A stretch of DNA of 6,750 nt from Candidatus Alcyoniella australis. Its GTDB lineage: Bacteria; Lernaellota; Lernaellaia; JAVCCG01; Alcyoniellaceae. Below, in pieces: positions 1 through 6,750 of the stretch. Both the position numbers and the translations under genes were made by a program. The notes under the pieces were generated by a model, which made no database searches, had not been told where the DNA came from, and was given only the letters and a program-made list of their open reading frames with translations. Position 1 is the first letter of the stretch. Every line of letters starts with the position of its first letter. The stretch covers positions 1-6,750 of the forward strand of contig JAVCCG010000062.1 in NCBI GenBank assembly GCA_030765605.1. The letters run 5' to 3'.

Positions 1-1232
1 GGGCCGAGCGCATCGTGGCCGTGGTCTCCCCGGGCTCCGTAGCCGGGGTCAACGGCACGGTCACTGCCGGCAGCGGCAACTCCGGCGATGCTGTTTTTGC
101 GGCCGCGGGCACGCCCAAGAGCAAGTATGAGATTCGCGTCGAGATCCTCTCCGGCGGCGCCTTTGGCACGGCCACCTTCCGCTGGTCGCGGGACGGCGGA
201 ATCAACTGGTCCCCGACGACGGCCACGCCCGCAGCCTCGGGTGATGGCTACAGCCTGGGCAACACCGGCGTGTCGGTCTCCTGGACCGACGCCGAGCCGG
301 ACGCGAGCAGCTTTGCCGCCAACGACACCTGGCAGTTCACTGCTACCGCCCCCGAGAGCTCGGTCAGCGAGATCAACACCGCCATTGACTACGGCATGGC
401 GCGCCAGAGCGTCGAGCTGATCCTGGTGGCGCAGCCCGTGGCCTCGGGCTCGTGGGCCGCGTTGAACGCCAAGGGCGTGGCGCTGGCCGCTGCACATAAG
501 CCGGTGGCGATCATCTGCAACGCCCCGTGGCCGACCGCTGAGCAGACCGTCGACCAGTGGGTCACGGCCCTGACCACGGCGCTCGGCAGCTTCACCACAG
601 AGTGCGTCTCGATCATGGTCGGCGGCGCCAAGATCACCGATGAGCGCGGCTACGAGATCGAGCGCGGAGGCTCGGGGATCTACGCCGGACGCCTGGCGCA
701 CGACCCGGTGATGCGCTCGCCCGGGCGGGTTCTGACCGGCGCGCTGACTCCGATCAGCGGGCTGAACAAGCTGCGGCCCAGCGGCATTGAGGAGGCGCAT
801 CTCCAAGCCCTGGCCGAGGCGGGGTTCACCGTGTTCCGCACCTACGAGGGGCTCAGCGGCTACTACGTCAACAACGGCGCGGTGCACTGCGAGAGCGGCA
901 GCCCCTACATCAACATCGAGCGCGTGCGCAGCATGCACAAGCTGATGCGCACGGCGCGCGCCGCAGCGCTGCTCAAGGCCCACGACGAGTGGTACGAGGA
1001 CGGATCCGACGCCTCGCTTAAGGACCTGGAGAGCGCGGTCGAGTCCGAGATCAAGACGAGAATGATGAAAGGGCGCGACCGCGAGCTGAGTGCCTTCGAC
1101 GTGGTTATCCCCACCGGCCAGGACGTGCTGGGCACCGAGGAGATCTACGCCGAGGTGCAGGCCGTGCCGGTGGGCTCGACCAAGAAGATCAAGCTCTACT
1201 TCAGCCTCTGGAAACAGTTGCCGCAATTGTAG
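1..1232 (+). CDS. Contractile tail sheath protein (DUF2586-like), 5' partial
   Basis: This gene encodes the sheath subunit that polymerises around the tail tube and contracts to drive the tube into the host. The reading frame is open to the left edge (first full codon at 3), so the GTG at 15 is probably an internal valine and the true start lies upstream. At least 409 residues are present, ending at TAG 1230-1232. Two parts can be seen. About 126-353 encodes a beta-rich, Ig-like segment (FRWSRDGGINW, then NDTWQFTATAP). From about 354 on comes an alpha/beta sheath-type core with VELILVAQP, KPVAIICNAPWP and TVFRTYEGLSGYYVNNG, followed by an INIERVRSMHKLMRTAR helix. The GYYVNNG...IERVR pattern near the C-terminus is typical of DUF2586 sheath proteins as I remember them. 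The tube gene follows 19 nt downstream, the usual sheath-tube order. Assignment rests on recognised pattern and gene order, not on a search. Confidence 0.85.
   Translation, partial: AERIVAVVSPGSVAGVNGTVTAGSGNSGDAVFAAAGTPKSKYEIRVEILSGGAFGTATFRWSRDGGINWSPTTATPAASGDGYSLGNTGVSVSWTDAEPDASSFAANDTWQFTATAPESSVSEINTAIDYGMARQSVELILVAQPVASGSWAALNAKGVALAAAHKPVAIICNAPWPTAEQTVDQWVTALTTALGSFTTECVSIMVGGAKITDERGYEIERGGSGIYAGRLAHDPVMRSPGRVLTGALTPISGLNKLRPSGIEEAHLQALAEAGFTVFRTYEGLSGYYVNNGAVHCESGSPYINIERVRSMHKLMRTARAAALLKAHDEWYEDGSDASLKDLESAVESEIKTRMMKGRDRELSAFDVVIPTGQDVLGTEEIYAEVQAVPVGSTKKIKLYFSLWKQLPQL
126..353 (+). other. Ig-like/beta-rich insertion domain in the sheath
   Basis: This part of the sheath frame encodes about 76 residues with alternating beta-type hydrophobic residues. 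It runs from YEIRVEILSGG through FRWSRDGG and VSVSWTD to NDTWQFTATAP. The same style of module (SGG..GxAxFRWSxDGG..W....GDTWxFTA) occurs as an insertion or decoration in several phage structural proteins. In a sheath it would be expected to sit on the outer surface and not in the sheath-tube interface. The boundaries are approximate and the decoration role is inferred. Confidence 0.55.
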
Positions 1233-1239
1233 CGGCAGC
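1217..1239 (+). other. Stem-loop spanning the sheath stop codon
   Basis: The arms GTTGCCGC (1217-1224) and GCGGCAGC (1232-1239) can pair over 8 bp, with one G-U wobble, around a 7-nt loop (1225-1231). The sheath stop codon TAG at 1230-1232 lies at the loop/3' arm junction, and the tube ribosome-binding site begins one base after the structure. No T-run follows, so it is not a standard rho-independent terminator. It could tune translation or mRNA decay between sheath and tube, or be incidental. Confidence 0.4.
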
Positions 1240-1247
1240 AAGGAGGG
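1240..1247 (+). promoter_or_regulatory. Strong Shine-Dalgarno of the tube gene
   Basis: AAGGAGGG lies 4 nt upstream of the GTG at 1252 (5 nt if measured from the AGGAGG core). It is the best-matched ribosome-binding site in the window. It decides the start of the tube gene, because the same frame is open upstream to an ATG at 1090 that lies inside the sheath gene and has no role. Confidence 0.8.
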
Positions 1248-1251
1248 CAGA

Positions 1252-1695
1252 GTGCCAATCAACGGCAAGTCATACGATTGGGAAGATATCACCATCCTGC
1301 TGCCCAACGGCCCGCAGCTCGAGGTGACCGATATCGAGTACAGCGACGAGATGCCCTCCGAGGGCCGCTACGGCAAGGGCTCGGCCCCGCGCGGCTACGG
1401 CACGGGGAAGTGGAGCGGCGAGGGAAAGCTGACGCTCAACCGCGAGGGCTATGACGCGCTGATGGGCTATTGCCTGGCCAAGGGCAAGGCCTACTACAAG
1501 CTGCCCAAGTTCAACATCACCGCTTCCTACGCCAACGACGACAGCGGCCTGCGCGTGGATAAGCTCCAGGGCTGCAAGTTCAACAAGCGCAGCTTCAAGG
1601 CCGCGTCCGGCGACACCAGCAACACCGTCGAGGTGCCCTTCAACATCTTCGACGATCTCATTTCCGACGGCGTCAGCGCCCACGGCAACGTCTAA
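1252..1695 (+). CDS. Tail tube protein
   Basis: This gene encodes a 147-residue protein predicted to form the inner tail tube through which DNA passes. The chosen start is GTG 1252 (MPINGKSYDWEDITI), directly after a strong AAGGAGGG. The upstream frame extension would overlap the sheath gene and has a different, arginine-rich composition. The protein is compact, with beta-strand-like segments: DITILLPNG and LEVTDIEYSDE, then a glycine-rich loop (residues about 42-55, GKGSAPRGYGTGKW), GEGKLTLNREGYDALM, FNITASYAND, and KFNKRSFKAASGDTSNTVEVPFNI. This fits the single-domain tube fold of contractile phages. Position directly after the sheath and before the chaperone supports the call strongly; sequence identity to a named family is less certain. 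A highly expressed structural gene starting with GTG is slightly unusual. Confidence 0.8.
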   Translation: MPINGKSYDWEDITILLPNGPQLEVTDIEYSDEMPSEGRYGKGSAPRGYGTGKWSGEGKLTLNREGYDALMGYCLAKGKAYYKLPKFNITASYANDDSGLRVDKLQGCKFNKRSFKAASGDTSNTVEVPFNIFDDLISDGVSAHGNV

Positions 1696-1705
1696 ATCAG
1701 ACCCC

Positions 1706-1711
1706 AGGAGG
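1706..1711 (+). promoter_or_regulatory. Shine-Dalgarno of the tail assembly chaperone
   Basis: A perfect AGGAGG lies 7 nt upstream of the ATG at 1719, in the 23-nt gap after the tube stop codon. It fixes the chaperone start. Confidence 0.75.
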
Positions 1712-1718
1712 ACCGATA

Positions 1719-2099
1719 ATGGCTCAGGACGCGACCAAAGACACCCGCCCGCAGGATGCCAAATCCGGCCCCGGCGCTGAACAGATCGCCGCCTGGAAAC
1801 AGCAGCATGGCGATGTCAGCTCGATGCGCGCGGAGTTCGTGGACGATGACGGCCGCGAGATCGACCTCGAGATCTACGTGCGCAAGCCCCAGCGCATGCA
1901 CTACGACCGCCTGCTGAAAGACATCTCTCTGAAACCGGGCAAGGCGATGGTCAACTTCATCCTCTCGGTTCTGCTCTGGCCCTCATCGGAACGCTTTCGC
2001 CAGCTCTGCGAGAAGTACCCCGGGATCTCGGCGAGCCTGGGGGCCGAGATGTCCGAGGGCATGGGGTTCCAGGCGGACGTTATCCGAAAAAAACTATAG
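1719..2099 (+). CDS. Tail assembly chaperone, zero-frame product (lambda gpG / Mu gp41 analogue)
   Basis: This 126-residue soluble protein sits between tube and tape measure, the position of the tail assembly chaperone in nearly all long-tailed phages. Its role there is to bind the tape measure and keep it competent for tube assembly. It does not normally remain in the finished virion. The first 20 or so residues are polar and probably disordered (MAQDATKDTRPQD...). The remainder reads IAAWKQQHGDVSSM..FVDDDGREIDLEIYVRKPQRMHYDRLLKD, then a helical segment with FILSVLLWPSSERFRQLCEKYPG. The EIYVRKP..MHYDRLLK stretch is typical of Mu-type chaperones. The gene ends in CGA AAA AAA CTA TAG, a slippery run of A directly before the stop, so this is the short form of a two-product gene. 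It has its own perfect AGGAGG. Confidence 0.8.
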   Translation: MAQDATKDTRPQDAKSGPGAEQIAAWKQQHGDVSSMRAEFVDDDGREIDLEIYVRKPQRMHYDRLLKDISLKPGKAMVNFILSVLLWPSSERFRQLCEKYPGISASLGAEMSEGMGFQADVIRKKL

Positions 2100-2278
2100 C
2101 GGTCGGGGAGAACCCGTTTCTCTCCGGCCTGTTGCTCGTCCGGCTCTACCTGCGGGAGGAACCCGCGGATGATATCGACGCATTTCAAGATCAGATTTCC
2201 CGGGCCCTGTGGGTCGAGGAACGGCTGATGACTCTGCTCGCGGCGGGCATCGGCAAGGCTTTCGGCGGGGGCGATTGA
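1719..2278 (+). CDS. Tail assembly chaperone, -1 frameshift fusion product (gpGT analogue)
   Basis: The predicted reading is 1719-2093, a one-base backward slip on A AAA AAA, then 2093-2278. This gives 125 + 61 = 186 residues. After the slip the frame reads TIAVGENPFLSGLLLVRLYL, followed by REEPADDIDAFQDQISRALW, VEERLMTLLAAGIGKAFGG and GD, with no stop until TGA 2276-2278. That TGA shares one base with the tape-measure ATG (TGATG). The extension has no well-placed start codon of its own: TTG 2132 and ATG 2228 would discard much of it, and neither has a good ribosome-binding site. Yet it fills the gap between chaperone and tape measure exactly. In lambda, the comparable extension (T) binds the tape measure. 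The fusion is inferred from sequence; the efficiency is unknown. Confidence 0.82.
2087..2093 (+). promoter_or_regulatory. Slippery heptamer A AAA AAA for -1 frameshifting
   Basis: Seven consecutive A residues lie in the phase X XXY YYZ relative to the chaperone frame (third base of CGA, then AAA AAA). Two Lys-tRNAs could therefore re-pair perfectly after slipping back one base. The zero-frame stop TAG comes one codon later (CTA TAG). A Shine-Dalgarno-like AGGCGG (2071-2076) lies 10 nt upstream, a spacing at which such elements stimulate dnaX frameshifting; its role here is speculative. Confidence 0.82.
2101..2129 (+). promoter_or_regulatory. Frameshift-stimulating stem-loop
   Basis: Bases 2101-2112 (GGTCGGGGAGAA) pair with 2118-2129 (TTCTCTCCGGCC) over 12 continuous base pairs, two of them G-U, closing a 5-nt loop CCCGT (2113-2117). 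The stem starts 7 nt after the A-heptamer, within the 5-9 nt spacing typical of -1 frameshift stimulators. Nothing resembling a T-tract follows, and the stem lies inside the -1 reading frame, so a terminator role is unlikely. Confidence 0.8.
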
Positions 2279-4377
2279 TGGGCTCGATTTTCAAGATCGG
2301 CTTCATGATCAGCCTGATGGATAAGCTCTCCGGGCCGATGGCCAACGTCAAGGCCAAGCTGGGTGTGTTTGAGCGCTTTAGCGAACGCGCGTTCGGTCGT
2401 TTCCGCAACGTGGCGAGCAATGCCTTGGGCGAGGCCGGACGCCGCGCGGAGGCGTTCAAGCAGCGGCTTGCCGGGGTCACGACCAAAATCAACGCTGTGG
2501 GGGAGGCAGGCACCAAGCTGTTTCTAATCGGCACAGCGCTGCTCGTGCCGTTTACCCTCGCGGCGCGTGGCTTCGCGATTTTCGAGGATGCCGCAGCCAA
2601 ATTCCGATCTACAGGCGTTTCGGTGATGGGCGACATGGACCGCTCAATGGAGATGGTTGAGCAGCGTTCCCTGAGTTTTGCGGCCCACAACAGGCAGACC
2701 GCCGTGCAGTACCTGGACGCGGCCTACACGATGGTGGCCGCAACCCAGGATGAGATCGCCGCTATTGAGGGCACGGATTGGGCGCTCAAGATGGCCACGG
2801 CGACCTTTGCCGACCATCAGAGCGCGGCCAATATGCTGGCGACCGCATACCTCAATATCGGTGATAAAACCCGCCCGGTGCGAGAAGAGTTTGGGCACCT
2901 GGCCGATGTGATCACCAAGACGCAGCAGACGTTCAAGCTGACGGACCTCGGCGCCCTGGCCGAAGGATTTAAATACGTCGCAGGTTCGGCCGTAGCCGAG
3001 GGCCTGGGCCTGGAACAACTGATGACCAGCCTCGGTCAGCTCAACGACGTGCTCGAAGGATCGCAGGCCGGAACCGCTCTCAACCAAGCCCTGGCCCACC
3101 TGTCGAAGGCCTCGCGGTCCCTGGGATTCGAGATCGAGCGCACTGCTTCGGGCGGCCTGGATCTGATTAAAACCCTGGGCAACATGAGTGACAAGCTGGG
3201 GCACACCTCGACCTGGACCGACCGCACGCGGGAGAGCCTGCGCATGGCGTTCGGGGATGAGGGGTATCGCGCGATCGTCGGGCTGCTGCCCAAGCTCGGC
3301 GAAATGGAAGACAAGTTCGGCGATATTTCCAGCGCCGCAGGCGTAACCCAAAGCACGGTCGATGATCTCAATACTACCTGGTCGGCCAAGATCGACCGCA
3401 TTAAAAACCAGCTCAGCGGCCTGGGCGTGACCTTCGCCAAGTTGGAGGGCACCGGGTTTCAGGGTCGCCTCAACGGCATCTCGCAGGACCTCGTGGTTTT
3501 ACAGCGCTTCATCGAGATTGAGCCGGAGTTGGCGGGCAGTGCCGCTGACAGCACGCTCAAGTTCGCGCTGCTGACCGTCGGCCTGGGGCTGTTCGGCCGG
3601 GTGCTGAAGTTCGTTTGGCCCTTGGTATCAGGCCTCGCAACAGCGTTGACGTGGTTGTCCGGCTTGTTGAAAGGCGGGGGGATCGGGGGGCTGCTGCGCG
3701 GGATTGCTCCGGTCTATGCCGAGGTTGCGCTTGTTTACGCCGCACTGAAGTCGCAGGCCGAGTCATACGGCATGGACCTGCGCGAGGTTGTCGGCGAGAT
3801 GTTCAGCCCCGGCACCCTGATCAAGCTGGAGGATTGGAGCGGTTTCCTTGGCGCGCTGTGGGAGATGATTAATCCCGCGTCGCTATTCAGGGAGGTCTGG
3901 AACTTCTGGGTCGTGCTGCCATTGAACCAGTCGAAAAAGGATTTTGAAGCCCTGATCCTCTGGTTTCGCGGCTCGGGCAAGCGCCTCTGGCAGGAGTTCA
4001 AAGACGGGCTCTCTGAGGGCTGGGGCGACGTCAAAACCTACTTCAGCGAGAAACTGACCTGGATTAGCGGCCTTTTCCCGCACTCTGAGCCCAAGTGGGG
4101 ACCGTTGCGCGGCCTGATGCGCGCGGGCGAGACCACGATGAGGATGTACGCCGAGGGGATCCGGCGTGGCGCGGCCGACCTGGCGCGCACCACGGCCGGG
4201 GCTTTGGCCCTTTCCGCTCCGCGTCCGGCGCTTGCGGCTGCCGGCGGCGGCCGCCACGTAACGATCAGCGTCGGCGACATCGTGATCCACGATCGCAGCG
4301 GCGACTCGCGCGACACTGCCGAGCGCGTCAGGCAGGCCGTGCTGCAAGTCCTGCGCGAGGCCTCGGAGGAAGTCTGA
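2278..4377 (+). CDS. Tail tape measure protein (TP901-type core)
   Basis: This 699-residue protein is expected to fill the tube during assembly, set tail length and help DNA passage at infection. ATG 2278 is chosen (MGSIFKIGFMISLMDKLSGP) because it overlaps the frameshift stop (TGATG) and has GGGGG 6 nt upstream; the GTG at 2209 would run through the frameshift extension. In order, it has an amphipathic, basic helical N-terminus (about 1-75) and a hydrophobic segment at 81-95 (LFLIGTALLVPFTLA). A TP901-type core follows at about 100-340, with FEDAAAKFRSTGVSV, TAVQYLDAAYTM, AEGLGLEQLMTSLGQLND and GSQAGTALNQALAHL. A long hydrophobic, glycine-rich stretch spans 429-490. A PHSEPKWGPLRGL motif starts at about 601, and a charged C-terminal tail covers about 660-699. 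PHS(D/E)xxxGPL near the C-terminus recurs in Mu-like tape measures. It is the longest gene here, directly after the chaperone pair. Confidence 0.93.
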   Translation: MGSIFKIGFMISLMDKLSGPMANVKAKLGVFERFSERAFGRFRNVASNALGEAGRRAEAFKQRLAGVTTKINAVGEAGTKLFLIGTALLVPFTLAARGFAIFEDAAAKFRSTGVSVMGDMDRSMEMVEQRSLSFAAHNRQTAVQYLDAAYTMVAATQDEIAAIEGTDWALKMATATFADHQSAANMLATAYLNIGDKTRPVREEFGHLADVITKTQQTFKLTDLGALAEGFKYVAGSAVAEGLGLEQLMTSLGQLNDVLEGSQAGTALNQALAHLSKASRSLGFEIERTASGGLDLIKTLGNMSDKLGHTSTWTDRTRESLRMAFGDEGYRAIVGLLPKLGEMEDKFGDISSAAGVTQSTVDDLNTTWSAKIDRIKNQLSGLGVTFAKLEGTGFQGRLNGISQDLVVLQRFIEIEPELAGSAADSTLKFALLTVGLGLFGRVLKFVWPLVSGLATALTWLSGLLKGGGIGGLLRGIAPVYAEVALVYAALKSQAESYGMDLREVVGEMFSPGTLIKLEDWSGFLGALWEMINPASLFREVWNFWVVLPLNQSKKDFEALILWFRGSGKRLWQEFKDGLSEGWGDVKTYFSEKLTWISGLFPHSEPKWGPLRGLMRAGETTMRMYAEGIRRGAADLARTTAGALALSAPRPALAAAGGGRHVTISVGDIVIHDRSGDSRDTAERVRQAVLQVLREASEEV

Positions 4378-5039
4378 TGCCGGACCCCACCAACCCCTTC
4401 GAGGTGTTGCAGAAGACGCAGAGCGCCTTTGCAATGGCGGGCTCCATCGCCTCGTTTATCCACACGCGCTCCACGGGCGACGACCCCGGCCAGGTGCTGC
4501 TGGGCGGCATCCCGCTGCCCGGGCTGACGCAGAGCGTGACCATCGATCAGCAGCACGACATCGAGGGCGTGCCGATTGAGGGGAGCAACGGCAAGGTCAA
4601 ACTCTGGCACGGCCTGGGCGACGCTGAGATCAGCATCGATCAGGTGCTCACAACGGACGAGTCGCGCGGCCTGCTCGACATCCTGGGCGACCTGGCAACC
4701 CTCGACCTGGGCTCGGTCTATTCCGAGTTCTCCGGCGGCAGCGCCGATGCCATGACCGCCCACGAGAAACTGCGCGCGATCGCCCTGCTGTTCCAGCGCG
4801 TAGGGCCCGAGGGGTTGGTCGAGGTCGAGCTGCAGAATGAGCACGTCAACGCCCAGCTCGGCGACCAGGTCAAGGTGCTGTTCGCGGGCCTGGGCAGCGC
4901 TGATGCCGACGACGACACCCTGAGCGTCTCGCTGCGCTTCGTCGAATTCTGCCCGGCCCTGGTGATGGTCGGGATCCCCGCGAGCTCGGACGACGCCACG
5001 GACAGCCTGGACGAGGAGGTCGCGCCGCAATGGACGTGA
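4377..5039 (+). CDS. Probable tube-initiator / baseplate hub adaptor protein
   Basis: This 220-residue protein lies between tape measure and hub. The start at ATG 4377 overlaps the tape-measure stop by one base (TGATG) and has GGAGGA 6 nt upstream. The frame is open further upstream, but only as a shadow of the tape-measure gene. The N-terminal ~45 residues are helical (FEVLQKTQSAFAMAGSIASF). They are followed by a beta-rich domain: LGGIPLPGLTQSVTIDQQHD, then SNGKVKLWHGLGDAEISIDQ, then a helix, then LVEVELQNEHVNAQL and DTLSVSLRFVEF. The pattern 'GxxKxxxGxxDAxIxI ... V.L.F.E' is seen in phage proteins that link tail tube to hub. The position corresponds to P2 gpU or Mu N, but it is far shorter than Mu N as I recall it. 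The acidic C-terminal ~20 residues are probably disordered. I do not recognise a specific family, and the function is inferred from place and fold pattern. Confidence 0.6.
   Translation: MPDPTNPFEVLQKTQSAFAMAGSIASFIHTRSTGDDPGQVLLGGIPLPGLTQSVTIDQQHDIEGVPIEGSNGKVKLWHGLGDAEISIDQVLTTDESRGLLDILGDLATLDLGSVYSEFSGGSADAMTAHEKLRAIALLFQRVGPEGLVEVELQNEHVNAQLGDQVKVLFAGLGSADADDDTLSVSLRFVEFCPALVMVGIPASSDDATDSLDEEVAPQWT
5014..5019 (+). promoter_or_regulatory. Shine-Dalgarno of the hub gene inside the preceding gene
   Basis: AGGAGG lies 10 nt upstream of ATG 5030, within codons of the preceding gene's acidic tail (DEEV). It supports the 10-nt overlap of the two genes, although the spacing is at the long end. 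Confidence 0.55.
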
Positions 5040-5881
5040 GCCGCCGCGTGCTGACGCCGATCAGCCTGCTGACGATCGAGGGTGAGCAGATCGGCCAACG
5101 CTTGGCCGATTACACCGCGACTAAGAGCTGCACCCAGCCCAACGGCTCGTGCAACCTGGTGCTCGCCGACAAGGGCGCGGATTTGGCCGTCGAGTCCGGG
5201 GACAAGCTGACCCTGGCCCTGGGGTACGCGGGCGTGGGGCAGCCGACCACGGTTTTCACGGGGTGGATCCAGGAGGTCCGCCGCCGCCCACGCTTCGAGA
5301 TCCGCGCGCTGGACGATTACTACCTGCAATTGCAAAAGATCAGCGTCTCCCTGCGCCGCATGACCCCTGCCAAGGTTGTGGCCGACCTGCTCGAGCGCGT
5401 GCAGCCCGAGCTGGGGATCTCCGCGCTGGTGCTGCCGAGCCAACGCCTGCGCCACTTCCAGGGCAAACAGCGCTGCGTCAAGGACCTGCTGCGCGATCTG
5501 CGCTCCACGCTGATCAAGCGTAAGTGGCCAATCGACGGCACGCGCTACGCCGAGACCGTTTACCCGTTCTGGCGCATCGATTGCGAGGGGAACTTCTCTT
5601 GGGCTCCCTGGGCCGATGTTACGGCCATGCCGTTCCGCTTTGAGTACGCCAAGAATATCTCGGAGTTCGACCCGGCCGAGGCGAGCGTGGCCGAACAGGG
5701 GCTGCTCAGGCTGGTCAGTTTCCCGCACCCGTGGGTGCACGCGGGCGACACGGTGATCGTCGACCACCCGCGCCTGGGCGCGCCCACGCGCCTGCGCGTT
5801 GATACACATACCATCAGCAAGTCGGGCACGGACCGCACTCGCTCAGTGCTGTTTCTCTCGCGCCTGCTGGAGGCCGCATGA
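5030..5881 (+). CDS. Baseplate hub protein (late control protein D / gp27-like)
   Basis: This 283-residue protein is predicted to form the trimeric hub that joins spike and tail tube. It starts at ATG 5030, overlapping the previous gene by 10 nt, and ends in an ATGA overlap with the spike gene. The N-terminal half looks like the first hub barrel: NLVLADKGADLAVESGDKLTL, then GYAGVGQPTTVFTGWIQEVRRR, then a short FEIRALDDYYLQLQ strand-turn and TPAKVVADLLERV. The 'F.G.I..V' strand followed by 'tP..Vv.dll' is characteristic of gpD-type hubs. The C-terminal part (WVHAGDTVIVDHPRLGAPTRLRV followed by strands ending in RTRSVLFLSRL) matches the second barrel, which usually ends in 'T.l.l'. At 283 residues it is compact against the roughly 350-400 I recall for P2 gpD, Mu gp44 and T4 gp27. 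Position directly before the spike supports the call. Confidence 0.78.
   Translation: MDVSRRVLTPISLLTIEGEQIGQRLADYTATKSCTQPNGSCNLVLADKGADLAVESGDKLTLALGYAGVGQPTTVFTGWIQEVRRRPRFEIRALDDYYLQLQKISVSLRRMTPAKVVADLLERVQPELGISALVLPSQRLRHFQGKQRCVKDLLRDLRSTLIKRKWPIDGTRYAETVYPFWRIDCEGNFSWAPWADVTAMPFRFEYAKNISEFDPAEASVAEQGLLRLVSFPHPWVHAGDTVIVDHPRLGAPTRLRVDTHTISKSGTDRTRSVLFLSRLLEAA
5089..5111 (+). other. Inverted repeat near the 5' end of the hub gene
   Basis: ATCGGCCAA (5090-5098) and TTGGCCGAT (5102-5110) are perfect 9-bp complements around a 3-nt loop CGC. A G-U pair at 5089/5111 can extend the stem. It lies 60 nt into the hub gene and encodes IGQRLAD. No T-tract follows. It may be an mRNA hairpin without function. 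Confidence 0.3.
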
Positions 5882-6423
5882 ACACGGGCGAGCTCAAGTG
5901 GGCCCTGCGGCGGCTGATCGAGCGCTCCGGCGCGCAGCTCGGGGCCGGGCCGATCAAGGCCCGCGTGATCCGGCAGACCTGCGACGCCGAGGCCTACACG
6001 GTCGATGTGCAGCCACTGCTGCCCGACGGCTCCGACGACCCGGACCATCGGCCGATTCCCGAGGTCGAGGTGGACCGACTGCTCGGCGGCGCGGCAGGCC
6101 TGTACGTCAAGCTGCCCAAGGGGAGCGTGGTGCGCGTTGGCTTTTACGACAACGACCCGGCCCAGCCCTACGTGGACGGCGTGCTGGCCCTGGCCGGGAC
6201 CGAGCTCCAGGGGGCCGACGCCGTGCTGATCGGCGAGCGCCTGGTGCTGTCGGTGCCGACGATCCTGCTCGGCGGGCACGAGGCGGCACAGCCGGCCGTG
6301 CTCGGCCAGGTGCTGGAGACCTGGCTCAACGCCCATGTACACATGAGCCCGGTGGGCCAGACCTCGCCGCCGCTCACGCCCCTGGTCGGCGAGGAGCTGT
6401 CCGCCACCACGAGGATCAAGTGA
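5878..6423 (+). CDS. Baseplate spike / assembly protein V (P2 gpV, Mu gp45-like)
   Basis: This 181-residue protein is predicted to form the trimeric membrane-piercing spike beneath the hub. It starts at ATG 5878 in an ATGA overlap with the hub stop, with GGAGG 4 nt upstream. The N-terminus is helical (ELKWALRRLIERSG). It is followed by an OB-like beta domain (IKARVIRQTC, YTVDVQPLLPDGS, GLYVKLPKGSVVRVGFYDNDP), in which 'P..G..V.vgf.d.D...' is the usual gpV-type signature. The C-terminal part is short-stranded (VLIGERLVLSVPTILLGG). It ends with AVLGQVLETWLNAHVHMSPV and TSPPLTPL. H153-V-H155 resembles the HxH motifs that bind iron at the tip of P2 gpV-type spikes, though 'WLN.H.H...G.TSPP' is also a general motif in this protein group. 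The length fits gpV-family members of about 180-210 residues. Confidence 0.82.
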   Translation: MNTGELKWALRRLIERSGAQLGAGPIKARVIRQTCDAEAYTVDVQPLLPDGSDDPDHRPIPEVEVDRLLGGAAGLYVKLPKGSVVRVGFYDNDPAQPYVDGVLALAGTELQGADAVLIGERLVLSVPTILLGGHEAAQPAVLGQVLETWLNAHVHMSPVGQTSPPLTPLVGEELSATTRIK

Positions 6424-6635
6424 TGGCGCTGAACAAGGCCCAACTCACGGCGCGGCTTACCGAAATCTTCCGCGACACTTCTGCGGACGCCACGCCCGCG
6501 AGCAAGGCGGCGCAGATTGCCGACGCCGTTGACGAGTTCGTGCGCACGGCCCTGGTCTCGACCACGGTGACGGTCGCCGGCGTCACCGTCGGCACCGGCA
6601 GCGCCACGGGCACCGGCGCCGGCGGGGTGAGCTGA
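6423..6635 (+). CDS. Small phage tail-region protein of unknown function
   Basis: This gene encodes a 70-residue protein with ATG 6423 overlapping the spike stop (TGATG) and GAGGA 7 nt upstream. Its end overlaps the next ATG in the same way. The frame is open well upstream, but only as an artefact inside the spike and hub genes. The first ~45 residues are helical (NKAQLTARLTEIFRD, SKAAQIADAVDEFVRTALV). The last ~25 form a valine/threonine and then glycine-rich tail (TVTVAGVTVGTGSATGTGAG). Small proteins of this design (a helix 'A..iAdavd.fv.ta' plus a Thr/Gly-rich tail) are common beside baseplate spike genes in Mu-like phages. I know of no established role and assign none. Translational coupling on both sides suggests it is made in step with the baseplate proteins. 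Confidence 0.72.
   Translation: MALNKAQLTARLTEIFRDTSADATPASKAAQIADAVDEFVRTALVSTTVTVAGVTVGTGSATGTGAGGVS
6564..6589 (+). other. Inverted repeat in the small gene
   Basis: ACGGTGACG (6564-6572) and CGTCACCGT (6581-6589) are perfect 9-bp complements separated by 8 nt. The DNA encodes the repetitive peptide TVTVAGVTV, so the symmetry may simply follow from reused Thr-Val codons. No T-tract follows and the gene continues through it. Confidence 0.3.
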
Positions 6636-6750
6636 TGGCCAAGATCGACAAGTCCGACTGGACCGACGTTGAGCTGGACGAATACGGCGACTTCGTCATG
6701 GCTGCCGACGGCGATCTCGGTCTGGTCTACGAGAACGACGCGCTCGGCCA
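6635..6750 (+). CDS. Probable baseplate wedge protein (gp25 / Mu gp46-like), 3' partial
   Basis: Only the first 38 codons are present, starting at ATG 6635, which overlaps the preceding TGA (TGATG). A G-rich GGCGGGG lies about 7 nt upstream as a weak ribosome-binding site. The visible peptide is MAKIDKSDWTDVELDEYGDF, then VMAADGDLGLVYENDALG. It is strongly acidic. The 'GDF...DGDL.lv...DAL' layout resembles the start of gp25-type or Mu gp46-type wedge proteins, in which a short D/G-containing strand pair precedes a helix with the conserved (A/I)xxxIxxxL..... The gene after spike and small protein is commonly this wedge component. The remainder is outside the window, so the assignment depends on a short stretch plus gene order. 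Confidence 0.6.
   Translation, partial: MAKIDKSDWTDVELDEYGDFVMAADGDLGLVYENDALG

Follow-up and report, generated by a model that had tools for sequence, protein, structure and literature searches.

The window that we analysed (6750 bases) is an entire contig, from an assembly that totals 4.29 Mb. Along it lie, in this order, genes for the sheath (DUF2586), the tube, a protein with DUF6848 and the tape measure, followed by baseplate genes, and the host element is a Mu-like prophage with a contractile tail of the DUF2586-sheath type. The gene for the DUF6848 protein is placed between the tube and tape measure genes, as a cassette of the lambda G/GT type requires. The features of the locus are collected in Table 1.

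Table 1. Genes and candidate recoding signals in the window, with two chaperone-extension junctions from relatives (numbered within loci L007 and L009)
Feature	Position	Strand	Evidence or remark
Tail sheath gene, DUF2586 (5' end truncated by the contig start)	15..1232	+	Pfam PF10758, E 6.7e-54; PHROG 907 tail sheath, E 3.1e-49
Tail tube gene	1252..1695	+	PHROG 4579 tail protein, E 1.3e-33; sits between sheath and chaperone genes
Zero-frame tail assembly chaperone ('G' form), 126 aa, DUF6848	1719..2099	+	PF20941, E 5.8e-15
Shine-Dalgarno-like AGGCGG, possible 5' stimulator by comparison with dnaX	2071..2076	+	10 nt upstream of the heptamer
Slippery heptamer A AAA AAA, in phase	2087..2093	+	Sequence; kept in the second copy
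Predicted -1-frame extension ('T' domain), 61 codons and TGA	2093..2278	+	Homologous -1 extensions; mostly silent changes
7-nt spacer with CTA and the zero-frame TAG	2094..2100	+	Sequence
12-bp hairpin (2101-2112 with 2118-2129), probable 3' stimulator	2101..2129	+	Folding; pairing in the second copy
Tape measure protein gene	2278..4377	+	PF10145, E 2.8e-19; PHROG 991, E 1.2e-24
Chaperone-extension junctions in relatives	L007 7650-8118; L009 7550-8015		+1 (or -2) frame, UUU then C

The identification of the product of 1719-2099 as a tail assembly chaperone is well supported by the combination of synteny, the DUF6848 match and the predicted fold. A confident structure prediction for the zero-frame protein (pLDDT 84) finds its best structural match in 3fgx (Z 12.6). 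Behind it come YqbN (3klu, Z 5.2) and the HK97 tail assembly chaperone (2ob9, Z 4.8); both scores are modest, and weak taken alone, yet these entries stand among the top matches and agree with the synteny.

The zero frame of this gene terminates ATC CGA AAA AAA CTA TAG. An earlier note on this DNA had described a correctly phased A AAA AAA that is separated by one codon from the stop of the zero frame, and this is exact: the single sense codon between the heptamer and the TAG at 2097-2099 is CTA (2094-2096). The heptamer is the sole run of six or more A's in the window, where dinucleotide shuffles yield 0.03 A7 runs. The 12-bp stem that the same note had described 7 nt further downstream is likewise found precisely there, with all 12 pairs able to form (7 G-C, 3 A-U and two that are G·U) around a loop of 5 nt; it is the only uninterrupted 12-bp stem with a loop of 3-8 nt on the plus strand of the window (shuffles, 0.28 per window). 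The 47 nt downstream of the heptamer fold with -21.7 kcal/mol (z -3.7; one of 200 shuffles was equally stable). When 60 nt are folded instead, z drops to -2.0, and 4.8% of all 47-nt windows in this contig, which is rich in G+C, match or exceed the 47-nt fold in stability, so that the stability of the hairpin is by itself weak evidence. Its weight comes from its location directly behind the heptamer, and the case for a frameshift site rests on position, phase and conservation. A comparison with Rfam returned no family at the gathering threshold. The 22 nt upstream of the heptamer, which include the Shine-Dalgarno-like stretch, pair with the anti-Shine-Dalgarno sequence at a raw energy of -5.8 kcal/mol; the corresponding stretch is stronger in three relatives (L050, L056 and L061) and absent in another (L062).

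From position 2093 the -1 frame runs to a TGA at 2276-2278, the A of which is the A of the tape measure ATG (2278-2280); its openness over 61 codons and the base shared with the ATG were also correctly described beforehand, as were all of the coordinates. Joined to 1719-2093, the extension gives a predicted fusion of 186 aa with the junction IRKK|TIAVGENPFLSGLLLVR. The +1 frame closes 23 codons past the stop, at 2172, and the frame that is open and conserved is the -1 frame; a Mu-like -2 (+1) extension was therefore rejected for the window. In a comparison within a set of 16 sequences, the window extension matches the -1 extensions of L051, L049, L048 and L010 (phage FP_Mushu) with E values from 1.9e-6 (L051) to 2.3e-3, and reversed decoys in the same comparison gave no match. 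At the level of sequence, then, the extension is homologous to -1-frame peptides encoded at the same place in unrelated genomes. It also covers the whole length of the Pfam model DUF6890, at an E value (0.0034) that falls under the curated cut-off. A search for DUF6890 in the sample of 386 genomes and in the controls found it in none, and we treat the match as a lead only; other phages may have DUF6890 as the -1 half of a chaperone of this type, orphaned from its zero-frame part.

The sequence TGATG at 2276-2280, in which the -1-frame stop and the tape measure start overlap by one base, has counterparts in similar short overlaps in several relatives. Given this overlap, translation of the tape measure protein may be coupled to frame-shifted ribosomes.

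A second stretch, 93% identical, is present on contig C87 of the same genome (locus L063). The heptamer, the CTA TAG and the spacer are identical in the two copies and the extension is kept. Over the extension the copies differ by six substitutions, distributed 2/0/4 over the first, second and third positions of the -1 codons (dN 0.015, dS 0.088), and over the zero-frame part dN is 0.031 and dS 0.204; the pattern agrees with coding in the -1 frame, in numbers that are small. The stem carries three one-sided substitutions with 12 of 12 pairs kept. We rejected stem covariation as support, because only two sequences share the stem and no pair is altered on both sides; the shuffle control for covariation was uninformative, and the three stem changes are not significant.

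Single-protein searches of viral contigs with the chaperone, sheath, tube or tape measure protein returned no close relatives, so that a wider, sheath-based alignment was needed to gather loci. Such searches of phage records, viral contigs and 386 genomes provided about 30 chaperone loci. An in-phase A AAA AAN within the last five codons occurs in 12 of 31 homologous chaperone genes (not 31 independent cases, because some Thermus/Meiothermus loci are redundant and one genome contributes two copies) versus none of 250 control genes from the same loci. Besides the two copies, ten loci have such a heptamer no more than two codons before the stop, and in nearly every case a single sense codon lies between. 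It reads A AAA AAA in L050 and L051, A AAA AAG in L011, L018, L056, L061 and L062, and A AAA AAC in L057 and L058, while Myxococcus phage Mx4 (L008) has A AAA AAA two codons before the stop. Other heptamers are found in FP_Mushu (A AAT TTG) and in L048 and L049 (T TTT TTR). In the loci with these heptamers the open stretch of the -1 frame spans about 50-75 codons and mostly reaches to near the tape measure gene. Four further loci, L019 (CGA AAA GTC), L053, L054 and L055, have -1 extensions with no canonical heptamer immediately before the stop.

The hairpin behind the heptamer is weak or absent in L011 and L062. Across the sequences compared, the family thus conserves its slippery site and its extension but varies in its hairpin. 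In L060 (reverse complement, 1881-1938) an A AAA AAA lies 48 nt upstream of the zero-frame stop, so that the tail of the unshifted product is longer there than in other relatives.

We consider it very probable that the A7 and the hairpin drive a -1 ribosomal frameshift that yields a short and a long tail assembly chaperone. Direct analysis supports this reading through the anatomy of the site, the conservation of site and extension, the homology of the extension and the chaperone-like predicted fold; the occurrence of slippage, its ribosomal nature, its efficiency and the functions of both forms are what we infer. Ribosomes would read 1719-2093, and most would go on through CTA and stop at the TAG, producing the 126-aa chaperone (G-type). 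A minority, with tRNA-Lys on A AAA AAA in both the P and the A site, would slip back by one base, aided by stalling at the downstream hairpin and perhaps also by the upstream AGGCGG, and would continue for 61 codons to give the 186-aa fusion (GT-type). Both lambda products, short and long, bind the tape measure protein, and tube subunits are recruited by the long one (PMC5009743); by analogy, both forms here would bind the tape measure protein, and the extension would recruit tube subunits so that the tail polymerises to the right length.

Genes for both tRNA-Lys(UUU) and tRNA-Lys(CUU) are present in the host genome. In E. coli, A AAA AAA is reported to be much less shift-prone than A AAA AAG (PMC5009743), so that the efficiency may be low in the window, as would suit a product made at a low level. 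The idea that A AAA AAA is favoured over A AAA AAG by the host tRNA-Lys(CUU) proved unsupported, since genomes with A AAA AAG phages (G056, G198 and G300) also carry a CUU tRNA-Lys, as called in those three by pattern match only.

The same -1 frame would also be reached by standard translation if RNA polymerase slipped on the A7 and inserted one extra A, an explanation that we regard as unlikely. The A7 is homopolymeric, poly-A tracts support transcriptional slippage, and Mx4 has eight A's at the corresponding place; seven A's lie, however, at the lower limit quoted for such slippage (An, n>7; PMC3711429). What the relatives keep, moreover, is the capacity for codon-anticodon re-pairing and not the length of a run, as their heptamers without a long homopolymer (A AAA AAC, A AAA AAG and A AAT TTG) illustrate, and A AAA AAN keeps its phase with respect to the zero frame, a constraint that transcriptional slippage would not impose.

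It is quite improbable, in our judgement, that the extension is instead a small gene in its own right, on which ribosomes reinitiate once they have passed the stop of the zero frame. The records of Mx4, MMP7, Riverbug and FP_Mushu do list it as a separate small hypothetical protein, and the earlier expectation that standard annotation would miss the extension does not always hold, since several relatives carry this separate tiny CDS. From the TAG up to where the extension is conserved, however, the window offers no candidate starts other than internal TTG codons, which lack an obvious Shine-Dalgarno sequence; the similarity of the extension and the open frame both reach back to the heptamer; and heptamers of the A AAA AAN kind near the stop were found in none of the 250 control genes.

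A chance coincidence of a poly-A run with an unrelated hairpin and a frame that happens to be open, for which a G+C-rich contig with its many stable hairpins and long open alternative frames might seem to allow, is contradicted by conservation between genomes and has a negligible probability in view of the rarity of A7 runs in shuffled windows, the correct phase and place of the heptamer, its retention in the second copy, its excess over the control genes and the homologous extension in distant genomes.

Returning to ribosomal -1 frameshifting, its use in the chaperone genes of lambda and other long-tailed phages is established (PMC5009743), including the lambda gpG/gpGT shift and its conservation in long-tailed phages (Xu, Hendrix and Duda 2004, as cited in PMC5009743 and PMC3483164), and A AAA AAG is the heptamer in several of these genes (PMC3483164); the literature thus bears out what the earlier note had said of conserved frameshifting in lambda G/T and many long-tailed phages. 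The window shares with lambda G/GT the position of the gene between tube and tape measure, an XXXYYYZ heptamer and a -1 extension that ends at the tape measure start, and differs in having A AAA AAA with a strong hairpin and a contractile (DUF2586 sheath) tail. No sequence match was found between the chaperone or extension of the window and those of lambda. That the cassette is nevertheless of the lambda G/GT type, by a mechanism already known and not new, is well supported by the sequence and the predicted structure.

Mu, which resembles the window in gene order and tail type, was said beforehand to use a different shift, and two papers give the frameshift in its chaperone gene as -2 (PMC5009743, PMC3498833), with an efficiency of about 2.2% (PMC3498833); the frame and heptamer of the window, in contrast, indicate -1. 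With E. coli dnaX (A AAA AAG, an upstream Shine-Dalgarno sequence and a downstream hairpin) the window has in common a poly-A heptamer and a downstream hairpin, and perhaps the upstream stimulator, for which AGGCGG is a candidate. It differs in its A AAA AAA; moreover, the -1 product of dnaX is the shorter one and the genes are unrelated. A further parallel is p57/p58 of Mx4, a Mu-like myophage with the same gene order, a -1 extension and an in-phase A AAA AAA towards the end of its chaperone gene, though with two codons between heptamer and stop and with p57 and p58 annotated as two hypothetical genes. The Mx4 genome paper (PMC8530038) does not mention frameshifting, and in the literature that we searched we found no published record of it in this lineage. 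The earlier suggestion that the signal may be unrecorded consequently stands for this lineage within the literature searched, but not for the mechanism, which is that of lambda G/GT.

A group of Meiothermus and Thermus loci (L007, L009, L012-L017 and L025), together with L052, encode the extension in the +1 (equivalently -2) frame. At the crossover, the position of which was deduced from where the similarity of the extension starts, an in-phase UUU followed by C (CGN or CUN) is present in all 10 loci (GAT UUU CGG in MMP7), and nine of the ten have it nowhere else in the gene. The +1 site of influenza PA-X likewise has UUU_CGN as its core (PMC3498833), which the inferred crossover resembles in this respect. 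In a single comparison, the +1 extension of Meiothermus phage MMP7 and the -1 extension of L019 are alike (52% over 29 residues, E 1e-9), from which the direction appears to have switched within one family. On balance we favour such a switch among homologous Mu-like chaperones, between -1 on A AAA AAN in the window and most relatives and +1 (or -2) in Thermus/Meiothermus. If true, it could show how a recoding site turns while its product stays.

Taken alone, the cassette in the window confirms a well-established principle. It also allows the chaperone and its fusion to be annotated correctly across a lineage of Mu-like myophages whose deposited records split or overlook the extension, and the relatives form a set of homologous cassettes, with differing heptamers and directions, in which the evolution of recoding signals can be tested.

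Two further observations concern the copies in this genome. Positions 1-120 of the window and of the reverse complement of L063 start at the same first base and are identical in sequence, as if the assembly had broken at a repeat common to two near-identical Mu-like prophages. Between positions 2278 and 4000, the tape measure gene of the window has flanks that are about 94% identical to those of G000:C87 (L063) on both sides of a middle part with about 50-75% identity, a pattern that suggests that the core of the tape measure gene has been exchanged.
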